From assembly GCA_009929375.1 (NCBI GenBank), contig SAAO01000026.1, positions 1-64,000 of the forward strand: DNA of 64,000 bases, read 5' to 3'. Position 1 is the first letter of the stretch. Every line of letters starts with the position of its first letter. Positions 1 through 64,000 of the stretch are shown one piece after another. Position numbers and translations under genes: made by a program. The notes under the pieces are model-generated. The model did not search any database. It worked only from the letters and a program-made list of their open reading frames with translations, and had not been told where the DNA came from. This DNA comes from Bacteroidia bacterium. Lineage in GTDB: Bacteria > Bacteroidota > Bacteroidia > Bacteroidales > Paludibacteraceae.

Positions 1-95
1 TGGCGACATAAAGTTACTGAAATTCAGCGACTTTACCAAAATTCTATGCTGCTATTTTTATATAAATCAGCAAGTTATTATACTTGCGAAAGTTG
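1..95 (-). mobile_element. Right end of an IS4-family element (rest lies left of the window)
   Basis: Bases 1-95 align without gaps to 40996-41090, the right end of the complete IS4-family element in this window, with 82 of 95 positions identical by eye. They end with the same terminal CTTGCGAAAGTTG. The transposase gene of this copy would lie left of the window on the minus strand. The 13 differences mean it is a related but diverged copy. The duplicated target would be bases 96-105 (AGTTCTTAAC), whose partner lies outside the window. Confidence 0.9.
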
Positions 96-1191
96 AGTTC
101 TTAACAGCTTTATCTCCCCAACCAGCAAATTTTTTCAGGTCGTTCATACCACCATCTGTAACCATGTTTTGAAGATCAGGATAAAGCGGAACAAAACATT
201 GTGCATCCGATACTGCTTTTACAGAAATGCGGGCTTCTGTGTTTCCACTTGTCAAAACCACTTCGCCATCTACTGTTTCGCCTGATTCATCATACATAAG
301 TGTAAACTCGGTGTTTGTAGAATTAGCAGGCAGTGTTGTAGGTTGTGCAAAAATATGTGCAGGAGTAGTAATGGTAATACTTTCAGTAAGTGCTATACCC
401 GAAACACTCAGATTCTGAGCATAATATTTCTGGTCAAAAGCTACCGACGAAACCGATGGAGAAATCAGAGCTTCTGCTTCAGGACCGTTATTATAAAGAT
501 ACGTAACGTTGTCGCTTGTAAGAGCTGCATTATAAACACTCATTTTGTGAATATTAGCCTTAAAGGTTGGGTCGTTGGTAAAACCACCTTTACCAAAATA
601 AGCAAGTGTATTACCAACTCCGGCCAACATAGCCGCACCATCAAGATTCACACTTCCCTGCGATACACCATCAATGTAAAAAGTGAGAGAGTATGCATCG
701 ATTACACAAACCATGTGGTGCAAAAGTCCATCGTCCAGTTCAGGGCCATTAACTCCATTTTCACCACCAAAACCTGTTACCGATAACATAGCGCGGCTAA
801 CATTATTTCCACGGGCTGGAGTTAGAGCAGTATAATTTACACCATTTGTTCCATTTTGTCCACCGAAATAATACAACATATGGAAGGAATTGTTGGCACC
901 TGCAAGCGAAGTGTACCATCCTTCAACCGTAAGTTCACTGTATGTGTTAATCGCAAGCTCGGCAGCTTCGAGTTCGAGATAACCACCGGTTGTCAGATTG
1001 AGCGCTTTGTTTTTTACTGTTGCTCCATCTTTAAGCACTCCGTTGAGTCCGCCTACAACGTCGTTGGCTGTTCCATCGTCGAAAGTCCATTGATGAACCA
1101 GACTTGCATTGTCCGGCGCCACCTGTGCACTGACGCCCGATATTGCTCCCAGCAATATCACCAGACACCAGAATAAGTACGTTTTTTTCAT
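67..1191 (-). pseudogene. Secreted LamG-domain protein, 3' end cut off by an IS element
   Basis: The product is a secreted protein with an N-terminal signal peptide (residues 1-22, ending SAQ). A concanavalin A/LamG-like fold follows at about residues 27-240, recognisable from the pattern HQWTFDDGTANDVVGG, then YFYIDGV-like strands and a closing YNAALTSDNVTYLYNNGPEA. After it comes a short beta-rich region with CFVPLYPDLQNMVTDGG. Such domains bind or sit beside glycans. The frame runs into the end of an insertion sequence: only about 365 residues are native, and the last nine (STFASIITC) and the TGA stop come from IS bases 67-95. The original C-terminus, which could have held a catalytic or sorting domain, is lost. 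Its place beside glycoside hydrolase genes suggests a role in glycan capture, which is inference. Confidence 0.8.
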
Positions 1192-1793
1192 AAAACAATA
1201 ATTTTTAAGATTAATAATAGTGATGTTTATTTAATTTTGGTATTAGAAATCAGCTGACATTACATCACAAAACAAAATCGGTTGAAAACTGACATTATGA
1301 ATGTATGAAATACAGATGATTTGGATAAGGCAAAGATAAGAGCAATTAAAATCAGCAGCTAAACACAGGTTATTCAAAAAAAGAAACTTTCTGACCAAAT
1401 AAAACAGCAAGATCATACACTATTGCTGTACAGACACATTGCAAGGGCACAGTATAATACAGATAGAATGACATTTAGAAACAAAAAAGGACATTTGGCT
1501 AATCGCAAGTGGCAGACCAAAGCGCAAGTCTTATTGTACAAAAACAGGGAGGATAATACTTTATGAAGCGACGGAATTTCTGCTATTGTTTTACACAGTA
1601 AATATGAACCGGCAACAAAGCACAAAACTGAAAAAAAACAGCTTGGTCAAATTCTATTCTTATTTGAATAGCATCTTTTATATAAGTGAATTGGAAATTT
1701 TGTTTCTTTGCATTGAATAATTTCACTAAACTCCATTAAGTTACGATTTCGATCAGCGAACATAATATACAACTCCTAGTTTTTGAGGGATAC
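1192..1793. other. Intergenic region between divergent genes, no gene seen
   Basis: This 602 bp A/T-rich spacer separates the divergent LamG and GH43-like genes and must hold both promoters. I could not pick a convincing TAnnTTTG box with a correctly spaced -33 element on either strand. The 70-residue frame at 1413-1625 (minus) has no family features and is not called. Confidence 0.4.
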
Positions 1794-2894
1794 ATGAAAA
1801 GAATTAAAATTGCCGCAATAATATTTCTGATAGCAGCCGGACTGAGTTCCTGTCAGGAAAATAAAGACAAAGGATCAGAAAAGGTGGTGGCTCAACAGGA
1901 GACTTACACTAATCCTATTCTGGATGCGGGAAATAAGCCATGGGCTGTTTTTCACAACGGTTACTATTATTATACTCAGGAAACGGGAAATAATATCGTC
2001 CTCTGGAAAACAAAAGATTTGACTGAATTGCGCAAAGCTCCGCAAAAAACAGTGTGGATTCCGCAAAAGAAGGGAGAATCGAACAATCTCTGGGCACCCG
2101 AAATTCACCGGATAGATGGGAAATGGTATATTTACTACGAAGCCGACGATGGCAACAGCGATAACCACCAGCTTTATGTGATCGAAAACAGTTCGGAAGA
2201 TCCGCTTCAGGGTGAATTTGTATCAAAAGGCCGTATCAGTACCGACAAAGACAATAACTGGGGTATTCACCCAACTGTTATTAAACTTGGAAACGAATTA
2301 TACATGGCCTGGTCGGGTTGGCAATCGCGACGTGTAAACATTGAGCAACAATGTATTTACTTCGCACGTATGAAAAACCCGTGGACACTCGGATCGGACA
2401 GAATATTGCTATCGAAACCTGAATACGAATGGGAAAGGCAATGGATAAACCCTGACGGAAGCAAAACAGCATATACCATTTATGTAAACGAAGCTCCTCA
2501 GTTTCTGTTAAGCAAAAACAAAGATAAACTATATATTTTCTACAGCGCAAGTGGCTTATGGACACCTTTTTACGCTGTAGGAAAACTTACTGCCGACATC
2601 AACAGCGATTTAGTCAATCCTGATTCGTGGACAAAATCAGAACATCCGGTTTTCAAACAACGTCCGCAGTTGAATATCTATTCTACCGGAAATGTTTGCT
2701 TTGTACCTTCGCCCGATGGTTCCGAAACCTTTATGCTTTACCATGCGCGAAGCATTCCGAACGATCCTCCGGGAATTTCGGACACCCGAACACCACGTAT
2801 GCAAAAAATACGCTGGGATGAACACGGACAACCGGTAATCGATCCTCCGGCACCCGTCGATTCAGTACTTACAAAACCTTCAGGCACAGTATAA
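1794..2894 (+). CDS. GH43-like lipoprotein with degenerate active site
   Basis: A 366-residue protein with a lipoprotein signal (LSSC at residues 17-20), so probably an outer-membrane lipoprotein. The rest is a five-bladed propeller of the glycoside hydrolase 43 type: NPILDAG near residue 40, SNNLWAPEIHRIDGKWYIYYEA at about 95-120, AWSGW, YVNEAPQFLLS and YSASG. GH43 enzymes use an Asp base, an Asp pKa modulator and a Glu acid. Here the expected DPWA motif reads NKPWA (Lys48), the expected WAID(G/A)TV reads WGIHPTV (His159), and only Glu233 remains. The His usually seen in a GHNSF-like strand also seems lost (TGNVCF). The fold call is firm. Hydrolytic activity is doubtful, so it may be a binding protein. 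It is followed after 73 bp by the DUF4965 gene on the same strand. Confidence 0.85.
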   Translation: MKRIKIAAIIFLIAAGLSSCQENKDKGSEKVVAQQETYTNPILDAGNKPWAVFHNGYYYYTQETGNNIVLWKTKDLTELRKAPQKTVWIPQKKGESNNLWAPEIHRIDGKWYIYYEADDGNSDNHQLYVIENSSEDPLQGEFVSKGRISTDKDNNWGIHPTVIKLGNELYMAWSGWQSRRVNIEQQCIYFARMKNPWTLGSDRILLSKPEYEWERQWINPDGSKTAYTIYVNEAPQFLLSKNKDKLYIFYSASGLWTPFYAVGKLTADINSDLVNPDSWTKSEHPVFKQRPQLNIYSTGNVCFVPSPDGSETFMLYHARSIPNDPPGISDTRTPRMQKIRWDEHGQPVIDPPAPVDSVLTKPSGTV

Positions 2895-2967
2895 TTTAGC
2901 TGTCTGAACCAACGCTTATTCCTAAAAAAATATTCAGGAACTAAACATAATATTTAATTAAAACATC

Positions 2968-5475
2968 ATGAAAAAAACTATGTTGTTACTGATGCTCTCA
3001 GCATCGGTATTGACTCTTACGGCCAAAAAAACGGCACAAAAAGAAGAAATGAAGGCATTGAGGGCTCCCTCCGTACCACTTTTGACTTCCGATCCTTACT
3101 TTAGCGTGTGGTCGCCTTCCGACGAGCTGAACGCAACAACCACAGAACACTGGACAGGAAAAAAACAATCGCTCATAGGTGCCATCAGAGTTGATGGTAA
3201 AACATATCGCTTTATGGGTGTGGACGAAGCAAAATACGAAACCATTCTGCCCGCCGAACGCTGGGATGCAAAATTTACCGAAAATAAACCCACCGAAAAC
3301 TGGTTCAATCCTTCGTTCGACGATAGCAAATGGCGCGATGGCAAAGGCTCGTTTGGAAACAACGACGCACCTACCCGCGCTACTGACTGGAACAGCAAGG
3401 ATATCTGGATTCGTCGCAGCTTCGAACTTAAAAACGATCTCAGCAACGAGTTGATGACGCTTTTGTATTCGCACGACGATATTTTCGAACTTTACATCAA
3501 CGGAATAAAAGTAATCGAAACCGGATATACCTGGAAAAATCATGTATATCAGGAACTTGACGCCAAAGTAAAGAAAACACTCAAACCCGGTAAAAATGTA
3601 ATTGCAGCACATTGTCACAATCGTGCAGGCGGTGCATTTGTCGATTTCGGCTTGCTGAAACGCGTGGAACTAAACACCGGTTTCGAAAACAAAGCTGTAC
3701 AGAAATCTGTAGTGGTAAATGCCACTCAAACCATTTACAATTTCGCATGTGGCCCTGTGCAACTGGAACTTACATTCACAGCGCCTATCCTGCTCAACGA
3801 TCTTGATTTGGTAAGCACTCCGATTAACTACATCAGCTATTCGGTAACTTCGCTCGATAAAAAAGCACACGATGTGCAGGTTTATTTCGAAGCTACTCCG
3901 CAACTGGCAGTGAATATCGACAGTCAGCCTGTGATGTTCGACAAAATCACTAAAAACGGCATGACTTACGTAAAAACCGGAACCATCAACCAACCAATTC
4001 TGGGACGTGCCGGCGACGATTTACGTATCGACTGGGGCTATCTTTACATGGCCAACCGTCTGAAAGCAAGCGAGCAACTCGAAGCTGTGGATTATTTCGA
4101 CGCCAAACAGTCGTTCAACAAAACAGGTAAAATTGCAGCTACGACAGATGTAAAAAACCTCCCAAAAAACATGCGCGAAAAAATGTCGGTGCTTGCTTAT
4201 TCCAACGATTTGGGCAAAGTAAATCCCGGAGCTGTGGCCGATGGTTTTGTAATGATTGGTTACGACGATTTGTATTCGATTGAATACATGTTCCACAAAC
4301 TTTTGCCTTATTGGAAACAGGATGGTAAAGTGGATATTTTTGCCGCTTTCGAAAGAGCTTCGTGCAGTTACGATGCACTTATGTCGCAATGTAAAGCCTT
4401 CGACGCCAAAATGCTGGCCGATGCCGAAAAAGCAGGTGGTCGCGAATATGCCGAACTTTGTGCACTGGCTTACCGTCAGGCTATTGTGGCTCACAAACTG
4501 GTAAAAGACAAGGATGGAAATCTGCTTTTCCTTTCGAAAGAAAACAACAGTAACGGTTGTATCAATACTGTGGATGTCACTTACCCTTCGGCTCCTTTGT
4601 TCCTGATTTACAATCCCGATTTGCTGAAAGGAATGCTCACTCCTATTTTCCATTACAGCGAAAGTGGTCGTTGGACAAAACCTTTTGCAGCACACGACCT
4701 TGGCACTTACCCTATTGCCAACGGACAGGTTTATGGTGGCGATATGCCGGTTGAAGAAAGTGGTAATATGTTGATTCTGACTACTGCCATTGCTGTAGTT
4801 GAAGGAAATGCCAATTACGCACAGAACCATTGGAGTACACTTACCACATGGGCCGACTATCTGGTTGAAGCAGGAATGGATCCTGAAAATCAGCTTTGTA
4901 CCGATGACTTTGCAGGTCACTTTGCACACAATGCCAACCTTTCGATCAAAGCCATTCTGGGAATTGCCGGTTACGGAAAAATGGCCGGAATGCTGGGTAA
5001 AAACGATGTAGCAGCAAAATACACTGCCATTGCAAAAGAAATGGCTGCAAAATGGGAAGAAATGGCACGCGATGGCGACCATTACCGACTTACATTCGAC
5101 AAAGCAGGTACCTGGAGTCAGAAATACAATCTGGTTTGGGATAAAACACTTGCACTGAATGTATTCGACGAAAACATTGCTAAAAAAGAAATTAAATATT
5201 ATCTCACAAAACAGAATAAATACGGTTTACCGCTCGATAGTCGCGAAAACTACACCAAATCCGACTGGATTTTGTGGACAGCTACCATGAGCGAAAAACC
5301 CGAAGATTTCCGTGCCATAGTAGTTCCTGTGCATACTTATGCCAACGAAACTCCATCGCGCGTTCCATTGTGCGACTGGCATCGTACCAACGACGGCTCA
5401 GCTGTTGGTTTCAAAGCGCGTTCGGTTGTAGGTGGATACTTTATGAAAATGCTCGACGATCAACTTAGAAAATAA
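2968..5475 (+). CDS. Glutaminase A-like (DUF4964/DUF5127/DUF4965/DUF1793) secreted protein
   Basis: An 835-residue secreted protein (signal peptide about residues 1-19). The N-terminus RAPSVPLLTSDPYFSVWSP is the typical start of the GtaA-like family. It is interrupted after about residue 90 by a galactose-binding-like beta-sandwich (FDDSKWRDGKGSFGN to about residue 220, with IWIRRSFEL and LYINGIKV), as found in GH2 and rhamnosidase proteins. The family core follows, including a large alpha/alpha-barrel part (MPVEESGNMLIL, DDFAGHFAHNANLSIKAI, NLVWDKTLALNVF). Fungal GtaA is a glutaminase. Bacterial homologues in glycan clusters are of unproven substrate, and a glycosidase role is often suspected. 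Placement between GH43-like and GH92 genes on one strand supports a role in glycan breakdown. The family is certain and the reaction is not. Confidence 0.85.
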   Translation: MKKTMLLLMLSASVLTLTAKKTAQKEEMKALRAPSVPLLTSDPYFSVWSPSDELNATTTEHWTGKKQSLIGAIRVDGKTYRFMGVDEAKYETILPAERWDAKFTENKPTENWFNPSFDDSKWRDGKGSFGNNDAPTRATDWNSKDIWIRRSFELKNDLSNELMTLLYSHDDIFELYINGIKVIETGYTWKNHVYQELDAKVKKTLKPGKNVIAAHCHNRAGGAFVDFGLLKRVELNTGFENKAVQKSVVVNATQTIYNFACGPVQLELTFTAPILLNDLDLVSTPINYISYSVTSLDKKAHDVQVYFEATPQLAVNIDSQPVMFDKITKNGMTYVKTGTINQPILGRAGDDLRIDWGYLYMANRLKASEQLEAVDYFDAKQSFNKTGKIAATTDVKNLPKNMREKMSVLAYSNDLGKVNPGAVADGFVMIGYDDLYSIEYMFHKLLPYWKQDGKVDIFAAFERASCSYDALMSQCKAFDAKMLADAEKAGGREYAELCALAYRQAIVAHKLVKDKDGNLLFLSKENNSNGCINTVDVTYPSAPLFLIYNPDLLKGMLTPIFHYSESGRWTKPFAAHDLGTYPIANGQVYGGDMPVEESGNMLILTTAIAVVEGNANYAQNHWSTLTTWADYLVEAGMDPENQLCTDDFAGHFAHNANLSIKAILGIAGYGKMAGMLGKNDVAAKYTAIAKEMAAKWEEMARDGDHYRLTFDKAGTWSQKYNLVWDKTLALNVFDENIAKKEIKYYLTKQNKYGLPLDSRENYTKSDWILWTATMSEKPEDFRAIVVPVHTYANETPSRVPLCDWHRTNDGSAVGFKARSVVGGYFMKMLDDQLRK

Positions 5476-5505
5476 TGCTTTTCATAGGTAATTAAACCAT
5501 ATAAG

Positions 5506-5558
5506 ACCCGGACAGCCACGTGTATATTCGAAAGTTTTGCCAGTGCTGTCCGGGTTTT
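5506..5558 (+). terminator. Rho-independent terminator after the DUF4965 gene
   Basis: An 11 bp perfect stem (ACCCGGACAGC at 5506-5516, complement at 5545-5555) with a 28 nt loop is followed by TTTT. It begins about 30 bp after the stop codon. Confidence 0.7.
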
Positions 5559-5650
5559 AAAAGTTTATTTCGGAAAACAAACCGGACCACAATTCCGGAT
5601 TTTTCAGTAGAGTTTATATAAGTTAGTCACTTCTTAAAAAATATTTTCTT

Positions 5651-5812
5651 AAACGCTAAGAACGCAAAGTTTTTAAGACGCAAAGTGAAAAACTTTTAAG
5701 TTTTTCACTTTGCGTATTTTCTTGGCAAGCCAAGCGGCAAAGCCGAGCGGCGGATATTTGATGATATAATAATTGGCATATTTAATCTTTGCGCACTTTG
5801 CGTTTATTTGTT
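5651..5812. repeat. GCAAAG-type repeat block with a 38 bp near-perfect palindrome
   Basis: The gene-free stretch 5476-5879 holds several copies of an (A/G)ACGCAAAG unit, at 5660-5670 and 5677-5687, and inverted as ACTTTGCGT or CTTTGCGC at 5706-5715 and about 5789-5804. Bases 5678-5715 form a palindrome of two perfect 18 bp arms around TT. The middle carries GC-richer GGCAAGCC/GCCGAGCGGC words. It sits between two co-directional glycosidase genes. It resembles dispersed intergenic repeats common in Bacteroidota; no coding potential is seen. Confidence 0.65.
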
Positions 5813-5879
5813 AATTCTAAGGAAATCCAATAACTTATATAATGACTAGTATTAAAATAAAAAATCCTTTTTTCTGATC

Positions 5880-8171
5880 ATGATCCACAAAAAAATACAT
5901 TTGTTTCTTTTTCTGACATTTATCCCCTTTTTGAGTTCAAATGCAGGAAAAGTAAAAACCGACTGGCTGCAATATGTCAATACACTTCAGGGTACAAATT
6001 CTAAATTCGAACTTAGTCGTGGAAACACCTACCCTACTGTAGCCATGCCCTGGGGAATGAATTTCTGGACTCCGCAAACGGGAATGAACCGCAACGGCTG
6101 GATTTATCAGTACGAAGCCACCCGCATACGTGGTTTCAGACAAACACATCAATGCAGCCCCTGGACAAACGATTACGCTGCATTTTCGCTAATGCCCGTC
6201 TCTGGAAAACTGGTTGTAAATCAGCACGACAGAGCTTTATCGTTCAATCATAAAAACGAAACAACAAAACCCCATTATTACAGCGTACAATTCGACAAAG
6301 GGCTGAAAGCCGAAATGTCGCCTACCGAACGCGGTGTGTTTATGCGCTTTACATTTCCCGAGAACGAAGATTCATACGTTATTGTGGATGCCAACAACGA
6401 TGGCAGTATGGTTCGTATTTTCCCGAAAGAACGAAAAATCGTAGGCTATTGTAAGAACGCAAACCATTCTGTGTCAAAAGATTTTGCCAACTATTTTGTA
6501 ATCGTATTCGATCAGCCATTCGAGTCGTTTGGCACATGGAAAAACAATTCAGGCGATATTTTTGCCGCAACCGACTTTGCCGAAGATAATTATGTAGGCG
6601 CTTACACTGCTTTCAAAAAAGGCGCTGTGGTGAATGCCAAAGTGATTTCGTCGTTTATCAGCATCGAACAGGCTGAACAAAATTTCGAACACGAACTGGC
6701 AAAATACAATAGTCTGGAACAAATCCGCGACCTTGCAGCTGCCGAATGGAACAAACAACTCGGCAAAATTGAAGTTGAAGGCGGCACTCAGGAGGAACGG
6801 GCTACATTTTACTCCTGCTTTTTCCGTTCCATGCTTTTCCCAAGGAAATTTTACGAGTACAACGCACAAAACAAACCTTTGTATTACAGCCCATACGACT
6901 ATAAAGTGCACGAAGGTTACATGTTTACCGACGAAGGTTTTTGGGATACTTTCCGCGCGCAGTTCCCGCTCAATGTCATTCTTCATCCCGAAATGCACGG
7001 ACGCTACATGCAATCACTCATCGATGCATACGATCAAAGCGGTTGGCTGCCTTCGTGGTCTTTTCCCGGCCATAGTGGCGGAATGATCGGAAATCACGCA
7101 TTTTCGGTTCTGGCCGATGCTTATGTAAAAGGTATTCAGACTTTTGATGCAGGAAGCGCACTTGCTGCCATGAAACACGATGCCATGCAAAAAGGACCGC
7201 GCGGTCCATCTATTGGTCGCGATGCGGCTGTAAAATTCCGCGAACTGGGTTATATACCTTTCAACGGACATGGCGAAGCCACAGCTAAAACTCTCGAATA
7301 CAGCTACAACGACTTTTGTGCCATGCAACTGGCCCGCAAAGCCGGTCTGAAAGAATATGAAGACTTTTTTGCCAAAACAATTTACAATTACAAAAATGTG
7401 TATGACCCCGACACTCGCTTTATGCGCGGACGTTTGAGCGACGGAAGCTGGCAACCCGGTTTCGATCCGCTTGCATGGGGTGGCGCTTTTATCGAAGGTT
7501 GTGCGTGGCATTATCATTGGTCAGTTTTTCATGATATTCAGGGATTGATAAACCTGATGAAAGGCAATAAAAATTTTGTAGCCAAACTCGATTCGGTTTT
7601 CACCATTACAAACGATTTTCATGTTGGAACTTACGGTCGCGAAATTCACGAAATGACTGAAATGAAAATGATCAACCTAGGACAGTATGCACATGGAAAT
7701 CAACCTATTCAGCACATGACATATTTATACACCTATGCAGGCGAGCCATGGAAAACACAAAAGAGGGTAAGAGAAGTAATGGATAAACTTTACAATTCAG
7801 GCCCCGATGGCTTTTGTGGCGATGAAGATCAGGGACAGACCTCCTCGTGGTATGTGATCAGTGCAATGGGACTTTATTCAGTTTGTCCGGGCACTAATGA
7901 GTATGTGATTGGCAGTCCGCTTTTCCCAAAAATGACGGTGCATCTCGAAAACGGAAAACAAATTGTAATCGAAGCCAAAAACAATCAGTTGTCGCATCCT
8001 TACATTAAAAATGCAAAACTGAACGGAAAAACGTTTACAAAAAACTTCCTCACCTATTCAGAATTAATGAAAGGTGCTCATATTCAATACCTGATGAGCG
8101 ACAAACCAAATTTCAAAAGAGGGATAAAAGACACTGACAAACCATTTTCACTTTCAAAAAAAACAAAATAA
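5880..8171 (+). CDS. GH92 exo-alpha-mannosidase, first of a tandem pair
   Basis: A 763-residue secreted enzyme (signal peptide about residues 1-22, ending SSNAG). The family 92 signature is clear: VNTLQGTNSKFELSRGNTYP at the N-terminus, the PWGMNFWTPQTG and GFRQTHQCSPW sandwich motifs, then the alpha/alpha domain with GYMFTDEGFWDTFRAQFPL, GEATAKTLEYSYNDF, HGNQPIQHM and GDEDQGQTSSWYV. GH92 enzymes are calcium-dependent inverting alpha-mannosidases. The paired Asp of the GDED motif (near residue 647) are the expected catalytic bases and are present. Export places it in the periplasm or at the surface. The next gene is a paralogue 67 bp downstream, so the two were probably duplicated and are co-transcribed. 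Linkage specificity cannot be read from sequence. Confidence 0.93.
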   Translation: MIHKKIHLFLFLTFIPFLSSNAGKVKTDWLQYVNTLQGTNSKFELSRGNTYPTVAMPWGMNFWTPQTGMNRNGWIYQYEATRIRGFRQTHQCSPWTNDYAAFSLMPVSGKLVVNQHDRALSFNHKNETTKPHYYSVQFDKGLKAEMSPTERGVFMRFTFPENEDSYVIVDANNDGSMVRIFPKERKIVGYCKNANHSVSKDFANYFVIVFDQPFESFGTWKNNSGDIFAATDFAEDNYVGAYTAFKKGAVVNAKVISSFISIEQAEQNFEHELAKYNSLEQIRDLAAAEWNKQLGKIEVEGGTQEERATFYSCFFRSMLFPRKFYEYNAQNKPLYYSPYDYKVHEGYMFTDEGFWDTFRAQFPLNVILHPEMHGRYMQSLIDAYDQSGWLPSWSFPGHSGGMIGNHAFSVLADAYVKGIQTFDAGSALAAMKHDAMQKGPRGPSIGRDAAVKFRELGYIPFNGHGEATAKTLEYSYNDFCAMQLARKAGLKEYEDFFAKTIYNYKNVYDPDTRFMRGRLSDGSWQPGFDPLAWGGAFIEGCAWHYHWSVFHDIQGLINLMKGNKNFVAKLDSVFTITNDFHVGTYGREIHEMTEMKMINLGQYAHGNQPIQHMTYLYTYAGEPWKTQKRVREVMDKLYNSGPDGFCGDEDQGQTSSWYVISAMGLYSVCPGTNEYVIGSPLFPKMTVHLENGKQIVIEAKNNQLSHPYIKNAKLNGKTFTKNFLTYSELMKGAHIQYLMSDKPNFKRGIKDTDKPFSLSKKTK

Positions 8172-8200
8172 ATCTATCACCATATCCGAAAAAGAATGTT

Positions 8201-8208
8201 TAGCTTTG
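8201..8208 (+). promoter_or_regulatory. Possible -7 box upstream of the second GH92 gene
   Basis: TAGCTTTG matches the Bacteroidota -7 consensus TAnnTTTG. A start about 5 nt downstream would leave a leader of roughly 25 nt before the ATG at 8239. No matching -33 TTTG was found, so it may be weak or chance. It overlaps the alternative TTG start, which argues against that start. Confidence 0.3.
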
Positions 8209-8238
8209 CCGGATGCATTTAAAAACAATTATTTACAG

Positions 8239-10509
8239 ATGAAAAAAACCATCATTTTAAGCATAGCCATTGCTTTTACAGTACTTGGCTTTGCCGCGAA
8301 GAAAAGCAGATCGTACATCGATTATGTGAATCCGCTTATCGGGTCACAATCGAACTTCGCACTTTCGAACGGAAATACCTACCCGGCCATTGCACGCCCC
8401 TGGGGGATGAACTTTTGGGTGCCACAGACTGCAAAAATGGGCGATGGCTGGGTTTACAGCTACGATGCCACACACATACGCGGTTTCAAACAAACGCATC
8501 AACCAAGTCCGTGGATCAACGATTACGGACAGTTTTCGCTGATGCCTGTGCAGGGAATGCTGATTGATGAAAATAAACGCAGCAGCTGGTTTTCGCACAA
8601 AGCCGAAGTGGCCAAAGCAAACTACTATAGCGTATATCTGGCCGACCACGACATAGTAACCGAACTTACACCGACTGAACGAGCTGCCATTTTCCGCTTT
8701 ACTTTTCCAAATTCGGACAGTTCGTCGGTAGTCATCGACGCTTTCGATCGTGGATCGTATATCAAGGTCATTCCTTCCGAAAACAAAATTATTGGTTACA
8801 CAACCCGTAACAGTGGCGGTGTACCCGATAATTTCAAAAACTATTTTGTCATTAAGTTCAACCGCAGGTTCGATTACTCAACCGCATGGAACAATTTCAA
8901 ACCGGTTTCGGCTGCCGAACTTACCGACAATCATGTAGGTGCAGTGATTGGTTTTAAAACCAAACGCGGACAAGTGGTAGAGGCCCGTGTAGCTTCATCG
9001 TTTATCAGTTTCGAACAGGCCGAACGTAACCTGCTCGAAGTGGCCGATAAATCGTTCGATCAGGTGCGTGCCGAAGGAACCGACAGCTGGAACAAAGTGC
9101 TGGGCGTAGTTGACATTGAAGCAAATATTGACCAGACACGCACTTTTTATTCGGCGCTTTACCGTTCCACACTTTTCCCACGCATGTTTTACGAATACGA
9201 TGCCAACGGAAAACCTGTACATTACAGCCCCTACAACGGAAAAGTATTGCCCGGCTATATGTTTACCGACAATGGATTCTGGGATACTTTCCGCGCACAA
9301 TTTCCGCTGATAAACTTCCTTTATCCTTCGATGAATAAAAAAATTCAGGAAGGTTTGCTCAATACTTTCCTCGAAAGCGGTTTTTTACCTGAATGGGCTT
9401 CACCGGGTCACCGCGATTGTATGGTAGGAAACAATTCAGCATCAATTGTTTCTGAGGGAATTCTGAAAGAAATTACACCCCGCGAAATGTGGCTGCCTTT
9501 GTACGAGGCCATGCTGAAAACAGCTAATTCAAATCACCCGCAAGTTCGTTCTACCGGACGTTTAGGCGTGGATTATTACAACAAACTGGGTTATGTACCT
9601 TACAATGTGGGCATCAACGAAAGTGCCGCCCGTACACTCGAGTATGCTTACAACGACTGGTGTATTTATCAGGTAGGGCTGAAACTGAAACGTCCGGCTG
9701 AAGAAATTGAACTGTATAAAAACCGTAGCCGCAACTTTATGCATCTGTTCGATCCTTCGCACAACCTTATGCGTGGTAAAAATGCAGATGGAACCTTTCA
9801 GTCTCCATTCAACCCGCTGAAATGGGGTGATGCCTTTACCGAAGGAAACAGTTGGCACTACACATGGTCGGTGTTTCACGATGTGGAAAAACTGAAACAA
9901 CTGATGGGCGGACGCGAGAAATTTGTAGGAATGCTTGACTCGGTTTTTGCCGTTCCACCTATATTCGACGACAGCTACTACGGTGGTGTGATTCACGAAA
10001 TACGCGAAATGCAGATTATGAACATGGGCAACTATGCACACGGAAATCAGCCCATTCAGCACATGATTTATCTCTATAATTATGCCGGCGAACCCTGGAA
10101 AGCACAATATCATCTGCGCGAAGTAATGGATAAGCTTTATCTTCCTACACCCGATGGTTATTGTGGCGACGAGGACAACGGTCAGACTTCTGCCTGGTAT
10201 GTATTTTCAAGCCTTGGTTTCTACCCTGTTACGCCTGGTGTTGACGAATACGTAATTGGCTCACCGTTGGTACAAAAAGCAGTGGTGAATCTCGAAAACG
10301 GCAAAAAAATTGAAATCAAAGCACAGGACAATAACAAAGCCAACCGCTACGTGCAAAGCATGAAAGTGAACGGCAAAAAACATAGCAAAAACTATTTGAA
10401 TTACAAAGATTTGCTGAAAGGTGCAAAAATTCAGTTCACTATGGGCAACGAACCCGCCACCAATCGTGGCACTCAGCCTGCCGATCAGCCTTATTCGTTT
10501 ACGAAATAG
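8239..10509 (+). CDS. GH92 exo-alpha-mannosidase, second of a tandem pair
   Basis: A 756-residue secreted paralogue of the preceding gene, with the same motif order: NPLIGSQSNFALSNGNTYP, PWGMNFWVPQT, GFKQTHQPSPW, GYMFTDNGFWDTFRAQFPL, ESAARTLEYAYNDW, HGNQPIQHM and GDEDNGQTSAWYV. The GDED Asp pair needed for catalysis is kept. I start it at the ATG at 8239 because a clean signal peptide (MKKTIILSIAIAFTVLGFA) begins there. The frame extends 11 codons upstream only to a TTG. Divergence from its neighbour suggests a different mannoside linkage, as is common for GH92 sets. A strong hairpin terminator follows. Confidence 0.93.
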   Translation: MKKTIILSIAIAFTVLGFAAKKSRSYIDYVNPLIGSQSNFALSNGNTYPAIARPWGMNFWVPQTAKMGDGWVYSYDATHIRGFKQTHQPSPWINDYGQFSLMPVQGMLIDENKRSSWFSHKAEVAKANYYSVYLADHDIVTELTPTERAAIFRFTFPNSDSSSVVIDAFDRGSYIKVIPSENKIIGYTTRNSGGVPDNFKNYFVIKFNRRFDYSTAWNNFKPVSAAELTDNHVGAVIGFKTKRGQVVEARVASSFISFEQAERNLLEVADKSFDQVRAEGTDSWNKVLGVVDIEANIDQTRTFYSALYRSTLFPRMFYEYDANGKPVHYSPYNGKVLPGYMFTDNGFWDTFRAQFPLINFLYPSMNKKIQEGLLNTFLESGFLPEWASPGHRDCMVGNNSASIVSEGILKEITPREMWLPLYEAMLKTANSNHPQVRSTGRLGVDYYNKLGYVPYNVGINESAARTLEYAYNDWCIYQVGLKLKRPAEEIELYKNRSRNFMHLFDPSHNLMRGKNADGTFQSPFNPLKWGDAFTEGNSWHYTWSVFHDVEKLKQLMGGREKFVGMLDSVFAVPPIFDDSYYGGVIHEIREMQIMNMGNYAHGNQPIQHMIYLYNYAGEPWKAQYHLREVMDKLYLPTPDGYCGDEDNGQTSAWYVFSSLGFYPVTPGVDEYVIGSPLVQKAVVNLENGKKIEIKAQDNNKANRYVQSMKVNGKKHSKNYLNYKDLLKGAKIQFTMGNEPATNRGTQPADQPYSFTK

Positions 10510-10537
10510 TTATTTCGCAAGGAAATAAAAAAAAACG

Positions 10538-10577
10538 AAACAGCCACAAAATCGCAACTGTGATTTTGTGGCTGTTT
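10538..10577. terminator. Hairpin terminator between convergent GH92 and araC-type genes
   Basis: A 16 bp perfect stem (AAACAGCCACAAAATC at 10538-10553, complement at 10562-10577) has an 8 nt loop. It lies between converging genes and can serve both. A near-identical hairpin occurs at 16446-16479. Confidence 0.75.
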
Positions 10578-10600
10578 TGCATTTATCTACAAACCCTGTG

Positions 10601-11530
10601 CTATCTTTCTGCTTTCTGAGTCAGTTTCCGGTACTCAATTGGAGTCATTTTATTTTTCTTTCTGAATGCTGTGAAAAAGTATTCATGATTCTCAAACCCA
10701 ATTGTCAAACCAATTTCCTTGGCCGAAAAAGCTGAATTTGTCAACATTTCCTTTGCTTTTTGCAATCTCAATTCCAGAAGATATTGTGCAGGTGCAAATC
10801 CTGTATAATCTTTAAATGTTTTTCGAAACCACGAATAACTCATATTTACAGTTTCAGCAACCTCCTCGGCCTTAATTCCCGAAAAAACATGTTCGGTCAT
10901 AATAATCTTGGCCTTATTCATCTGATTTATAATCTGAGAGTTTTCAAAAGTCTGATTTTTATCCAACGAATATGTAATGCCCAGCAATTGGTTAACTATT
11001 CCGGCCAGCATTTGCTGAAACCCGGCTTTTTGTTCGGTAGCTATCTGAATGGCACTCATGTAAAGTTCCACAAGTTTGTCGCTCAAACCCACATTAAATG
11101 CAGGCTTTTGTTTATGAAAAAATCCACTTTCAACCCTGTTGTCGATGTTTATTCCTTTGAAACCTATCCAGTATTCATTCCATCCGGTAGCTTTATCCGG
11201 CATGTAGTTATGCCATTCGCCGGGAAACAACAGAAACATAACTCCTTCATGTACTAGCTGTTGTCTGCAACTTTTTGTCATAAACGAACCTTTTCCAGCA
11301 CTTATATACACCAATTGATATTCGTCCAGAATTCGTCCCTTATTGGTTGAAAAAAGGTATCGCGCAGGATGATTCCCCGGTGGATAGTGTGAGTACGGCG
11401 CAATATACTGACAACCCTCTGAATTTACAGTTAGTCCCCACAAAGCATCCTGTTCGTTGGCAATCAGATATTTCAAATGAATATTATTTTCATTCGAAAT
11501 TGACTGTTTGTTATGCATTAATTGTAACAT
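10601..11530 (-). CDS. AraC-family transcriptional regulator
   Basis: About 309 residues from the ATG at 11530; another in-frame ATG lies at 11518, and the frame extends upstream only to a TTG at 11578. The N-terminal half is a cupin-like effector-binding domain (DEYQLVYISAGKGSF, LLFPGEWHNYMPD, WNEYWIGFKG). The last 100 residues are a double helix-turn-helix of the AraC/XylS type (IKAEEVAETVNMSYSWFRKTFK, then AKEIGLTIGFENHEYFFTAFRK). No signal or membrane segment is seen, so it is a cytoplasmic one-component regulator. It diverges from the rhamnosidase gene at 12129 across a long spacer, so it probably responds to a released sugar such as rhamnose and controls the neighbouring glycosidase genes. 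That target is inferred from position. Confidence 0.88.
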   Translation of the reverse strand: MLQLMHNKQSISNENNIHLKYLIANEQDALWGLTVNSEGCQYIAPYSHYPPGNHPARYLFSTNKGRILDEYQLVYISAGKGSFMTKSCRQQLVHEGVMFLLFPGEWHNYMPDKATGWNEYWIGFKGINIDNRVESGFFHKQKPAFNVGLSDKLVELYMSAIQIATEQKAGFQQMLAGIVNQLLGITYSLDKNQTFENSQIINQMNKAKIIMTEHVFSGIKAEEVAETVNMSYSWFRKTFKDYTGFAPAQYLLELRLQKAKEMLTNSAFSAKEIGLTIGFENHEYFFTAFRKKNKMTPIEYRKLTQKAER

Positions 11531-11578
11531 AATCAATTGTATTAGTTCAAAATCACCGAAAGTATTGCGTTGATACAA

Positions 11579-12128
11579 AGTAATAGCATTAAATTATGAA
11601 ACACCTGAAATTATTAACCAGATTTGAAGAATAACTAACCAAAATTGAGATTGCACAGCATTAGTTTTGTATAATCATATTAATTTAGACCCGGAAAATA
11701 CGACAAAACAATTCAAAACAATGGTTTTAAAATCAATGAAATAATCAAAAAACTGCCCTTACACAATATCCGGAATATTAAAATCAAATTTTCAAATACT
11801 TACATCAAAAATTCCAATGAAAACATTTTTCATAAAAATTACTTTTGTACACAACTAAGTACGTTGAAATATTTAGTGATATATTTCAAACACAATAGAA
11901 CACATAGAAATTATTGAGAAAAAAAGACTTAGTTCACATAGCAAAAAGTATCTGACGATACTTTTATTGCTCTGAAATTATCCCGATATTCGGGATAATC
12001 CTATGTATTCTTAGTGTTTTCTGTTGTTTTCAAAACTACTGTGAACTATGTGGTGAAAAACATATCTATAATAATTATCGGTTACTTAAGTATATACATA
12101 CCTTAAATACACAAACTATTAAATCAAA
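11579..12128. other. Long divergent regulatory spacer with several hairpins
   Basis: No gene is seen here. TACTTTTG at 11841-11848 and TAGTTTTG at 11662-11669 match the -7 consensus on the plus strand, but neither has a well placed -33 box. If 11841 is used, the rhamnosidase mRNA has a leader of about 280 nt. That leader contains two clean hairpins: AAAAGTATC paired across TGAC (11944-11965) and ATTATCCCGA paired across TAT (11977-11999). ACATAG/CTATGT words flank them (11898-11942 and 12001-12052), resembling a dispersed intergenic repeat. Confidence 0.45.
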
Positions 12129-15100
12129 ATGAAACAAATGAAAAAGTCACGAATTTTGTTAGGAGTTTTGCTGATGCTATCCCTTAGCATTATAGCTCAA
12201 ACTACTCCTAAGGTACAAAATCTCAGAACCGAGTATCTTCAAAATCCCGTTGGGATAGATGTAAAAACGCCAAGATTCAGTTGGGAAATGAGCCACTCCG
12301 CACGTGGAGCAAAACAAACAGCTTACGAAATTACGGTATCAACAAATCAATCGGGCGAAAATCCGGTGTGGACATCAGGCAAAGTGGAGTCGGAAAGGTC
12401 GGTAAACAATCCTTACAATGGCCCGACATTGGCTCCTTCCACACGTTACTATTGGCATGTGAACATCTGGGATCACACAAACACACAACTTACTTCTACC
12501 GAAACAGCATTCTTCGAAACCGGCTTACTCGATTCAGGTTGGGGCGATGCCAAATGGATTAAAGCCACCAACCTGAAACAGGGCGAAACAGCTTCGGAAA
12601 CGAGCATTACAAACTATACAATAAGTATGGACTTTCAGCTTAACGACATAGCTGCAGGTCCGTGTTTTGGTACAAGAGATGCCAATAACTTTTTTATGTG
12701 GCAAATTAATATCGAAACTGGCAGAGCTCGTTTCCGGCCTCATTCATGGTCGAATGGAAATGCGGTTTGCCACGAAAACAAAGACATTCAATCACTTATC
12801 AATATTCAAAAAGGAGTAATATACACACTTCGAATTGAAATAAAAGGCGACAAAGCAAGTACATATATCAATGAAATACTGATAGATGCCGACAGAGTAA
12901 ACCCACGGGGTGGTAATTACGGATTTGGTAATCTTGGCTTTCGCTCGGCTAAAGCTGAAACGAATGAAACGCTTGAATCGGCTTCGTTTGATAACATTAA
13001 GGTAACGACCAACGATCAGAATGTTGAAAAAATCCTGTTTGAAGAGCAGTTTGCTAATGCTGCCGATTTTGCATTTACAGCCGGCACGGTAGTGAATGGT
13101 CGGTTACTCGTAAACATGGGCAATAATATTGCATGGCAAAAAACCGAAAATGCACGTTTTACATTAGAAACCGACATGACTCTGTTGAACCAGAATGCAG
13201 GTATTATTTTTGGAGCAACCGACATTAACAACATGTATATGTGGTCGATAAACACCAAAGATCAGGCCTACCCACTCATTCGCCGACATGTATTTACCGG
13301 AAATAACCCTGTGGCTAATGAGGTTTCAATAGCTGCATTTTACTCAAAAGCAGATTTGATAGGAAAAGAACGCCGTGTGAAAATTGATGTGGAAAACAAT
13401 GTGATTAAAACTTATATTGACAATGTGCTTGTTGACACATACACCGATACAAGAGGCAGTTTGAAAAACGGACATGTAGGATTCAGAGCCTACAACGGCG
13501 ATAACAGCACTGATGAAATTGCTTTGTACGACAATATTGTACTTACCGATTATGTAAAAAATACAACAACAGGTGTTTTAGAGCCGGTAGTTACATTTTC
13601 CGAAAACTTCGAAAATGGTTCAAATGCATTCGAAGGTAGCGAAACTGTGGAAATTTCGGGCAATACAAAACTAAGAATGTCGGCCAAAGGATCGGATTTC
13701 AGAGTGCTTCAGGGAATTTCAACCGGAATATCTATGTTCAGAACCACCTTTGATATCGACAAAGAAATAAAATCAGCAAAAATATACAGTTCAGCGCTTG
13801 GAGTGTACGATTTGTTTATAAACGGAAGCCGGGTAGGCACTTCAACCGGGGATGGAAAAGTTATTTACGATGAATTAAAACCCGGCTGGACCGACTACAA
13901 CAAAACTGTATTTTACTCCACTTACGATGTAACAAACATCTTAAAATCAGGCGCAAATGCAATCGGAGCCAACGTAAGTCCCGGTTGGTGGAAGGGAGGC
14001 ATTGCGCATGGACAATATGGCGATAAAGATATAAGTCTGATTGTCAAACTAATCGTTCAGTACAACGACGGCACAACCAAAACAGTTGTCACCAACCCCG
14101 CATGGCTCACAAGCAAAACCGGACCGATACGCATGGGCGATATTTACAACGGCGAAACCTACGATGCACGTAATGAAAGTAACTGGACGAGTCCTGAGTT
14201 TAATGATTCAGAATGGCTTCAGACTACCGCATTCACTGGTTTTACCGGCAAAATAAAAGCTACGGTTGGCCCAACTGTGCAGGTTCGTCCCGAATTGAAT
14301 ATTGAACCAAAAACAATTACTATTTACGAAGGAACAAAAGATAATGGAAAAACTCACGGAGCCATCAACGTAATCAACACAATAAATGGCAAAGGAATCA
14401 TTCAGCTTAAAAAAGGGCAAACGGCCATTTACGATTTTGGTCAGAATATGGCTGGTTGGGTAAAATTCAAAGCAAAAGCAAGCTCAGGAACCAGTTTGAA
14501 AATTCGTTTCGGAGAAATTCTGAACGATGATGGTGCTTCATCAAGAGGAAACGACGGCCCTGCCGGAAGTCTCTATACTGCAAATTTGCGAAGTGCAAAA
14601 GCCACAATCACTTATATATTTAAAGGCAATGAAGCCGGGGAAATATACAATCCAAGCCATACCTTTTTCGGATTCAGATATTGCGAAATCACAACCAGTG
14701 CCGATGTGGAACTTCAATCGCTCATAGCCGAAGTTGTGGGTTCTGCTACTCAGGAAGGTTCATCGTTCAAAACAAGCAACGATTTAGTGAACAAACTGTA
14801 CAGCAATGTGATTTGGGGACAAAGAAGTAACTTTTTGAGCGTCCCAACCGATTGTCCGCAACGCGATGAACGTCAGGGCTGGGCAGGCGATACACAGATA
14901 TTCTCAGGTGCAGCAGCTTACAATGCAGATGTGGCTTCATTTTTTCACAAATGGTTGGGCGACATGCGGGATAGTCAACGCGGTGATGGCGCATTTCCGA
15001 GTACGGCACCAATTGTTTGGGGTGGATATGGACAAGGTGCCTGGGCCGAAGCCGGTATTATTGTACCATGGAATGTTTATTTGATGTACGACGATGCACG

Positions 15101-16382
15101 AATTATCGAAGATAATTTTGCTTCGATGGAAAAATATATGCAGTTTTTAGCCACTCAGGCCGGTGGAGGATACAATTACAACGGGGCTGGTGTTGACTTT
15201 GGCGATTGGGTTGCTTATGAAGCAATGGATAACAGGTACATCAGTGTTTGTTATTATGCTTACGCTGCACAATTGATGTCGAAAATGTCGAAAGTACTGA
15301 GTAAAACCGCCAACGATACCTACGACATTAAAAGCAGAAACTATTCAAATCTGTATAAAAATATCAAGGCTGAATTCCAGACCAGATATGTAAATCCCAA
15401 TGGCACATTAAAACAGGTATCGCAAACAGCTTATTTGCTGGCTTTAAAACTCGATTTATTCCCAAATGAAACAGCAAAAAACAACGGAATCGCATATCTT
15501 AATCAAAAAATTGCCAATAATGGAAATAAACTGAGTACAGGATTTATCGGTACAGGTATTCTGAATCAGACATTGAGTCAGTTTGGCTCAACAAATACAG
15601 CCTACAACCTGCTCCTTCAGCGCGGAAATCCATCGTGGTTGTACAGTATTGATCAGGGCGCAACCACTATCTGGGAACGCTGGGACTCATATACCATCGA
15701 AAAAGGATTCCAAACCGTAGTAATGAATTCGTTCAACCATTACGCCTATGGAGCAGTTTCAGAATGGATGTATCGGTTTATGGCGGGTATCGAAGCCGAT
15801 GAAAACACACCGGGGTTCAAACATTTCATTCTGCAACCGAATCCCGATAAGCGAACTAATTTGCCTTCAGGCCAGGAGCGGATTACTTCTGTGGAAGCAA
15901 AATACGATTCGTATTACGGCGATATCAAAAGTGAGTGGAAATTACGTGCCGATGGGAACTTAGCTTATACAGCCACAGTGCCGGCAAACAGCACAGCAAC
16001 ACTTTATTTACCATTCGAAAACGAAAATGATGTGATTTACGAAGGAACAATTCCGGCCGAAAATGCCGAAGGAGTAACTTTTGTGAAAAAAGAAAACGGA
16101 AAAGCCGTTTATGAGTTGAAATCGGGTTCTTACGAATTTGGCATCGATGTACCGGTAACAGGGACTAAAAAAGTGTTCAAAAAAAAAAGATTCGTTATAT
16201 ATCCAAATCCGGTAAATGATATGCTTACAATTTCGGAATCCAAAACGGATTATATCATTACAGATATGGCAGGTAATCAAATGAAAAATGGTTGCGACAC
16301 AAATGTATGTGTAAAGGATTTGTATCCGGGGGTTTATTTTGTGAAAACAGAAGATCAAATCAGTAAATTTCTAAAAAACTGA
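12129..16382 (+). CDS. GH78 alpha-L-rhamnosidase with two inserted sandwich domains and a type IX sorting domain
   Basis: A 1417-residue secreted protein. Order: signal peptide (1-24); fibronectin-like N domain (27-145, with NPVGIDVKTPRFSWEM); two similar concanavalin/DUF1080-like sandwich domains (about 155-295 and 300-480, each with an FFMWQINIETG or MYMWSINTKD strand); rhamnosidase N domain (about 530-690, AKIYSSALGVYDLFINGSRV); a second sandwich with IYDFGQNMAGWV; then the six-hairpin catalytic domain (from about 855). The catalytic region has CPQRDERQGWAGD with Asp913/Glu914 and TIWERWD with Glu1183, all as expected for the family. The C-terminus (about 1352-1417, IYPNPVNDMLTI to LKN) is a type IX secretion sorting domain, so the enzyme should be carried across the outer membrane. 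A second in-frame ATG lies at 12138. It diverges from the AraC gene. Confidence 0.92.
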   Translation: MKQMKKSRILLGVLLMLSLSIIAQTTPKVQNLRTEYLQNPVGIDVKTPRFSWEMSHSARGAKQTAYEITVSTNQSGENPVWTSGKVESERSVNNPYNGPTLAPSTRYYWHVNIWDHTNTQLTSTETAFFETGLLDSGWGDAKWIKATNLKQGETASETSITNYTISMDFQLNDIAAGPCFGTRDANNFFMWQINIETGRARFRPHSWSNGNAVCHENKDIQSLINIQKGVIYTLRIEIKGDKASTYINEILIDADRVNPRGGNYGFGNLGFRSAKAETNETLESASFDNIKVTTNDQNVEKILFEEQFANAADFAFTAGTVVNGRLLVNMGNNIAWQKTENARFTLETDMTLLNQNAGIIFGATDINNMYMWSINTKDQAYPLIRRHVFTGNNPVANEVSIAAFYSKADLIGKERRVKIDVENNVIKTYIDNVLVDTYTDTRGSLKNGHVGFRAYNGDNSTDEIALYDNIVLTDYVKNTTTGVLEPVVTFSENFENGSNAFEGSETVEISGNTKLRMSAKGSDFRVLQGISTGISMFRTTFDIDKEIKSAKIYSSALGVYDLFINGSRVGTSTGDGKVIYDELKPGWTDYNKTVFYSTYDVTNILKSGANAIGANVSPGWWKGGIAHGQYGDKDISLIVKLIVQYNDGTTKTVVTNPAWLTSKTGPIRMGDIYNGETYDARNESNWTSPEFNDSEWLQTTAFTGFTGKIKATVGPTVQVRPELNIEPKTITIYEGTKDNGKTHGAINVINTINGKGIIQLKKGQTAIYDFGQNMAGWVKFKAKASSGTSLKIRFGEILNDDGASSRGNDGPAGSLYTANLRSAKATITYIFKGNEAGEIYNPSHTFFGFRYCEITTSADVELQSLIAEVVGSATQEGSSFKTSNDLVNKLYSNVIWGQRSNFLSVPTDCPQRDERQGWAGDTQIFSGAAAYNADVASFFHKWLGDMRDSQRGDGAFPSTAPIVWGGYGQGAWAEAGIIVPWNVYLMYDDARIIEDNFASMEKYMQFLATQAGGGYNYNGAGVDFGDWVAYEAMDNRYISVCYYAYAAQLMSKMSKVLSKTANDTYDIKSRNYSNLYKNIKAEFQTRYVNPNGTLKQVSQTAYLLALKLDLFPNETAKNNGIAYLNQKIANNGNKLSTGFIGTGILNQTLSQFGSTNTAYNLLLQRGNPSWLYSIDQGATTIWERWDSYTIEKGFQTVVMNSFNHYAYGAVSEWMYRFMAGIEADENTPGFKHFILQPNPDKRTNLPSGQERITSVEAKYDSYYGDIKSEWKLRADGNLAYTATVPANSTATLYLPFENENDVIYEGTIPAENAEGVTFVKKENGKAVYELKSGSYEFGIDVPVTGTKKVFKKKRFVIYPNPVNDMLTISESKTDYIITDMAGNQMKNGCDTNVCVKDLYPGVYFVKTEDQISKFLKN

Positions 16383-16445
16383 AGCTTAGAATTTTCAGCT
16401 ATTTTTTAAGCACTTAATCCTAACAGCTCCGTTCTAATAATCAAG

Positions 16446-16479
16446 ACAGCCACAAAATCGTAACTGATTTTGTGGCTGT
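16446..16479. terminator. Hairpin terminator between convergent GH78 and vWA genes
   Basis: A 14 bp perfect stem (ACAGCCACAAAATC at 16446-16459, complement at 16466-16479) has a 6 nt loop. Its stem is the same sequence as the hairpin at 10538-10577. Confidence 0.7.
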
Positions 16480-16522
16480 TATGTTATTAAAAAAAACCTA
16501 TAAAAATTTGCGCACCTCTCTC

Positions 16523-18379
16523 CTACTTCTCCATCTGATTAACCGATTCGGCAAGTCTTATAAACTCCCGACGATAACCATTCTGATCATTTACCAGTCC
16601 CTTGCGGGCAAGTTCTATCACTTTGGCATATGTTGCAGTGCCTTTGAAATCGGAATCGCGCAGCAACTGACCAAACATGGCCACCGCCATTACAAAATTA
16701 TAATCGTCGGAAGCTTCTTTGACTGACGCTTTTACAGGCACTTCAATTTTCTGACTGCTGTTGCTTTCGGGCTGTTTATAGCGAAGTTTCACCGTCAGCA
16801 ATTCGTCGGTCAGCAAAGTGAAGTTGCTTTTTTCCTTTTTGGAAGGCTGATATTTTAAATCGTCCACATTGCCAAAGTTACTTTCCACACCCACAGGTAC
16901 AATTTCGTAAAGTGCAGTCACCGTATGTCCTGATCCAAGTTCGCCAGCATCTTTGGTATCATCATTAAAGTCCTCCTTGTTCAGCAAGCGGGTTTCGTAA
17001 CCTACAAGTCGATAAGCATTTACCTGAGCAGGATTGAATTCTACCTGAATTTTCACATCTTTGGCAACCGTAAACATTGTACTTCCGAATTCATTTACCA
17101 GTACCTTGTTGGCTTCCTGAATATTATCGATATAAGCATGATTTCCATTGCCTTTTTCGGCCAGTGTCTGCAGTTTTTTATCCTTATAATTACCCATTCC
17201 GTAACCAAGCACAGTGAGATATACACCCGTTTTTCGTTTCGATTCAATCAGGGATTCCAACTCTTCCGACGAACTTACGCCCACATTAAAATCGCCATCG
17301 GTACACAAAATAATGCGGTTGTTTCCACCATCAATAAAATTCTTTTCAGCAATTTTATAAGCCAGCTGAATACCTGCTCCACCTGCTGTAGAACCGCCTG
17401 CCGAAAGATTTTCAATTGCTTCACGAATTTTCTGACGATCGGAACCCGGAGTAGCCGGTAAAACTTCACCCGCAGCTCCTGCATATACCACAATCGAAAC
17501 TTTGTCCTTTTCGCGCAAATTATTTACCAACAAACGCAGCGACGATTTTACCAAATCGAGTTTCTGTGGTCCCGACATCGAACCCGATACATCAATCAAA
17601 AATACAAAATTCGAGGCCGGAAGTTTTTCCGAGGGTATTTCGCGCGCCTTCACGCCAATTCTTACTAATTGATGTTTCGCATTCCAGGGACATACAGCAG
17701 CTTCAGTCACAATATTTACAGGATGTTCACCCACAGGTTGCGGATAATCATAACTAAAATAATTGATCAGTTCCTCTACTCTAACCGCATCTTTCTGCGG
17801 CATTTGTCCCTGATTAATCATGCGACGGATATTTCCGTACGAAGCCGCATCCACATCCAGCGAAAAAGTAGAAAGCGCTTCAGATTTCACAGGCACAAAA
17901 CGGTTTTCGCGAAAAGCGCCGTATTCTTCTTTATCTTCAGCAATCGACACATTATAAGGCATCGCAGGAGGATAAATTCTCATTCCACGGTTCTGTTTGC
18001 GCGAGCCTGAAAGCCCTGCCAGTCTTCCCTGAAGTGAATTATTCACACTTCCGTAACCCACCATAACCACTTCCTGCAAAGCCTGATGGTCGGGTTGTAA
18101 TTGTACGTCCAGTCTTGGCCCGGTCACTTTCCGTTCAGTTCGCTGATAACTAATGTATGAAAACACGATGGTTTTGCCTTTGGCCACATTGAGTTTGTAT
18201 TCTCCGTTCAAATCCGTCACTGTTCCATTTCGTGTTCCTTTCTCCAACACTGTCGCTCCGGCTATTGGCTGAAGGGTTTCGTCGGTCACTTTTCCTTTTA
18301 CCTCGATGGTTTGAGCACTCAAAACTCCTGAGAAAAACACCATCATGCTCATTACCAATAATAATCTGATTGCTTTCAT
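16523..18379 (-). CDS. Secreted von Willebrand factor A protein with SusC-like N-terminal module
   Basis: A 618-residue protein. It has a signal peptide (1-22) and a carboxypeptidase-regulatory-like beta-sandwich (about 24-95, VKGKVTDETLQPIAGATV, GYKL-type strand). Then comes a SusC-like tail LQEVVMVGYG with LQGRLAGL (101-122), the part that in SusC precedes the plug, but no barrel follows. A YfbK-type N domain leads to a vWA domain with the metal site DVSGS at 263-267 (LIDVSGSMSGPQKLDL), a later CTDGDFNVG strand, and a YfbK-like C-terminal region. Such proteins are probably metal-dependent adhesion or complex-forming factors in the periplasm or at the surface. The gene faces away from an ECF sigma factor and its membrane partner, which carries the same module. 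A shared function is inferred. Ligand unknown. Confidence 0.85.
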   Translation of the reverse strand: MKAIRLLLVMSMMVFFSGVLSAQTIEVKGKVTDETLQPIAGATVLEKGTRNGTVTDLNGEYKLNVAKGKTIVFSYISYQRTERKVTGPRLDVQLQPDHQALQEVVMVGYGSVNNSLQGRLAGLSGSRKQNRGMRIYPPAMPYNVSIAEDKEEYGAFRENRFVPVKSEALSTFSLDVDAASYGNIRRMINQGQMPQKDAVRVEELINYFSYDYPQPVGEHPVNIVTEAAVCPWNAKHQLVRIGVKAREIPSEKLPASNFVFLIDVSGSMSGPQKLDLVKSSLRLLVNNLREKDKVSIVVYAGAAGEVLPATPGSDRQKIREAIENLSAGGSTAGGAGIQLAYKIAEKNFIDGGNNRIILCTDGDFNVGVSSSEELESLIESKRKTGVYLTVLGYGMGNYKDKKLQTLAEKGNGNHAYIDNIQEANKVLVNEFGSTMFTVAKDVKIQVEFNPAQVNAYRLVGYETRLLNKEDFNDDTKDAGELGSGHTVTALYEIVPVGVESNFGNVDDLKYQPSKKEKSNFTLLTDELLTVKLRYKQPESNSSQKIEVPVKASVKEASDDYNFVMAVAMFGQLLRDSDFKGTATYAKVIELARKGLVNDQNGYRREFIRLAESVNQMEK

Positions 18380-18447
18380 AATTTCCTGAATTTAATTGTT
18401 TATAGTATCAATTTCAATAAAAAATTTCCCATATGCAAAAACCGGAA

Positions 18448-18490
18448 CTCCCCTTTAGAGCTTGCCCGCCGTGGCGGGGGTTGGGGGTAG
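18448..18490. repeat. Degenerate copy of the CCCCTTTAGGGG repeat
   Basis: CTCCCCTTTAGAGCTTG begins here and runs into a CCCGCC/GGCGGG mini-hairpin and GGTTGGGGGTAG. It is a longer, imperfect relative of the cleaner copies at 18693, 18743 and 19508. Confidence 0.5.
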
Positions 18491-18692
18491 TTTTAATATC
18501 CGGCTTTTGATATATAGAGTAAATTATTCACGAAATTCCATAAGGCCACACAAAATATTTTTCTAATTTTGTGAAATAAGTAATTGTAAGAATATTAAGT
18601 GGATATTTTTAATCCCTTTTTGAAATTTAAATCAATACAACCTGGACTGAATATTTTCGGAGAATTAATAACAAAACGATGGTAACTATAAG

Positions 18693-18754
18693 CCCCTTTA
18701 GGGGTTTGGGGCGGTTTTCATAATTTTTTACATAGCCCCACGCCCCTAAAGGGG
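18693..18754. repeat. Inverted pair of CCCCTTTAGGGG repeats
   Basis: CCCCTTTAGGGGTTTGGGGC (18693-18712) and its inverted copy ending CCCCTAAAGGGG (18735-18754) pair over 18 of 20 positions with a 22 nt loop. Each half is itself a 12 bp palindrome, so the whole can form a branched structure. It lies upstream of the sigma factor gene. Confidence 0.7.
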
Positions 18755-18827
18755 ATGTGGATTACCAAAATTTCAATAATTCTTGATATATTAAATTCAA
18801 TCTCTAAGATAAATACAAAAGCGAGAT

Positions 18828-19442
18828 TTGCTCATACAACATAATTTCCATTCACATTATAAATCATTGAAAAACAAAGGCAAAATATCGGATTATAGCG
18901 ACGAGGAATTGCTTCAGGCATTCCGGCAATCGAACGATATGAAGTATTTTGCAGAGCTTTATACGCGGTTTGTGCCAAAGCTTTACGGGCTTTGTCTGAA
19001 ATATATGGCCGACCGCGAGTCAGCACGCGATGCCGTGATGGATATTTTTCAGCAATTGCCCGAAAAAATTGCGCAGTACGAGATTGCAAACTTTAATTCG
19101 TGGCTTTATTCAGTGGCCAAAAATCATTGTTTCAGTCGCCTGAAAAAAGAAAACCAGGTTTATTTTGTAAAAATGGAAGATGCAGTTGTGGAAAATGACA
19201 CTTTTTTTAGTCATAATGATAAACCGCAATCGGAAGAAGAAGTAGAAGCGCTCGAATATTGCATCGAAACGCTGACCGATGAACAAAAAACAAGCGTAAA
19301 ACTGTTTTATTTAGAAAATCGCTCTTATGCCGACATTTGCGACATGACAGGCTTTGCACTGAGCAAAGTAAAAAGCTATATTCAGAATGGAAAACGAAAT
19401 TTAAAAAGCTGTATATTAAAGGTTTTGAAAAACAATAATTAA
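18828..19442 (+). CDS. ECF-type RNA polymerase sigma factor
   Basis: Up to 204 residues. Region 2 is clear (YSDEELLQAFRQSNDMKYFAELYTRFVPKLYGLCLKYM, then DAVMDIFQQLPEKI and FNSWLYSVAKNHCF), and region 4 lies at the end (LTDEQKTSVKLFYLENRSYADICDMTGFALSKVKSYIQNGKRNLK). There is no sigma 3 domain and no ATG before region 2. In-frame starts are TTG at 18828 or a second TTG about 14 codons later, with a TAA stop at 18810-18812, so initiation is at a non-ATG codon. The next gene (224 bp on) encodes a single-pass membrane protein of anti-sigma layout. The divergent vWA gene is a likely target. Cytoplasmic; the inducing signal is unknown. Confidence 0.88.
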   Translation: MLIQHNFHSHYKSLKNKGKISDYSDEELLQAFRQSNDMKYFAELYTRFVPKLYGLCLKYMADRESARDAVMDIFQQLPEKIAQYEIANFNSWLYSVAKNHCFSRLKKENQVYFVKMEDAVVENDTFFSHNDKPQSEEEVEALEYCIETLTDEQKTSVKLFYLENRSYADICDMTGFALSKVKSYIQNGKRNLKSCILKVLKNNN

Positions 19443-19507
19443 ACACATAATTCTGCTTTGACAGAGAAAATTTGAATTATTTTTTTTTAGACAAAAGTAA
19501 TTCACAT

Positions 19508-19527
19508 CCCCTTTAGGGGCTTGGGGC
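19508..19527. repeat. CCCCTTTAGGGG repeat copy
   Basis: CCCCTTTAGGGGCTTGGGGC matches the first arm of the inverted pair at 18693. It lies in the spacer between the sigma factor and its membrane partner, within the same transcription unit. Confidence 0.65.
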
Positions 19528-19666
19528 AGAGATAAAATTGAATAAGCCCTGATCTCTGTAAAAATGGAAACATTGATTTAGAGACAATTGATTTATTTTC
19601 AGAAACAGTTATCTCATTACCTAATAATAAAAATTTCAAGCGACAAGGAAGTCGCTTCTCCTGAAA

Positions 19667-20908
19667 ATGAAACTAAAAGATTACATACAAGGCAAACGAC
19701 ATGGCGAAGAAGCGAACCGACTGGAGCGCGAAGCCATGAACGATCCCTTCCTGAACGACGCCATCGATGGTTTCGATAGCGTGGAAGGCGATCATTTGTC
19801 GGTAATCGGCGAACTCGAAAAGCAAATTGCGGGCAAAAACAGAAGTCACAAACCCTTTGTGCAGTACATGATTACAGGCATTGCAGCTTCAATGGCACTT
19901 CTTATAGGCTTCAGCATTTTTATGAATCAGGAAAACTCTCCTGCTCCGGAACTGGTACAAACCGAAATTAAAGATACAATCCGGAAAAAAGAAATTGCTC
20001 AAAAAGATTTGGCCGCTCAAAAGAATAAACCTGAAGTATCAAAAATAGCGAAAGAAACAGAAAAGCAATTCATTCAGGCAAAAAAAGCAATTCCTGCAGT
20101 TCCGAAAGCCATTGCTATGGCAGAAATTTCGATTCAGGAAGAAGAAATCTCTGAACAATTTATCAATGAAGACAAGTCAATGAGTACGGCTCACTTACTT
20201 ACTGAAATGGAAGTGCCTGTTTTAGCTGCTGCAAAACCCGAAAACTTAGCTACAGCCCTGAGAACGAAAGATCTGCAGGCGGCAAACAATTCAAAACCAT
20301 ATATATTTACAGGCATAATTACCGACGAGGATGGTTTGCCATTGCCAGGAGTCTCTATTCAGGCCGCCAATTCGAACTTCGGCACAATATCGGATATGGA
20401 TGGAAAATTCAAACTTGAAATACCCGACACCACAAAAACCAAAACATTGCTGGCAAAATATATTGGTTACAATCCTCAAAAAATCGCGTTGAGCAGCGAC
20501 ACACAAACCATTAGAATGAAACCTGACGAACTGGCGCTCAATGAAGTTGTAGGGGTTGGATATGGCCAAAAACGCATTTTTAACAGATCGACAAAAACAA
20601 CAAGTGTAGACGGGGCCCTTCAGGGTCGTGTGGCGGGTTTGGATACCAATTCGAAAAAAACAACTTTTGGAGAAAGAGAATTCCGTAAATATTTTGAAGA
20701 AAACCGCAGAACCGGTATTTGTGCAAGTGGCGAGTTTACACTGAAAGCCCGTTTCCGAATAGATGAAAGCGGAAAACCTACTAATATTGAAATTCTGAAT
20801 TCAGATTGCGATGAACTGAAAGGCGAGTTTTTGCGTTTAATGGAACAAAGTCCGCTCTGGAGACCTAAAAACCGTGAAATAAGCATCACATTGAAAATTA
20901 AGAATTAA
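19667..20908 (+). CDS. Probable membrane anti-sigma factor with carboxypeptidase-regulatory and TonB-C-like domains
   Basis: A 413-residue protein. A short cytoplasmic N-terminus (1-62, with a KLKDYIQGK / NDPFLNDAIDGF pattern seen in Bacteroidota anti-sigma-like proteins) is followed by one transmembrane helix (about 65-86). A Lys/Glu-rich linker (90-205) leads to a carboxypeptidase-regulatory-like domain (211-285, FTGIITDEDGLPLPGVSI). Then come the SusC-like words LNEVVGVGYG (291-300) and LQGRVAGL (318-325), and a C-terminal domain (about 335-413, LKARFRIDESGKPTNIEIL, WRPKNREISITLKI) that resembles TonB C-terminal domains. The layout fits an inner-membrane protein that holds the sigma factor and senses something in the periplasm. 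It shares the SusC-like words with the divergent vWA protein. Domain calls are by eye and the function is inferred. Confidence 0.75.
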   Translation: MKLKDYIQGKRHGEEANRLEREAMNDPFLNDAIDGFDSVEGDHLSVIGELEKQIAGKNRSHKPFVQYMITGIAASMALLIGFSIFMNQENSPAPELVQTEIKDTIRKKEIAQKDLAAQKNKPEVSKIAKETEKQFIQAKKAIPAVPKAIAMAEISIQEEEISEQFINEDKSMSTAHLLTEMEVPVLAAAKPENLATALRTKDLQAANNSKPYIFTGIITDEDGLPLPGVSIQAANSNFGTISDMDGKFKLEIPDTTKTKTLLAKYIGYNPQKIALSSDTQTIRMKPDELALNEVVGVGYGQKRIFNRSTKTTSVDGALQGRVAGLDTNSKKTTFGEREFRKYFEENRRTGICASGEFTLKARFRIDESGKPTNIEILNSDCDELKGEFLRLMEQSPLWRPKNREISITLKIKN

Positions 20909-20999
20909 GTTATGAGTATTGAGTTCCGGCTGACCAGAACTCAGACTAAATGTCGTAGATCGGAACGGTGCGACATGAAAGTTCATGCCATATTTTTAT

Positions 21000-21007
21000 T
21001 ATCTTTG
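21000..21007 (+). promoter_or_regulatory. Possible -7 box upstream of the FAD-dehydrogenase gene
   Basis: TATCTTTG matches TAnnTTTG and would give a leader of about 64 nt to the ATG at 21076. No clear -33 box was seen. Confidence 0.35.
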
Positions 21008-21075
21008 CTGAACATTATCAGGACTTACATTCTCCGGAGCGCAAATTGAATTTACCGATATTTGCAAAAAAGATT

Positions 21076-22644
21076 ATGCACACACAAATACAACTCATAC
21101 TTACACCCGAACAAGCTGAGAAACAGGAACTTTTAATTGTAAAAGTTGCCGAAGCCCTCAAAACAACACCCAAACACATAAACCGCATTCGTACTGTGCG
21201 GAAATCTATCGACGCACGCTCATTTCAGGTGAAAATAAATCTGACAGTGGATGTGTATATGGACGAAGAAGCTCCGACCGACCTTTACGAGCCATTCAAC
21301 TATCCCAATGTATCGGCAGCAAAACCCGTCCTGGTGATTGGTGGCGGCCCTGCCGGACTTTTTGCAGCTTTGAAACTGATCGAAAATGGTCTGAAACCCA
21401 TCCTGCTCGAAAGAGGTAAAAAAGCCAAGGAACGTGTACACGATATTGCCAAACTTAACCTGAAAAAAGGCTTCAATCCTGAGTCGAATTACTGCTTTGG
21501 CGAGGGTGGCGCAGGTACCTTTTCCGACGGAAAACTCTATTCGCGTTCAAAGAAAAAAGGCAATCTTCAAAGGGTTTACGAGATTTTTCATTATCATGGA
21601 GCTGCCGAAGACATTTTGTTCGAAGCGCACCCACACATAGGTTCTGACAAACTTCCCACTATTGTCGACAACATAAGCAAAACCATTGAAAACTGCGGAG
21701 GCGAAATACATTTCGGACAAAAGCTGGTGGAAATTGTAACCGAAAACAACAAAGTAAAAGGTTGCAAAACCGAAAGCGGTGAGTTTTTCGAAGCCGAAGC
21801 GCTGATATTGGCCACAGGACATTCAGCTCACGACATTTACGAAATGCTTCACAACCAAAACATTGCACTTGAACTTAAAGGTTTTGCCATGGGCGTTCGT
21901 GTGGAGCATCCGCAAACACTTATCGACAGCATTCAATATCACAGCAAAGAACGCAACGAATATCTGCCTGCTGCCAGCTACAGCCTGGTGGAACAGGTAA
22001 ACGAACGTGGCGTATATTCGTTTTGTATGTGTCCCGGAGGCCGAATTGTGCCTGCAGGAACTTCAGAAACTGGTATTGTGGTCAACGGAATGTCGGCTTC
22101 GCGCCGCAATTCGCCATTTGCCAATTCAGGTATTGTGGTCGAAATCCGTCCCGAAGATATTCCGGAGGAATTTAAAGAATACGGTACGCTCGCCGGGCTC
22201 AAATTTCAGCAACACATTGAACATCTGGCTTATCTGAACAATGGAGGACTGGGACAAACAGCTCCTGCACAGCGTATGCTCGACTTTGTAAAAGGAAAGG
22301 TTTCGGCCGATTTGCCGGAATGTTCGTATATGCCGGGAATTATTTCATCGCCATTGCATTTCTGGCTACCTGAAATAATTTCGAGCCGGTTAAAAGAAGG
22401 GTTCAAAAAATTTGACCGCAAAATGCGCGGTTATCTGACCAACGAAGCTGTGGTGGTAGGTGTGGAAACACGTTCGTCATCGGCTGTGCGTATCCCACGC
22501 AATCCCGAGAGCGGTATGCACCCCGATTTACAGGGACTTTTTCCTGCCGGTGAAGGCTCAGGTTTCTCGGGTGGAATCACCTCTTCGGCCATCGATGGTG
22601 AGAATGCAGCACTGTCGGTTCTCCGTTATTTTGAAAATGCATGA
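21076..22644 (+). CDS. FAD-dependent dehydrogenase, COG2509 type
   Basis: A 522-residue cytoplasmic flavoprotein. After an N-terminal beta/alpha region (about 1-80) comes the dinucleotide-binding motif VIGGGPAGLFAALKL (about residues 93-107), followed by ERGKKAKERVHD and the family-typical NYCFGEGGAGTFSDGKLYSR. Later motifs are ATGHSAHDIYEML, GVRVEHPQ, MCPGG and the closing GEGSGFSGGITSSAIDGENAA. Proteins of this kind are annotated as FAD-dependent dehydrogenases with no established substrate. I start at the ATG at 21076: the frame reaches 20968 only through a GTG, and the extra 36 residues look non-coding. tatC follows 40 bp downstream on the same strand. Confidence 0.88.
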   Translation: MHTQIQLILTPEQAEKQELLIVKVAEALKTTPKHINRIRTVRKSIDARSFQVKINLTVDVYMDEEAPTDLYEPFNYPNVSAAKPVLVIGGGPAGLFAALKLIENGLKPILLERGKKAKERVHDIAKLNLKKGFNPESNYCFGEGGAGTFSDGKLYSRSKKKGNLQRVYEIFHYHGAAEDILFEAHPHIGSDKLPTIVDNISKTIENCGGEIHFGQKLVEIVTENNKVKGCKTESGEFFEAEALILATGHSAHDIYEMLHNQNIALELKGFAMGVRVEHPQTLIDSIQYHSKERNEYLPAASYSLVEQVNERGVYSFCMCPGGRIVPAGTSETGIVVNGMSASRRNSPFANSGIVVEIRPEDIPEEFKEYGTLAGLKFQQHIEHLAYLNNGGLGQTAPAQRMLDFVKGKVSADLPECSYMPGIISSPLHFWLPEIISSRLKEGFKKFDRKMRGYLTNEAVVVGVETRSSSAVRIPRNPESGMHPDLQGLFPAGEGSGFSGGITSSAIDGENAALSVLRYFENA

Positions 22645-22684
22645 TAATAAAAAAAGTTTTATCCTTATCAAATACTCTCTGTAA

Positions 22685-23518
22685 ATGAAATTTACTAAAA
22701 ATAATTCTGAAGAAACTGCAACATTCTGGGAACATCTCGAAGTTTTGCGCTGGACTTTTCTTCGCATTTTCGCTGTTCTTTTTGTACTTCTCGTACTTGT
22801 TTTTGGATTCAAAGACTTTATTTTCAACAGTATAATTTTCAAACCTCTTAGTTCCGATTTCGCATTCTATCGCCTTTTATGTCTTTTGGGTGATTTGCTC
22901 AATTCACCCGGATTTTGTCCCGAGGATTTTAAAATCAATCTGATAAATATCAATCTTGCAGGACAATTTCTTGCACATATAACCTCATCATTCAGCATTG
23001 CATTGGTCGCATCTGTACCTTTTCTGTTGTTTGAAATATGGCGTTTTGTGGCTCCTGCGCTTTATCCCGGCGAAAAAAAGAATGTGGGTTTCATATTTTT
23101 CAGTTCTTCATTTTTATTTTACCTTGGCGCAGCAGTCAGTTATTTCATTGTTTTCCCTCTGACAATCAGATTCCTGGGCACTTACACAGTTTCCGAACTG
23201 GTTCCCAATCAGATTTCGTTACAGTCATACATGAGTACGCTCTACATTTTGGTTTTCTCTATGGGTTTAATGTTCGAAATGCCTGTACTCGCCTATTTTC
23301 TTTCGCGAATGGGAATTGTAACCCGCGAGGGACTGAAAAAATTCAGAAATTACGCAGTGGTTGGAGTATTGGTCATTTCTGCCTTTATCACACCAACAAC
23401 CGATCCGTTTACCATGCTTGTAGTGGCATTCCCGCTGTATGTACTTTATGAAGTCAGCATTCTGGTTTGTCGCAAAGAAACTCCTGAAAAAGACGACGAA
23501 GAAGAAACGGAATCATAA
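22685..23518 (+). CDS. tatC: Twin-arginine translocase subunit TatC
   Basis: A 277-residue inner-membrane protein, slightly longer than the usual 240-260 because of a loop between the first two helices (about 55-90) and an acidic C-terminal tail. The family start FWEHLEVLRWTFLRI, the conserved FEIWRFVAPALYPGEKK and the late FAV/GVLVISAFITPTTDPFTML are present, with six predicted helices. TatC recognises twin-arginine signal peptides and exports folded proteins. No tatA gene lies beside it in this window. Confidence 0.95.
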   Translation: MKFTKNNSEETATFWEHLEVLRWTFLRIFAVLFVLLVLVFGFKDFIFNSIIFKPLSSDFAFYRLLCLLGDLLNSPGFCPEDFKINLININLAGQFLAHITSSFSIALVASVPFLLFEIWRFVAPALYPGEKKNVGFIFFSSSFLFYLGAAVSYFIVFPLTIRFLGTYTVSELVPNQISLQSYMSTLYILVFSMGLMFEMPVLAYFLSRMGIVTREGLKKFRNYAVVGVLVISAFITPTTDPFTMLVVAFPLYVLYEVSILVCRKETPEKDDEEETES

Positions 23519-23560
23519 TACCGTTCCGTTCTCAAAAATGGGATGGTGGAAAATTTTAAT

Positions 23561-23568
23561 TATTTTTG
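23561..23568 (+). promoter_or_regulatory. Possible -7 box upstream of the MscS-type gene
   Basis: TATTTTTG matches TAnnTTTG and would give a leader of about 46 nt to the ATG at 23620. No -33 match was seen. Confidence 0.3.
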
Positions 23569-23619
23569 CAGCTGAATTGAATATAAATTCATTTTTACGC
23601 ACCATTTATTTATAAATCT

Positions 23620-24897
23620 ATGATGCAATATATAAAAAATCTGATTGATCAGTTGCTGAATAACTGGGGGGTATCACCCGATATTGTAGCCCACATAAGA
23701 TTGCTTATTTTGCTTGTGGTACTTGTATTGGTCTCCTATCTTTCGTACTGGATTACCAAAAAAGTAATTATAAGCTACATTTATAAAATTATCCGTCGTA
23801 CTCCGGTAAAGTGGGACGACATTCTGGCCGAACGAAAAACCTTTGACGGATTGGCTCACATAGTACCTGCAGTGATTGTAAAACTCGCTGCACCGGTAGT
23901 TTTTGCCGACCATTCATCGCTGCTGCCGTTAGTATTCAAAGTAATCGACTCGTATCTGGTTATTGTGGGTCTGATTCTGATACTTTCGTTTCTGAAAGTG
24001 ATTGAATATAGTTTGTCAAACACTGAAAGTTTTAAGGAAAAACCGCTAACCAGTTATTTTCAGCTTATCCGCATTATTCTGTATCTGGCCACAGGCATTC
24101 TTATACTTTCCATTTTGCTTGCCAAATCGCCGCTTTATTTTCTGAGCGCTTTTGGCGCAATGACAGCCATTCTGTTGTTGATTTTTAAAGACACAATACT
24201 TGGTTTGGTAGCCAGCGTACAAATTTCTTCAAACGATATGGTGCGCGTGGGCGACTGGATTGAAATGCCAAAGTTCAATGCCGATGGCGATGTGATGGCC
24301 ATAAATCTGAACACTGTAAAAGTGCAGAATTTCGACCGTACCATTACCACCATTCCAACTTATTATTTTATTTCGGATAGTTTTAAAAACTGGCGCGGAA
24401 TGGTTGAAAGTGGCGGAAGACGCATTAAAAGAGCCATTTACATCAACGCTCAATCCATTCGATTTGTCGACCCAGAAACACGCGAACGTTATAAAAAATT
24501 CAATCTGCTGACAGATTACATTAACAAACGACAGACAGAAATAGATGAATACAACGCGAATAATAATGTCGACACCTCAATTTTGATTAACGGACGACGA
24601 ATGACAAATATCGGGGTTTTCAGACATTATGTGGAAAATTACCTGAAAAATCATCCGCGCATAAGCAAAGAAATGACGTTAATGGTAAGACAATTAGCCA
24701 TTGAAGACAGAGGCGTACCCATCGAAATTTACTGTTTTACAAACACTACAAAATGGACTGAATACGAATCGATACAAGCCGATGTATTCGATCATGTGCT
24801 ATCTGCAGCGGGCTTTTTCGACCTGGAAATTTTCCAGCAACCCAGCGGAAAAGACATTAGCAATGCCATTGATAATTTAAGGAGATTAGCCGACTGA
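23620..24897 (+). CDS. Mechanosensitive ion channel, MscS family (YbdG-like)
   Basis: A 425-residue inner-membrane protein with about five hydrophobic helices in the first 200 residues. The pore-lining helix and beta domain follow: SAFGAMTAILLLIFKDTILGLVASVQISSNDMVRVGDWIEMP, then GDVMAINLNTVKVQNFDRTITTIPTYYF. The long C-terminal part (about 265-425, ending in LRRLAD) resembles YbdG-type channels rather than short MscS. Such channels open under membrane tension during osmotic downshock. Two ATGs lie in tandem at the start. A terminator overlaps the stop codon. Confidence 0.92.
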   Translation: MMQYIKNLIDQLLNNWGVSPDIVAHIRLLILLVVLVLVSYLSYWITKKVIISYIYKIIRRTPVKWDDILAERKTFDGLAHIVPAVIVKLAAPVVFADHSSLLPLVFKVIDSYLVIVGLILILSFLKVIEYSLSNTESFKEKPLTSYFQLIRIILYLATGILILSILLAKSPLYFLSAFGAMTAILLLIFKDTILGLVASVQISSNDMVRVGDWIEMPKFNADGDVMAINLNTVKVQNFDRTITTIPTYYFISDSFKNWRGMVESGGRRIKRAIYINAQSIRFVDPETRERYKKFNLLTDYINKRQTEIDEYNANNNVDTSILINGRRMTNIGVFRHYVENYLKNHPRISKEMTLMVRQLAIEDRGVPIEIYCFTNTTKWTEYESIQADVFDHVLSAAGFFDLEIFQQPSGKDISNAIDNLRRLAD

Positions 24898-24912
24898 AAA
24901 GCCGGCTTTTTT
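24888..24912 (+). terminator. Rho-independent terminator of the MscS-type gene
   Basis: AGCCGACT (24888-24895) pairs with AGCCGGCT (24900-24907) with one mismatch across a GAAA tetraloop and runs into a T tract. The stem overlaps the last codons and the stop. Confidence 0.7.
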
Positions 24913-24983
24913 GTTTCATTTCGCCTCACACCGGATTTTGACTATTACTTCTTTTTTTATTTTCGTATTTGATTTATTGTGGC

Positions 24984-24991
24984 TATATTTG
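24984..24991 (+). promoter_or_regulatory. Probable -7 box of the GH2 gene
   Basis: TATATTTG followed by CG is a strong match to the TAnnTTTG consensus and would give a leader of about 78 nt before the ATG at 25074. A TTTG at 24968-24971 is closer than the usual -33 spacing. Confidence 0.45.
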
Positions 24992-25073
24992 CGATTTAAT
25001 TTATATAATTAAGCTGCATTTATTATATTATTTTATTATCTATAAAATCCATATAAATTAACCACACATAATC

Positions 25074-28000
25074 ATGACAAAACCAACATCAATTCTTCTT
25101 TTAGGCCTTCTGGCTTTGGGAAGTGTAGTCTACGGTAAAGCTCCTGAGGGTTTTCGTTATAGCAACGAAACTGCCCCTACAGGAAAAGAATGGGAGTCAC
25201 CACAGGACTTATCGCTCAACAAAGAACAGCCAAGAGCCTGGTTCTTTTCGTTTCAGGATACTGAAAATGCCAGAAAAGTGCTTCCTGAAAACTCAGAATA
25301 CTGGCTTTCGCTCAACGGTACATGGAAATTTAATTGGGTAAAACACCCCGATTTGCGCCCTAAAACTTTTTTCAACCCTGCTTTTGATGTCAGCAAATGG
25401 GATGACATTCCTGTTCCCTCAAGCTGGAATATATATGGAATTCAAAAAAATGGCGACCTGAAATACGGAGTGCCCATTTATGTAAACCAGCCTGTCATTT
25501 TCCAGCATCGCGTGGCTGTGGACGACTGGCGTGGCGGCGTTATGCGCACTCCTCCAACCCACTGGACAACTTATGAATACCGCAACGAAGTAGGCTCATA
25601 CCGACGCGAATTCGACATTCCACAAAACTGGAAAGGTCGTGAGGTTTTCATTGACTTCGACGGAGTGGATTCATTTTTCTATTTGTGGATCAATGGTCAA
25701 TATGTGGGTTTTTCAAAAAATTCAAGAAATACAGCTTCGTTCAACATTACAAAATATTTGAAAAAAGGCAAAAACATTGTGGCTGCCGAAGTGTATCGCA
25801 GCTCCGACGGCTCGTTCCTCGAAGCACAGGACATGTTCCGCTTGCCCGGAATTTTTCGTACTGTAGCACTGCGCTCAACACCGAAAGTACATATCCGCGA
25901 CCTGAAAGTTTTTCCTGATTTGGATAAAAACTATAAGGATGGAACTCTGAAAGTAAAAGCCGACATTCGCAATTTCAACAACAAGAACATCAAAGGTTTG
26001 AACATCGTTTATTCCTTGTACGAACATAAACTTTATTCTGACGAAAACAGTCCTGTAAATGGCGTTTCAGCCACAGCAAAACTTCCTGTAGTCAGCAAAA
26101 AACAAACTTCAACCATTTCCGAAACAGAATTCGCAGTTCCGAATCCGAACAAATGGTCGGGCGAAAGACCCTATCAGTACACACTGGTGGCCGAACTAAA
26201 GGACAGCCGTAATAAAACCATAGAGGTTGTATCCACACGCATCGGATTCGCCAAAGTTGAAATCAAAGACACAAAAGCTGAAGACGACGAATTTGGTCTG
26301 GCCGGACGATACTTTTTTGTAAACGGCAAAACTGTAAAACTCAAAGGTGTAAACCGTCACGAAACAAATCCGGCTGTAGGACATGCCATTACACGCAAAA
26401 TGATGGAGAACGAAATCATGCTTATGAAACGTGCCAATATCAATCATGTGCGTAACTCACACTACACGACCGATCCTTACTGGTATTTCTTATGCAATAA
26501 ATACGGAATTTATCTCGAAGATGAAGCCAACATCGAATCGCATCAGTATTACTATGGCGAAGCATCGCTTTCGCATCCTGTAGAATGGAAAGCTGCTCAC
26601 GTAGCTCGCGTACTGGAAATGGTACATGCACACATCAATCATCCTTCTATCGTGATTTGGTCGCTGGGTAACGAAGCCGGTCCGGGTAAAAACTTTGTGA
26701 GTGCCTACAACGAACTTAAAGAAGTGGACACAACACGCCCTGTACAATATGAGCGTAACAACGATATTGTGGATATGGGTTCAAATCAATATCCTTCCAT
26801 CGCATGGGTAAACGGAGCCGTAAAAGGAAAATACAACATCAAATATCCTTTCCACATTTCGGAATATGCTCACTCAATGGGTAATGCCTGTGGTAACCTG
26901 GTAGATTACTGGAATGCCATGGAAAGCACCAACTTCTTTATGGGCGGTGCTATCTGGGATTGGGTCGATCAGTCGATGTACAACTACGATAAGCAAACAG
27001 GCAAACGCTATCTGGCTTATGGTGGCGATTTTGGCGACACTCCCAACGACGGTCAGTTTGTAATGAACGGTATTGTGTTTGGCGATCTTGAACCAAAACC
27101 ACAATATTATGAAGTAAAGAAAGTGTATCAACATATTGGTACAGAAGCTGTAGATGTAAAGAAAGGTATTTTTAATGTGTTCAATAAATACTATTTCAAA
27201 GATCTTTCCGATTATGAGATCCGCTGGTCGGTTTACGAAAACGGAACTGCAACTCAGGCAGGAGTTTTGAAAAACATCAACGCAAATGCCCGTAAAAAGG
27301 TACAATTCAGTATTCCTTTCGATGCTTCAAAACTTAAAGAAAATGCCGAGTATTTTGTAAAAATACAATATCTGCTCAAGGAAAAACAACCCTGGGCTGA
27401 TAAGCAATTTGTACAGGCCGAAGAACAATTCTTGCTGAAAGAAGCCTCAAAAATATCCACAGTGGCCGAGGCATCAAAAGCCGCGAATGCATCGAAACCA
27501 GTTCTGGAAGCCGAGCAAAATGGACGCAGAATTGTAAAAGGAAACGGTTTTGAACTTGCTTTCGATATGAGCACAGGTACAATTTACAGTTTGAAATACG
27601 GAAACGAAAACATTATCACCGCCGGTAATGGCCCAAAATTGAATGCATTGCGTGCGTTTGTAAACAACGACAACTGGTTCTACAGTCAATGGTTCGAACG
27701 CGGATTGCACAATCTGCAACATCGTGCAGTTTCTTCAAACTTCATGATACAACCCGACGGAACTGTGGTGGCATCGTTTACTGTGGTTTCGCAGGCACCA
27801 AACGGAGCCCGCATTCATGGCGGAACAAGTTCAGGTAAAAATACAATTGAAGAACTCAAAGACAGACCATTTGGTGAAGGAGATTTCAAATTCACCACCA
27901 ACCAAATCTGGACAATTTATCCCGATGGTTCTGTAGAACTACAGGCTGGCATTTCGTCTAATCAGGAAGGTCTTATTCTGCCACGTTTGGGTTATGTAAT

Positions 28001-29102
28001 GAAAGTTCCCGGAAAACTCGAAAACTTCAGTTATTATGGTCGCGGGCCAATCGACAACTACGCCGACCGCAAATCAGGTCAGTTTATCGAATTGCACCGC
28101 AACAAAGTGAAGAACGAATTTGTGAACTTCCCAAAACCACAGGATATGGCCAATCACGAAGATGTACGTTGGTGCGCACTTACCGACAACAGTTCGAACG
28201 GAGCTGTGTTTGTAGCCGCAAACCGTATGTCGGTCACTGCTCTTCAATACTCTGCACTCGACTTAATTCTGGCTTCACATCCGTATCAGTTACCAGCAGC
28301 AACCGACACTTACTTGCATCTCGATGCGGCTGTGACAGGTCTTGGTGGTAATAGTTGCGGACAGGGTGGTCCACTCGAACACGACAGGGTAAAAGCTGTG
28401 CAACACGACTTCGGCTTTATTATTCGCCCTGCAGGCAAAAACCTGGCCGAAACAGCCATGGTAAAACCATCAGGCGAAATGCCTATCAGCATTTCGCGCA
28501 GCAAAAATGGTGAATTAAAAATAAGCTCAGGTAAAAAAGATGCAGTCATTCTTTACAGCCTGAATAATGGCAAAGCACAGGAATATAAATCAGAGATCCA
28601 ACTTCGCAATGGTGGAAATGTGACAGCCTGGTACAAGCATAACACTCAGCTGAAAGCAAGTATGACTTTCGAAAAAATTGAAAACATACAAACGAGCGTG
28701 ATTTTTGCCAGCAGTCAGGAAGCCGGCGAGGGAGATGCCTCACACCTGACCGATGGCAATGTAAATTCCATTTGGCATACCATGTATTCGGTAACAGTGG
28801 CAAAACACCCACATTGGGTGGATATGGATGCCGGTGAAGTTAAGAACATCAAAGGCTTCACTTATCTTCCACGTCAGGATGGCGCAAATGGCAATGTAAA
28901 GGATTATACTATTCACATCAGCATGGATGGCAAAGAATGGGGCGAACCTGTACACAAAGGCACTTTTGCGCGCAACCAGAGCGAAAAGAAAGTAACGTTC
29001 AGCAAATCTGTTCGCGGTCGCTATATTCGTTTTACCGCGCTCAGCGAGCAAAGCGGAAATGACTTTGCTTCTGGTGCTGAAATCACCATTCAGGCCGAGT
29101 AA
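25074..29102 (+). CDS. GH2 beta-galactosidase with C-terminal F5/8-type domain
   Basis: A 1342-residue secreted enzyme (signal peptide about 1-21). Order: sugar-binding domain (about 75-275, WLSLNGTWKFNW, VPSSW, YRREFDIP), immunoglobulin-like domain (about 280-390), TIM barrel (about 400-690), Bgal small-chain sandwich (about 830-1110, GRGPIDNYADRK), and a coagulation-factor-type carbohydrate-binding domain (about 1210-1342, HLTDGNVNSIWHT, RYIRFTALSE). Acid/base Glu534 lies in WSLGNEAGPG and nucleophile Glu597 in HISEYAHSMGN, both intact. The fold and size match LacZ-type exo-beta-galactosidases. The extra C-terminal domain suggests action on polymer or glycoprotein side chains. It stands alone, with a terminator-like hairpin after it. 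Confidence 0.93.
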   Translation: MTKPTSILLLGLLALGSVVYGKAPEGFRYSNETAPTGKEWESPQDLSLNKEQPRAWFFSFQDTENARKVLPENSEYWLSLNGTWKFNWVKHPDLRPKTFFNPAFDVSKWDDIPVPSSWNIYGIQKNGDLKYGVPIYVNQPVIFQHRVAVDDWRGGVMRTPPTHWTTYEYRNEVGSYRREFDIPQNWKGREVFIDFDGVDSFFYLWINGQYVGFSKNSRNTASFNITKYLKKGKNIVAAEVYRSSDGSFLEAQDMFRLPGIFRTVALRSTPKVHIRDLKVFPDLDKNYKDGTLKVKADIRNFNNKNIKGLNIVYSLYEHKLYSDENSPVNGVSATAKLPVVSKKQTSTISETEFAVPNPNKWSGERPYQYTLVAELKDSRNKTIEVVSTRIGFAKVEIKDTKAEDDEFGLAGRYFFVNGKTVKLKGVNRHETNPAVGHAITRKMMENEIMLMKRANINHVRNSHYTTDPYWYFLCNKYGIYLEDEANIESHQYYYGEASLSHPVEWKAAHVARVLEMVHAHINHPSIVIWSLGNEAGPGKNFVSAYNELKEVDTTRPVQYERNNDIVDMGSNQYPSIAWVNGAVKGKYNIKYPFHISEYAHSMGNACGNLVDYWNAMESTNFFMGGAIWDWVDQSMYNYDKQTGKRYLAYGGDFGDTPNDGQFVMNGIVFGDLEPKPQYYEVKKVYQHIGTEAVDVKKGIFNVFNKYYFKDLSDYEIRWSVYENGTATQAGVLKNINANARKKVQFSIPFDASKLKENAEYFVKIQYLLKEKQPWADKQFVQAEEQFLLKEASKISTVAEASKAANASKPVLEAEQNGRRIVKGNGFELAFDMSTGTIYSLKYGNENIITAGNGPKLNALRAFVNNDNWFYSQWFERGLHNLQHRAVSSNFMIQPDGTVVASFTVVSQAPNGARIHGGTSSGKNTIEELKDRPFGEGDFKFTTNQIWTIYPDGSVELQAGISSNQEGLILPRLGYVMKVPGKLENFSYYGRGPIDNYADRKSGQFIELHRNKVKNEFVNFPKPQDMANHEDVRWCALTDNSSNGAVFVAANRMSVTALQYSALDLILASHPYQLPAATDTYLHLDAAVTGLGGNSCGQGGPLEHDRVKAVQHDFGFIIRPAGKNLAETAMVKPSGEMPISISRSKNGELKISSGKKDAVILYSLNNGKAQEYKSEIQLRNGGNVTAWYKHNTQLKASMTFEKIENIQTSVIFASSQEAGEGDASHLTDGNVNSIWHTMYSVTVAKHPHWVDMDAGEVKNIKGFTYLPRQDGANGNVKDYTIHISMDGKEWGEPVHKGTFARNQSEKKVTFSKSVRGRYIRFTALSEQSGNDFASGAEITIQAE

Positions 29103-29125
29103 AACCACAAACAAAGAACCTTTTC

Positions 29126-29176
29126 TTTAGGACATGACAAAATTTTATTGCGATATAATTTTTGTCATGTCCTAAA
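29126..29176 (+). terminator. Hairpin after the GH2 gene
   Basis: A 17 bp perfect stem (TTTAGGACATGACAAAA at 29126-29142, complement at 29160-29176) has a 17 nt A/T-rich loop. The tail is only weakly T-rich, so it may act as a terminator or as mRNA 3' protection. Confidence 0.55.
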
Positions 29177-29290
29177 CATTTGTTGAAAATACAATTGTGC
29201 TAACCGATCTCAAGCAAAACTGATTGTTTTTATCATAATTCTACGGAAACTTATAGATCTGACATTTTGCGCAAAAAAATAATTACAAAT

Positions 29291-29722
29291 ATGAAAAACA
29301 CAAGCATTTACATCGCTATTATTTCCATTGCGCTTTTCGTATCGTCGTGCGAACAGCGTATATTCGATGAGCTAATATGTTATAATGATTATCAAGTTGA
29401 AAACAAATTAGATACAACAATTACCATCCATTTAGTAACGGATGACGATAGGGTTAAAAACGTAAGCTATACTATCCCCGCTTTCGAAACACAATCGATA
29501 CTACTCTCTACAATTATTGGAGGTAGGAGTTGGACTCCTGCAAACTACAACTATATAACCGTAACTTATAAGTCACATATCATAACAGATAGTTTATTAA
29601 TCGGGAATAGCCTGAGAGATACACAAGCTTACAAAGAAGTGTCAAAATCGACCTACAAACGGAAACCATTTTACACCTTAGTTTTTTCGATTGACAGCGC
29701 CTATATCAAGGAGCATCTTTAA
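29291..29722 (+). CDS. Small lipoprotein of unknown function
   Basis: A 143-residue protein with a lipoprotein signal (FVSSC at about 15-19, Cys19). The mature part is predicted mainly beta (NKLDTTITIHLV, VKNVSYTIPAFETQSILLS, YNYITVTYKSHIITDSLLI), ending in FYTLVFSIDSAYIKEHL. I do not recognise the family. I start at the ATG at 29291 because the frame reaches 29267 only through a TTG and the signal peptide begins at the ATG. It stands between the GH2 gene and the globin gene with no clear operon partner. Confidence 0.65.
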   Translation: MKNTSIYIAIISIALFVSSCEQRIFDELICYNDYQVENKLDTTITIHLVTDDDRVKNVSYTIPAFETQSILLSTIIGGRSWTPANYNYITVTYKSHIITDSLLIGNSLRDTQAYKEVSKSTYKRKPFYTLVFSIDSAYIKEHL

Positions 29723-29803
29723 ACAAGATTCTTCATTAAAAGTACTGTTTGTCCGCAACGCACATTCAGGTGGGTTTTCCGCCCCGTACCCCAACTTCAT
29801 TTT

Positions 29804-29867
29804 TATCTTTGTGCTTAGATCTTTTTCAACAAACTCCGTATTATCATTGCGATAATACGGAGTTTGT
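29804..29867 (+). terminator. Perfect 17 bp hairpin in the leader region before the globin gene
   Basis: ACAAACTCCGTATTATC (29829-29845) pairs perfectly with 29851-29867 across a 5 nt loop and is followed by ATTTT. It probably terminates the lipoprotein transcript. TATCTTTG at 29804-29811, just upstream, matches the -7 consensus; if used, the hairpin would fall in the first 50 nt of a transcript reading toward the globin gene. Confidence 0.65.
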
Positions 29868-29984
29868 ATTTTACAAATGCTCAAAAAATCTGTATTCAAT
29901 CGTATTTAAGTGTAAATATCTTAAAATCATAAACTTTTTCGGAGAACTGCGGTTTAAACATAATAATAATAAAACATTAAAAAC

Positions 29985-30425
29985 ATGCAACCCGAAATAC
30001 AACAATATCCTTTTGGCGCTCGTCCCGATGTAACACGTCCGAATCCTGAATTTCTGACATTTATGGGCGAAAATGGCATTCGTAAACTTGTAAACCGCCA
30101 TTACGATTTAATGCACAAGAGTAGCATTGCACATCTTTTTCCGACAGATAAAGATGAGTTTGAAGCAGCAAAAAAACGTTCAGCGGATTTCTTTATACAA
30201 ATTTGTGGCGGACCCGATTATTTCAATCAGAACCGTGGCAAACCGATGCTGATTCGTCGGCATGCCCCCTTTGCCATCGATGCTGCCGGCCGTCAGGTAT
30301 GGCTTGAGTGTTATCGACAGGCTTTATCCGAATTCAATATTCCCGAACATCTATTCAAATCATTCTGGGAATATATTCAGGTTTTCTCTGCATGGATGAT
30401 TAATTCGAAGTCTACAGAAGAATAA
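29985..30425 (+). CDS. Truncated haemoglobin (2-on-2 globin, group II-like)
   Basis: A 146-residue cytoplasmic haem protein. The B-helix Tyr is in NRHYDLM (Tyr40), the CD/E region reads FPTDKDEFEAAKKRSADFFIQICGGP, and the proximal His is His93 in LIRRHAPFAID. WLECYRQAL follows, with the Trp typical of group II truncated globins. These proteins bind oxygen or nitric oxide and often serve in NO detoxification or redox sensing. A short N-terminal extension (1-20) is present. It is monocistronic, after a strong hairpin and a 118 bp A/T-rich leader. Confidence 0.9.
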   Translation: MQPEIQQYPFGARPDVTRPNPEFLTFMGENGIRKLVNRHYDLMHKSSIAHLFPTDKDEFEAAKKRSADFFIQICGGPDYFNQNRGKPMLIRRHAPFAIDAAGRQVWLECYRQALSEFNIPEHLFKSFWEYIQVFSAWMINSKSTEE

Positions 30426-30462
30426 AATTCAGCACATTTTAACACTGCTAGCCATTACAATA

Positions 30463-30494
30463 TTTGTTCTTTCGCCGTTTTTTGATTAGATTTG
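30463..30494 (+). promoter_or_regulatory. Bacteroidota-type promoter of the nucleoside phosphorylase gene
   Basis: TTTG at 30463-30466 (-33) and TAGATTTG at 30487-30494 (-7) are separated by 20 bp, the canonical arrangement. The predicted start near 30500 leaves a leader of about 108 nt before the ATG at 30608. Confidence 0.65.
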
Positions 30495-30607
30495 TGGTTT
30501 TTCCGAAAAAATTTTCTGAAATAAATAAATTTAATCAGGTACAGCACAAAACCACAGCCTTTAAGGAAGGTCTGGGTTAAGAATGCCCCATAAAATATAA
30601 ACTAAAT

Positions 30608-31477
30608 ATGAAACATTTTCCACCTTCAGAGTTGATTATCAACAGCGATGGAAGCATTTTCCACCTTCATTTAAAACCGGAACAACTTGCAGATAATATA
30701 ATTTTAGTAGGCGACCCCGGTCGTGTAGCACTTGTGGCATCTTATTTCGACAGTCAGGAATTCTCAGTTTCGAGTCGCGAATTCAACACCATCACGGGAA
30801 GCTACAAAGGCAAACGTATTTCAGTAATTTCCACCGGAATCGGCACCGACAATATCGACATCGTTGTAAACGAACTGGATGCATTGGCCAATATTGATTT
30901 CGAAACACGCACAGAGAAAAAGGAATTCCGCCAGTTGAATATTGTGCGTATCGGAACCTCAGGAGGTATGCAACCCGACATTCCACTGGGAAGTTTTCTG
31001 ATTTCAGAGAAATCTATCGGATTCGATGGCATGCTGAATTTTTATGCCGGACGCGATTCGGTAAGCGATCTCGAGTTTGAAACTGCTATGTGTAACCATC
31101 TCAACTGGAATCCACAACTCGCATCTCCTTACGTGGTGAATGCTAACACAGAACTGATTGAACGTATCGGACGCGATGATATGTTGCGTGGTGTAACCAT
31201 TTCGGCCAATGGCTTTTATGGACCACAGGGACGGGTTTTACGCATCGACCTTGCCGACATGCATCTGAACGACAAGATTGAATCGTTCCGATTTGGAAAA
31301 TATAAAATTACGAACTACGAAATGGAAGGTTCGGCCATTGCAGGTCTCGCATTGCTTATGGGTCACAAAGCTATGACTGTGTGCTGTATCATCGCCAATC
31401 GCAGAGTTGAGGCTGCAAATACAGACTATAAACCATATATTGAAAAACTGACACAGATAGTGCTGGAAAGAATTTAA
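30608..31477 (+). CDS. Nucleoside phosphorylase (uridine phosphorylase-like)
   Basis: A 289-residue cytoplasmic enzyme of the PNP/UDP phosphorylase family 1. Seen motifs are the phosphate-binding VGDPGRVALVASYFD near the N-terminus, STGIGTDNIDIVVNEL, the second phosphate loop RIGTSGGMQPDIPLGSF, and the substrate loop YEMEGSAIAGLALLMG. It splits nucleosides with phosphate into base and ribose-1-phosphate for salvage. The sequence best fits uridine phosphorylase-like members, but purine specificity is not excluded. It is preceded by a good promoter and a 108 nt leader. The next gene begins 45 bp downstream. Confidence 0.88.
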   Translation: MKHFPPSELIINSDGSIFHLHLKPEQLADNIILVGDPGRVALVASYFDSQEFSVSSREFNTITGSYKGKRISVISTGIGTDNIDIVVNELDALANIDFETRTEKKEFRQLNIVRIGTSGGMQPDIPLGSFLISEKSIGFDGMLNFYAGRDSVSDLEFETAMCNHLNWNPQLASPYVVNANTELIERIGRDDMLRGVTISANGFYGPQGRVLRIDLADMHLNDKIESFRFGKYKITNYEMEGSAIAGLALLMGHKAMTVCCIIANRRVEAANTDYKPYIEKLTQIVLERI

Positions 31478-31522
31478 GCAAATTCACTAATATATACTGA
31501 TTACAAACAAATTTCGCTTTGT

Positions 31523-33211
31523 ATGACACAAGAGAAACAAAATTCCGGAGCAAAAACAAATATAGTTATTTACCTGCTACTTGGTCTGATATGTTTAACA
31601 CCCAACCTATTCTATGCATTTACGGGTTCAACATTTGCTGACAGCCTTACCAAGAAAGCAGCGTATTTGTTTCTTTCGCTGATAGTATTTCTTATACCTT
31701 TTTTGTTTCTGAAGAGAAAAACAGCATTTACATTTTCATTGCTTTATGTTATTCTTTCCCCTCTGGAAATCATACATCTCATGATGTATAAAGATGGAGT
31801 TAATTCAGGTTTTATGCTTTTGCTGAGACAAACCAACCTGAGCGAAGCCCTCGAACTTACTTCATCTTTTGCAGTGTACGCCATTGTTTGGATTTTTATT
31901 ATTGTCGTCTACATAATTCTCTTAACCAAAATCAGGAGCAACACTCCACTGTTCAGTTCATTACAAAAGCGCTATTTTCTGATAATTAGTTCAGGAACAT
32001 TTGTTGGTTTATACCTCTATACACTTTCACTTGGCCTGATTAATTTAACTTTCAAAGAAGCATACCGTTTTTCGAAGGAAGCTTATCCTCAGAAATTTGC
32101 AAAACTATACCCTCTCGATATATTTATCGCAACAAAAAATGCAATAAAGACAAGAAACGAAATCAACCGACTCTCGCAGAATATAGCAAATTTCAGGTTC
32201 AATGCGAAATCTGGCAATCCGATCACTGACAAAGAAGTATACGTATTGGTAATCGGAGAAACAGCAAGGTATGCAAACTTTGGAATAAACGGCTATCACC
32301 GCAACACAAGCCCACATCTGGCCAAAACTTCCAGCTTACATAGTTTCCACGATGTGTATACCGAAGCCAATTTTACAGAGGGAGCACTACCAATAATGCT
32401 AACCAGAGCCACAGCTGACAACTTTGAAATCTCAAGAAAAGAGAAATCAATTCTCGAAGCTTTCAAAGAATGTGGTTTTAAAACCTATTGGCTATCTAAT
32501 CAATCATTTGGAAATCCATTTATCGGGCGAATTACGTCTGAATCCACTGGTAAATACTCCACAGTAAAGGATTATGATTCAGCAAACAACTACGACACAT
32601 ATTTGCTGCCAAATCTGGATAAGGTATTATCATTCAACGATAGAAAACAATTCATTGTGATTCATTCACTGGGCAGTCATTTTCGATACAACTTCAGATA
32701 CCCTGAAGAGTTTCGCATATTCAGGCCCGACTTTGAAGGAGCATTTGATTATACTGCTATCAAAAGCTCAAACAAGGACAAGCTGATAAACACTTATGAC
32801 AACACGATGCTATTTACCGATCATTTCCTGTCACAAATCATCGAAAAATTACAAAAAAAATCGTGCATCAGCTATATGTATTATATCTCCGACCATGGCG
32901 AAAACTTATTTGACATTGGTGAATCTGTGCTTCATGGAGGACGAATTCCAACAAAATACGATGCTCACATTCCTTTATTTATATGGACATCAAAGGAATT
33001 CAACTCCATTTTCCCCGAGAAAATTTTAGCCATACAAAACAATTTACACAAATCCATTACTTCTTCAGTCAGCTTTCATTCTCTGCTCGACCTAGCAAAC
33101 ATATCTGTAGCCGACATGAACTTTCAAAAGAGTATTGCGTCACTAAGTCTAAAATCTGATTCAAACAGAGTCATGTTAAATTCCAATATGGAAACTATAG
33201 TTATCAGGTAA
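31523..33211 (+). CDS. Phosphoethanolamine transferase, sulfatase fold (EptA-like)
   Basis: A 562-residue inner-membrane enzyme. About five transmembrane helices occupy residues 15-175, then a periplasmic alkaline-phosphatase-type domain. Metal and nucleophile motifs are visible: VLVIGETARYANFGINGY (first metal site), ANFTEGALPIMLTR with Thr285 where the nucleophilic Thr of EptA proteins lies, YISDHGENL (second metal site) and ESVLHGG. Such enzymes move phosphoethanolamine from phosphatidylethanolamine to lipid A or other glycans, changing resistance to cationic peptides. The acceptor here is unknown. Codon use is more A/T-rich than in neighbours by eye. It lies just before mnmE (36 bp). Confidence 0.88.
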   Translation: MTQEKQNSGAKTNIVIYLLLGLICLTPNLFYAFTGSTFADSLTKKAAYLFLSLIVFLIPFLFLKRKTAFTFSLLYVILSPLEIIHLMMYKDGVNSGFMLLLRQTNLSEALELTSSFAVYAIVWIFIIVVYIILLTKIRSNTPLFSSLQKRYFLIISSGTFVGLYLYTLSLGLINLTFKEAYRFSKEAYPQKFAKLYPLDIFIATKNAIKTRNEINRLSQNIANFRFNAKSGNPITDKEVYVLVIGETARYANFGINGYHRNTSPHLAKTSSLHSFHDVYTEANFTEGALPIMLTRATADNFEISRKEKSILEAFKECGFKTYWLSNQSFGNPFIGRITSESTGKYSTVKDYDSANNYDTYLLPNLDKVLSFNDRKQFIVIHSLGSHFRYNFRYPEEFRIFRPDFEGAFDYTAIKSSNKDKLINTYDNTMLFTDHFLSQIIEKLQKKSCISYMYYISDHGENLFDIGESVLHGGRIPTKYDAHIPLFIWTSKEFNSIFPEKILAIQNNLHKSITSSVSFHSLLDLANISVADMNFQKSIASLSLKSDSNRVMLNSNMETIVIR

Positions 33212-33247
33212 ATGTTTTTTTACTACAAAAAATAAACTAAAATTCAA

Positions 33248-34642
33248 ATGAACTATTCATCAACAATTTGTGCAATATCCACAGCTCCCGGTATCGGTGG
33301 CATTGCGGTTATTCGCTTGTCAGGCCCTGAGACTTTCGCAGTTTGCGAAAAGGTATTCTTCCCTGCGAACAAAAACGCAACAGTCTCTGATGCGAAAAGT
33401 CATACCCTTTTGTTTGGTGAGGTACGTGACAATAATGAGTCTATCGACGAAGTAGTATTGAGCATTTTCCGGAATCCGCATTCGTTTACAGGCGAAGATG
33501 TAGCCGAAATTTCGTGTCATGGTTCAGTGTATATTCAGCAACGGATTCTGCAACTTCTATTAGCCAATGGCTGCACACTTGCCCGTCCGGGCGAGTTTAC
33601 ACAACGTGCTTTTCTGAATGGAAAAATGGATCTTTCACAGGCTGAAGCTGTTGCCGATTTAATTGCTTCAGGTTCTGCTGCCACCCATCGAATGGCGATG
33701 AATCAGATGAGAGGTGGCTTCTCGTCCGAACTTCAGAAACTCCGCACTCAATTGCTTGACTTTGTATCGCTGGTTGAACTTGAACTCGACTTCTCAGAAG
33801 AAGATGTGGAATTTGCCGATCGCACGCATCTGAAAACCCTTGTACAAAATATAAGCTCCGAAATTCAAAGGCTTTCGGCTTCGTTCAGTGTTGGAAATGC
33901 ATTAAAAAGCGGTATTCCTGTGGCTTTGGTCGGAGAAACCAATGTGGGAAAATCCACATTGCTCAATGTATTACTAAACGAAGACAAAGCCATAGTTTCG
34001 GATATTCATGGTACCACCCGCGATGTAATCGAAGACTCGGTTAACCTGGGAGGAATCACTTTCCGCTTCATTGACACAGCCGGCATCCGCGACACCCGCG
34101 ACAAGATAGAAAGTATGGGAATTGAGCGTACTTATCAGAAGATTGAACAGGCGTCAATTGTGCTGTGGATTCTGGATTGTACACAACTCAGCGAACATAT
34201 GGAATGGCTTACCGATCGGATTGAGAAGAAAGCCGTCGGCAAAAAAATTATTCTGGTTTTCAATAAAATTGATAAAATTCAGGAAGAAGAACGCGAAGTG
34301 CTGAACCAGCTATTCAGTCAGTTTGAAGGTGACCGTATATACATTTCAGCTAAAAATAGGATAAATACTTCCGAACTTGAGCAGGCACTTATCAAAGCAG
34401 CTCAACTTCCGGACATCAGACCCGGCGATGTGGTGGTTAGTAATATTCGCCATTACGAAGCACTCGAAAATGCACTTAAAGCCATTCAGCGGGTCTCTGA
34501 GGGACTTGAAAACCAGATATCAGGAGATTTTCTCTCACAGGACATTCGTGAGTGCATGCACTTCCTGGGTGAAATTACAGGTCAGATTTCAAATGACGAA
34601 ATTCTGGGAAATATCTTCGGGAAGTTTTGTATCGGGAAATAA
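33248..34642 (+). CDS. mnmE: tRNA uridine-5-carboxymethylaminomethyl modification GTPase MnmE
   Basis: A 464-residue cytoplasmic GTPase. The N-terminal folate-binding domain is standard (TICAISTAPGIGGIAVIRLSG; RPGEFTQRAFLNGKMDLSQAEAVADLI). The G domain lies in the middle with the P loop GETNVGKSTLLN, DTAGIRDT and NKID. The C-terminus ends FCIGK with the essential Cys. With MnmG it modifies U34 of certain tRNAs. Length and motifs match the family fully. A strong bidirectional terminator follows. Confidence 0.97.
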   Translation: MNYSSTICAISTAPGIGGIAVIRLSGPETFAVCEKVFFPANKNATVSDAKSHTLLFGEVRDNNESIDEVVLSIFRNPHSFTGEDVAEISCHGSVYIQQRILQLLLANGCTLARPGEFTQRAFLNGKMDLSQAEAVADLIASGSAATHRMAMNQMRGGFSSELQKLRTQLLDFVSLVELELDFSEEDVEFADRTHLKTLVQNISSEIQRLSASFSVGNALKSGIPVALVGETNVGKSTLLNVLLNEDKAIVSDIHGTTRDVIEDSVNLGGITFRFIDTAGIRDTRDKIESMGIERTYQKIEQASIVLWILDCTQLSEHMEWLTDRIEKKAVGKKIILVFNKIDKIQEEEREVLNQLFSQFEGDRIYISAKNRINTSELEQALIKAAQLPDIRPGDVVVSNIRHYEALENALKAIQRVSEGLENQISGDFLSQDIRECMHFLGEITGQISNDEILGNIFGKFCIGK

Positions 34643-34657
34643 TACAACATTCCTACT

Positions 34658-34708
34658 CCAAACAACAAGTCCTGATTATAAGCATTATAATCAGGACTTG
34701 TTGTTTGG
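34658..34708. terminator. Bidirectional terminator between mnmE and rfbD
   Basis: A perfect 24 bp stem (34658-34681 with 34685-34708) has a GCA loop and A/T-rich flanks. It lies between converging genes. Confidence 0.85.
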
Positions 34709-34717
34709 ACATTTTAC

Positions 34718-35575
34718 TTATTTCTGTAAAATTTCAACACATTTTATCAGGCTTTCTTCCCAGTGTGGAATTTCTATATTGTAAGTCGATTTTATCTTCG
34801 ATTTATTCAGCACGCTATAATGCGGACGGGCTGCAGCTGTGGGATAATCTTTGGTTTCGATAGGATTGACTTTACAGGTTACTCCCGACAACTGGTGAAT
34901 TTTTTTTGCAAAATCGTACCAACTGCAAACTCCTTCGTTGGAAAAATGATAAATTCCGGTCACAAAACTTTCGGCATTCAGCACCTGTAATATCGCCACA
35001 GCCAGATCGGCAGCGTAAGTTGGCGTTCCAACCTGGTCGAAAATCACATTCAGACTTTCGCGTTCCTGTCCCAGACGAATCATCGTTTTTACAAAATTAT
35101 TTCCAAAAGCAGAATACAACCACGAAGTACGGATAATCGCCACATGATCACAATTTTGCAGAGCCTGCTCCTCTCCTTTGAGTTTCGACTTTCCGTACAC
35201 ACTCACAGGGCAAAGCGGATCTGTTTCGACATAAGGCACATGCTGCGTACCATCGAAAACATAATCGGTTGACACATGAATCAGCTTTGAGCCATTGCTT
35301 TGAGCTACCTGAGCGAGGTTTCGCACCGCATCACGATTTATTTTATAACACAAATCCTGGTCTGTTTCAGCTTTATCAACTGCTGTGTAAGCTGCACAAT
35401 TCACAATGGCATTAAAACCGGCATTTTGTACAAATTCCTCAACTGCAGTCAGATTACAAATATCCAATTCGTCCACATCGGTAAACACAAGTTCTAACTG
35501 CGGGAAATTTTTCGCAGCCACCTGCAATTCGTTACCCAACTGACCTTTACTTCCTGTGACTAAAATCTTTTTCAT
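34718..35575 (-). CDS. rfbD: dTDP-4-dehydrorhamnose reductase
   Basis: A 285-residue cytoplasmic short-chain dehydrogenase of the extended type. NADPH-binding GSKGQLGNEL is at the N-terminus, STDYVFDG follows, and the catalytic YGKSKLKGE motif is near residue 130. It reduces dTDP-4-keto-L-rhamnose to dTDP-L-rhamnose, the last step of the pathway. It follows rfbC by 13 bp on the minus strand and ends the operon at a strong terminator. Confidence 0.95.
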   Translation of the reverse strand: MKKILVTGSKGQLGNELQVAAKNFPQLELVFTDVDELDICNLTAVEEFVQNAGFNAIVNCAAYTAVDKAETDQDLCYKINRDAVRNLAQVAQSNGSKLIHVSTDYVFDGTQHVPYVETDPLCPVSVYGKSKLKGEEQALQNCDHVAIIRTSWLYSAFGNNFVKTMIRLGQERESLNVIFDQVGTPTYAADLAVAILQVLNAESFVTGIYHFSNEGVCSWYDFAKKIHQLSGVTCKVNPIETKDYPTAAARPHYSVLNKSKIKSTYNIEIPHWEESLIKCVEILQK

Positions 35576-35588
35576 TTGATCAATGTAC

Positions 35589-36137
35589 TTAAAAGTTCAT
35601 TTCTGCATCGGCAAAAAGCGGATGTTTCATATCTTTATCCGAAATATTTTCTTTTCCGGCCGGAATTTTCCAATCAATTGCAAGCGCAGGGTCGTTGAAC
35701 ATAATACCACGCTCAAGTGTCGGATTGTAAAAATCGTCGCATTTGTATGAGAAGACAGCCATTTCGCTCAACACCGAAAAACCATGTGCAAAACCCTGAG
35801 GAATGAGAAATTGCGTGTGATTATCTTCGGTAAGTTCCACTCCGTACCACTGTCCGAAAGTAGGTGAATTCTTACGTAAATCCACAGCCACATCCCATAC
35901 AGCACCACGAATAACCGAAACAAGTTTCGACTGACTATGCGGATTTAACTGATAATGAAGTCCGCGAATAACGCCATAACCCGATTTTGACTGGTTATCC
36001 TGACAAAAACGTATGTCAATGCCATTCTCACGATACATTTTCTCGTTGTACGATTCAAAAAAGAAGCCACGTGCATCGGCAAACACACGGGGCTGAATCA
36101 CTAAAAGACCTTCAATATTGGTTTTTATAATTTCCAT
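35589..36137 (-). CDS. rfbC: dTDP-4-dehydrorhamnose 3,5-epimerase
   Basis: A 182-residue cupin-fold cytoplasmic enzyme. Motifs are GLLVIQPRVFADARGFFFESYN, CQDNQSKSGYGVIRGLHYQ with the catalytic His, VDLRKNSPTFGQW and IPQGFAHGFSVLS, as in RmlC. The start is the ATG at 36137; two TTG codons precede it. It epimerises dTDP-4-keto-6-deoxyglucose at C3 and C5. It lies between rfbA and rfbD. Confidence 0.95.
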   Translation of the reverse strand: MEIIKTNIEGLLVIQPRVFADARGFFFESYNEKMYRENGIDIRFCQDNQSKSGYGVIRGLHYQLNPHSQSKLVSVIRGAVWDVAVDLRKNSPTFGQWYGVELTEDNHTQFLIPQGFAHGFSVLSEMAVFSYKCDDFYNPTLERGIMFNDPALAIDWKIPAGKENISDKDMKHPLFADAEMNF

Positions 36138-36197
36138 CAACAATTATATTCGTTCCGTAAAAGCAGAATAAGTTTTTATATAAATAACCTCTGAAAA

Positions 36198-37070
36198 TTA
36201 GATATTCTCTTTGGCTATTTTAAATAGATACTCACCGTAATGATTTTTCTTCAAAGGTTCAGCCAGTTGAAGCAGTTTTTCTTTGTCGATATAACCATTA
36301 CGATAGGCAATTTCCTCCAGACAAGCCACTTTCAATCCCTGACGATTTTCGATAGTAGCTATAAAATTCGAAGCCTCAAGCAAACTGTCGTGTGTACCCG
36401 TATCGAGCCATGCCATTCCGCGTCCCATCATTTTAAGACTGAGACGACCTTCTTCAAGATAAAGCCGGTTCAGGTCGGTAATTTCAAGTTCACCACGCTT
36501 CGATGGTTTCAGACCTTTGGCTTTTTCAACTACATCGTTGCTGTAAAAGTAAAGTCCCGTCACCGCGTAATTTGACTTTGGTTCGGCAGGTTTCTCCTCA
36601 ATGCTCAGCACTTTCCCTGTTTTATCAAATTCGGCCACTCCATAACGCTCAGGATCATTCACATAATACCCAAATACCATAGCACCATCTTCAAGTTTAG
36701 CAGCTTCGCGCAATGTTCTTGAAAAATCGAAACCATAGAAGATATTATCACCCAGAACCATACACACATTATCGTTACCTATAAATTTCTCGCCAATGAT
36801 AAAGGCCTGTGCAAGTCCATCGGGCGAAGGCTGAATAGCATATTCAAGAGTAATACCCAGATCATCTCCGTTGCCAAGCAGATTTTGGTACAAATGAATA
36901 TCCTGCGGTGTGGAGATTATGAGTATCTCGCGAATTCCGGCCAGCATAAGCACCGAAAGAGGATAATAAATCATCGGTTTGTCGTATACCGGAATAATTT
37001 GCTTCGATATACTTTTGGTAATGGGATATAAACGGGTTCCGGATCCTCCGGCAAGTACGATACCTTTCAT
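36198..37070 (-). CDS. rfbA: Glucose-1-phosphate thymidylyltransferase
   Basis: A 290-residue cytoplasmic nucleotidyltransferase with the signature [18 protein letters not shown], then [17 protein letters not shown] and GDNIFYG, and length as in RmlA. It makes dTDP-glucose, the first step toward dTDP-L-rhamnose. I start at the ATG at 37070 because the family begins there; the frame extends 16 codons upstream without support. rfbC and rfbD follow, but rfbB (4,6-dehydratase) is not in this window. A candidate promoter lies in the 123 bp gap before it. Confidence 0.96.
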
Positions 37071-37136
37071 ATGTTTGTTGTTTTGATTTTTTGTTATCAG
37101 ATTTAATCCGAATCTCAAATTATGAAATTACGATTT

Positions 37137-37165
37137 CAAAGGTAGGTAATTTTTAGCACTACAAA
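37137..37165 (-). promoter_or_regulatory. Candidate promoter of rfbA
   Basis: On the minus strand TACCTTTG (37144 down to 37137) matches the -7 consensus, with a TTTG (37165 to 37162) 17 bp upstream, slightly closer than usual. It would give a leader of about 60 nt and let the rhamnose genes be expressed apart from the upstream run. Confidence 0.45.
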
Positions 37166-37193
37166 AAATTGTACGCTGTCACAATTTGAATTA

Positions 37194-37739
37194 TTATTCC
37201 AGATCAAGCTCACCCTCGCGCCATGCTTTGAAGTTTTTAGCCAGTAAAACCAGAAATTTCGATATTTCTGTCTGCGTCTGAGCTGTTTCCGGACTAATTT
37301 CCTGCTTTTTCATTCGCAGCATCATTATCCCGTACATAAAATTAAAACACAGCTCAATATCGCCAATACCAGGTTCAGCCTTCATTCGCAACTGATTTAC
37401 AAACGGAAGTACATGAAAAAACTTGGCATTATACGCTGGTACCTGACCGGAATTCATAAGTTGTAAATGAAAATCGTCGAGCTCAACGATAATATTCTTA
37501 TTCAGCTGTAAATGTCCTTTCTGTTGCACATTTTCGAGACGCATCATTTCAATCATACTTTCGTACCAGTCGTAAATTTCTTTGCGTTCAGTGTCTGAAC
37601 TAACCGGAAATTTACTTACCACATTTTCGTTCAGCACATCCATATTCAATCCACAGGCGCGAATCAAATCCTCTATCTGCCACATATAAAGCAGGTACTC
37701 ACAAATATTTTCTTTCTTTAGTTTTCGGGCTATCTGCAT
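37194..37739 (-). CDS. DUF4924 family protein
   Basis: A 181-residue, probably cytoplasmic, all-helical protein recognised as the DUF4924 family of Bacteroidota (MQIARKLKKENICEYLLYMWQIEDLIRA, then YDWYESMIEMM, GHLQLNKNIIVELDDFHLQLM). No function is known. It lies 21 bp downstream of the S4-domain gene in the run rplY, pth, S4 protein, DUF4924, so a link to translation is possible but only by position. Confidence 0.8.
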   Translation of the reverse strand: MQIARKLKKENICEYLLYMWQIEDLIRACGLNMDVLNENVVSKFPVSSDTERKEIYDWYESMIEMMRLENVQQKGHLQLNKNIIVELDDFHLQLMNSGQVPAYNAKFFHVLPFVNQLRMKAEPGIGDIELCFNFMYGIMMLRMKKQEISPETAQTQTEISKFLVLLAKNFKAWREGELDLE

Positions 37740-37760
37740 AAAAATTAGCGGTTAAGCATT

Positions 37761-38183
37761 TCAGGGTTCATCATCAAAATTCCAGTCGCCATCCTCATCC
37801 ATAAAAACAGGTTCGAAAAGATCATCGAGATCACGACGTTCCTTTTTGGTTGGTCGGCCGGTTCCCCGATCGCGACCCGATTTGGCTGCAATACGCGCAA
37901 GTTCAATCAACTCCAGCTGATCGGGTGTAGTCACATCTTCCATAAATCCGGGCACCAGTTTGGCATTCATCCGGTTTTCGGAAAGAGCCAGCACTTTAAA
38001 CGAAAAAAGTACGGGATTACGACGAATAGCAATCACATCGCCCACTTTTACGTTACGCGAAGGTTTTACCTGCACACCCTGTATAAGAATTTTACCTTTT
38101 TTACAGGCTTCAGCTGCCAACGAACGCGTTTTAAACAAGCGCACAGCCCACAACCATTTATCTATCCGAACTTCCGTCTTCAT
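37761..38183 (-). CDS. S4-domain RNA-binding protein (Hsp15-like)
   Basis: A 140-residue cytoplasmic protein. The S4 domain covers the first 60 residues (VRIDKWLWAVRLFKTRSLAAEACKKGKILIQG, KPSRNVKVGDVI). The middle has GRPTKKERRDL, as in HslR-type proteins, and the tail is acidic. Hsp15 binds stalled 50S subunits carrying nascent chains and helps recycle them, which fits its place 36 bp after pth. Confidence 0.88.
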   Translation of the reverse strand: MKTEVRIDKWLWAVRLFKTRSLAAEACKKGKILIQGVQVKPSRNVKVGDVIAIRRNPVLFSFKVLALSENRMNAKLVPGFMEDVTTPDQLELIELARIAAKSGRDRGTGRPTKKERRDLDDLFEPVFMDEDGDWNFDDEP

Positions 38184-38219
38184 TTCAGTGTATATTCTTT
38201 AAAAGGAATTTAGCAAATT

Positions 38220-38783
38220 TTATCTACCATTAAACTGAGTCATGGTAAGTTGCATTCCGGCCAAACAGAAACTTTTTATGATTTCCACACAACGTTCAGC
38301 ACGTTCGGGAATTGCAGCAGACTGCTCATCCGACCATTTCCCAAGCACATATTCAACCTGACGACCTTTGGCAAAATCGTTTCCGATACCAAATCGCAGG
38401 CGTGCATAATTACTATGACCGAGTATATCCTGAATATTTTTCAATCCGTTATGACCGGCATCCGACCCTTTGGGTTTCAAACGAAGTGTTCCAAAAGGCA
38501 GTGCAAGATCATCCACAACTACAAGTACATTTTCAACCGGCACATTTTCTTTCTGCATCCAGTAACGAAGAGCATTGCCACTCAGATTCATAAAAGTGGA
38601 AGGTTTAAGCAGCACAAGTGTACGACCCTTCAGTTTTACTTCACAGGTAGCCCCGTAACGGTTCTCTTCAAAAAAAACATTGGACGCCTTAGCAAAAGCG
38701 TCCAATATTGTAAAACCTATGTTGTGGCGGGTATCATGATATTCATTGCCGATGTTACCCAGTCCGACAATCAAGTATTTCAT
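38220..38783 (-). CDS. pth: Peptidyl-tRNA hydrolase
   Basis: A 187-residue cytoplasmic enzyme. Catalytic and binding motifs are present: [22 protein letters not shown] with Asn10 and His20, [20 protein letters not shown] and [13 protein letters not shown]. It frees tRNA from prematurely released peptidyl-tRNA. It starts 6 bp after rplY in the same direction, a common pair. Confidence 0.96.
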
Positions 38784-38789
38784 CCGAAA

Positions 38790-39371
38790 TTATTTTTTTG
38801 AAGCGGCAGCAGCAGCGGCACCACGGGCAGCTCTTGTCAGTTTAACCTGAGCAACTACGGCGTTTTTAGCATTCAGAATTTCGAGATTATCAACGGACAC
38901 ATTACCAACCTGAATTGATTTACCCAAACCAAGTGAGGTTACATCAATCACAATTCTTTCAGGCACATTGGTATACAAACCTTTTACTTTCAGTTTTCGC
39001 ATTTCGAGCGCAAGTTTTCCCCCGGCTTTCACACCTTCGGCAAGACCTTCAAGCTTCACAGGAATTTCAACGACTACAGGTTTATTTTCCGATACCTCCA
39101 GGAAGTCAATGTGCATTACTTTATCAGTTACAGGATGAAACTGAAGAGCTTTCATGATAGCTTTGCATGTTTTACCGGCAATTTCAAGATTTACCACGAA
39201 TACATCGGGAGAATAAATCAGTTTGCGAAGATCGCTTGCAGAACTTGTAAAGTGTACATTTTCAGCGCCACCATACAATACACATGGTACACTTTCAGCC
39301 CCACGGGCAGCTTTGGACGATTTTTTTCCAAGGTCGGCTCTTACCTCACCTTTCAATTCAAATGTTTTCAT
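38790..39371 (-). CDS. rplY: 50S ribosomal protein L25/general stress protein Ctc
   Basis: A 193-residue protein of the long, two-domain L25 (Ctc/TL5) type: an N-terminal 5S rRNA-binding domain (FELKGEVRADLGKKSSKAARGAESVPCVLYGG) and a C-terminal beta domain (VEIPVKLEGLAEGVKAGG). An Ala/Lys-rich tail (AARGAAAAAASKK) follows. It binds 5S rRNA in the large subunit. It is the first gene of the minus-strand run and its promoter abuts the IS element. Confidence 0.95.
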   Translation of the reverse strand: MKTFELKGEVRADLGKKSSKAARGAESVPCVLYGGAENVHFTSSASDLRKLIYSPDVFVVNLEIAGKTCKAIMKALQFHPVTDKVMHIDFLEVSENKPVVVEIPVKLEGLAEGVKAGGKLALEMRKLKVKGLYTNVPERIVIDVTSLGLGKSIQVGNVSVDNLEILNAKNAVVAQVKLTRAARGAAAAAASKK

Positions 39372-39473
39372 TTGTTTTTAAAATAAATTTGTGTTACTCA
39401 AAATTTAAGCGTTCGTTATTAAGTGATTAGTCGCTTAATTTCCCATCACACTTTCTTTTCCAAAAAAGTGGGG

Positions 39474-39504
39474 CAAAAATACTCATTTTTCTCCGATTAC
39501 ACAA
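39474..39504 (-). promoter_or_regulatory. Promoter of rplY-pth, next to the IS insertion
   Basis: On the minus strand TATTTTTG (39481 to 39474) is the -7 box and TTG (39504 to 39502) the -33 box, with 20 bp between. The target duplication of the IS begins at 39506, so only one base separates it from the -33 box. Confidence 0.5.
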
Positions 39505-39505
39505 T

Positions 39506-39515
39506 AGTATATAAT
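39506..39515. repeat. Target site duplication, left copy
   Basis: AGTATATAAT, identical to 41091-41100, directly flanks the IS4-family element. Confidence 0.9.
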
Positions 39516-41090
39516 TGAACTTTCGCAAGCTCAATTTAACCCGCTTGCGTTAGGTTTTTGAAATTTAAGTATTTTGTAAGTTTTTCATTTTCAGAGAATA
39601 ATTTCTCCATTAACATTTCGGTTTCTATGTTGAAAATTTCGGACAATTCGGCTATAAGTTCTATGATTATCAGCCATATCTGTTCAGATATGGTAAGTTT
39701 TAGTGCATCTTTTTGTGTTGCTCGAAACAGTTCGCCAAGTGTTTCGTAGTCGTTGAAGCGTTTCACGACCGAAAGCAGGTTGTATTGTAGCATACAAAGT
39801 GTAGTGGCTGCAATTTGAGCGTCAAAATCTTGTGATTGACATTTACCTAACCCAAGGTGTTGTTTGCTTTCTTTGAAAAACACTTCTACCGACCAGCGGG
39901 TCGAGTATATTTTATAGGCTTGTTCGAAAGTCAGTTCCGTATTGGTTGTCATCATGCCGTTCCAATTGCCTTTTTTAGAGGACTTACAGAAAAATAACTT
40001 AACCTGTATGCCTTTGAAATCAACGATTGTTTCGGCGTAATAATAGCCAATCAGTTTTGAGCGTTTTGTCATTCTTTTGCGACGAAGCAAATCAACTATT
40101 TCTTTAGACGTTAAGCTTTTACCACAAGCATTGTAACGCGTTTTACCCATTTTTATCATACCAATAAAGTGGCATTTAATACGGCGTGAAACAACAAATT
40201 TTACTAACTCAAAACACGTAAACCAACTGTCTGTGAGAACGTAATCGAAGCGAATACCTTTTGTTATAGCAAGGCGAATCATGTTAATCAGGGATTCTAT
40301 CTTGGTCAAAAAATAATCGTCCGTACGCTCACTGCCTTTGCTTGACTTATCGCGCTTTTTGCTGTAACGTTTTTTGCATTGTGCAGGAGTTAATCCAAAA
40401 GGCTTGTTTTGGTTTTTGCCTTTTTCACCATGCAGACTAAAGTCTAATGAGAAAAAGCTTTTGCCATCGTGATAGCCCATGAAAAGCCCTTTAAATCCGA
40501 GATTGGATGTGTGGGTTACGTGTGAAAAGATTTTGCCAATAAGTTCTATCTGACGACCTGTTTTAGGCAAATCAGTATCGTCAATAATCAAGCAACGTGG
40601 ATTTGAATTATCCAATTCGCTATTATTCTGAACTTTACGTATTAACTGCATAGTAAGGTTATATGACAAACTACGCCAATCTATCGAGCTATCGTTCATC
40701 AAGCGGTAAAAAACGTCTTTACCGCACGATAGTAAGCGAAATAGGGCTGAATCTGCATAGTTCCATGAAGTCTTAATCTCGAAAAAGGGAAATAGTAACA
40801 GCAACGCTAATTTGTTGTGATTACTAAATTTGAGATTATTGGCTCCGGAAAAGCCAAGTTTTTTGTCCGAAAATGTCAAAGAGCGCATGAAACTAAAAAT
40901 TGTTTCCATTGCTTTTTCACTTGAAGTAAAAAAGCTATTTATCTCTGAAAGTATTATTGTATCTTTGTCTCGCAGCATATTATTTGGGTTTTGTTTAGCG
41001 ACACAAAGTTACTGATTTTCAGCGACTTTACCAAATTAATATGCTGTTATTTTGTTATAAATAAGCAAGTTATCTTACTTGCGAAAGTTG
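39516..41090 (-). mobile_element. Complete IS4-family insertion sequence, 1575 bp
   Basis: The element is bounded by 12 bp perfect inverted repeats (AACTTTCGCAAG at 39518-39529, complement at 41078-41089) and by a 10 bp direct duplication AGTATATAAT on both sides. It holds one intact transposase gene. Duplications of 10-13 bp are usual for the IS4 subgroup. The right 95 bp match the fragment at the start of the window at 86 percent, so at least two relatives exist in the genome. Confidence 0.92.
39536..40978 (-). CDS. IS4-family DDE transposase
   Basis: A 480-residue transposase with an RNase H-like core. First catalytic Asp in LIIDDTDLPKTG (Asp133/134), second Asp250 in YVLTDSWFTC, then the IS4 signature Y-2-R-3-E-6-K as Tyr358, Arg361, Glu365 and Lys372 in YSTRWSVEVFFKESK. 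All are intact and the frame is unbroken, so the element may be active. It starts at the ATG at 40978, inside the right end, and stops 20 bp from the left end. Confidence 0.95.
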   Translation of the reverse strand: MLRDKDTIILSEINSFFTSSEKAMETIFSFMRSLTFSDKKLGFSGANNLKFSNHNKLALLLLFPFFEIKTSWNYADSALFRLLSCGKDVFYRLMNDSSIDWRSLSYNLTMQLIRKVQNNSELDNSNPRCLIIDDTDLPKTGRQIELIGKIFSHVTHTSNLGFKGLFMGYHDGKSFFSLDFSLHGEKGKNQNKPFGLTPAQCKKRYSKKRDKSSKGSERTDDYFLTKIESLINMIRLAITKGIRFDYVLTDSWFTCFELVKFVVSRRIKCHFIGMIKMGKTRYNACGKSLTSKEIVDLLRRKRMTKRSKLIGYYYAETIVDFKGIQVKLFFCKSSKKGNWNGMMTTNTELTFEQAYKIYSTRWSVEVFFKESKQHLGLGKCQSQDFDAQIAATTLCMLQYNLLSVVKRFNDYETLGELFRATQKDALKLTISEQIWLIIIELIAELSEIFNIETEMLMEKLFSENEKLTKYLNFKNLTQAG

Positions 41091-41100
41091 AGTATATAAT
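41091..41100. repeat. Target site duplication, right copy
   Basis: AGTATATAAT, identical to 39506-39515. Confidence 0.9.
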
Positions 41101-41262
41101 CTTTTATCAATAATCCCATGCCTGCAGCTAATCCGTAAAAAACATTTTCAAAGAATAAACATCATCCGGCATCTACAACCATCAGAAAAAGAACGCCATA
41201 ATTTCAATCAGTCATTTTGATAATAATTTGAATTACAGTGCTGCTAATTGAAAAAAATGTAT

Positions 41263-41270
41263 TATATTTG
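41263..41270 (+). promoter_or_regulatory. Probable -7 box of the infC operon
   Basis: TATATTTG followed by CG is a strong TAnnTTTG match, giving a leader of about 57 nt to the AUA start at 41332. A correctly spaced -33 TTTG was not found. The IS lies 173 bp upstream, so the box is intact. Confidence 0.5.
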
Positions 41271-41314
41271 CGCGCTCAAAATCACAAAAGAAAGATTTTA
41301 TTCACAATTTAATT

Positions 41315-41334
41315 AAAGGAGGAAACAAGCAATA
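41315..41334 (+). promoter_or_regulatory. Shine-Dalgarno sequence and AUA start of infC
   Basis: AAAGGAGG at 41315-41322 stands 9 nt before an ATA codon at 41332-41334 that is in frame with the IF-3 coding sequence. This is the only full Shine-Dalgarno sequence I noticed in the window, and it decides the start. Confidence 0.7.
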
Positions 41335-41892
41335 GCTAAACAATTAATCATCAGACCTCAAAAGGGCCGCGAAAAAGAAATGCCCAACCGTATTAATGAG
41401 AAAATCAGAGGTCTAAAAGAAGTACGTTTGGTAGGCGATAACGTCGAACAGGGCATTTATTCTTACGAAGAAGCCATGCGAATCGCTGATCAACTTGAGC
41501 TGGATTTGGTAGAAATTTCGCCAAACGCAGCACCACCTGTATGTAAAGTTGTTGATTATCAGAAATTCTTGTATCAACAAAAAAAACGCGAGAAGGAACA
41601 AAAAGCAAAAGCTTCGAAAGTTATACTGAAGGAAATTCGTTTCGGACCTCAAACCGACGATCACGATTATAACTTTAAGTTGAAACATGCTGTTGAATTT
41701 CTCAAAGAAGGCTGTAAGGTAAAAGCCTATGTATTCTTCAAAGGACGTTCAATTTTGTTTAAAGAGCAGGGCGAAATGCTGCTTGCACGCTTTGCAAACG
41801 ACCTTGAAGATTATGCAAAAGTAGACCAGCTTCCTGTACTCGAAGGTAAACGCATGATTATCATGTTTTCACCCAAGAAAACCAGCAAATAG
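41332..41892 (+). CDS. infC: Translation initiation factor IF-3, AUA start
   Basis: A 186-residue protein when started at the ATA at 41332; the first in-frame ATG is at 41380 and would give 170 residues. The N-domain reads [30 protein letters not shown], the linker is Lys-rich, and the C-domain has [25 protein letters not shown] and the ending [13 protein letters not shown]-3 keeps subunits apart and rejects wrong start codons. infC genes in many bacteria use a rare start codon (AUU, AUC, AUA) so that IF-3 limits its own synthesis, and this fits here. It heads the operon infC-rpmI-rplT. Confidence 0.93.
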
Positions 41893-41944
41893 GTTATTTT
41901 TGCAACAAAACCACGGATTTTTTATAAATTAAATAAATAGTAAA

Positions 41945-42142
41945 ATGCCAAAAATGAAAACTAACTCCGGTGCCAAAAAAAGGTTCACCCTTACCGGAAC
42001 AGGAAAGATCAAAAGAAAACATGCGTTCAAAAGACACATTCTGACAAAAAAAACTACCAAGCAGAAACGTAATCTTACTCACGATGCACTCGTTGCAAAC
42101 GTAGATGAGAAAAACGTAAAAGCTATGCTTTGTTTAAGATAA
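41945..42142 (+). CDS. rpmI: 50S ribosomal protein L35
   Basis: A 65-residue basic protein with the L35 pattern [21 protein letters not shown] and [14 protein letters not shown]. Size and place between infC and rplT are as usual. Component of the large subunit. Confidence 0.97.
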
Positions 42143-42250
42143 TTGTCTGAAGAGTTACTTTTATCACATTTTTCTTAGTCAAAAAATCAGAGTGCTTTAG
42201 CTTTAAGACTGCATAATCGCAGCGCTAACATTCACAAATCATTTTTAATT

Positions 42251-42601
42251 ATGCCAAGATCAGTAAATCACGTTGCTTCACGTAAAAGAAGAAAAAGAAT
42301 TTTAAGTCTCACCAGAGGCTATTATGGTGGTCGTCGTAACGTATGGACCGTTGCCAAAAACACATGGGAAAAAGGTTTGCAATATGCATACCGCGACCGT
42401 AAAGCTAAAAAACGTAACTTCCGCGCATTGTGGATTCAGCGTATCAACGCTGCAGCCCGCCTTGAAGGAATGTCATATTCGAAACTGATGGGTGCTTTGC
42501 ACAAAGCAGGTATCGAAATGAACCGCAAAGTTCTTGCCGATTTAGCAATGAATCACCCCGAAGCTTTCAAAGCTATCGTGATGAAAGCTAAAAACGCGTA
42601 A
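42251..42601 (+). CDS. rplT: 50S ribosomal protein L20
   Basis: A 116-residue basic protein ([50 protein letters not shown]). It binds 23S rRNA early in assembly. In other bacteria L20 also represses its own operon through an mRNA structure. The 108 bp gap before it could hold one, but I could not identify it. A terminator follows. Confidence 0.97.
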
Positions 42602-42650
42602 AACTTTCAGCAACTGACTTGTATTTAAAACACAAGCATACAATGACAAA

Positions 42651-42688
42651 AAAGAAGCAATCACTTTCGTGATTGCTTCTTTTTTTTG
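42651..42688 (+). terminator. Rho-independent terminator of infC-rpmI-rplT
   Basis: A 14 bp stem (AAAGAAGCAATCAC at 42651-42664, complement at 42669-42682) has a TTTC loop and a T tract through 42687. Confidence 0.9.
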
Positions 42689-42708
42689 CATCTACTATTC
42701 ATACAAAC

Positions 42709-42748
42709 AAAAAAAAACGGAGATACCTTTTTACAAGGCTCTCCGTTT
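42709..42748 (-). terminator. Rho-independent terminator of the glucokinase gene
   Basis: On the minus strand AAACGGAGA (from 42748) pairs with TCTCCGTTT (42723 to 42715), with inner CCTT/AAGG pairing, and is followed by a run of seven or more T. Confidence 0.7.
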
Positions 42749-42770
42749 CAATATATTCTCTTTTAAAGCT

Positions 42771-43727
42771 TTACAGTTCCCATGCCAGTGCACTCGCACC
42801 CAACACAGCTGCATCAGCTTCTTTCAGTTCTGAAAAAAACAATTTGATTTTACCTTTCCACAACGGAAGAAGATTATCCTCCATATTTTCACGAATCGGA
42901 TTCATAATCAAATCGCCGGCTTTCGAAAGACCTCCAAAAAGCACAATGGCCTCGGGCGCACTAAATGCCACAAAATCGGCCAGACTCTGACCCAGAATCT
43001 TTCCAGTAAAAGCAAAAATATCTTTTGCAATTTCGTCGCCTTCCATAGCAGCTTCAAATACATCTTTCGATGTGATGCTATCAACCGGGATATTGCGCAG
43101 AAGACTTTCCTGAGTACTCGAAGCAAGAATTTCGCGTGCCGAACGGGCCACACCAGTAGCCGAGCAATAAGTCTCGAGACAGCCTTTTTTACCACAACCA
43201 CACAAGCGACCGTTTTCGCGGATAGCAGTAGTGTGTCCGAGCTCTCCGGCAAAACCATCGTGACCGTACACCAGTTTGCCGTCAATTACAATACCGCTAC
43301 CAACTCCGGTACCAAGGGTAATCATAATGAAATTCTTCATTCCACGTGCTACACCATAGGTCATCTCACCAATTGCAGCTGCATTGGCATCATTGGTCAA
43401 TGCTGCAGGTATTCCGAATTTTTCAGCCATCAGTTTTGCAAAGGGGATTACTCCTTTCCATGGCAGATTGGGTGCAAATTCGATATTTCCGGTATAGTAG
43501 TTTCCGTTTGGAGCCCCCACACCAATACCTTTAAATTTCTCTACACCACCAGCCGCGTCGATGAGCTTTATCATTTCGTCGTACAAATCCTGAATATAAA
43601 GATTTACATCAGTATGTGTACCTGTTTTAATCGCACTTTTCGAAATCACAGTTCCACGGGCATCCACCACACCAAACACGGTGTTAGTTCCACCCATATC
43701 CATTCCTATTACATAAGGTTTTTCCAT
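42771..43727 (-). CDS. ROK-family glucokinase
   Basis: A 318-residue cytoplasmic sugar kinase. ATP-binding DMGGTNTVFGVVD is at the N-terminus, followed by catalytic LTNDANAAAIGE, LGTGVGSGIVIDGKLVYG, and the ROK zinc motif CGCGKKGCLETYCSATG. It phosphorylates glucose or a related hexose. It lies 83 bp downstream of a FucP/GluP-type permease gene on the same strand, so the pair imports and traps a hexose. Specificity for glucose is likely but not proven. Confidence 0.9.
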   Translation of the reverse strand: MEKPYVIGMDMGGTNTVFGVVDARGTVISKSAIKTGTHTDVNLYIQDLYDEMIKLIDAAGGVEKFKGIGVGAPNGNYYTGNIEFAPNLPWKGVIPFAKLMAEKFGIPAALTNDANAAAIGEMTYGVARGMKNFIMITLGTGVGSGIVIDGKLVYGHDGFAGELGHTTAIRENGRLCGCGKKGCLETYCSATGVARSAREILASSTQESLLRNIPVDSITSKDVFEAAMEGDEIAKDIFAFTGKILGQSLADFVAFSAPEAIVLFGGLSKAGDLIMNPIRENMEDNLLPLWKGKIKLFFSELKEADAAVLGASALAWEL

Positions 43728-43753
43728 AATTCAATTTCTGTTTATGATTTCAG

Positions 43754-43792
43754 GTTTTACGTTTCATGTTGCAACAACACGAAACGTAAAAC
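43754..43792. repeat. Long intercistronic hairpin between permease and glucokinase genes
   Basis: GTTTTACGTTTC (43754-43765) pairs perfectly with 43781-43792. Inside, TGTTG pairs with CAACA around CAA, with one A/C mismatch between the two stems. It fills most of the 83 bp gap and may set mRNA stability or differential expression. Confidence 0.7.
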
Positions 43793-43810
43793 GCGAAACA
43801 ATCAATACTT

Positions 43811-45160
43811 TTATTCTACAGGAATATCTTTGTTTACATTTTTACTTCCAACCAGGGCATAATACAGCAAATATGCCAAACAAGCCACAATTACGAAATA
43901 GCTAATCTGATAGTTACTAATATCAGCAATCCAGTTTTGTACCAATGGAAGAATGCCACCACCCACAACCATCATCATAAAGATTCCGGAAGCCTGAGCA
44001 GTATATTTTCCAAGTCCTTCAACAGCCAGATTGAAAATGCCACCCCACATAATAGAAGTACAAAGACCGGTAAGTACTAGCAATAATGCACTTATAGGCA
44101 CCTGCACAGCACTAAACGAAGACCCTGTAAATACGGGCATTGAAGTAGTAATAGTTTTTGGCAATAAAATTGCAGCTAATACAAGCACAATTCCCAAAGC
44201 CGATACAGCAGTCATCATTGCCTTACTCGAAACTTTTCCACCAATAAGACTTCCCAAGAAACGACCAATAAGCATCAGGAACCAATAAGTACCAGCCACA
44301 AAACCGGCAATAGCAGCAGCGGTTTCAGGATTCAAACCGGCACCTTTATCTGAAATATCAGCAAGATAGAAGTTCAATGTTCCGGGAATACCAATTTCAA
44401 CACCTACATAAATAAAGATAGCAATTGCTCCCAAAACAAAGTGACGGAAATTCCATGGACTATGCTCGAATACAACTTTGGCACCGGCAGTCTGAGTTTT
44501 ATGAGGATCAGCAATAGGCACAAAAAGAAGAATCAAAAATGCAGCAGCAAATACGCCCAAAGCAATAAACAATACAGGATTGATATTTGCCATAGTAATC
44601 TCTCCCGACAATACACGTTCTTTGGTTACATTTCCGATAAGCGCACCCACAAACATTGGCGTAAGGGTAGCCGACAAAGAGTTGAATGTTCCTCCGGTTT
44701 GAATAAGCTGATTTCCTTTATTTCCACCGCCTCCAAGCAGATTGAGCATAGGATTAACTACAGTATTGAGCATACACACCGAGAAACCGGCAATAAATGC
44801 ACCTAATAAATATACAAAGAAATTAGCCGGCAGCGAGAAAAGTGTATTACCTACCAACACAACACCCGACAAATACTGAGTAAGAACTCCTAAAAATCCA
44901 ATGCCGATAGCTACCAATGCAGTTTTTTTGTAACCAATTTTAGTGAGCAACTTTCCGGCAGGAATTCCCATAAACAAATAAGCAAGAAAATTCATCATAT
45001 TTCCTAACATTCCCAAAAAATTCGATCCTTCGAATTCGGGCTGATTTTTCCAGATTACCCCGATAGGAGCTGCAAGATTTGTTACAAACGAAATCATTGC
45101 AAAAAGAAAAATCATTGTGACAATAGCCACTACATTTCCATTTTGTTTTTGTGTTGTCAT
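43811..45160 (-). CDS. Sugar:proton symporter, FucP/GluP type (MFS)
   Basis: A 449-residue inner-membrane protein with about 12 helices. It has the FHS-family features (LAYLFMGIPAGKLLTKIGYKKT, PANFFVYLLGAFIAGFSVCMLNTVVNPMLNLLGG, and SIMWGGIFNLAVEGLGKYTAQASG in the second half). Members bring in fucose, glucose/galactose or related sugars with protons. The downstream glucokinase points to glucose or a similar hexose. Confidence 0.92.
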   Translation of the reverse strand: MTTQKQNGNVVAIVTMIFLFAMISFVTNLAAPIGVIWKNQPEFEGSNFLGMLGNMMNFLAYLFMGIPAGKLLTKIGYKKTALVAIGIGFLGVLTQYLSGVVLVGNTLFSLPANFFVYLLGAFIAGFSVCMLNTVVNPMLNLLGGGGNKGNQLIQTGGTFNSLSATLTPMFVGALIGNVTKERVLSGEITMANINPVLFIALGVFAAAFLILLFVPIADPHKTQTAGAKVVFEHSPWNFRHFVLGAIAIFIYVGVEIGIPGTLNFYLADISDKGAGLNPETAAAIAGFVAGTYWFLMLIGRFLGSLIGGKVSSKAMMTAVSALGIVLVLAAILLPKTITTSMPVFTGSSFSAVQVPISALLLVLTGLCTSIMWGGIFNLAVEGLGKYTAQASGIFMMMVVGGGILPLVQNWIADISNYQISYFVIVACLAYLLYYALVGSKNVNKDIPVE

Positions 45161-45352
45161 TTTACTCTAATAATTAATTTAGTTTTTGTATTAAATAATT
45201 TAGTTTTTATTCTGATTTTTATTTGACCAACAAAAGTACCATTTTTTTTCCGCTGATTAATTAACGTGCAGGGCTAAAAACAAACGCCAAACAATGTTTT
45301 AAAACATGAAATAGCCACATAGCAGCATTTTTCGAATATTTATTCCCCAATT

Positions 45353-47527
45353 TTACAGATTTAAGAATAAAAACTCACTCATACGCGTGTACAAATGTCG
45401 GCGCGTTTGTTTACCCAATATACTATGATTTTTATCAGTATATATTTGCATTTCAAACTGTTTTCCTTCTTCAACAAGTTTCTCAGCATACAATAAGCTA
45501 TTCTGATAATGCACATTATCGTCGGCAGTGCCATGAATAAGCAACAAACGCCCTTCGAGTTTCGAAGCCATTTCAATAGCCGAAGTTTTCTTGTAACCAT
45601 CGAAATTTTCCTGCGGACGCCGCATAAAACGCTCGGTATAAGCAGTGTTGTAAAGTCGCCAATCGGTAACGGGCGCTACAGCAATTCCCGCTTTAAAAAT
45701 TTTCTCGCCCGTACTCATCGACCAGAGCGTCATCGAGCCGCCATAGCTCCAACCCCAGATTCCGATACGGTTTTTATCCACAAAGCTTTGTTTAGCGAGA
45801 TATTTAGCAGTTTCCACCTGATCGCGCGCTTCGAGGATTCCCATTTGCATATAAGTACATTTGCGGAATTCAGAGCCGCGTGCTCCCGTCCCACGACCAT
45901 CCACACAAACCACCAAATAACCCTTGCTTGCCAGATAATATTCCCAGCCAATGCTCCAGCTATCGAGCGCCTGTTGCGAATCGGGGCCACTGTATTGAAC
46001 CTGAAGTACAGGATACTGACGATTTGGATCAAAATCCACAGGTTTCAGCATCCAGCCATGGAGTTTAATATTTTCGGATGTCTGAAAAGTGAAAAATTCT
46101 TTTGAAGGAAGTTTCAGTGCATCCCATTTTTTTACCAGGGAACTGTTCGACTCCATCTCACGAAGCTGTTTACCGGCCTGATCACGCAGCACAACCTTGT
46201 GAGGCACCCTAGCTGACGAAGATACATGTACAAAGTATTTAAAATTCTGACTGAAGTTTGCGCTATGAATACCTTTACCATTGCTCAGACGTACTTTTTT
46301 CCCTTTGGCATCCACCATATACACATCGCGCTGTGTAGGTGCTGTTTCGGACGACTGATAGTAAACAACCTTTTTAGTTTCATCGTATCCATAAAAATCG
46401 GTCACATCCCACTGTCCTTTTGTAATCTGCTTTACAGGGCTTCCGTTAATACGATATTGCCAAATGTGACGATAACCATCATTTTCAGTTACAGCATAAA
46501 AGAACTGATTGTCGGAAGTAAACTGAAGATAATTCAGATTTGAATAATCCACATAATACTTATCTTCCTGACGAAGAATAAGTTTTGAAAGCGTTGATTT
46601 AGGATTTGCCGAGAGCATATCGAGACGATTCTGATTGCGGTTGAGTGCAAAAACCATCAATTGTTCCGGATTATTCGACCACATAAGCCTTGGCACATAA
46701 AATTCGCCTTCAACTCCTGTAAGTTTCATAAATTTAGTGGTTTTATTGAAATCATCGTACACACAAACAGTCGCTTTTGAATTTGCTTCTCCCGGTTTCG
46801 GGTATTTAAACTTCATCATTCCCGGGTACAACACAGGTCGATCGGTTTCGGTTGGAGTACTGAACATCTGAAATCCGAATTCGGGAATAGCAGTCTCATC
46901 GAGCTTCACAAAAGCAAGCAACTTACTATCCGGGCTCCAGTTGAAAAGGCGTGTCACTTCAAATTCTTCCTCATAAACCCAATCGGGCAAGCCATTCAGA
47001 ATTTTACCAACTTCGCCATCCTTTGTAATTGCAATTTCAGTATTGAAGTCGAGCTTTTTCATGTAAAGGTTGTTTTGACGCGCAAACGCAATGTAGCGAC
47101 TGTCAGGCGAGAACAAAGGCACTTCCTGCTGATTTCCTTCTTCCGAAAGTGGCACAATCTCTTTTCGTTTGAGATCCACCACATAATAATCGGCTGTAAA
47201 AGTGCGTCGATAGCGATATTTTACATTATTATAGATCAGCATTTTGGCCTCGTTTGGACTAAACTCGTAGCCGGAAAACGATTTGAGAGGACAATTTTTC
47301 AACTGATAAAGACTCATGACAGTATCAACAAAAGCCCCTGTTTTATAATTGTATTTTACAATGGCTGTATTATTCACTTTGAGTGTATAATGTTCGCCAT
47401 CATTCATCGATCGGGGCATTTCAGGAAGCTGCGAACGGTACTTTCCATCGAGTATATCATAAAGCAATTGGGCATTCACACAAACGACAGCAAAAGCGAA
47501 AACAAAAAGGATACTTAAACGTTTCAT
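45353..47527 (-). CDS. Dipeptidyl-peptidase IV (S9B)
   Basis: A 724-residue secreted serine peptidase (signal peptide 1-19). The N-terminal part is an eight-bladed propeller with the EE motif region (YEEEFEVTRLFNWSPDS). The C-terminal alpha/beta hydrolase has the nucleophile Ser594 in GWSYGGS, the Asp in HGTADDNVHYQNS and the His in DKNHSIL. Size equals that of characterised DPP-IV of oral Bacteroidales. It removes X-Pro or X-Ala dipeptides from peptides in the periplasm, serving peptide nutrition. Monocistronic by position. Confidence 0.94.
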   Translation of the reverse strand: MKRLSILFVFAFAVVCVNAQLLYDILDGKYRSQLPEMPRSMNDGEHYTLKVNNTAIVKYNYKTGAFVDTVMSLYQLKNCPLKSFSGYEFSPNEAKMLIYNNVKYRYRRTFTADYYVVDLKRKEIVPLSEEGNQQEVPLFSPDSRYIAFARQNNLYMKKLDFNTEIAITKDGEVGKILNGLPDWVYEEEFEVTRLFNWSPDSKLLAFVKLDETAIPEFGFQMFSTPTETDRPVLYPGMMKFKYPKPGEANSKATVCVYDDFNKTTKFMKLTGVEGEFYVPRLMWSNNPEQLMVFALNRNQNRLDMLSANPKSTLSKLILRQEDKYYVDYSNLNYLQFTSDNQFFYAVTENDGYRHIWQYRINGSPVKQITKGQWDVTDFYGYDETKKVVYYQSSETAPTQRDVYMVDAKGKKVRLSNGKGIHSANFSQNFKYFVHVSSSARVPHKVVLRDQAGKQLREMESNSSLVKKWDALKLPSKEFFTFQTSENIKLHGWMLKPVDFDPNRQYPVLQVQYSGPDSQQALDSWSIGWEYYLASKGYLVVCVDGRGTGARGSEFRKCTYMQMGILEARDQVETAKYLAKQSFVDKNRIGIWGWSYGGSMTLWSMSTGEKIFKAGIAVAPVTDWRLYNTAYTERFMRRPQENFDGYKKTSAIEMASKLEGRLLLIHGTADDNVHYQNSLLYAEKLVEEGKQFEMQIYTDKNHSILGKQTRRHLYTRMSEFLFLNL

Positions 47528-47778
47528 TAATAAACAGTATTATTTTTTAAAAAGATAATTTACAGACTCTGACAACAGAAAAAAACGGAAAACATTTTCT
47601 GTAGTTAAGTAAACGCAAGATCAGCAATAATCATACAAACTGAAATCACATTTTACAAAAACTCATACAAAAATAGTCCATTTTCTTATTTCAGGCTCTT
47701 AATTTTAAAAGTTTTTATTCCGTTAACAGCTTTATGGCAAACTAATTTAGCCCAAACAAACAATAATCTACTCAATAT

Positions 47779-48603
47779 ATGGGACTGATAAAAGATTTCT
47801 TTTTTAGCTCAACCCGAAATGAATCAACGGGTTTATGTTTGAGCGGAGGTGGCGCACTCGGTTTCGCACACATTGGTGTATTGCAATCACTCGAAGATCA
47901 CGGAATATATCCTGATTACATTGCAGGCACAAGTATGGGAGCCATTATAGGTACGTTTTATGCGGCAGGCTTCACTCCACAGGAAATGCTGCAAATGATA
48001 AAAGACGACAAACTGTACAAAATCACCAAGTTGATGACTTTCAGACCCACATTTTTAAAATCGGGTCTGTCAAACCATCATATTCTAAGGCATTTAATAC
48101 TGGAAATGATCCCTCATAACAGTTTCGATCAATTAAAAAAACGTTTGCAAATATGTGTGGTTAATCTTAGCAAGGCTGAATGGGAAATTATCTCAGAAGG
48201 TGAACTGGATAAATGGGTTGCTGCTTCGGCGAGCATACCGGGAGTATTTGAGGCCATCAAGCATGACGAAACTTTTTATGTGGACGGTGGTCTGCTGAAC
48301 AATGTTCCGGCTCAGGGACTTGAGGAATTTTGCCAGACAATTATCGGAGTGGATGTAATTCCTCACATAGCTCCCGTTGAACTGTCTAAACCAATCGACA
48401 CTCTGGCAAGTTCAGTGCGTGCTATGCAACATCAGAATTCGAAAGAAGGCAGAGAAATTTGCCGGTATTTAATTGAACCTAAAGCCATTGAAAAGTTTCA
48501 CGAATTCAGCTTTGATGCTTATCAGGAAATATATCAGTATGGCTATAGTGCCACCACGAAGTATATTGTGGAAAACCCCGAAATTATGTACCTGCGAAAA
48601 TAA
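47779..48603 (+). CDS. Patatin-like phospholipase (RssA-like)
   Basis: A 274-residue protein with the oxyanion loop SGGGALGFAHIGVL, nucleophile motif GTSMG and the Asp in DGGLLNNVP, the full catalytic dyad of patatins. No signal peptide is seen, so it is probably cytoplasmic or peripheral. These enzymes release fatty acids from lipids. It is divergent from the DPP-IV gene across 251 bp. Confidence 0.9.
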   Translation: MGLIKDFFFSSTRNESTGLCLSGGGALGFAHIGVLQSLEDHGIYPDYIAGTSMGAIIGTFYAAGFTPQEMLQMIKDDKLYKITKLMTFRPTFLKSGLSNHHILRHLILEMIPHNSFDQLKKRLQICVVNLSKAEWEIISEGELDKWVAASASIPGVFEAIKHDETFYVDGGLLNNVPAQGLEEFCQTIIGVDVIPHIAPVELSKPIDTLASSVRAMQHQNSKEGREICRYLIEPKAIEKFHEFSFDAYQEIYQYGYSATTKYIVENPEIMYLRK

Positions 48604-48729
48604 ACACAGGATAACACATATAAGTTTGCGGGACTTTCTGACAGATCGTCCTGCTTTTTGTTTCTAAGGCCTTTATTCTATAACTTTGCAAAAAAATAAT
48701 CGTTCGTACAATTCATTCAAATCATTATT

Positions 48730-49257
48730 ATGCTATCATATTTTCCACAAATTGCAGGTTCGGTTGTAGCCATCGTCGTTGCCGGCACATTAAGAGTCGG
48801 TCTACAACTTTTGGTAAACAAATACTTAAAAAGTCATCCTCACCCCGACATTAAAATATCTCACATATCAAGAGTTATAAACCTCATCATCAACAGCCTG
48901 GCCATTATAGCCATTCTGATAATCTGGGGCGTTGATACTAAAAATCTTTTTGTTGCCTTAAGTTCTGTATTTGCTGTAATTGGCGTAGCACTCTTTGCAC
49001 AATGGTCGATACTCAGTAACATCACTGCGGGAATAATTCTGTTTTTCTCAGCACCTTTTCAGATTGGCGACCACATTCGGATATTGGACAAAGATATGCC
49101 CATAGAAGCTACCGTAGAAGACATTTTTACCTTTTACACTCATTTACGAACAACAGACGGTGGTTTGCATATTTTTCCTAATTCATTATTACTACAAAAA
49201 GCAATTACAGTAGTAAATAATGAGGACAAAGACAACACTGAAATTGAAACCAAATGA
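48730..49257 (+). CDS. Small MscS-domain protein
   Basis: A 175-residue inner-membrane protein with two or three helices (about 8-25, 48-66 and 75-110) and the MscS pore/beta motif (SSVFAVIGVALFAQWSILSNITAGIILFFSAPFQIGDHIRIL). It ends right after the beta domain (TTDGGLHIFPNSLLLQKA) and lacks the large C-terminal vestibule, so it is a minimal member. Probably a small-conductance tension-gated channel. The next gene is 38 bp downstream. Confidence 0.87.
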   Translation: MLSYFPQIAGSVVAIVVAGTLRVGLQLLVNKYLKSHPHPDIKISHISRVINLIINSLAIIAILIIWGVDTKNLFVALSSVFAVIGVALFAQWSILSNITAGIILFFSAPFQIGDHIRILDKDMPIEATVEDIFTFYTHLRTTDGGLHIFPNSLLLQKAITVVNNEDKDNTEIETK

Positions 49258-49294
49258 TATTTTGATTATTTTTACAGATAAATTATAAATCCAA

Positions 49295-50062
49295 ATGAAA
49301 AAATACATATTTATGGCTGCGCTGGCCATCACTTTCAGTTCATGTGCCGAACTAATGAAAATTGCTCAGGAAGTAAATATCCCGACATCGTCAGTCAATA
49401 TTCCTGTGACTAATGCCGAAAATATCTCAGGATTAAAAAGCTCACTCGATGTAGGAATAGAAAAGGCTGTGGGGCTTCTTTCGGTCGAAAATGCATTTTA
49501 CGGAAACGAAGCCCTGAAAATCCTTTTGCCTGCAGAAGCTAATCAGATTATCGAAAACATTAAACTTATTCCCGGTGGCGAAGATTTGGTGAACAGAGCA
49601 GTATTATCACTCAACCGTTCGGCCGAAGATGCGGTAAAGGAAGCTACTCCCATTTTTAAAAATGCAATACGCAACATGAGTATTACCGATGCAGGAAATA
49701 TCCTTTTCGGCTCCGACTCGGCTGCTACAGCATATCTGCGCCAAGCAACATATCAGGAACTGAAAACAGCTTTTGCTCCCAAAGTAAAAGCATCACTCGA
49801 CAAACCTTTATTGGCCGGAGTTTCGACCAGCGAAACATGGAACACATTGAGCAACGCTTATAACAAAGTTACCAATACAATGGTAGCCAAAATTGCAGGA
49901 TTGAAGCCTGTAAATATCAGTCTGGAAGAGTACGCCACTAAAAAAGCACTTGATGCACTATTCGTGAAAGTAGCTGAAGAAGAAAAAGCTATTAGAACCG
50001 ATCCAGTTGCACGGGTAAATGATATTTTGAAGCGGGTTTTCGGTCAACTCGACAAAAAGTAA
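49295..50062 (+). CDS. DUF4197 family lipoprotein
   Basis: A 255-residue lipoprotein (TFSSC at 13-17). The mature part is helical and matches DUF4197: GLKSSLDVGIEKAVGLLSVENAFYGNEALKILLP, the conserved SITDAGNILFGSDSAATAYLRQATYQEL, and NTLSNAYNKV. Function unknown. It follows the MscS-domain gene by 38 bp. Confidence 0.87.
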   Translation: MKKYIFMAALAITFSSCAELMKIAQEVNIPTSSVNIPVTNAENISGLKSSLDVGIEKAVGLLSVENAFYGNEALKILLPAEANQIIENIKLIPGGEDLVNRAVLSLNRSAEDAVKEATPIFKNAIRNMSITDAGNILFGSDSAATAYLRQATYQELKTAFAPKVKASLDKPLLAGVSTSETWNTLSNAYNKVTNTMVAKIAGLKPVNISLEEYATKKALDALFVKVAEEEKAIRTDPVARVNDILKRVFGQLDKK

Positions 50063-50206
50063 TCTAAATTCAACAAAATTTTTAATGATTTACTAAACTC
50101 CAATTAGTTTTAATAATTCATAAACAGGCAGTAAAAACATAATATCCAAAAAAAATGTCTGTTTAAGTTATCAGAGTCCTGAATACTAATTTAAAACAAT
50201 TGGATT

Positions 50207-50611
50207 ATGAAAACAAACTCATTCCACATTTATGCTGTGGCGGTTTTGCTTGTTTTATTAGCGTTTCCGCTCGATTCATTGCAGGCCGATCCACCGCGTT
50301 GGGCACCTGCACATGGCTACCGCGCTAAAACCAGACAGATTTATTTCCCGGAACAGAACTTTTATTTTGATTTACAGCGAAACGTCTATATTTATTTTGA
50401 AAATGGCCGTTGGACATCAAACATCAGACCTCCCCGGATATATGCCAACATCAATTTAATGCTTGCTCCGAAGGTTGAACTGAGCATTACTTCGTCAAAA
50501 CCCTATTTACACAACAAAACGCATGTCACAATGTACAAGGTAAAAAAGGGGAAAGCGGTAAAAGTGAAAATAAAAAACAAACTGGGAAATAAAAAACATA
50601 AAGGAAAATAG
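50207..50611 (+). CDS. Small basic secreted protein of unknown function
   Basis: A 134-residue protein with a signal peptide (about 1-27, ending LQA). The start of the mature form is DPPRWAPAHGYRAKTR, then YFPEQNFYFDLQRNVYIYFENGRW, a pattern seen in unnamed Bacteroidota periplasmic proteins. The last 30 residues are very Lys-rich. High positive charge may let it bind nucleic acid, LPS or another anionic polymer, which is inference. It converges on alaS with a terminator between. Confidence 0.7.
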   Translation: MKTNSFHIYAVAVLLVLLAFPLDSLQADPPRWAPAHGYRAKTRQIYFPEQNFYFDLQRNVYIYFENGRWTSNIRPPRIYANINLMLAPKVELSITSSKPYLHNKTHVTMYKVKKGKAVKVKIKNKLGNKKHKGK

Positions 50612-50666
50612 TTCAATTATGTTTAATGACGACGAAATCGTATTCGGGCTACAGCTTTAAAACAAG

Positions 50667-50699
50667 ATCAGGGGTGATATTTGAAATATCACCCCTGAT
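50667..50699. terminator. Bidirectional terminator between the basic secreted protein gene and alaS
   Basis: ATCAGGGGTGATATTT (50667-50682) is the perfect complement of 50684-50699 with a minimal loop, and A/T-rich flanks on both sides. It lies between converging genes. Confidence 0.8.
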
Positions 50700-50722
50700 T
50701 TTATTATGCACCTCAAATTATC

Positions 50723-53335
50723 TTATTTGATAGCTTCCAAAGCTTTTTCGATAGCTTTCTGAATGCCCGCTGCATTTTTTCCTCCTGCCGAAGCAAAGAA
50801 TGGTTGTCCGCCACCGCCACCCTGAATTTCTTTGGCTGCTTCGCGAGCAATGTTAGTTGCGTTCAATCCTGTGGCAACGAGGTCGTCGCTCAGAAGCACA
50901 GTAAGCGTAGGTTTGCCTTCAATTACGCATCCTGCCACGAAAAATAGCTTTTCGGGGTGCATGTTACGAATCTGGAAAGCTAATGTTTTAACCTGGTCGG
51001 CAGGCAAATCGCCTTCGAAGCGAATCACCTTCACTCCATTCACTTCCGAAGCCTGAGCAGTAAGCTTATCGCGCAGGGCGAGGATTTGTATTTGTTGGAA
51101 CATCTCCATTTTTTTGCGCATTTCGGCAGTTTCTTCAGTGAGTTTTTTCAACGCCACAATCACATCAGGTGTATTGTTCAGAAGTTCTTTTGCATCCGAG
51201 ATGACATCCTGTTGCTGATCGAGCAAATCTTCCACAGCTTTACCTGTAATGGCTTCGATACGACGGATACCGGCTGCAATAGAACTTTCGGCCACAATGC
51301 GAACCATACCGATATTTCCGGTTGAGCTCACGTGTGTTCCACCACAAAGTTCCACCGAACTTCCAAACTGAATCACACGAACTGTTTCGCCATATTTTTC
51401 GCCGAACAAGGCCATAGCGCCCATTGCCTGAGCTTCGGCAATTGGAGTATCGCGGCGTTCCTGAAGCGGATAGTTTTCGCGGATTTTGCGGTTGGCGATG
51501 GCCTCTACTGCACGGATTTCTTCTTTCGAAAGTTTCTGGAAATGAGAAAAGTCGAAACGCAACGCTTCGGGACTTACATACGAACCTTTTTGCTCGACAT
51601 GCGTACCTAACACTTCGCGCAAAGCTTCGTGCAGCAAGTGCGTAGCCGAGTGATTACACTCGGTTGCTTTACGTTTTTCAACATCAATAATTGCTGTGAA
51701 TGTAGCAGTTACATCCGCAGGAAGTTTTTTGGCAATATGCACTGCCAGATTGTTCTCCTTTTTTGTATCGAGAATTTCAACAACTTCGTTTTCTGATTTG
51801 AGGCTTCCGCAGTCACCTACCTGTCCACCCATTTCGGCATAGAAAGGTGTTTTTGAAAGCACCAGCTGATAGAATTCCTGATTTTTTTGTTTCACCTTAC
51901 GATAACGGAGAATTTCAGTATCGTAAGTTGTAAAGTCGTAACCAACAAATGCGCTATCGCCTTCGCGTACAGTTACCCAGTCGCCGGTTTCCATAGCAGC
52001 TGCGTTGCGGGCACGGTCTTTCTGAATTTGCATTTCGGCATTAAACTCATCGATATTGGCACTGAAATTATTTTCGCGCAAAATGAGTTCTGTCAAATCC
52101 AATGGGAATCCAAAAGTATCGTAAAGTGTAAATACGTCTTTTCCGGCAATAACATTTTTTCCTGATTTTCGCGTTTCATCCATCACTTTATCGAGCAATC
52201 GAATACCAGTTTCGAGTGTACGCAGGAATGATTCCTCCTCTTCTTTAATCACTTTTTCGATCAATGATTTTTGCGAAACCAGTTCAGGATAAGCTTTACC
52301 CATTACCTCGCAAAGGACATCAATCAATTTATACATAAATGCGTGACGCTGGCCGAGGAAAGTATATCCGTAACGCACTGCACGACGCAAAATACGACGA
52401 ATTACATAACCTGCTTTGGCATTCGAAGGCAGCTGACCATCGGTAATTGAGAATGAAATGGTACGAATATGGTCGGCAATTACGCGCATAGCCACATCCA
52501 CTTTTTCATCTTTTCCGTAGGTTGCATCGCAAACACGGCCAATTTCGGCAAGAATCGGGGTAAATACGTCGGTATCGTAATTCGATGTTTTGCCCTGCAT
52601 AGCCATACAAAGACGTTCGAAGCCCATTCCAGTGTCAATTACCTTGGCAGGAAGTTCTTCGAGCGAGCCATCGGCTTTGCGGTTAAACTGCATAAATACA
52701 TTATTCCAGATTTCAATCACCTGCGGATGACTTTCGTTTACGAGTGTCAGTCCATCGACCAAAGCACGTTCGCTATCGGGACGAAGGTCAATGTGAATTT
52801 CGGAACACGGACCACAGGGACCTGTATCGCCCATTTCCCAAAAATTATCTTTTTTATTTCCGTTGATAATACGATCGGCAGGAAGGAATTGCGCCCATAT
52901 TCCGGCAGCTTCGTCGTCGCGGCTCAGACCTTCGGCTTCGGAACCTTCGAAAACAGTCACATACAGGCGATTTTTATCGAGTTTGAGCACTTCGGTGAGA
53001 TATTCCCATGCCCACTCAATGGCTTCTTTTTTGAAATAATCACCAAACGACCAGTTACCAAGCATTTCGAACATGGTGTGGTGATAAGTATCGTGACCCA
53101 CTTCCTCGAGGTCGTTGTGTTTTCCGCTCACGCGCAAGCATTTCTGCGAGTCGGCCACACGGGGATATTTAATCGGGTCGTTGCCGAGAATAATATTCTT
53201 AAACTGATTCATCCCCGCATTGGTAAACATAAGCGTGGGGTCATCCTTAATTACCATAGGAGCCGAAGCTACAATTTTATGGTCTTTCGATGCAAAAAAA
53301 TCGAGAAATGATTGACGAATTTCCTGTGAAGTCAT
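50723..53335 (-). CDS. alaS: Alanine-tRNA ligase
   Basis: An 870-residue class II synthetase of full length. Motifs: start [58 protein letters not shown]; editing-domain metal sites [12 protein letters not shown] and CGGTHV; C-terminal [14 protein letters not shown]. It charges tRNA-Ala and clears Ser/Gly mistakes. It is divergent from the M23 gene. Confidence 0.97.
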
Positions 53336-53585
53336 ATTATATTTTGATAATTATACTTTTGGAATGATTAAAAAACAATTATTTTGCTCTTCAATTTGTT
53401 AGCATTTATTGTTTTGTCATTATTTGCTGTAAAAAGTCTGCAAAAATACTTCAAAATTATTACTTTTGCATCAAAACCAAAGATAAAAGTTTAGTTTTGC
53501 GACCAATTTTAGAGAATAATACATTTATCTAAAGCATTTTTGAAATTTTACACATCTCAGCGGTCAAGACTTCCTACAGCACGAT
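53336..53585. promoter_or_regulatory. Divergent promoter region of alaS and the M23 peptidase gene
   Basis: On the plus strand TACTTTTG (53461-53468) and TAGTTTTG (53492-53499) match the -7 consensus. On the minus strand TAATTTTG (53459-53452) and TATTTTTG (53448-53441) do. For the first minus box a TTTG lies 18 bp upstream (53481-53478). The two sets overlap, so the genes may share a control region. Confidence 0.4.
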
Positions 53586-54557
53586 ATGGCAAAAAAAACA
53601 AAATTCCATTTTAATCCTGAAACTCTGAATTATGAGCCGATAATACATACATTTGCTCACAGACTCAAACAAATCGGACTGCATTTGTTTTCGGGAATTT
53701 CATTAGGAGCTTTGTTCTTTTTCGTTTTTGTAACAATATTCGACTCACCTGAAGAAAAACAACTCGGACTTGAGAAAAGCCGTATACAGTCGCAATACAA
53801 GGTTTTGGAACGGCAACTCGATGAAATTCAGGACGTACTGACTGACATGCAGGAACGTGACGACAATCTGTATCGCGTAATTTTGCAGGCCGAACCCATA
53901 CCATTATCAGTACGCAGAGCTATTTCGGCCAATACAGAATATTACGAACAGCTGCTCGACATGACCAACTCAGAGATTGTGGTGGCCACTACAAAAAAAG
54001 TAAATGAACTCCGCAAACAACTTTATATTCAGTCGAAATCATACGATGATCTGATTGTACTCTCAAAAAACAAGGAAACCATGCTCGAGCATATTCCTGC
54101 TATTCAACCTGTGCTTAACAAGGATTTAAAACGTATGGCTTCGGGATATGGCTGGCGTATCGACCCGGTTTACCGCTCACGAAGATTTCATGCAGGAATG
54201 GACTTTACAGCTCCCACAGGAACCGATATCTATGCCACAGGAAATGGCACTGTGCAATCAGCCGGATGGAAACAGGGCTACGGAAACACTGTCGAAATCA
54301 ATCATGGTTTTGGCTACATAACTCTTTACGGCCACATGCACAAAATCAAAGTAAAAGCCGGACAAAAAGTAAAACGCGGAGATGTAATTGGTCTTGTTGG
54401 AAATACAGGCAAATCAACCGGACCGCACCTTCACTACGAAGTACACTTTAAAGGCGAGGTTATGAATCCGGCAAACTATTATTTCCTCGATTTATCGCCT
54501 GAAGAGTACGACAGAATGGTACAAATGAGCAATAACTCAGGTATGATGATGGATTAA
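53586..54557 (+). CDS. M23-family peptidoglycan endopeptidase
   Basis: A 323-residue protein with one N-terminal transmembrane anchor (about 35-55), a coiled-coil stretch (about 60-110) and a C-terminal LytM domain. The zinc and catalytic residues are His202 and Asp206 in HAGMDFTAPTG, and His281 and His283 in GPHLHYEV. It probably cuts peptide cross-links in the periplasm during growth or division. All catalytic residues are present, so it is an enzyme rather than an activator. murI follows 53 bp downstream, which fits a cell-wall role. Confidence 0.93.
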   Translation: MAKKTKFHFNPETLNYEPIIHTFAHRLKQIGLHLFSGISLGALFFFVFVTIFDSPEEKQLGLEKSRIQSQYKVLERQLDEIQDVLTDMQERDDNLYRVILQAEPIPLSVRRAISANTEYYEQLLDMTNSEIVVATTKKVNELRKQLYIQSKSYDDLIVLSKNKETMLEHIPAIQPVLNKDLKRMASGYGWRIDPVYRSRRFHAGMDFTAPTGTDIYATGNGTVQSAGWKQGYGNTVEINHGFGYITLYGHMHKIKVKAGQKVKRGDVIGLVGNTGKSTGPHLHYEVHFKGEVMNPANYYFLDLSPEEYDRMVQMSNNSGMMMD

Positions 54558-54610
54558 TTTATCTTTTCAGAAGGTGAGAGGTAAGAAAGTAAGAAGCAAG
54601 AAGCGCATAG

Positions 54611-55459
54611 ATGGAAAAAGTTGACAACATTTTGGATAAATCATGTCCGATCGGAATTTTCGATTCGGGATATGGCGGACTTACCATACTTGAAAAAATC
54701 AGGGAACAATTACCTGATTACGATTACATCTACCTTGGCGACAATGCCCGCACTCCTTATGGAACCCGTTCGTTTGACGTGGTGTACAAATTTACACTCG
54801 AATGCGTCACCCAACTTTTCGAAATGGGTTGTCAGCTGGTTATTCTGGCCTGCAACACAGCTTCGGCAAAAGCTTTGAGAAGCATTCAGCAAAACGATCT
54901 TCCCCGCATCGATCCGTCACGCAGAGTGCTGGGAGTCATTCGCCCGACTGTAGAAGTAATTGGAAATAAAACTCAGACGCGACACATAGGATTGTTAGCT
55001 ACACCCGGAACCGTTCAATCAGGTTCGTATCCCCTCGAAATTGCAAAACTCTACAATGACATTACAGTTACTTCCGAGGCTTGTCCGCTTTGGGTGCCTC
55101 TGATTGAAAACAACGAACACCGCAACGAAGGAGCCGATTTTTTTATCAGGAAAAATATTGAAAACTTATTGAAGAATGACCCGAAGATAGACACTGTAAT
55201 GCTTGGCTGTACACATTATCCGCTTATTCAGGACAGAATAGCCGCCTTTTTACCTGAAGGAATAAAAGTTATTTCGCAGGGAGAACTTGTGGCAAGCAGT
55301 CTGGCTGACTACCTTTTGAGACATCCTGAAATAGAAACAAAATGTTCGAAAAACGGCCAGGTAATTTACCTTACAACCGAATCGGTAGAAAAATTCAGCG
55401 CATCGGCCTCCGTTTTTTTGAAAAACAAAGTTGAAGCTCAGCACATCGACATTGGCTAA
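54611..55459 (+). CDS. murI: Glutamate racemase
   Basis: A 282-residue cytoplasmic enzyme. Family motifs are IGIFDSGYGGLTIL, YLGDNARTPYG, the first catalytic Cys81 in LACNTASA and the second Cys200 in LGCTHYPLI. It makes D-glutamate for peptidoglycan. Its stop overlaps the stop of the converging SpoU gene by 4 bp. Confidence 0.96.
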   Translation: MEKVDNILDKSCPIGIFDSGYGGLTILEKIREQLPDYDYIYLGDNARTPYGTRSFDVVYKFTLECVTQLFEMGCQLVILACNTASAKALRSIQQNDLPRIDPSRRVLGVIRPTVEVIGNKTQTRHIGLLATPGTVQSGSYPLEIAKLYNDITVTSEACPLWVPLIENNEHRNEGADFFIRKNIENLLKNDPKIDTVMLGCTHYPLIQDRIAAFLPEGIKVISQGELVASSLADYLLRHPEIETKCSKNGQVIYLTTESVEKFSASASVFLKNKVEAQHIDIG

Positions 55460-56208
55460 AACCTGCGCCGAAATTCTGCACACACAAGCGCAGTTGCCAC
55501 AGCCACATTGAGCGATTCGGAAGTTTCGCTTCCCAACGGATAGTTCGGGATAAGCAATCGTTTATTCACTTTTTGCTCAATGGCCGCCGAAATACCGTTT
55601 CCTTCGTTACCCATTACAATAATTCCGTTGGGTGTAATTTTTTCGGAATAAATATTTTCGCCATCCATAAATGTGCCGTAAACAGGCATATCGGCAGGCA
55701 AACCGGCAAGAAATGTATTCAGGTTGAGATAATGTATTTTTACCCGTGCCAGTGCGCCCATCGTAGCCTGAACAGTTTTTGGTCCGTAAGCATCAGCACA
55801 AAACTCCGAACAGAAAATATCTTCCACACCAAACCAGTCGGCAATACGAATAATTGTACCCAGATTTCCGGGATCCTGCACATCGTCCAGTGCAAGGCTG
55901 AGTTTTCCGTTCAGTTGTTTCAAATCGAAATGGTTTTCGCGTTTCCTGAACACAGCCAGCACTCCCTGTGGTGATTTCTGATTCGAAATTTTACGAAGTT
56001 CTTCCTCGGTTGCAGTTACAAATCCTGAAATATCATGCGCTGCATTACGGGCTTTCCAGTCTTCGGTAGCAAATGCATTTACACATTCAAAAGCGGGCAT
56101 AAGGTCGAGTACAAGTTTTGTTCCTTCGGCAATGAACATGCCGTTTTCGTCTCTGAATTTCTTTTGCGACAAGGAGCCAATAAACTTTATTTGATTTTTC
56201 GAAATCAT
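55456..56208 (-). CDS. RNA 2'-O-methyltransferase, SpoU/TrmH family
   Basis: A 250-residue cytoplasmic enzyme. An N-terminal substrate-binding domain (QIKFIGSLSQKKFRDENGMFIAEG) is followed by the SPOUT knot domain (LDDVQDPGNLGTIIRIADWFG, IVMGNEGNGIS, IPNYPLGSETSESLNVAVATALV). It methylates a ribose in rRNA or tRNA; the exact site is not readable. I start at the ATG at 56208 because the upstream 28 codons lack family match. Confidence 0.9.
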   Translation of the reverse strand: MISKNQIKFIGSLSQKKFRDENGMFIAEGTKLVLDLMPAFECVNAFATEDWKARNAAHDISGFVTATEEELRKISNQKSPQGVLAVFRKRENHFDLKQLNGKLSLALDDVQDPGNLGTIIRIADWFGVEDIFCSEFCADAYGPKTVQATMGALARVKIHYLNLNTFLAGLPADMPVYGTFMDGENIYSEKITPNGIIVMGNEGNGISAAIEQKVNKRLLIPNYPLGSETSESLNVAVATALVCAEFRRRF

Positions 56209-56380
56209 AAAAATGCAGTCAGGTGAATTAATGAAATAACTGATATTTTGATGCAATAACACTGACAAAACTAACAAAGTTTTGGGACACATACAAAGTT
56301 TACAACATCATAAGAAAATTAATTTGTATAAAAACAAGTACAATTTTTGCATCAACGAATTATAGATTATCAATTTAAAG

Positions 56381-56388
56381 TATATTTG
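56381..56388 (+). promoter_or_regulatory. Probable -7 box of the Omp85-like gene
   Basis: TATATTTG followed by CA matches the -7 consensus. Transcription would start near 56393, inside the alternative TTG start, which supports the ATG at 56421. Confidence 0.45.
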
Positions 56389-56420
56389 CATTGAAAAAGA
56401 AAAATTACTCTTACCTGTTT

Positions 56421-58697
56421 ATGAATAGAATAAGAATCGTTGGTATTTTATTGTCAGTTGCGCTCATGTGGTCGTGTAATGTAACCAAACACGTTCCCGA
56501 AGGACAGCACCTGTTACATAAAGTACATATTCAGAGCGATGTAAAAGACATACAGGTTACCGAACTCGACGATTATCTGCGACAGACTCCTAACTCAAAA
56601 GTATTCGGACTGTTCAGAATGCAATTGGGAATTTACAATCTGGCCGGAAAAGATACTACCCGAAAAGTGAACCGCCTGCTCATGCGACTTGGCGACCCTC
56701 CTGTTCTTTACGACGAAAGTCAAACCACTATTTCGGCACAACAAATTCAGAAACTGATGGTCAACAAAGGCTATATGAACGCCAAAGTTACAGATACAGT
56801 GAAACTTAAAAACAAAAAAGCTATTGTCAGTTATCTGATAAAATCCAACCAGCCTTATCTGCTACGCAATTACAATGTCAATATTGATTATCCTGTTTTA
56901 CAAAGAATTGCTTCCGACACAGCGCGCTCGCTTATCAGAAACGGGATGCTTTTCGATACCGATGTGCTCGATCAGGAAAGAGAAAGAGTAGCTTCACGTT
57001 TTCGCGAAAGAGGTTTTTATAATTTCAATAAAGAATTTCTGGTTTATAAAGCCGACAGTTCATTCAACGAGAATAAAGTTGATCTGACACTTGATTTACG
57101 CGAATATCTGAAAACGGGAAAAGATTCAGTGAATCAGATTATTTTCAAACAGTACCGTATTGGCAATGTGTATTATTACAGCAACAACACCTTGAATATC
57201 AACAGCAATACCGACAATCAGGGAAAACCGGACACCACCATTTACAAAAACTTTTCGCTCATTAGTCCGACAGGCAAATTTATATCCCTGAATGCACTGA
57301 TTCACAACACACACATTGAACCCAACGAGCTTTACAGCGACCTCAGTGTGGAGCGCACCTATGCAAGTCTGAACTCGCTGGCTCCGGTGAAATATGTGGA
57401 TATTACGTTTAAGGAATCATCGGACAGTACGCTCGATTGCCAGATTGTAATTGTACCTGCCAAAACTATTTCGCTTTCGGCAGACATTGAAGGTACATTT
57501 ACCGAAACAAACAACGGGCTGTTTTGGGGAGGAGCTACAAGCCTTACATGGATGAATAAAAACACCTTTGGAGGAGCAGAATCGCTCAGTGTGCAGGCAA
57601 AAGCAGCCCTTGAATGGCAAAACGGCATTTGGGCACAGGAACTTGGATCGCAGATAAACCTGCGCTTTCCAAAGTTCGTATTTCCTGTGGGAAGCTTCGA
57701 CTTTAAACGCGGAATACATGCCAATACCGATTTCAGAACAAACTTTCTGTACCAGTATCGTCCCGGTGAATTTACCTCTACAAATCTGAGTGGTGCCCTC
57801 AATTATTCGTGGTTGCGTCGTCGTATACGTCATAATCTCGACCTGGTAAATCTCAGTTACGTGTATTTTCCTTTTATAGATACAAATTTTAAAAATAATT
57901 ATATCAATACCGGACGATACAATAAATACAATTACGAGAATCACTTTATTATGCGGGCTTCGTACAATGCTGCATTCAGCACTTTCAACGCAAACCGCCC
58001 AATGCGTAATTATTCAAACTACAGTTTCAGTATTGAATCGGCCGGAAACCTGCTTTACGGATTGAATCATCTGTTGAATTCTGAAGTAAGTCCTGATGGT
58101 TCATACAAACTTTTCGACATTCGTTATGCGCAATATCTCAGGGGTGAATACAACGCATCGTACAATCAGATCATCGACAAAAACAATAAGTTTGTTTACC
58201 ACATGGGATTAGGTTTGGGAATTCCTTATGGAAATGCCGACATTATTCCGTTTGAACGTCGTTTTTACAGTGGTGGAGCAAACAGCGTGCGTGGCTGGGG
58301 CGAAAGTCGCCTCGGACCGGGTGTATACGTGGAACGACAGGATGTGCCCACACGCGACTACAACCAGGTAGGCGATATCAAGCTTGATCTGAACATGGAG
58401 TACCGTGTAAAACTGTTCTGGTTACTGGAAGGCGCACTTTTTCTGGATGGAGGAAATATCTGGACGATAAAAGATTATCCTGAACAGCCGGGTGGTGCAT
58501 TCAAACTCGACTCGTTTATGAATCAGATTGCCATTGCTTACGGAGCAGGCATCCGCATGGACTTTTCTTTCTTCGTAGCTCGTCTGGACATGGGTGTAAG
58601 ACTATTTAACCCGGCACTTTCGCGACGTGAACAATGGCGCATAAATCCTGTCAGCGACGATTTTGCATTCCACATTGCCATTGGATATCCATTCTGA
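56421..58697 (+). CDS. Omp85/BamA-TamA-like outer-membrane lipoprotein
   Basis: A 758-residue protein with a lipoprotein-type signal (LMWSC at about 13-17). The N-terminal half has POTRA-like repeats (GQHLLHKVHIQSD, LMVNKGYMNAKVTDTVKL, RFRERGFYNFNKEFLV). The C-terminal half is a 16-strand-type surface-antigen barrel with the RGW motif (SVRGWGESRLGPG) and ends in Phe (IAIGYPF). Proteins like this insert or export proteins at the outer membrane. The lipid anchor and size suggest a TamA-like accessory rather than the main BamA. I start at the ATG at 56421; the frame extends 10 codons to a TTG. Confidence 0.88.
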   Translation: MNRIRIVGILLSVALMWSCNVTKHVPEGQHLLHKVHIQSDVKDIQVTELDDYLRQTPNSKVFGLFRMQLGIYNLAGKDTTRKVNRLLMRLGDPPVLYDESQTTISAQQIQKLMVNKGYMNAKVTDTVKLKNKKAIVSYLIKSNQPYLLRNYNVNIDYPVLQRIASDTARSLIRNGMLFDTDVLDQERERVASRFRERGFYNFNKEFLVYKADSSFNENKVDLTLDLREYLKTGKDSVNQIIFKQYRIGNVYYYSNNTLNINSNTDNQGKPDTTIYKNFSLISPTGKFISLNALIHNTHIEPNELYSDLSVERTYASLNSLAPVKYVDITFKESSDSTLDCQIVIVPAKTISLSADIEGTFTETNNGLFWGGATSLTWMNKNTFGGAESLSVQAKAALEWQNGIWAQELGSQINLRFPKFVFPVGSFDFKRGIHANTDFRTNFLYQYRPGEFTSTNLSGALNYSWLRRRIRHNLDLVNLSYVYFPFIDTNFKNNYINTGRYNKYNYENHFIMRASYNAAFSTFNANRPMRNYSNYSFSIESAGNLLYGLNHLLNSEVSPDGSYKLFDIRYAQYLRGEYNASYNQIIDKNNKFVYHMGLGLGIPYGNADIIPFERRFYSGGANSVRGWGESRLGPGVYVERQDVPTRDYNQVGDIKLDLNMEYRVKLFWLLEGALFLDGGNIWTIKDYPEQPGGAFKLDSFMNQIAIAYGAGIRMDFSFFVARLDMGVRLFNPALSRREQWRINPVSDDFAFHIAIGYPF

Positions 58698-58763
58698 CAA
58701 TAATAAAATTCCAAACTGCGGTTTATAATTTTCTGTAAAGCTTACTCAAAATTATCAACGAAT

Positions 58764-58794
58764 TTTGAGAGCCGTAAATTAATTGGTAATTTTG
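58764..58794 (+). promoter_or_regulatory. Bacteroidota-type promoter for the 58853-prfA-pyrF-ung run
   Basis: TTTG at 58764-58767 (-33) and TAATTTTG at 58787-58794 (-7) are 19 bp apart, a canonical pair. The start near 58799 gives a leader of about 54 nt before the ATG at 58853. Confidence 0.65.
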
Positions 58795-58852
58795 CGACCA
58801 ATTAATTGAAAACCTGAATTCAGAATCAGCATTTTCGTACTCAGAACATTTA

Positions 58853-59539
58853 ATGAACCGGACTATTCTTTTATTTATCGTGCTTACGGGCACATTTGTT
58901 TCAGCTCTTGCGTCTCCGGGAGATTCAGTAAAAACCTATTATAAGGACGGATACTTTAGCACATACTGTAAAGTGTGGGTAAATGCTCCGAGAAATGTTG
59001 TCAACGAAGTAATCGATGATTTTGTCGAACAATCGAAATTCGACCTCGATCAACTCTTCGAATGGGGACTGAAAGACATGAAATTACGGACTGAAGAGGA
59101 TAAGCTTATCGTTTTCAATTTTAAATCGGCTACATACGATGCCAAAAACGATCTGATAAAATGTGTAGGTGATGTAAAAATTCCGGGTATCATAAGTTTC
59201 CCCGACATACACGTCGATAGCCGCATGACAAAATCGTATCTCAAAAACGGGAATATGCGCGTACGTATCGATGTTATGTATTCGGATGCATTTCTCAGAG
59301 AAACTTCAGGCTTGTTTTATGCCATTCCCGAGAAAGAAAAAGGTTACTGGATTACCCTCGAAACGAAAGTAAAGTTTGGGTGGTTTTTCAATGTATTTAT
59401 TACTCAACCCATGTTTCGAAGTATAATGGAATGGCGCTTTCATCAAATGATGATCAATATCAGGAACGAAGCCGAGAACAGAACAAAAGCTATCAAAACC
59501 AGACAAAACACTGGCAAAACACCAGCTATCAAGCATTAA
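58853..59539 (+). CDS. Secreted protein of unknown function upstream of prfA
   Basis: A 228-residue protein with a signal peptide (about 1-20). The mature part mixes helix and strand (YFSTYCKVWVNAPRNVVNEVIDDFVEQ, KLIVFNFKSATYDA, MRVRIDVMYSDAFLRETSG, FGWFFNVFITQP) in a pattern that may be START/SRPBCC-like, though I do not recognise a named family. A late hydrophobic stretch is followed by a basic tail. It is only 8 bp from prfA and has a good promoter, so it probably leads that operon. Confidence 0.65.
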   Translation: MNRTILLFIVLTGTFVSALASPGDSVKTYYKDGYFSTYCKVWVNAPRNVVNEVIDDFVEQSKFDLDQLFEWGLKDMKLRTEEDKLIVFNFKSATYDAKNDLIKCVGDVKIPGIISFPDIHVDSRMTKSYLKNGNMRVRIDVMYSDAFLRETSGLFYAIPEKEKGYWITLETKVKFGWFFNVFITQPMFRSIMEWRFHQMMINIRNEAENRTKAIKTRQNTGKTPAIKH

Positions 59540-59547
59540 GATAAAAA

Positions 59548-60633
59548 ATGACAGAAACATCATTGCTCGACAAATTAGAAGGGCTTCAACACAAGTTCGA
59601 AGAGATTTCGACACTTATTACCGACCCTTCAGTAATTTCAGATCAGAAAAGATACGTGAAGCTCAACAAAGAATATCACGATCTTGAAAAAATTCTGAAT
59701 GCCAAAAACGAATATCAGCTTGCATTGGCACACATAGCCGAAGCCCGCAGCATTCTCGACACCGAGAATGATCCCGAAATGCGCGAAATGGCAAAAGCCG
59801 AGCTTGACGAAATTGAGCCTCGTATTCCTGAGATGGAGGAAAACATTAAGCTTCTGCTGATTCCTGCCGATCCCGAGGATAACAAAAACTCCATTGTGGA
59901 AATTCGCGGAGGAACGGGTGGTGACGAAGCTGCTATTTTTGCAGGCGACCTGTTCAAAATGTACACTAAATATTGTGAATCGAAAGGCTGGCGTCTGGAG
60001 ATCACCAATATTAGCGAAGGAACTTCAGGTGGTTTTAAGGAAATCATTTTCACCGTTTCCGGCGAAAATGTATATGGCACGCTGAAATACGAATCGGGTG
60101 TACACCGCGTGCAGCGTGTTCCACAGACCGAAACGCAGGGACGTGTGCACACTTCGGCTGCCACAGTAGCTGTGCTTCCCGAAGCTGACGAGGTGGATTT
60201 TGAACTCAATCCGGCCGATGTGGAAATGCAGACTTCACGTTCGGGAGGTGCCGGTGGTCAGAATGTAAACAAAGTGGAAACAAAGGTACAGCTCACGCAT
60301 AAACCCACAGGAATGGTCGTGGTTTGTCAGCAGGCACGTACGCAGCTTGCCAACCGCGAACTTGCCATGCAAATGCTTCGCTCCAAACTTTACGAAATAG
60401 AAGTTACCAAGCATCAGGAAGCCATTGCATCGCGACGCAAAACAATGGTTTCTACCGGCGACCGTTCAGCAAAAATACGCACTTACAACTATCCTCAGGG
60501 CCGTGTGACTGATCACCGCATCAACTACACCATGTACAATCTGAATGCCTTTGTAAATGGCGATATTCAGGAAGTAATTGACAAATTGATTGTGGCCGAA
60601 AACACTGAGCGAATGAAAGAAAGTGAACTGTAA
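59548..60633 (+). CDS. prfA: Peptide chain release factor 1
   Basis: A 361-residue cytoplasmic factor. The catalytic GGQ is at 236-238 in [13 protein letters not shown], and the stop-codon-reading PxT motif is PQT in [23 protein letters not shown], which marks RF1 (UAA/UAG) rather than RF2. No frameshift site is present. Length is standard. Confidence 0.97.
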
Positions 60634-60677
60634 ATACCATAGCAGATAAAGAAAAACAAACAAGATATTTTCAAGTC

Positions 60678-61514
60678 ATGACCAAACAAGAATTATTCGA
60701 ACAAATACAGGCAAAAAAATCATTTCTTTGCGTGGGACTCGATACCGATGTGAATAAAATTCCGGAATTTATGTTCGACGAATACGAAGATCCAATTTTC
60801 GAATTCAACAAAGCCATTATCGACGCTACTGCCGATCTTTGTGTAGCATATAAGCCAAATCTGGCTTTCTACGAAAGTATGGGTCTTTCGGGTTGGGATG
60901 TCCTCGACCGTACTGTGGATTATATCCGCACCAAGTATCCCGAGCAATTTATTATTGCCGATGCAAAACGTGGTGATATCGGAAATACTTCGGCCATGTA
61001 CGCCCGTACCTTTTTGGGTAATATGAATTTCGATGCCATTACTGTAGCTCCTTATATGGGCGAAGATTCGGTGACTCCTTTTCTGACTTACGAAGACAAG
61101 TGGGTGATATTACTTGCACTTACTTCGAACAAAGGCGCTTTCGATTTTCAGTTTATCCGCGATGCCGAAACCGGCGAACGACTTTTTGAAAAAACGCTGA
61201 AAGCTTCGCAGCAATGGGGCAACGACGAAAATATGATGTATGTGGTTGGCGCCACCAAAGCCGATATGCTGACCGATATTCGTCAGATTGTGCCTGATCA
61301 TTTTCTGCTCGTTCCGGGCGTAGGTGCTCAGGGTGGAAGTCTTGAGGAAGTGGCTAAATATGGCATGAACAGCACCTGCGGACTGCTTGTCAACTCGTCG
61401 CGACAGATTATTTATGCTTCATCCGAAAGTGATTATGCAAAAGCTGCGCGTCGCGAAGCTGAGAAAGTGCAAACTGAAATGGAGTTCCTGCTGAAACAGG
61501 CAGAATTAATCTGA
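60678..61514 (+). CDS. pyrF: Orotidine 5'-phosphate decarboxylase
   Basis: A 278-residue cytoplasmic enzyme of the longer type found in Bacteroidota (subfamily with PyrF of about 270-280). Catalytic DAKRGD at about 95-100 with Lys97; [15 protein letters not shown] at the N-terminus and [10 protein letters not shown] near the end. It makes UMP from OMP. It lies 44 bp after prfA and 26 bp before ung. Confidence 0.95.
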
Positions 61515-61540
61515 TTTTCGCTGAATAAAAAATTGCAGAA

Positions 61541-62203
61541 ATGGATGTAAAAATTGAACCTTTGTGGAAAGAAGCGCTGAAAGAGGAATTTGAAAAAGAC
61601 TATTTCGGAAAGCTTACCGACTTTGTAAAAGCAGAATATAGCATAAAGCAGATTTTCCCTGCCGGTTCGCAAATTTTCAATGCTTTCGACCAGTGTCCGT
61701 TCAACAAGGTAAAAGTAGTGATTATTGGTCAGGATCCTTATCACGGACCCGGTCAGGCACACGGACTTTGTTTTTCGGTAAACGATGGTGTAGCCTTCCC
61801 TCCTTCTCTGCTGAATATTTTCAAGGAAATTGAGCGCGACCTCGGAATTCCATCACCCAAAAGTGGGAATCTGACACGCTGGGCACAACAGGGCGTTCTT
61901 TTGCTCAATGCCACACTTACCGTGGAAGCACACAAAGCAGGTTCGCATCAGGGCAAAGGCTGGGAAACATTTACCGATGCTGCCATCAGAAAATTAGCCA
62001 CCGAAAAACAAAACATTGTGTTTATGCTTTGGGGAAGTTACGCACAACAAAAAGGAGCAATGATCGACGCCTCGAAACATCTCGTTCTGAAATCGGTGCA
62101 TCCTTCTCCCCTTTCAGCTTACCGGGGTTTTATTGGTTGCGGACATTTTTCGCAGGCTAATCAGTTTCTTGAAGCAAAAGGACTCGATAAAATTCGTTGG
62201 TAA
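61541..62203 (+). CDS. ung: Uracil-DNA glycosylase
   Basis: A 220-residue cytoplasmic repair enzyme. The water-activating Asp65 is in [18 protein letters not shown], the middle motif is [10 protein letters not shown], and the leucine loop is [11 protein letters not shown]. It removes uracil from DNA at the start of base excision repair. Full length. Confidence 0.97.
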
Positions 62204-62249
62204 ACAGATAAAAATGAACAAAAACGATGGTTTTTTGCTTGTATTTTAA

Positions 62250-62257
62250 TACTTTTG
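62250..62257 (+). promoter_or_regulatory. Possible -7 box upstream of the YebC gene
   Basis: TACTTTTG followed by CA matches the -7 consensus and would give a leader of about 47 nt. A correctly spaced -33 box was not seen. Confidence 0.4.
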
Positions 62258-62308
62258 CAAACCCGAAAAAAACAATATAGTATTTCATTATAAAATTAAG
62301 ATAAACTC

Positions 62309-63022
62309 ATGGGAAGAGCGTTTGAATACCGTAAAGCGACAAAAATGAAACGTTGGGGAAATATGGCCCGCGTATTTACAAAATTAGGAAAACAAATTAC
62401 CATAGCTGTCCGTGAGGGCGGATCCGAGCCTGATACCAACCCGCGTCTGCGCGTACTGATACAACAGTCGAAAAAGGAAAATATGCCCAAGGAAAATGTG
62501 GAGCGTGCCATTAAAAAAGCTACTTCGAAAGATGAAGCCGATTACAAGGAAATGGTGTACGAAGGTTACGGCCCCAATGGCATCGCTATTGTGGTAGAAA
62601 CTGCAACCGACAATCCCACACGTACCGTGGCTAATATCCGCAGCTATTTCAACCGCTACGGAGGCTCGCTTGGCACCACAGGATCACTACAGTTTTTGTT
62701 CGACCATAAATGCGTTTTCAAAATTGCTGCAAAAGACGGCGTTTCGCTCGAAGACCTGGAACTTGAACTGATTGATTATGGCGTGGACGAACTGGTGGAA
62801 GACGAAGATAGCATTATTCTTTACGGCGAATTCCAGTCATATTCAGCCATTCAGAAATATCTCGAAGAAAACAGTTTTGAAATTTTCAGCGCTGAGTTCG
62901 AGCGTATTCCTAACGACATGAAAGAACTCAACGAAGAGCAAAAAGCACAGGTAAATAAGCTTCTCGAAAAAATTGAAGACGACGAAGATGTGCAGAACGT
63001 ATTCCACAACATGGCTGAATAG
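62309..63022 (+). CDS. YebC/PmpR-family regulatory protein
   Basis: A 237-residue cytoplasmic protein. Family start GRAFEYRKATKMKRWGNMARVFTKLGKQI, then NPRLRVLIQQSKKENMPKENVERAIKKA and YEGYGPNGIAIVVE. YebC proteins were named as transcription regulators, and some act on translation of proline-rich stretches. The Bacteroidota members have a slightly diverged N-terminus, as here (KMKRWGNMA in place of the usual KAGHSKWANI). A terminator follows. Confidence 0.93.
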   Translation: MGRAFEYRKATKMKRWGNMARVFTKLGKQITIAVREGGSEPDTNPRLRVLIQQSKKENMPKENVERAIKKATSKDEADYKEMVYEGYGPNGIAIVVETATDNPTRTVANIRSYFNRYGGSLGTTGSLQFLFDHKCVFKIAAKDGVSLEDLELELIDYGVDELVEDEDSIILYGEFQSYSAIQKYLEENSFEIFSAEFERIPNDMKELNEEQKAQVNKLLEKIEDDEDVQNVFHNMAE

Positions 63023-63040
63023 TCATTTTCAAAAGCACAA

Positions 63041-63076
63041 AAAAGTCCGGATTGAAAATTCAATCCGGACTTTTTT
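63041..63076. terminator. Bidirectional terminator between the YebC gene and rnfA
   Basis: AAAAGTCCGGATTGAA (63041-63056) pairs perfectly with 63059-63074 across AA, with T-rich flanks on both strands. It lies between converging genes. Confidence 0.88.
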
Positions 63077-63096
63077 GTATCAATCAAATTAATCAG

Positions 63097-63669
63097 TTAC
63101 ACGATACCTGCAAATCCCATAAAAGCCATGGCCAACAAACCGGCTGTAAGCAGCGCTGTAGGAGTTCCTTCCATTGCTTTTGGCAACTTCACCATACTTA
63201 GTTGTTCACGAATACCGGCAAAAAGTATCAGAGCCAAACCAAAGCCAATGGCTGTGGAAATGGCAAACACCACGCTTTCGAGCATCGACAAATCTTTTTG
63301 AATAACCATAATGGCAACACCCAGAATAGCGCAGTTTGTGGTAATAAGCGGGAGAAATACACCCAACGCCTGATAAAGGGCAGGCGATACTTTTTTCAGA
63401 ATAATTTCCACCATTTGTACCAATGCGGCAATAATCAGAATGAACGTAATGGTTTGCAGAAAGCCAATGCCGAAAGGTTCGAGCACTGTTTTTTGAATAA
63501 TATAAGTAATCAACGTGGCAATAGTCATTACAAAAGCCACAGCACCACTCATTCCAAGAGCTGTTTCAATTTTTTTCGATACGCCCAGAAACGGACAAAT
63601 ACCCAAAAACTGCGACAATACGATATTATTTACAAAAACAGCGCTGATAAATATCAGAATATATGTCAT
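63097..63669 (-). CDS. rnfA: Rnf electron transport complex subunit RnfA
   Basis: A 190-residue inner-membrane protein with six helices. Family motifs VNNIVLSQFLGICPFLGVSKKIETALGM, with the conserved Cys, and LPLITTNCAILGVAI near the middle. In the Rnf complex RnfA and RnfE form the membrane core that couples ferredoxin-NAD electron flow to ion movement. It is the last gene of the operon, 45 bp after rnfE. Confidence 0.95.
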   Translation of the reverse strand: MTYILIFISAVFVNNIVLSQFLGICPFLGVSKKIETALGMSGAVAFVMTIATLITYIIQKTVLEPFGIGFLQTITFILIIAALVQMVEIILKKVSPALYQALGVFLPLITTNCAILGVAIMVIQKDLSMLESVVFAISTAIGFGLALILFAGIREQLSMVKLPKAMEGTPTALLTAGLLAMAFMGFAGIV

Positions 63670-63714
63670 AACGATTTAATTTTATCGGTTTTACAATGTG
63701 TGAGTTACAATATG

Positions 63715-64000
63715 TCAGGCTTTGCGCAGTTTGTTGAACACTGCAATAAGGTAGCCCAAGGCTATAAATGCACCAGGAGCAAGCACAAAGAGCAACATGC
63801 CGTAGTTTTCGGGGAAAACCGACAAACTAAACACTTTGCCCGTACCCATTAGTTCTCGCGTAGCTCCCAACAGCGTGAGCGCCATGCTGAAACCAAGTCC
63901 CATACCCAAACCATCGAACATGGAGCTGAATACTGTATTTTTAGCTGCATAAGCTTCGGCGCGTCCAAGCACAATACAGTTTACCACAATAAGCGGAATA
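63715..64000 (-). CDS. rnfE: Rnf electron transport complex subunit RnfE, partial
   Basis: The C-terminal 95 codons of RnfE; the 5' part lies beyond the right edge, since the frame stays open through 64000 (IPLIVVNCIVLGRAEAYA at the edge). Motifs SMFDGLGMGLGFSMALTLLGATRELMG and LAPGAFIALGYLIA fit RnfE/NqrD. The codon at 63987 is GTG and internal, not a start. The rest of the rnf operon should lie to the right. Confidence 0.9.
   Translation of the reverse strand, partial: IPLIVVNCIVLGRAEAYAAKNTVFSSMFDGLGMGLGFSMALTLLGATRELMGTGKVFSLSVFPENYGMLLFVLAPGAFIALGYLIAVFNKLRKA

Follow-up and report, generated by a model that had tools for sequence, protein, structure and literature searches.

Genes and features of the locus

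The window analysed here is a stretch of 64,000 nucleotides from Bacteroidia bacterium (assembly GCA_009929375.1, contig SAAO01000026.1). It contains a gene for a vWA protein of the YfbK family, lying opposite a gene for an ECF sigma factor, which is followed on its own strand by a gene for a membrane anti-sigma factor (Table 1). The trio is flanked by genes for an alpha-L-rhamnosidase and an FAD-dependent protein, and no transporter is encoded beside it. All features of the initial annotation, which had been made from the sequence alone, were found in their places by open reading frame analysis and domain scans.

Table 1. Positions in the window of the three genes, their domains and the promoter-like sites
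Feature	Position	Strand	Basis
vWA protein, YfbK family, 618 aa	16523..18379	-	vWF_A, VWA and YfbK_C above Pfam cut-offs
SusC-type NTE (CarbopepD_reg_2) of vWA protein, residues 27-105	18065..18301	-	Pfam 2e-18
Ton-box-like EVVMVGYG of vWA protein, residues 103-110	18050..18073	-	sequence; position as Bt1763 Ton box
LQGRLAGL plug remnant of vWA protein, residues 116-123	18011..18034	-	sequence; orthologues not conserved here
VWA domain with intact MIDAS-type residues, 259-418	17126..17605	-	Pfam; alignment
YfbK_C domain of vWA protein, residues 433-615	16535..17083	-	Pfam 1.5e-74
Promoter-like site TTATGGAA-N14-TACTCTA toward vWA gene	18515..18543	-	motif search; genome scan
ECF sigma factor, 204 aa from TTG; real start may lie further in	18828..19442	+	Sigma70_r2 9e-10, r4_2 2e-10
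Motif copy inside sigma gene, TTGTGGAA-N14-TAGTC	19186..19212	+	window bases; congeners compared
Membrane anti-sigma factor, 413 aa, TonB-like periplasmic end	19667..20908	+	domain scans, alignment, model, profile
Cytoplasmic anti-sigma domain, residues 1-59, zinc-less zf-HC2 relative	19667..19843	+	model helices 3-59; relatives' zf-HC2
Single transmembrane helix, residues 63-89	19853..19933	+	model; hydropathy
SusC-type NTE (CarbopepD_reg_2) of anti-sigma, residues 215-295	20309..20551	+	Pfam 4e-15; fold match 9hfj SusC NTE
Ton-box-like EVVGVGYG of anti-sigma, residues 293-300	20543..20566	+	sequence
LQGRVAGL plug remnant of anti-sigma, residues 318-325	20618..20641	+	sequence
TonB C-terminal-type domain of anti-sigma, residues 336-412	20672..20902	+	model; profile match to TonB chains

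The vWA protein starts with a signal-peptide-like N-terminus. Its domain order of vWF_A (residues 149-240), VWA and YfbK_C, with E-values of 7e-40, 1e-19 and 1.5e-74, makes it a member of the YfbK family. The metal site, described as intact beforehand, consists of the MIDAS-type residues D263, S265, S267, T331 and D361, which are invariant in all 15 aligned vWA proteins, the window's included. Homology to RseB was found neither among the Pfam rows nor among the best 50 Foldseek rows; by Pfam the protein is of the vWA/YfbK type.

Both the vWA protein and the anti-sigma protein carry a CarbopepD_reg domain followed by EVVxVGYG, and this composite is the N-terminal extension (NTE) of SusC together with a Ton box. 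In Bt1763, the Ton box DEVVVTG likewise directly follows the NTE (PF13715), an extension without assigned function according to the relevant passages of PMC7782687. SusC/RagA proteins comprise NTE, Ton box, plug and barrel, of which TIGR04056 matches the N-terminal piece only (vWA protein 1e-29, anti-sigma protein 1e-26; positions 1-90 and 4-136 of 981). Ton-box-like stretches, a short pattern, occur in 52 of the 59 vWA proteins and in 45 of 46 anti-sigma proteins with an NTE. The motif LQGRxAGL had been counted among the matching modules; we rejected it as a functional part because relatives lose it, and regard it as a plug remnant. No transporter barrel is present in the set, in line with the proposed independence from a TonB-dependent transporter. 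The identification of the composite as NTE plus Ton box, and of a TonB domain in the partner, goes beyond the initial annotation.

The membrane protein, previously called anti-sigma-like, is an anti-sigma factor as judged by homology. There is no zf-HC2 match in the window protein itself; the domain lies above the cut-off in the orthologues L083 (3e-6) and L266 (2e-5), both of which align with the window protein, and slightly under it in L114 (6e-4). Through these intermediates, a class I (ZAS-type) assignment, with a zf-HC2-homologous domain before the transmembrane helix, is indicated. The window protein lacks the zinc ligands H-x3-C-x2-C, which 4 of the 46 aligned proteins possess. FecR was matched neither by the window protein (E<=1) nor by 14 other unfused anti-sigma proteins (E<=0.1 or 0.5).

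The periplasmic end of the divergent-type anti-sigma factor is, according to profile comparisons, a TonB C-terminal domain. The TonB-C-like domain proposed earlier is weak in the window protein taken singly (TonB_C 0.026 in Pfam), and stands on its relatives: TonB_C matches 9 of 11 other divergent-kind proteins scanned with Pfam (9e-17 to 8e-6), and a profile of 46 anti-sigma proteins matches PDB TonB chains at 6e-7 to 5e-5. It was not found in the two remaining divergent-kind proteins, both congeners (L201, L188), in the anti-sigma proteins scanned from loci with another gene order (L091, L135, L076), or in five fusions. The modelled C-terminal fold is helix-strand-strand-helix-strand with ten-residue pLDDT means of 87-98, within a whole-protein model of pTM 0.32. 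A structure search with this model returned the SusC NTE and no TonB among the best 50 rows, so that the TonB assignment rests on the profiles. In a viral structure library, the matches were one SusC and assorted viral proteins.

Distribution and gene orders of the cassette

The three-gene signalling cassette of ECF sigma factor, membrane anti-sigma factor and vWA/YfbK protein is conserved and widespread in Bacteroidota. The co-occurrence of the three genes, put forward from the window alone, withstood a survey over many genera in which the trio was found again. The divergent cassette, with the vWA gene opposite the sigma and membrane genes, was detected at 61 loci; motif counts use 59, after removal of the duplicates L218 (= L195) and L229 (= L069). 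A same-strand gene lies downstream of sigma in 59 of the 61 loci, the other two being at contig ends; its product has a TM-like helix in 59/59 and an NTE in 48/59, with no NTE detected in 11/59. Two other arrangements were observed: type B operons (n=11) with the order sigma, anti-sigma, vWA, and type C loci (n=8), where sigma is followed by anti-sigma and vWA fused into one polypeptide. Full-length domain scans of five fused proteins placed zf-HC2 at the N-terminus of L065 and L068. At least two separate regions of the tree contain fusions.

Within an even sample of the phylum (92 regions, with L106, L131, L153 and L154 dropped for want of an accepted YfbK copy), 30 of 94 YfbK copies are ECF-linked. 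These linkage counts are probably lower bounds, as type N takes in loci truncated by contig ends (L196) and perhaps also loci whose sigma frame is masked by the long vWA frame (L225). Around the vWA gene, an ECF gene occupies slot -1 in 28/124 and slot -2 in 12/120 cases, and the remaining slots at most three times (of 65 to 126). The named set gave 36/79 and 4/75, with 0 or 1 in the remaining slots; it is biased to close relatives, since it was taken as the best 80 of 595 confirmed matches. At eight loci outside Bacteroidota (L226, L267, L273, L274, L280, L287, L290, L292; some contigs short) no sigma gene was found among the few neighbours shown. In the divergent YfbK subfamily a neighbour of 178-182 aa had looked like a possible sigma factor, but its scanned representative (L145) proved to be a phosphoribosyltransferase.

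It might be that in Bacteroidota, where both ECF genes and SusC-type N-termini abound, a shared module carries no meaning and the genes are only loosely associated. SusC N-termini are indeed frequent, with 49 PF13715 matches in the window's genome, and 62 of the 94 YfbK copies have no linked ECF gene, 36 of these 62 with an NTE. Such a loose neighbourhood is nevertheless scarcely credible: it is already contradicted by the positional enrichment of the ECF gene beside the vWA gene, by the several gene orders and the fusions, by a divergent arrangement that is retained where the outer flanking genes differ, and by the oriented DNA motif.

Promoter-like motifs

A promoter-like motif with the family-wide form TTATGGAA-N14-GCATC is oriented toward the vWA gene, and a second copy lies in the sigma coding sequence; both are new in this analysis. 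At up to two mismatches the first was found in 54 of the 59 divergent cassettes and, after one shuffle of each, in 0/59; the opposite orientation gave 8/58 at up to three mismatches. The -10 element of the window is TACTC, versus GCATC in the majority, and the window's variant has one exact copy in its 3.87 Mb genome. In the window, the internal copy differs by one base from the TACTC of congeners. Among the 59 sigma genes, 33 contain the internal motif at up to one mismatch, against a mean of 7.3 and a maximum of 13 in 200 under a synonymous-codon null, so that its conservation exceeds synonymous-codon expectation; in 19 of the 59 its score is weak, at 3-4. In the type B and C operons, CCAACCT stands upstream of sigma in 15/16 (two zf-HC2 fusions excepted), with the same -10 forms.

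Of 36 exact sites across 19 named genomes, 24 fall within the cassette, against a total of one match for the control pattern; in four of these genomes the cassette is without an exact site. The Paludibacter-type pattern gave 102 matches at up to three mismatches in 13 genomes, versus 35 for its control; with a spacer one base longer there were 52 matches, none in a cassette (control 49). Eleven cassettes match this pattern with at most one mismatch, every other row with two or three. From these numbers, weaker further targets of the sigma factor are conceivable. Additional exact sites precede lpxB and exbD in two Sphingobacterium species and, in some genomes, genes for an alpha-2-macroglobulin with a Plug match and for DUF4139 proteins with an NTE. 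Taken together, the sites suggest that the vWA gene is the main target of the sigma factor, and we predict a narrow regulon. As the conserved motif points at the vWA gene, information seems to flow also from sigma to the vWA protein.

Location of the vWA protein and a model for signalling

We place the vWA protein in the periplasm, because in eight loci it is fused to an anti-sigma factor anchored in the inner membrane. Domains of the vWA type often bind extracellular ligands, and with its intact metal site the protein might act at the cell surface and inform the anti-sigma factor of a ligand outside the cell. This is very improbable: the domain scan gave no T9SS-tail match in the window protein, 57 of 61 divergent-type copies are without a lipobox-like motif (a crude pattern), and the fused copies sit on an inner-membrane anchor. 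The surface or T9SS route was therefore set aside, and with it the earlier label 'secreted', in so far as it means beyond the periplasm. Of the surface-to-sigma path suggested at the same time, the pairing of anti-sigma and vWA protein is borne out by the fusions, whereas the surface origin is not.

The explanation we favour, with roughly even confidence, is a largely self-contained envelope-sensing loop similar to that of RseA and RseB, in which the vWA protein would be both the main target of sigma and the periplasmic partner of the anti-sigma factor. Observed directly are the conservation of the gene set, the identity of the domains, the fusions and an oriented DNA motif under DNA-level constraint; we infer that the promoters are active, that sigma is bound and the two proteins touch, in which direction the system responds, and what signal it senses. 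Sigma would be held by the cytoplasmic domain of the anti-sigma factor, whose periplasmic part in the divergent type is TonB-like (NTE, Ton box and putative TonB C-terminal domain). The vWA protein would be exported to the periplasm and bind the anti-sigma factor there, possibly by the TonB domain gripping its Ton box, by the NTEs of the two proteins, or by both, and act as sensor and co-inhibitor in the manner of RseB with RseA. A periplasmic event would break the contact and free sigma; this might be the binding of a ligand to the MIDAS site, or Ton boxes and TonB being competed for. Transcription by sigma may then start at the intergenic site for the vWA gene and, for the anti-sigma gene, at the site inside the sigma coding sequence. 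More effector or sensor would be made, and the system would reset. Where the vWA and anti-sigma genes are fused, the vWA part is suggested to be the sensor. Docking through the Ton box cannot be universal, since TonB_C is missing from the two congeners, the other gene orders and the five fusions.

A somewhat unlikely alternative is that the vWA protein is the mere output of an envelope-stress sigma factor, and that the anti-sigma factor senses alone, for which TonB/ExbBD engagement is one conceivable cue and unassembled SusC transporters with free Ton boxes are another. It would account for the strongest conserved site facing the vWA gene and for the extra exact sites before envelope genes in some genomes, and the anti-sigma factor does own an NTE, a Ton box and a TonB domain. 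Against it speak the fusions: in those loci the vWA part forms the periplasmic domain of the anti-sigma protein, a position for which a pure effector has no need.

For the divergent cassettes, a still less probable reading can be given, in which the anti-sigma factor would be a TonB protein turned sensor that reads Ton-box occupancy (of the vWA protein, possibly of idle SusC) and signals directly to sigma, with the vWA protein as the dedicated product of sigma and the Ton-box ligand that silences it. Its probability is lowered by the lack of TonB_C in the scanned anti-sigma proteins of other orders and in two congeners. If true, a sigma pathway would be built wholly of transporter parts with no transporter, and a second promoter, for the anti-sigma factor, would be written into the sigma coding sequence. 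Bacteroides fragilis is a gut commensal with established genetics. It carries a relative of the cassette (62% identity in the vWA protein), which opens the model to testing.

Comparison with known systems

Among the literature matches listed, with subscription articles outside the scope, we found none that joins YfbK or vWA proteins with an ECF/anti-sigma set, in accordance with the earlier view that the arrangement is undescribed; the passages on YfbK among them assign no mechanism to YfbK-type vWA proteins. The cassette offers a setting for such proteins and for the SusC NTE, with a narrow predicted regulon and a candidate pair of Ton box and TonB domain. It also presents anti-sigma factors with a probable TonB domain, and a sigma gene that contains a promoter-like site.

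In E. coli, the genes for the sigma factor RpoE, its single-pass anti-sigma factor RseA and the periplasmic partner RseB belong to one set. The same three parts are found here, and type B operons share the order sigma, anti-sigma, third gene. However, a vWA/YfbK protein, which in the window bears an NTE and a Ton box, fills the partner's place, the anti-sigma factor has a putative TonB domain, the vWA gene has a separate divergent promoter-like site, and fusions exist. The YfbK family (E. coli b2270, PF12450+PF00092+PF12034) includes the window protein, which adds the SusC NTE and Ton box and is ECF-linked, whereas E. coli yfbK is not adjacent to a sigma gene.

With FecI-FecR-FecA the cassette has in common an ECF sigma factor, a membrane anti-sigma factor and SusC/TonB-related modules (in part after passages of PMC7782687), but there is no FecR match and no transporter by the window's trio, and the TonB-type domain resides in the anti-sigma factor. 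Dma and Reo, encoded with their own sigma factors Das and EcfO, are also anti-sigma factors of Bacteroidota with unusual extracytoplasmic parts, according to passages of PMC13088901, PMC13114119 and PMC9308784. They span to the outer membrane with a predicted beta-barrel C-terminus (in the relevant part of PMC9308784), whereas in the window's anti-sigma factor, which at 413 aa shows no barrel in the model, the C-terminus is a TonB-type domain, and the partner is a vWA protein. SusC/RagA proteins such as Bt1763 share the NTE followed at once by the Ton box; there the module leads into plug and barrel, whereas here it is borne by a vWA protein and an anti-sigma factor.

Conservation of the gene set

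The three reading frames of the initial annotation were correctly placed. By its Pfam domains (CarbopepD_reg_2, vWF_A, VWA and YfbK_C) the minus-strand vWA protein is a YfbK protein, and the middle gene carries sigma regions 2 and 4 (Pfam). An even sample of the phylum (395 genomes) had PF12034 in 83 genomes, and a set of 100 relatives had it in 34; from these sets 92 and 34 regions, respectively, were fetched, in addition to 80 named loci (the best 80 of 595). Within the phylum and relatives sets, where 128 YfbK copies were mapped (window included), an ECF gene stood beside the vWA gene at slot -1 in 28/124 and at slot -2 in 12/120 cases, with at most three at every other slot. Among the named loci (best 80 of 595) the counts were 36/79 and 4/75. 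This positional enrichment and the occurrence of the divergent cassette, with vWA opposite sigma and anti-sigma, in many genera bear out the suggested co-occurrence of the three genes. Of the 94 YfbK copies in the even sample, which include a paralogue from the window's own genome, 30 were ECF-linked (12 divergent, 10 sigma-anti-sigma-vWA operons, 6 fused, 2 vWA-first), 62 were unlinked and 2 lay at contig edges. Linked genera among the best 80 of 595 named loci included Paludibacter, Bacteroides (B. fragilis), Limnovirga, Pontibacter, Pedobacter, Mucilaginibacter, Sphingobacterium, Dyadobacter, Hymenobacter, Reichenbachiella, Roseivirga and Mangrovibacterium.

A same-strand gene follows sigma in 59 of 61 divergent cassettes, the other two being at contig ends; its product has a TM-like helix in 59/59 and a SusC-type N-terminal extension (NTE) in 48/59. 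The outer neighbours differ between genomes, as judged by eye. In the window, sigma and anti-sigma genes are separated by an unusually wide gap of 225 bases, and they overlap in many relatives. A REP-like element, with 85 copies in the genome at one mismatch or fewer (control pattern none), may explain this gap. Frames similar in length to that of the FAD-dependent protein follow the anti-sigma gene at L184 and L193. At another locus, L078, no sigma gene was found between the divergent genes and an exact motif copy remains, possibly reflecting loss of the sigma gene. The YfbK protein of L226, a contig whose name assigns it to a Fibrobacterota (Chitinispirillales) MAG, falls inside the Bacteroidales cassette clade of the tree, through either transfer or a binning error.

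Features of the cassette, its surroundings and related loci
Feature	Position	Strand	Remark
vWA (YfbK) gene	16523-18379	minus	618 aa
ECF sigma gene	18828-19442	plus	
Anti-sigma gene	19667-20908	plus	413 aa
Promoter-like site TTATGGAA-N14-TACTCTA	18543 to 18515	minus	only exact copy in genome
Internal motif copy	19186-19212		one base off congeners' TACTCTA form
REP-like palindromic element CCCCTTTAGGGGNTTGGGG	18693-18711, 18736-18754, 19508-19526		both sides of sigma gene
FAD-dependent protein (FAD-depend_C)	20968-22644		after anti-sigma gene in window and congener L186
GH78-type alpha-L-rhamnosidase, 1417 aa, Por secretion tail	12129-16382		adjoins cassette, not a member
Second YfbK-type protein, 487 aa	L143 6865-8328 (own genome, contig C3)		no NTE, no sigma gene beside it; several congeners have one of this kind
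Divergent vWA and anti-sigma genes	L078 4691-8241		
DUF4139/DUF4140 proteins with inserted CarbopepD_reg_2, and alpha-2-macroglobulin with Plug hit	L360 2913-4775, L364 4267-6207, L359 1697-7612		same promoter-like site, other genera
exbD and lpxB loci, two Sphingobacterium species	L362 3892-4545, L363 3963-4616, L365 3722-4828, L366 4427-5539		exact site

The shared SusC-type module

The SusC/RagA model (NCBIfam) covers only positions 1-90 and 4-136 of 981 in the vWA and the membrane protein; both thus carry a SusC N-terminus without plug and barrel. In SusC transporters the Ton box (DEVVVTG in Bt1763) comes directly after the NTE (PF13715), and strains lacking either of the two show poor or no growth on the substrate (PMC7782687). 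EVVMVGYG and EVVGVGYG occupy this position after the NTE. A Ton-box-like stretch was found there in 52/59 vWA proteins and in 45/46 NTE-detected anti-sigma factors with a wider pattern, picked post hoc once the sequences had been seen, and in 36/59 and 41/46 with a stricter one. LQGRxAGL, listed in the initial annotation as part of the shared composite, is a plug remnant and mostly gone in relatives. The vWA metal site is intact as described, its residues being invariant in 15 aligned proteins. YfbK paralogues of about 490 aa (L209-L217, and L143 on contig C3 of the window's genome) have neither NTE nor adjoining sigma gene.

The anti-sigma factor and its fusions

The window's membrane protein matches CarbopepD_reg_2 and, below threshold, TonB_C (0.026; Pfam). 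Its zinc ligands are lost, and H-x3-C-x2-C is kept in 4/46 aligned proteins; zf-HC2 is still matched in relatives at L083 (3e-6), L266 (2e-5) and L114 (6e-4). Through these intermediates, homology identifies its N-terminal part as an anti-sigma domain. The AlphaFold2 model (46 sequences, mean pLDDT 74, pTM 0.32) has helices at 3-59, a long helix at 63-89, low confidence to about 210, then the NTE, and a C-terminal helix-strand-strand-helix-strand domain at 336-412. In a fold search the CarbopepD_reg_2 domain was closest to the solved SusC NTE 9hfj (E 1e-7, target TM-score 0.86), and the last part of the profile of 46 proteins matched solved TonB C-terminal domains (6e-7 to 5e-5). TonB_C was matched by Pfam in 9/11 divergent-kind relatives scanned (best 9e-17) and was absent from the other two, congeners L201 and L188, as well as from the scanned anti-sigma proteins of other gene orders (L091, L135, L076).

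At eight loci the frame after sigma encodes a single long protein whose TM-like helix precedes the vWA core. Two of these, L065 and L068, begin with zf-HC2 (Pfam, 2e-7 and 6e-9); in the fusions without such a match the anti-sigma part is assigned from position, for L096 and L107 also because their first 70 residues resemble, by eye, L091, the anti-sigma protein of the neighbouring kind, while L253 and L297 were identified by frame length and hydropathy. In the five fusions scanned whole (L065, L068, L096, L124, L139), an NTE lies between the helix and the vWA part. On a tree of 205 YfbK cores (quick method, SH-aLRT only) the fused label requires 6 changes, of which well-supported branches force 4 or more. 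As predicted from this architecture, the vWA part of the fusions can only be periplasmic, near the inner membrane. The initial annotation had proposed a surface vWA protein and a path from the surface to sigma, but the fusions hold vWA in the periplasm; no other single finding argues as strongly for a joint function of anti-sigma and vWA, or against a protein at the surface.

Promoter-like sites and predicted regulon

The vWA-sigma intergenic stretches have TTATGGAA-N14-GCATC in common, reading toward the vWA gene; the form in Paludibacter relatives is TTTATGGAAT-N12-TGTATCTAA. Its GGAA occupies the -35 place, a feature common among ECF promoters. At a score of 3 or less the motif occurs in 57/58 regions (one empty region omitted; the window's counted hit is a chance site), 54 with the same spacer, compared with 8/58 when read the other way and 0-7 across 20 shuffles. 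If both -10 forms and up to 2 mismatches are allowed, it precedes 54/59 divergent vWA genes (one shuffle per region, 0), 0/21 of types B (operon), C (fusion) and D, 0/2 contig-edge copies, 12/71 unlinked vWA genes with and 3/50 without NTE, and 6/94 sigma genes. Apart from the two zf-HC2 fusions, type B and C operons have a different upstream element, CCAACCT (15/16), before GCATC- or TACTCTA-like bases.

A further copy of this motif lies within the coding frame of sigma, upstream of the anti-sigma gene: at one mismatch or fewer it is found in 33/59 cases, whereas 200 rounds of synonymous-codon shuffling averaged 7.3 and never exceeded 13; weak copies (score 3 or 4) are found in 19/59. In copies that retain the motif's His codon, the following residue is P, L, Q or H, and its codon nearly always begins with C. 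The varying residue with a near-constant base, together with the excess over shuffling, shows a constraint acting on the DNA itself, which a promoter of the anti-sigma gene would be expected to show. In 7 congeners the TACTCTA form, which is also the -10 form of the window's intergenic site, occurs once per genome, exactly at the internal site; it is absent in 4 other congeners and lies elsewhere in one more distant genome (control pattern, 2 hits).

Exact sites in 19 named genomes number 36, 24 of them in the cassette (control pattern, 1); 15 genomes have a cassette site, two other sites only and two none. The other 12 include sites upstream of lpxB and of exbD in each of the two Sphingobacterium species, with differing spacer sequences, before a second ECF gene, an alpha-2-macroglobulin with a Plug hit and DUF4139 proteins with an inserted NTE (Mucilaginibacter, Roseivirga; the latter site overlaps the called start); two precede unscanned proteins and two lie within other coding frames. 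Barrel-less SusC modules, as in these DUF4139 proteins and the alpha-2-macroglobulin, may be a common mark of several periplasmic proteins within a single regulon. Over 13 genomes, those of the window's genus and one further genome taken together, the strict vWA-type site gave 13 hits, 10 in the cassette and 3 elsewhere. With 3 mismatches, 102 hits stand against 35 for the control and 52 for a wrong spacer, which leaves room for weaker targets. Sigma's main predicted target is the vWA gene. The vWA protein could be read as a mere output; the fusions argue for a joint function.

Proposed mechanism and comparison with known systems

We infer the anti-sigma/vWA contact, the use of the promoters and the signal. 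In the divergent type, the terminal TonB domain of the anti-sigma factor could dock directly on the partner's Ton box; the other gene orders seem to be without this domain, so docking there must differ. In the open literature searched, with subscription papers and the ECF classification outside it, we found no description of a vWA/YfbK, ECF sigma and anti-sigma set. By homology the membrane protein belongs to the class I anti-sigma factors, and it is not of the FecR or the Dma/Reo type. The parts of the cassette fit a loop like that of RseA/RseB, which likewise joins sigma, anti-sigma and a periplasmic partner, and in which the partner would itself be under the control of sigma.
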